A DNA stretch of 7,475 bases. Source: T1SED10-198M sp003554345 [NCBI: Candidatus Sumerlaeota bacterium] (GTDB lineage Bacteria; Sumerlaeota; T1SED10-198M). The stretch is from the NCBI GenBank assembly GCA_003554345.1, contig PWGE01000391.1, positions 1 to 7,475 of the forward strand, in the 5' to 3' direction. Position numbers and translations under genes: made by a program. This document shows positions 1-7,475 of the stretch, piece after piece. Under the pieces are notes generated by a model. The model was given only the letters and a program-made list of their open reading frames with translations. It was not told where the DNA came from and made no database searches. The first letter of the stretch is position 1. Every line of letters starts with the position of its first letter.

Positions 1-34
1 AAAATAAGAATAAGATGCCGATTCGGAGATCGGC
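1..34 (-). terminator. Possible intrinsic terminator of the minus-strand operon
   Basis: Read on the minus strand, a 6-bp stem (GCCGAT / ATCGGC, positions 34-29 and 22-17) encloses a 6-nt loop and is followed by a T-rich run reaching the window edge (ATCTTATTCTTATTTT). This is the layout of a Rho-independent terminator. It lies about 108 bp beyond the stop of the YkgJ-family gene, the last gene of the leftward operon. The stem is short and the T run is interrupted, so it could instead be part of a dispersed palindromic repeat. Confidence 0.4.
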
Positions 35-141
35 GCTCCCAGGAAAGCGGCAAGTCAATACTAAGGTTCAAGTTTTTTGATTAAAGTCCCTTATATTTTG
101 TAGGGTTTATTTTCAGAGGAGAAGAGTTCCGGAAGCCCGTC
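35..141. other. Non-coding stretch at left edge
   Basis: No convincing gene is seen between the edge palindrome and the stop of the YkgJ-family gene. On the plus strand, two frames stay open from the window edge to stops at about 80 and 84. Their short peptides resemble nothing I recognise, and open stretches of this length are common by chance. The tail of an upstream plus-strand gene cannot be excluded. Confidence 0.4.
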
Positions 142-1335
142 TTATAGATGAAAAAGGGAGCTTACAGATAAGGGGGATTTATCAAGAAGTGCCAGGTATT
201 TTTTTAATCGTTTGTTCTGAATAATTTTGTGCTGTTCGGGAACGTGATAACCATAGTGAAGTTCAATGAACTTTAACGAACTTCTGAGTGCTTCATCAGG
301 GGACACATCTTTATTATTCTCAAAAAGATGTTTGTATCGAAGAGCAATTACTCCTGTAAGGATAAGAGAATATTTTACCATGGTGGCTACATCTACAGAA
401 GGTTGCAAGAAGCTTTTCCTTTCCCACAAATGGATGAAGTACGAACGGAACAGGGGATGATCCCAATCGGGCTGGATGGGTATATTCTGATATTGTTTAA
501 ACTGGGAGGCGGAACGAAAAAGCTGACGATACACTGCAAACAATCGGCGGCTTTTGCTTAAAGTGCGATAATGTGCTATGGAATGCAGGTAGTCGCAGAT
601 GAACCACCAGTAACGTCGGTACCTCTTTTTCTCCGAATTGCGAAGCTTTTGAGCGGAATCAATGACAGTTTGAAAGTTCGTTTGTCCCAGGCCGGAAAGA
701 AAGAGGGCACAATTTTCGTCAAAAGGCCGTTTTTTATTTTCTTTGATGCCTATGAATTGTTTTAACATGGAAAAAAATACGTGCAATCCAATGAGCCTCG
801 TAGGAAAGTCCAGGGAAAATTCTCTGGTCTTCAGAAAAATGAAAAAGTAGTTTTCCATCTGCAGATATAATTCCGCAGGGATTTTTTTGCCTGAAAAAAT
901 ATTGATGGAAGAAGGAAGTATGCGTTCCTTTTCCTGATATAATTCATAAAGCTTTTCCCAGGGCATATTGTCAGGTTCCCCGGGAAAGGGTTGAAGATGA
1001 CGGCAGGCGAAAGAGTATCCTATATAGACTTTATCATCCAGCCTCTGGAAGGAATAGGGAAAGCGGCGGCAATGGAGGGGTTTGTTTTCCATCCCGTGTT
1101 CGTTGTGGATACGACAACTTCCGTCAACCTCAAGGAAATAGCAGCCATTACTCTGAAGCCCCAGTTTGTATGCCGCGCTGTTTCCAGGTTCAAAAAAAGA
1201 GCATGCTGGATAGAGTTCCTGGAGCTTCTCTTTTTCATTTTCCGACAGTGGTTTTTCATAATTGTTGGCACAGCAATCACCACATACTTTGCATTTGTAG
1301 GAAATTACCTGTGGAGCTTGAAATGAAATATTCAA
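142..1335 (-). CDS. YkgJ-family cysteine-cluster protein with long helical C-terminal region (FliB-like layout)
   Basis: The N-terminal ~115 residues carry the YkgJ-type (zinc- or iron-chelating, CxxC-rich) signature. Visible are C15-x2-C18-x2-C21-C22, then C65 (NGCYFL), C74 (DGSCRIH), C89 in PLHCRRFPY, and C111. The family probably binds a metal or Fe-S centre through these cysteines. Flagellin lysine methylase FliB has a similar N-terminal cluster and a similar length of about 400 residues. No flagellar gene is nearby, so methylase activity is not claimed. Residues ~120-397 are basic, aromatic and mostly helical, with no domain I recognise. The start is TTG at 1335, one base after the stop of the upstream gene; no ATG or GTG lies in frame between that stop and the cysteine cluster. 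The ribosome binding site is weak, so translational coupling is likely. It is the last gene of a three-gene leftward operon. The family call is firm; the biochemical role is unknown. Confidence 0.8.
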   Translation of the reverse strand: MNISFQAPQVISYKCKVCGDCCANNYEKPLSENEKEKLQELYPACSFFEPGNSAAYKLGLQSNGCYFLEVDGSCRIHNEHGMENKPLHCRRFPYSFQRLDDKVYIGYSFACRHLQPFPGEPDNMPWEKLYELYQEKERILPSSINIFSGKKIPAELYLQMENYFFIFLKTREFSLDFPTRLIGLHVFFSMLKQFIGIKENKKRPFDENCALFLSGLGQTNFQTVIDSAQKLRNSEKKRYRRYWWFICDYLHSIAHYRTLSKSRRLFAVYRQLFRSASQFKQYQNIPIQPDWDHPLFRSYFIHLWERKSFLQPSVDVATMVKYSLILTGVIALRYKHLFENNKDVSPDEALRSSLKFIELHYGYHVPEQHKIIQNKRLKKYLALLDKSPLSVSSLFHL

Positions 1336-1336
1336 T

Positions 1337-1900
1337 TTATTTCCGTGAGGTTATTCTTTTATGTTCGAGGTATTGCAGTAAATCATATCGAAGAGTATTA
1401 TACAGTTGACTTTTTATGCTGATTTTCTCTTCCTCAAGATATTCCTGAACCACTTTCATGAGTGTTTCTTTTAAAATCGGAAGATGTTTATTAACTTCTT
1501 CGACCAGAAAATGTTCCAGCTCCTGGAGGGCTTTTTCCCTGAAAAAAGGATGGTCGAAAGCATTGTCACAAAAGGTTTTCAGTTCCTCTTCCCTTTGCCG
1601 GTCTATCTTTTTCGGAGAGTCCTTCTCTGAGATCTCTTTTGGTGAAGAAGCACCTTCTTTTTTTTCATAATTCTCGATATTTTGAATTTGCCTGGAAATA
1701 AAATCTTCTATAAGTGAAAAGAGGAACGTTAATTCTTCAGTAAGTAATCGGGCATCATCTTTTTCACCTTCCAGGTGTTTGGCGTACGCTTCGTTGTATT
1801 TTTCTTTTAATAGAGTGTCCTCAATGCCCAGTGTTTTTAGGGCATGAAGTTTTTTGCTGATTACACTGAGTTCTTCAAGAAAATAGTTTTCTTTATTCAT
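1337..1900 (-). CDS. Hypothetical charged alpha-helical protein, 187 aa
   Basis: I do not recognise the family. The protein is rich in Glu, Lys and Leu and appears wholly helical. It has an N-terminal helical half (~1-80), a polar linker (~80-105, rich in Ser, Pro, Lys and Glu), and a C-terminal helical half (~106-187) containing a compact DHPFFREKAL segment. There is one cysteine (C111), and no signal peptide or membrane segment, so it is probably cytoplasmic. The ATG at 1900 is the only good start because a stop lies in frame seven codons before it. No clear Shine-Dalgarno is visible. It lies 41 bp after the coiled-coil gene and its TAA is one base from the TTG of the YkgJ-family gene, which supports co-expression. 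It could be a partner or scaffold for the YkgJ-family protein; that is inference from position only. Confidence 0.7.
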   Translation of the reverse strand: MNKENYFLEELSVISKKLHALKTLGIEDTLLKEKYNEAYAKHLEGEKDDARLLTEELTFLFSLIEDFISRQIQNIENYEKKEGASSPKEISEKDSPKKIDRQREEELKTFCDNAFDHPFFREKALQELEHFLVEEVNKHLPILKETLMKVVQEYLEEEKISIKSQLYNTLRYDLLQYLEHKRITSRK

Positions 1901-1941
1901 GATATGGTTACTGCTTCAGGAGGGGTGATAATGCTCCGGTT

Positions 1942-2466
1942 TTATGATAAAAGGTCGTCTTTCATTTCGTCAAATTGCTTGATATTGGCAAGATACTCCT
2001 GCTTGAGCTGTTTGAGTTTCTGGACCTGGGCTTTGAGCTTTTCCTGACGCTTTTCCAGTTCTTCTACTTCCGTGGTGAGAGAGTTGATCTCTCCTTCCAG
2101 CTGGCTATTTTGCTTTTCCACACTGTCCATGTCGCCCTGAAGAGATTTTTTTTGGGAGCGCTTGCTCTGGACGTTTTTTAAAAGCTGGTCCTGGTCTTTT
2201 TCCAGCCCTGCTGTGACTTCGCTCAACTTTTTTTCTTCGCTTTGCAATTCTTTGAGCTGTGCTCCCAGTTTCGAATGGAGATCTTTGTGTCGGGTAATAT
2301 TGTGCTGGGCATCAATTATACGTCCGGTGAGGTATTCGGTTTCTCTCAGTAAGCTGACGACTCTCTCTTCTTCCTGGTCTTGAAGAGCCTGAAAAAGCTC
2401 ATTAAAGGAGGCTACGTTTGTTTTTTCCTCACGTTGACCGGTTTGTTGCTTTTTTTTCTCAGCCAT
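1942..2466 (-). CDS. Hypothetical coiled-coil protein, 174 aa
   Basis: From about residue 30 to 165 the protein is a nearly unbroken heptad-like coiled coil rich in Gln, Glu, Lys and Leu (for example LEGEINSLTTEVEELEKRQ). The first ~17 residues are very basic and polar and probably disordered. There is no cysteine, signal peptide or membrane segment. Such composition fits a structural or scaffolding protein, but database matches to coiled coils are uninformative and I assign no family. The ATG at 2466 is supported by an AGGAG at 2475-2479 (minus strand), eight bases upstream. It is the first gene of the leftward operon and is divergent from cmk across an 87-bp gap. Confidence 0.75.
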   Translation of the reverse strand: MAEKKKQQTGQREEKTNVASFNELFQALQDQEEERVVSLLRETEYLTGRIIDAQHNITRHKDLHSKLGAQLKELQSEEKKLSEVTAGLEKDQDQLLKNVQSKRSQKKSLQGDMDSVEKQNSQLEGEINSLTTEVEELEKRQEKLKAQVQKLKQLKQEYLANIKQFDEMKDDLLS

Positions 2467-2474
2467 TTCTTTTA

Positions 2475-2479
2475 CTCCT
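2475..2479 (-). promoter_or_regulatory. Ribosome binding site of the coiled-coil gene
   Basis: AGGAG on the minus strand, eight bases before the ATG at 2466. It is the only good Shine-Dalgarno in the leftward operon; the two downstream genes have weak or no sites and probably depend on coupling. Confidence 0.65.
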
Positions 2480-2488
2480 AAGCTATGC

Positions 2489-2516
2489 TTGACTTTCCAG
2501 GATATACTTTTATCTT
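2489..2516 (+). promoter_or_regulatory. Candidate sigma-70-type promoter for cmk-plsC
   Basis: TTGACT at 2489-2494 matches the -35 consensus at five of six bases. TATCTT at 2511-2516 matches the -10 at four of six, with a 16-bp spacer. The predicted transcription start near 2523 would give a leader of about 30 nt before the GTG at 2554. It lies in the divergent gap between cmk and the coiled-coil gene, where a promoter is expected. I did not find an equally good minus-strand promoter there. Confidence 0.5.
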
Positions 2517-2553
2517 ATTTTCACGTATTATCAAATGATACCTGGGATTAAAT

Positions 2554-3255
2554 GTGGTAGCAAAGAATTCATACCTGCCGGTTGTTGCTCTTGATGGTCC
2601 AGTAGGGGTCGGAAAAAGCACGGTGGCCATGAGTCTGGCTCATAGACTTGACTTTTATTATCTCGATACCGGTGCTATGTACAGGGCTTTTGCTCTTAAG
2701 TGCCTCAAAGAAAGGGTCTCTCTTGCTGCATTGAATGATTCCCGTCATCAGCTTTTTAGGGATACTATTATTAATATCGTCTATACCAGCAAAGGCTTCT
2801 GTATTACACTGGATGGTGAAGATGTTACATCTCAAATACGAATGCCTGAAGTGAGTGCTTATTCTTCGAAAGTGTCAAGCTATAAGTCAGTTCGTGATTA
2901 TTTGATTTCTCAGCAACGCCGCATAGGAAGGACGCAGCCCTCGGTAGTAGAAGGACGCGATATCGGGACGGTTGTTTTTCCCGATGCCTTTTTGAAGGTC
3001 TATCTTGATGCTGAATTTTCGGAACGGGTGCGCAGACGCTATATCCAATATCAGCAATGTGAAATTGATATACCGAAAGAGAAGCTCGAAGAAAGTATCC
3101 GGGTCCGGGATAAGGAGGATTTGAGCAGGCCTTTCGGGGCCCTTAGAAAAGCAGAAGATGCGTATTATGTGGATTCTACTTCATTAAATGCGGATCAGGT
3201 TATTAATGAAATTTTGAAATTGTATGAGAAGAGAAAATGTCTGGTTTCGGTCTGA
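2554..3255 (+). CDS. cmk: Cytidylate (CMP/dCMP) kinase
   Basis: Transfers the ATP gamma-phosphate to CMP or dCMP to make CDP or dCDP in the cytoplasm, serving RNA, DNA and CDP-lipid precursor supply. The 233-aa length is normal. Motifs appear in family order: P-loop GPVGVGKST (15-23), LDTGAMYR (37-44), the CMP-binding VTSQIRMPEV (91-100), EGRDIGTVVFPDA (133-145), the lid-region RDKEDLSR (185-192), and AEDAYYVDST (200-209). The start is GTG; an in-frame TGA at 2536 rules out a longer product, and the overlapping ATG at 2552 is out of frame and stops at once. A modest GGGA at 2544-2547 could serve as ribosome binding site. It overlaps plsC by 19 bp, implying co-transcription. Confidence 0.96.
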   Translation: MVAKNSYLPVVALDGPVGVGKSTVAMSLAHRLDFYYLDTGAMYRAFALKCLKERVSLAALNDSRHQLFRDTIINIVYTSKGFCITLDGEDVTSQIRMPEVSAYSSKVSSYKSVRDYLISQQRRIGRTQPSVVEGRDIGTVVFPDAFLKVYLDAEFSERVRRRYIQYQQCEIDIPKEKLEESIRVRDKEDLSRPFGALRKAEDAYYVDSTSLNADQVINEILKLYEKRKCLVSV

Positions 3256-3869
3256 TATATTATATTTCCAGATACCTTGTCTATGCCTTCTGTAAAATGT
3301 ATTTTCGCCTTTCTATTACCTATCATGCCTCTATTGACTGGGATAAAAATTACCTGGTGGTTGCCAATCATGCCAGTTTTCTGGACCCGCCGTTGCTGGG
3401 GGTGGGCATGAAAAAAGGAGTGCATTTTCTTGCCAAGTATGAGCTGTCAAAGGTGCCGATATGGGGAAAACTTATGGTCCGTAAATTCGGGACCGTTCCG
3501 GTTCGAAGGGGTAAAGGGGATATCCAGGCTCTGAAATCGATTATTTCTCTCTTGAAAGGGGGAGGAAATGTGGCGGTATTTCCCGAGGGAACCCGCACAC
3601 TTGACGGAAAATTTAGAAAGCCACGGCCTGGTATCGGGATGGTTGCCTATCAAACGCAGGCTACTATTCTGCCTGTGTATATTCATAATACCTTTCATGC
3701 TATGCCCAAATCATCAAATATTCCCAGACCGGTAAAGGTTTCCATGCACTTTGGTAAGCCGTATCGTCCCTCTGCTTATAATAAAGAAAAGTCTAAAGAG
3801 CTGTATCAGGAGATTGCTGAAGAGATGATGGAGAAAATTAAAGAAATATCCCGTTCCGCTCCTTCTTGA
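3237..3869 (+). CDS. plsC: 1-acyl-sn-glycerol-3-phosphate acyltransferase (PlsC)
   Basis: Acylates lysophosphatidic acid at the sn-2 position to form phosphatidic acid at the inner face of the membrane. Acyltransferase motifs are all present: the catalytic NHASFLD (44-50, His45 and Asp50 of the HX4D box), GTVPVRRG (85-92), the substrate-binding FPEGTRT (115-121), and ILPVYI (144-149). A hydrophobic, aromatic segment at ~5-25 probably anchors it to the membrane. The 210-aa length is typical of the short bacterial form. The ATG at 3237 lies inside the end of cmk in another frame (19-bp overlap), with a purine-rich GAGAAGAGAAA just upstream. A cmk-plsC pairing occurs in several bacterial groups. 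A relative acting on another lysolipid is possible, but PlsC is by far the most likely. Confidence 0.93.
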   Translation: MSGFGLIYYISRYLVYAFCKMYFRLSITYHASIDWDKNYLVVANHASFLDPPLLGVGMKKGVHFLAKYELSKVPIWGKLMVRKFGTVPVRRGKGDIQALKSIISLLKGGGNVAVFPEGTRTLDGKFRKPRPGIGMVAYQTQATILPVYIHNTFHAMPKSSNIPRPVKVSMHFGKPYRPSAYNKEKSKELYQEIAEEMMEKIKEISRSAPS

Positions 3870-3894
3870 TTTTATCTTTGCTTTTTTTGGGAGT

Positions 3895-3922
3895 TTGCTA
3901 TTCGAGTAAAAAAATATATACT
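3895..3922 (+). promoter_or_regulatory. Candidate promoter for pfp
   Basis: TTGCTA (3895-3900) and TATACT (3917-3922) are separated by 16 bp in the AT-rich 98-bp gap between plsC and pfp. The -10 matches consensus at five of six bases; the -35 matches four of six. The gap size, the strong ribosome binding site and the terminator after pfp all suggest that pfp is expressed as its own unit. Confidence 0.45.
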
Positions 3923-3952
3923 GAAAAATGTGAATAGTTAAAATAAACTTAA

Positions 3953-3960
3953 AAGGAGGA
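3953..3960 (+). promoter_or_regulatory. Strong Shine-Dalgarno of pfp
   Basis: AAGGAGGA ends seven bases before the ATG at 3968. It is the strongest ribosome binding site in the window, fitting a highly expressed glycolytic gene, and it fixes the start. Confidence 0.85.
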
Positions 3961-3967
3961 GAATATT

Positions 3968-5158
3968 ATGGCAGGAAATTTATTAGTCGGTCAATCTGGC
4001 GGACCTACCATGGTCATTAACCAGAGTCTCGTTGGAATAGTTCAGGAAGCCAAAAAAAGTGAAAAAATTGATAAGATTTATGGTGCGCTTAACGGCGTGG
4101 TAGGAATTATGAATGAAGACCTGGTTGATTTACGCCAGGAATCGGAGGAAAAGCTGGAAGAGGTTGCTTGTACTCCTTCTGCAGCCCTGGGTTCCTGTCG
4201 GCATAAACCCACCCGCGAAGATTGCGAAAAGATTTTTTCAGTCTGTCAGAAATATGATGTTCGTTATTTTTACTACATAGGGGGTAATGATTCGGCGGAA
4301 GCCGCACATATCGTGAATTCCATTGCCCGCGATAATAATTATGAAATCAGGGTCTTTCATATTCCTAAAACTATTGATAATGACCTGCGGGTTACCGATC
4401 ATTGCCCTGGTTATGCCAGTGCCGCACGCTATGTCGCTATGAGTTTTATGGGTAATGACCTTGATAATCGCTCTCTGCCCGGTATTAAAATTGATGTGGT
4501 CATGGGACGTCATGCGGGCTTTCTGACGGGAGCGTCCTCCCTGGCACGCTTTGCTCCTGATGCCGGACCCCACCTGATATACCTTCCTGAAAAACCGGTC
4601 AGCCTTGATAAGATGACGGAAGATATAAAAAAGGTCTATGAAAAGTATGGGCGTTGTCTCGTTGCTGTGGCAGAAGGTATCTGTGGTGAGTCTGGCAACC
4701 CTATTATGGAGGCATATGCAGATGAGGTGGACTCTCATGGTAATATTCAGTTGAGTGGAACTGGTGCCCTTGGAGATTTTCTGGTAGCGAATGTAAAACA
4801 ACGCCTTGGAAAAGGTTATAGGGTGAGAACTGATACGCTGGGCTATAATCAGCGCTGTTTCCCCGGTGTGTATTCTGAGGTTGATGCCAGGGAAGCCAGA
4901 ATGGTAGGCAGAGCTGGTGTGCAATATGCAACCAGGGGAGAAGTTGCTGGTAGCGTGGCTATTAAGCGTACCGGTGAAGGAGATCAGTATGATAGTGAAC
5001 CTTTCTTCACGGACCTGGAAAACGTGGCAAAGGTCACTAAGCCCATGCCTGATGAGTTTATAAGTTCAGAGGGCAATGACGTTACGGAAGAGTTTCTGCG
5101 TTATGTGAAACCTCTGGTAGGGAAATTGCCACAACCGGCTCTTCTTGAAAAAAAATAA
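3968..5158 (+). CDS. pfp: Pyrophosphate-dependent 6-phosphofructokinase
   Basis: Interconverts fructose 6-phosphate and fructose 1,6-bisphosphate in the cytoplasm. The phosphofructokinase family is clear from SGGPT (10-14), GGNDS (105-109), PKTIDND (133-139), MGRHAG (179-184) and the sugar-phosphate-binding region RTDTLGYNQRC (about 288-298). Two residues point to pyrophosphate rather than ATP as phosphoryl donor: Asp108 in GGNDS, where ATP enzymes have Gly (GGDGS), and Lys135 in PKTIDND, where ATP enzymes have Gly (PGTIDND). The first Asp of the usual GGDDS is Asn here; as I recall, this GGNDS form occurs in a branch of PPi-type enzymes. The 396-aa length fits that branch rather than the ~320-aa ATP enzyme. 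It probably works reversibly in both glycolysis and gluconeogenesis. It appears monocistronic, with its own candidate promoter, strong ribosome binding site and following terminator. Confidence 0.92.
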   Translation: MAGNLLVGQSGGPTMVINQSLVGIVQEAKKSEKIDKIYGALNGVVGIMNEDLVDLRQESEEKLEEVACTPSAALGSCRHKPTREDCEKIFSVCQKYDVRYFYYIGGNDSAEAAHIVNSIARDNNYEIRVFHIPKTIDNDLRVTDHCPGYASAARYVAMSFMGNDLDNRSLPGIKIDVVMGRHAGFLTGASSLARFAPDAGPHLIYLPEKPVSLDKMTEDIKKVYEKYGRCLVAVAEGICGESGNPIMEAYADEVDSHGNIQLSGTGALGDFLVANVKQRLGKGYRVRTDTLGYNQRCFPGVYSEVDAREARMVGRAGVQYATRGEVAGSVAIKRTGEGDQYDSEPFFTDLENVAKVTKPMPDEFISSEGNDVTEEFLRYVKPLVGKLPQPALLEKK

Positions 5159-5198
5159 GGTCTCTGATATTGAGATAACGGAAAAAGATTGAGATGTA

Positions 5199-5240
5199 AA
5201 AGCGCCTTTCATTGTTTCAGATGAAAGGCGCTTTATTTTT
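5199..5240 (+). terminator. Intrinsic terminator after pfp
   Basis: A perfect 14-bp stem (5199-5212 with 5221-5234; core AGCGCCTTTCAT / ATGAAAGGCGCT) encloses an 8-nt loop (TGTTTCAG) and runs into TTTATTTTT. This is a textbook Rho-independent terminator 40 bp after the pfp stop. Its tail ends about 15 bases before the ATG of the next gene, leaving almost no room for a separate promoter and leader. Confidence 0.92.
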
Positions 5241-5254
5241 GTGGCACATTACCT

Positions 5255-5908
5255 ATGGCGCAAGAAAAACTGATTATTTTTGATCTCGATGGAACACTCA
5301 TTGATGATACAATCTATATCTGGAAGACACTGCATGAGCATTTTGAAACCGATCCTCTTCGTCGCCGCCAGGCTTACCAGGATTATCGGGCCGGGAAGAT
5401 AGATTATAACCGGTGGGCTCAAATTGACCTCGAATTGCTTAAGGACAGGAATGTTTCCAGAAATGACATAGATGCCCTTTTTGAAAACCTGAAACTGGTT
5501 CCCAATGCACGTGAAACTCTCCTTTCTCTCAAGAATAGAAGCTGGAAAATGGCAGTTATATCCGGATCTGTTGACCGCGCTCTTTATTCTGTTCTCCCCG
5601 ATGCCGATGAATTATTCGATGATGTTTTTATCAATGTTTTGAAGTTTGATAAAAAAGGGTTTCTCCAGGATATTGTGCCTACTCCTTTTGATATGGAACA
5701 TAAGGCGGCAGGGTTGCATTTTCTGGCAGATAAGTATAATATAAATATTCAGGATGTCGTTTTCGTTGGTGACAATGATAATGATGTCCATATTGCCCGG
5801 GAAGCAGGCATGAGTATAGCATTTAATTCCAAGTCCCGCCAGCTTGAGAGGGTTTCGACTTTTGTTGTTGCAGAAAACGATCTTAGAATAATTTTGACCT
5901 GGGTGTAG
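5255..5908 (+). CDS. HAD-superfamily phosphatase, phosphoserine-phosphatase-like (SerB-like)
   Basis: Haloacid-dehalogenase-fold hydrolase using an Asp nucleophile and Mg2+. Motif I is FDLDGTL with nucleophile Asp10 and acid/base Asp12; motif II is ISGS (Ser103); motif III is probably Lys150; motif IV is GDNDNDVHIAREAG with metal ligands Asp173 and Asp177. The helical cap between motifs I and II (~16-82) includes RAGKIDYNRWAQID, resembling the small cap of the SerB-like class. The length (217 aa) fits. The substrate is not determined; phosphoserine is one possibility but no serine-pathway gene is nearby. The ATG at 5255 is the only start (in-frame TGA at 5222) yet has no Shine-Dalgarno and sits just after the pfp terminator. 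The next gene follows after 9 bp, so this may head a pilus-motor operon. Confidence 0.85.
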   Translation: MAQEKLIIFDLDGTLIDDTIYIWKTLHEHFETDPLRRRQAYQDYRAGKIDYNRWAQIDLELLKDRNVSRNDIDALFENLKLVPNARETLLSLKNRSWKMAVISGSVDRALYSVLPDADELFDDVFINVLKFDKKGFLQDIVPTPFDMEHKAAGLHFLADKYNINIQDVVFVGDNDNDVHIAREAGMSIAFNSKSRQLERVSTFVVAENDLRIILTWV

Positions 5909-5917
5909 GGTGAAATA

Positions 5918-7105
5918 ATGAAAAAACTGGGAGAACTCCTTGTTAAGTATGACCTTGTATCCCCCGCTGATCTGGAAAAAGCTCTTGAACTCCAGAAACA
6001 TACTGGTCTTCGAATAGGGGATCAGCTTAAGGCAATGGGGGTTATCAGGCAGGATGAGATAAACTGGATTGTTACCAAGCAATATAATATCCCCTATATT
6101 ATTCTTAATAAGGATATAATTGATAAAAGAGTATTTGAGTCTTTCCCCTTTCCGGTGTTGATGGAACATGACATTGTGCCGGTCAGGGAAGAGATGGGCG
6201 TCTTCTATTTTGCTGTTCCTGATCCTTCTGAAGAGGATACTGTTCAGGTTGTCTCGGAACTTACCAACGACAATTACTCTCTGGTTCTGGCGGAATACGA
6301 AAGTATTCGGGCAATTTTACAGAAGTTTTTTCCCCTCTTTCCCTTTCCCCTGCATCATCTGCAGGAAAATAATTTTGACGATGCAAATCGCCTGGGATTT
6401 ATTTCCACCCCCGGGGAGCTTATCTCTTTTTTTGCCGGTTTCAGTCAGCAATTTGCCCTTGAAGAACTGTCCGTTTTTCCCTCCGATGATACTCTCTATG
6501 TTACCGGCCTGGGACGGTCCGGGAAAGAACTGCAGGGTCCGGTGCCTCCCTGCTGGAATGAAGTGTGCAAGATGATTGCTGACCCGGGTTATTATCCCTT
6601 TTTTTATTCTTATAAAGGTTCTCTGTATGCCTGCTATTTTATGGCTCTTTCTAACCAGGTCACTTCGGGTTTTCTAATGAAAAAAGAAGAGATAAACCTA
6701 TTTGACAAAAGAGTCTTTTTGCAGTATAATAAGGACCTGTGGCATGAATTATCGAAAACTGATATTCCCTCTGTCTGGGTTTTTTCCCTTTCTTATTACA
6801 ACAGTCTGGCCTGTTTTCATATTATGTATAAAATGTTTTTTCGCCGGGCTGTTATCTTCAATCAGCTCTGCCACAGAACACTTCCCGTACCGTATTTATT
6901 TTTTCCCCCGCGATGGGGCTATCCTTTTAAACATTGCTCCGTATTGAAGGATTCAACATCGAAAAGTGATGTGAGAATTGAAAAGGAAGGGAAGATTTTC
7001 TTGATTGATCACCAGAAAAGTCTGGACATTGACAGAATTGACCGTCCCTTGATGCATGTGTATGATGATGGCGAAAAAAATATACGGCTTGAATTTGTAA
7101 AATGA
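5918..7105 (+). CDS. MshEN (GspE N-terminal) domain protein with degenerate secretion-ATPase-like C-terminal region
   Basis: Residues ~1-138 form an MshEN/GSPII_E_N domain as found at the N-terminus of PilB, GspE and MshE ATPases. Two 24-residue repeats are visible (3-26, KLGELLV...LELQ; 32-55, RIGDQLK...VTKQ), followed by the domain's second half with FAVPDPSEED (98-107). In some members this domain binds c-di-GMP. Residues ~168-290 can be laid, by eye, over the N2 region of PilB-type ATPases (ALEELSVFP where ASDIHIEP is expected). At the expected Walker A position there is only SLSYYNSLAC (290-299), and no Walker B, Asp or His box follows. The 395-aa length is far below the usual ~550-600. 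Codon use is even throughout with no sign of a frameshift. GGGTGA at 5908-5913, beside the HAD stop, serves as ribosome binding site. The stop overlaps the pilT start. It is probably a non-catalytic relative of PilB/GspE; a regulatory role is inference. Confidence 0.75.
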   Translation: MKKLGELLVKYDLVSPADLEKALELQKHTGLRIGDQLKAMGVIRQDEINWIVTKQYNIPYIILNKDIIDKRVFESFPFPVLMEHDIVPVREEMGVFYFAVPDPSEEDTVQVVSELTNDNYSLVLAEYESIRAILQKFFPLFPFPLHHLQENNFDDANRLGFISTPGELISFFAGFSQQFALEELSVFPSDDTLYVTGLGRSGKELQGPVPPCWNEVCKMIADPGYYPFFYSYKGSLYACYFMALSNQVTSGFLMKKEEINLFDKRVFLQYNKDLWHELSKTDIPSVWVFSLSYYNSLACFHIMYKMFFRRAVIFNQLCHRTLPVPYLFFPPRWGYPFKHCSVLKDSTSKSDVRIEKEGKIFLIDHQKSLDIDRIDRPLMHVYDDGEKNIRLEFVK

Positions 7106-7475
7106 TGGATATTGTTGACTTACTGCGCTTTGTTAAAGAAAGCGGTTCTTCTGATTTGCATATAACCACCGGTATACCACCTGCCTACCGTTTGGATGGT
7201 AAACTGCAACATTTTGATTCGAAACCCTTACAGGGTGATGAAGTTCATGAAATCATTTATGGCATTTTAAGTGATGGTCAACGTAAAACTCTTGAAGAAA
7301 AAAAGGAGCTGGATTTTGCAGTAGAAATACCAGATGTGGCACGTTTTCGGGGAAACGTGTTTTTTCAGAAAAATGGTAAGGCGGCGGTTTTTCGAACTAT
7401 TCCCACTGAAATTCTTTCTCCCGAGCAATTGGGGTTACCTTCTGTTTTGACTAAGTTGACTCATCAGGAAAAAGG
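7102..7475 (+). CDS. pilT: Type IV pilus retraction ATPase PilT, N-terminal part (runs off window)
   Basis: PilT is the hexameric cytoplasmic ATPase that drives pilus disassembly and twitching motility. The 124 codons present cover most of the PAS-like N-terminal domain. Visible are SSDLHITTGIPPAYRLDGKL (16-35, the PilT form of the SDLH motif), KELDFAVEI (68-76), RFRGNVFFQKNGKAAVFRTIP (81-101), and LSPEQLGLPSVL (105-116). The reading frame is open to position 7475; the Walker A motif would follow just outside. The start is ATG 7102, overlapping the previous stop as ATGA; a second ATG at 7105 is equally usable. No clear Shine-Dalgarno is seen, so coupling to the MshEN gene is likely. The closely related PilU is an alternative, but PilT fits best. 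Confidence 0.92.
   Translation, partial: MMDIVDLLRFVKESGSSDLHITTGIPPAYRLDGKLQHFDSKPLQGDEVHEIIYGILSDGQRKTLEEKKELDFAVEIPDVARFRGNVFFQKNGKAAVFRTIPTEILSPEQLGLPSVLTKLTHQEK

Follow-up and report, generated by a model that had tools for sequence, protein, structure and literature searches.

A Walker-A-less MshEN protein encoded upstream of pilT in Sumerlaeota, a candidate pseudo-motor partner of one PilT subfamily

Introduction

How cells decide when PilT retracts the pilus is an open question, and the locus described here raises it in a concrete form: what does a protein do that starts like a PilB-type ATPase, stands directly upstream of pilT, and carries none of the catalytic motifs of a motor? The locus comes from a draft genome of Candidatus Sumerlaeota (454 contigs). 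The stretch of DNA that was analysed, hereafter the window, is 7,475 nt long and makes up the whole of contig G000:C31. The gene in question, which we call X, is an uninterrupted reading frame with an ATG start. An initial annotation, made from the DNA and its translations, took the product for a retained, catalytically dead paralogue of the PilB/GspE motors. Having followed up that reading, we propose with moderate confidence that X is a PilB-derived pseudo-motor, most likely a non-hydrolysing partner of PilT that serves as a brake or clutch on retraction in response to c-di-GMP.

Results

The locus

The features of the locus are collected in Table 1. After the MshEN domain, X continues for about 250 residues that have no match in Pfam or NCBIfam. 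The initial annotation had remarked that no GxxGxGK[ST] exists in the protein, and a motif scan of the whole window protein confirms this: it contains no G....GK[ST] and not even a GK[ST], and it is equally devoid of GE[IML]R and C..C. By the same scan, Walker A (GxxxxGK[ST]), Walker B (GE[IML]R) and the C..C of the zinc-binding cysteine module, which is typical of the PilB/GspE ATPase family, are each absent from all eight X proteins. The intact PilB and PilT sets were chosen by motif, so their own Walker A counts serve as no control. X is also short, at 395 aa against the 580–665 aa found in 18 of 21 rows of intact PilB candidates from the phylum (the other three measure 871–913 aa). An intact PilB is encoded elsewhere in the window genome.

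Table 1. Positions of the X gene, its domains and the adjoining pilT in the window.
Feature	Position (nt)	Strand	Extent	Basis or remark
X gene	5918..7105	+	395 aa	ORF call, codon use, motif scan
Tandem 24-residue c-di-GMP-type motifs	5924..6073	+	residues 3-52	NCBIfam
MshEN C-terminal subdomain	6083..6334	+	residues 56-139	Pfam MshEN
N2-like domain	6395..6658	+	residues 160-247	single-sequence model and profile comparison
Putative remnant RecA-like core	6740..7102	+	residues 275-395	by comparison with orthologue P0004 and by position
Expected P-loop slot, without Walker A	6767..6817	+	residues 284-300	register by eye
Overlap of X stop and pilT start	7102..7105	+	4 bp	ORF coordinates
pilT, N-terminal part	7102..7475	+		TIGR01420, E 1.7e-32; contig ends before Walker A

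The overlap of the X stop with the pilT start may couple the translation of the two genes. Elsewhere in the window, a gene for a HAD-type phosphatase lies directly 5' of X (5255–5908) and has weak relatives in six other genomes of the phylum. On the minus strand, positions 142–2466 hold three genes, which encode a CxxCxxCC protein, a 187-aa protein without a Pfam match and a 174-aa protein with only weak matches of coiled-coil type.

A second contig of the same genome, G000:C69, opens, at its Walker A, within a pilT that resembles those of the X clade (L158, 2–637). The eight best matches of this pilT are six X-linked PilTs, the PilT of the fusion described below and the PilT of genome G012, at 279–301 bits, while the other rows among the matches listed reach 244 bits at most. 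C69 therefore probably continues the window contig. On C69, the first pilT is followed by a second pilT-like gene, a pilB, a pilT and a PilB-like gene; if the two contigs are indeed continuous, X would have an intact pilB in its own gene run.

Relatives of X in the phylum

Six orthologous loci (L107–L112) were obtained by crossing the MshEN and pilT matches by eye. Each encodes one open MshEN protein of 420–460 aa, followed by pilT and then by a second pilT-like gene. The six syntenic orthologues likewise have no Walker A, contrary to the intact ATPase cores in relatives that the initial annotation had named as a sign of a local lesion. It had also suggested a search for orthologues with HAD, MshEN and pilT as neighbours. 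A cassette of this kind is not supported: no HAD relative was found in these six loci (phmmer, E 1e-3), and the conserved unit, present in all of them, is instead X, pilT and the second pilT-like gene. An eighth member, P0009 from genome G004, was found by the full-length profile and does not adjoin pilT. (A remnant P-loop read by eye in P0009 had no HMM support and was discarded.) X is directly upstream of pilT in the other seven of the eight members. Taking the first pilT start codon, the two genes overlap by 4 bp in four of these seven (the window, L108, L109 and L111) and are separated by 2 bp in L110 and 3 bp in L112; in L107 the pilT start is ambiguous.

A hint of the partner comes from a ninth relative, likewise recovered by the full-length profile, in genome G002, in which an X-clade MshEN is joined to a PilT that possesses Walker A, without a pseudo-core (L154:4602–6446, 614 aa). 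No second MshEN-PilT fusion was found among the matches listed for 386 genomes. Because the fusion has MshEN and PilT and dispenses with the pseudo-core, it suggests that the role of the pseudo-core in X is to bring MshEN to PilT. Gene order and this natural fusion together lead us to favour PilT as the partner of X.

Two further Sumerlaeota genomes, G012 and G016 (loci L116 and L183), keep the pair of X-clade pilT and second pilT-like gene. No hidden X was found upstream of pilT in either, and in G012 that place is taken by an ORF that looks protease-like by eye. MshEN proteins occur in other settings as well. One Sumerlaeota family has, in four genomes (G027, G017, G015 and G025), a pilT that does not belong to the X clade and is closely followed by a gene for a short MshEN protein (L122:5209–5913 and L125:1263–1976; partial in L104 and L106), which measures 234–237 aa where complete. 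G002 also encodes a 321-aa MshEN protein (L126:2199–3164) whose C-terminal half appears membrane-spanning by eye, and which clusters with G003 and G022 proteins in an MshEN tree built without the dead PilBs described next.

Walker-A-less PilBs upstream of pilT in other families

MshEN-pilT pairs outside Sumerlaeota were chosen by eye, by crossing two lists, among the matches listed. Twenty regions were fetched and 17 of them contain a pair (L181, L182 and L183 do not). The upstream protein is full-length and lacks Walker A in 11 pairs, is a short MshEN protein in three, and is an intact PilB in the remaining three (G317, G359 and G084). The 11 dead PilBs, of 498–614 aa, come from 11 genomes with 10 family labels, and each is encoded directly upstream of a related pilT. 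Here 'directly upstream' means on the same strand with no other motor or MshEN ORF in between; L169 has a gap of 277 bp and L177 one of 91 bp, and L165 and L166 have an ambiguous pilT start.

Compared singly with the PilB HMM, nine of the 11 dead PilBs match at E 1e-6 or better, with up to 203 bits (L165 and L166 have no single match), and as a profile the set matches PilB with probability 100 and E 4.5e-56. GxxxxGK[ST] occurs in none of them. At the aligned Walker A lysine, 10 of the 11 have another residue, for example in GPRESGRT and GPTGSGCS, and L176 keeps the lysine; GEIRD is intact in none, the aligned Walker B glutamate remaining in L164 and L169. Several of these full-length proteins retain cysteines of the zinc-module type (C..C). 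The Asp and His boxes of the PilB/GspE family were covered for this set only. The short MshEN proteins upstream of the same pilT subfamily (L170:2014–2823, L171:1720–2523 and L172:2307–3086; 259–269 aa) gave no match to the PilB or PilT HMM.

To lessen the bias from adjacency, the 30 top-ranking PilT matches from outside Sumerlaeota were taken in order, and 29 of them were inspected (all except rank 28, G053:C36). Nine have a Walker-A-less MshEN protein directly upstream and none has an intact PilB; no MshEN was found for the other 20, three of which (L190, L194 and L198) lie where the contig ends within 1.6 kb upstream. The reading of X as a dead motor is not only supported but broadened, with Walker-A-less, full-length PilB-like proteins filling the same slot in other families. 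With similar dead motors occupying this position in further bacterial families, X looks like a retained retraction regulator.

The PilT tree, many rows of which were selected by adjacency and which is hence no random sample, places all 20 tested PilTs beside X, a fused MshEN, a dead PilB or a short MshEN in one clade (98/95). This clade has 39 rows, and for 19 of them no MshEN neighbour was found. The three PilTs adjoining an intact PilB fall outside it. The PilT fragment of the window groups with the X-linked PilTs at 88/76; a BLAST search with this fragment fails to distinguish X-linked PilTs from the rest. Two changes, versus 15.4 when shuffled, account for the Walker-A-less label in the MshEN tree, and no single clade emerges. 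The window protein sits there on a long branch beside the dead PilB of L169 (82/77), and beside intact PilBs once the dead PilBs are omitted (92/74), so that we are unsure of its own position. From these comparisons we read X as what is probably a reduced Sumerlaeota branch of a Walker-A-less PilB lineage that stands upstream of one PilT subfamily.

The same neighbourhood can be read from the extension side. X might be a decoy that blocks extension, either by sitting on the PilC/PilM platform or by joining PilB hexamers, with its position next to pilT reflecting only shared expression. We consider this unlikely. In its favour, X descends from PilB and not from PilT; an intact PilB is found upstream of pilT in G317, G359 and G084, and the slot is therefore a known pilB slot; and an intact pilB would lie in the same gene run if C69 continues the window contig. 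Moreover, a protein that binds and inhibits PilB is on record in Acinetobacter baylyi, namely CpiA, which is described as having no homology to known domains (PMC8213720). On the other hand, it is PilT to which the X-clade MshEN is fused in G002, the six loci L107–L112 yielded no intact PilB, and the associated PilTs constitute a clade of their own, apart from the PilTs beside intact PilB. We thus keep to a partnership of X with PilT, acting on retraction.

The MshEN domain and its c-di-GMP motifs

The MshEN domain recognized by eye in the initial annotation is borne out by two family models: PF05157 matches the C-terminal subdomain (E 4.1e-13), and NF053729, named 'c-di-GMP_motif', matches the tandem motifs with 48.2 bits (cut-off 38). 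TIGR02538 covers residues 3–138 of the window protein only. The NF053729 cut-off is reached by all six proteins tested, by the G002 fusion barely (38.7 vs 38). MshEN receptors of c-di-GMP consist of tandem 24-residue motifs with a 5-residue spacer, are joined to many different domains, and conserve Arg/Leu/Gly/Leu/Leu/Gln in both motifs, according to PMC5013675. At positions 1, 2, 3, 10, 17, 21 and 24, the window protein reads K-L-G-D-L-L-Q in the first motif and R-I-G-G-I-V-Q in the second. The first motif has thus exchanged Arg1 for Lys and Gly10 for Asp, and Gln24 is retained in both motifs. The first-motif Gln24 is missing from the other seven X proteins and from the fusion, whose first motif was read by eye, and Arg1 is missing from five of these eight. 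GGDEF proteins are encoded in all 10 genomes searched.

These motif changes bear on a different reading, in which X is purely a docking adaptor, recruiting PilT by way of its MshEN contacts without any sensing of c-di-GMP. The degraded first-motif residues in seven of the eight X proteins and the fusion fit it, and changes of this kind are reported to abolish c-di-GMP binding in XpsE (PMC5013675). It accords less well with the attainment of the NF053729 cut-off in every protein tested, with the presence of both Gln residues in the window protein, and with the GGDEF proteins in all of the genomes searched. We judge it improbable, and continue with X as a candidate c-di-GMP-responsive protein.

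The part of X after MshEN

Direct sequence comparisons of the C-terminal part with the motors found no link. PilB and PilT HMMs gave no signal over shuffles on the eight X C-termini, the HMM of the 11 dead PilBs detected none of the eight X proteins, and hhalign of X against PilB and PilT was negative. Of the proteins tried with leave-one-out C-terminal HMMs, only P0002, P0003 and P0004 were recovered convincingly; P0007 reached E 0.33, and the window protein, P0005 and P0006 fell short as well. In 40 genomes of the phylum, the C-terminal profile finds only its seven building proteins below E 0.02, and a contig scan with the window protein as query found no relative. A search of 386 genomes with the C-terminal 250 residues gave matches in 17 genomes besides the window genome at E<=0.1 (best 0.007, some with stops), which were judged to be chance; the same search missed the six orthologues later recovered via gene order.

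In hhalign, the X profile aligns with the dead-PilB set over 219 collinear columns with a score of 31.3 (P 0.0027), at a probability of only 11.4; among 100 column shuffles the highest score is 16.4, and reversal gives 13.1. The C-terminal part of the window protein alone scores 24.7 against the dead PilBs, with residues 162–215 at the start of N2, where 200 shuffles reach at most 22.3. At the level of sequence, it is only this profile-profile comparison that appears to connect X to the dead PilBs.

Predicted structures point the same way. The AF2 model of the window protein was made from the single sequence, without an alignment, and is of low confidence (pLDDT 39). In the VIA comparison of this model with the PDB, MshEN domains and GspE/PilB/PilF/BfpD motors make up all of the first 18 rows, and in the motor rows residues 160–247 of the window protein, outside MshEN, fall on N2. 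Thus, residues 163–222 lie on PilB 181–240 (Z 5.5, 59 aligned, rmsd 2.9) and residues 160–247 on EpsE 102–212 (Z 6.3, 63 aligned, rmsd 3.1). Foldseek gave no match below E 0.001 for this model, with GspE and PilB filling the first eight ranks. The N2 layout that had been read by eye at residues 168–222 agrees with the VIA alignments and with the profile comparison. The P-loop slot placed at about residues 284–300 fares less well: it is plausible, as the model has a strand at 287–290 and then a helix at 296–307 (pLDDT 39), but it has no independent support in the window protein, and residues 248–395 gave no fold match in this single-sequence model of pLDDT 39.

For the core, we turn to the orthologue P0004, modelled by AF2 with seven alignment rows (pLDDT 63.5, pTM 0.40). 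Its best Foldseek E-values are to GspE 4pht (6.6e-11) and PilB 3jc8 (3.2e-10). In VIA, residues 174–428 of the model lie on PilB 5tsh_D 182–520 (Z 10.5, 240 residues, rmsd 9.1), the high rmsd suggesting a different domain placement in the model. For the C-terminal part, an archaeal RuvB-like helicase, 5f4h_A, ranks above PilB (Z 11.3, 235 aligned, rmsd 8.7), and for the core RecA, RadA, FlaH (4yds) and CobU tie with PilB. As modelled, the core is of RecA type; given these ties, it is labelled PilB because of the domain order.

The C-terminal part was therefore not placed in an unrelated fold by structure prediction, the outcome that the initial annotation had named as refuting its reading. That the half after MshEN is an unrelated domain joined to it, a notion to which the missing profile-sequence matches to PilB, PilT and the dead PilBs lend some substance, is very improbable in view of the structure matches of the models of the window protein and P0004 and of the collinear alignment between the X and dead-PilB profiles.

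A retained reading frame

Codon use, said in the initial annotation to be uniform along X, is so in all three thirds, in each of which the true frame scores best (0.096, 0.153 and 0.068). No convincing PilB/PilT match was found in any frame of 6200–7105, where the highest score is 5.3 bits, with E 0.0024 against a set of six sequences. A frameshift in X was rejected on these two grounds. Between the congeners L108 and L109, the X C-terminus has a pN of 0.525, versus 0.729 for shuffled codon pairing (dS is saturated), next to 0.182 for MshEN and 0.085 for pilT. The pseudo-core is under some constraint, yet changes about ten times faster than pilT (dN about 0.9 versus 0.09). That X is a decaying pseudogene or an assembly lesion of an ordinary pilB, as this fast-evolving C-terminus in two congeners might suggest, is already disfavoured and hardly credible, since its reading frames are open in eight genomes and precede pilT in seven, codon use is uniform with no convincing out-of-frame motor remnant, C-terminal pN is less than the shuffled expectation, and the same genome holds an intact PilB elsewhere.

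Discussion

X is composed of MshEN, N2 and a shrunken RecA-like core, the last seen only in the orthologue model, and Walker A, Walker B and the zinc module have been lost. With MshEN above the c-di-GMP cut-off, GGDEF proteins in all 10 genomes searched, and a natural fusion, we favour X as a brake or clutch that acts on one PilT subfamily in response to c-di-GMP. In such a mechanism, the degenerate N2 and core would dock on the PilT motor, or on a platform site that PilT uses; MshEN would read c-di-GMP and thereby change how PilT is engaged; and X would act as a brake or clutch on pilus retraction. Contact with PilT, binding of c-di-GMP and the direction of the effect are predictions drawn from sequence.

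The same arrangement may be widespread. The type IV pilus machines of many families might carry a dedicated dead PilB and one PilT subfamily, often with a second PilT-like gene, as a c-di-GMP-gated retraction module. The Sumerlaeota forms would then show the dead PilB shrinking and, once, its replacement by an MshEN-PilT fusion, and the Geobacter mshE-pilT3 pair may be another case. We offer this generalization tentatively, as a possibility that falls somewhat short of an even chance. A type IV pilus-dependent twitching system is reported for all MAGs of PMC8092238.

If the proposal is true, retraction motors possess dedicated pseudo-motor regulators. A retained dead PilB, one PilT subfamily, a second-messenger domain and a fusion that hints at the partner together make it directly testable. 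There is also a caution for annotation, in that proteins labelled 'PilB' or 'MshE' beside pilT may be catalytically dead. Among the matches listed for open-licence PMC papers, judged by titles and the openings of abstracts, we found no description of a dead PilB as a partner of PilT.

Among known systems, X is closest in build to the PilB/GspE/MshE ATPases (TIGR02538, TIGR02533; PF05157 and PF00437), with which it shares the order of MshEN, N2 and, by the orthologue model, RecA-like core; like X, a PilB-type ATPase gene can stand upstream of pilT. It differs from them in having no Walker A, no Walker B of the GE[IML]R type and no C..C pairs, and in its length relative to most intact candidates. 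ArlH/FlaH, beside the archaellum motor, is, like X as proposed here, a RecA-fold partner of a secretion-type motor, and unlike X it binds ATP and has no MshEN domain. With the MshEN receptors of c-di-GMP, X has the tandem 24-residue motifs and the 5-residue spacer in common, although its first motif is partly degraded. The excerpts of that work on which we draw name an ATPase, glycosyltransferase, receiver, HD-GYP, CheA, CheX, cyclase and kinase as partners of MshEN, with no dead motor in the series (PMC5013675).

In Geobacter sulfurreducens, a pilB-like mshE (GSU0435) is reported upstream of pilT3 (GSU0436), which is one of the species' four pilT genes; two further Geobacter species share this gene order (PMC5065972). 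Unlike X, GSU0435 is described as an MshE homologue and putative ATPase, and its co-transcription with pilT3 as unlikely (PMC5065972); by analogy of gene order, a kinship with X would be a lead only. CpiA, as described, differs from X in having no homology to proteins of known function, in acting on PilB and in being no motor paralogue, and resembles X, as proposed here, in that a type IV pilus motor is regulated through binding (PMC8213720).
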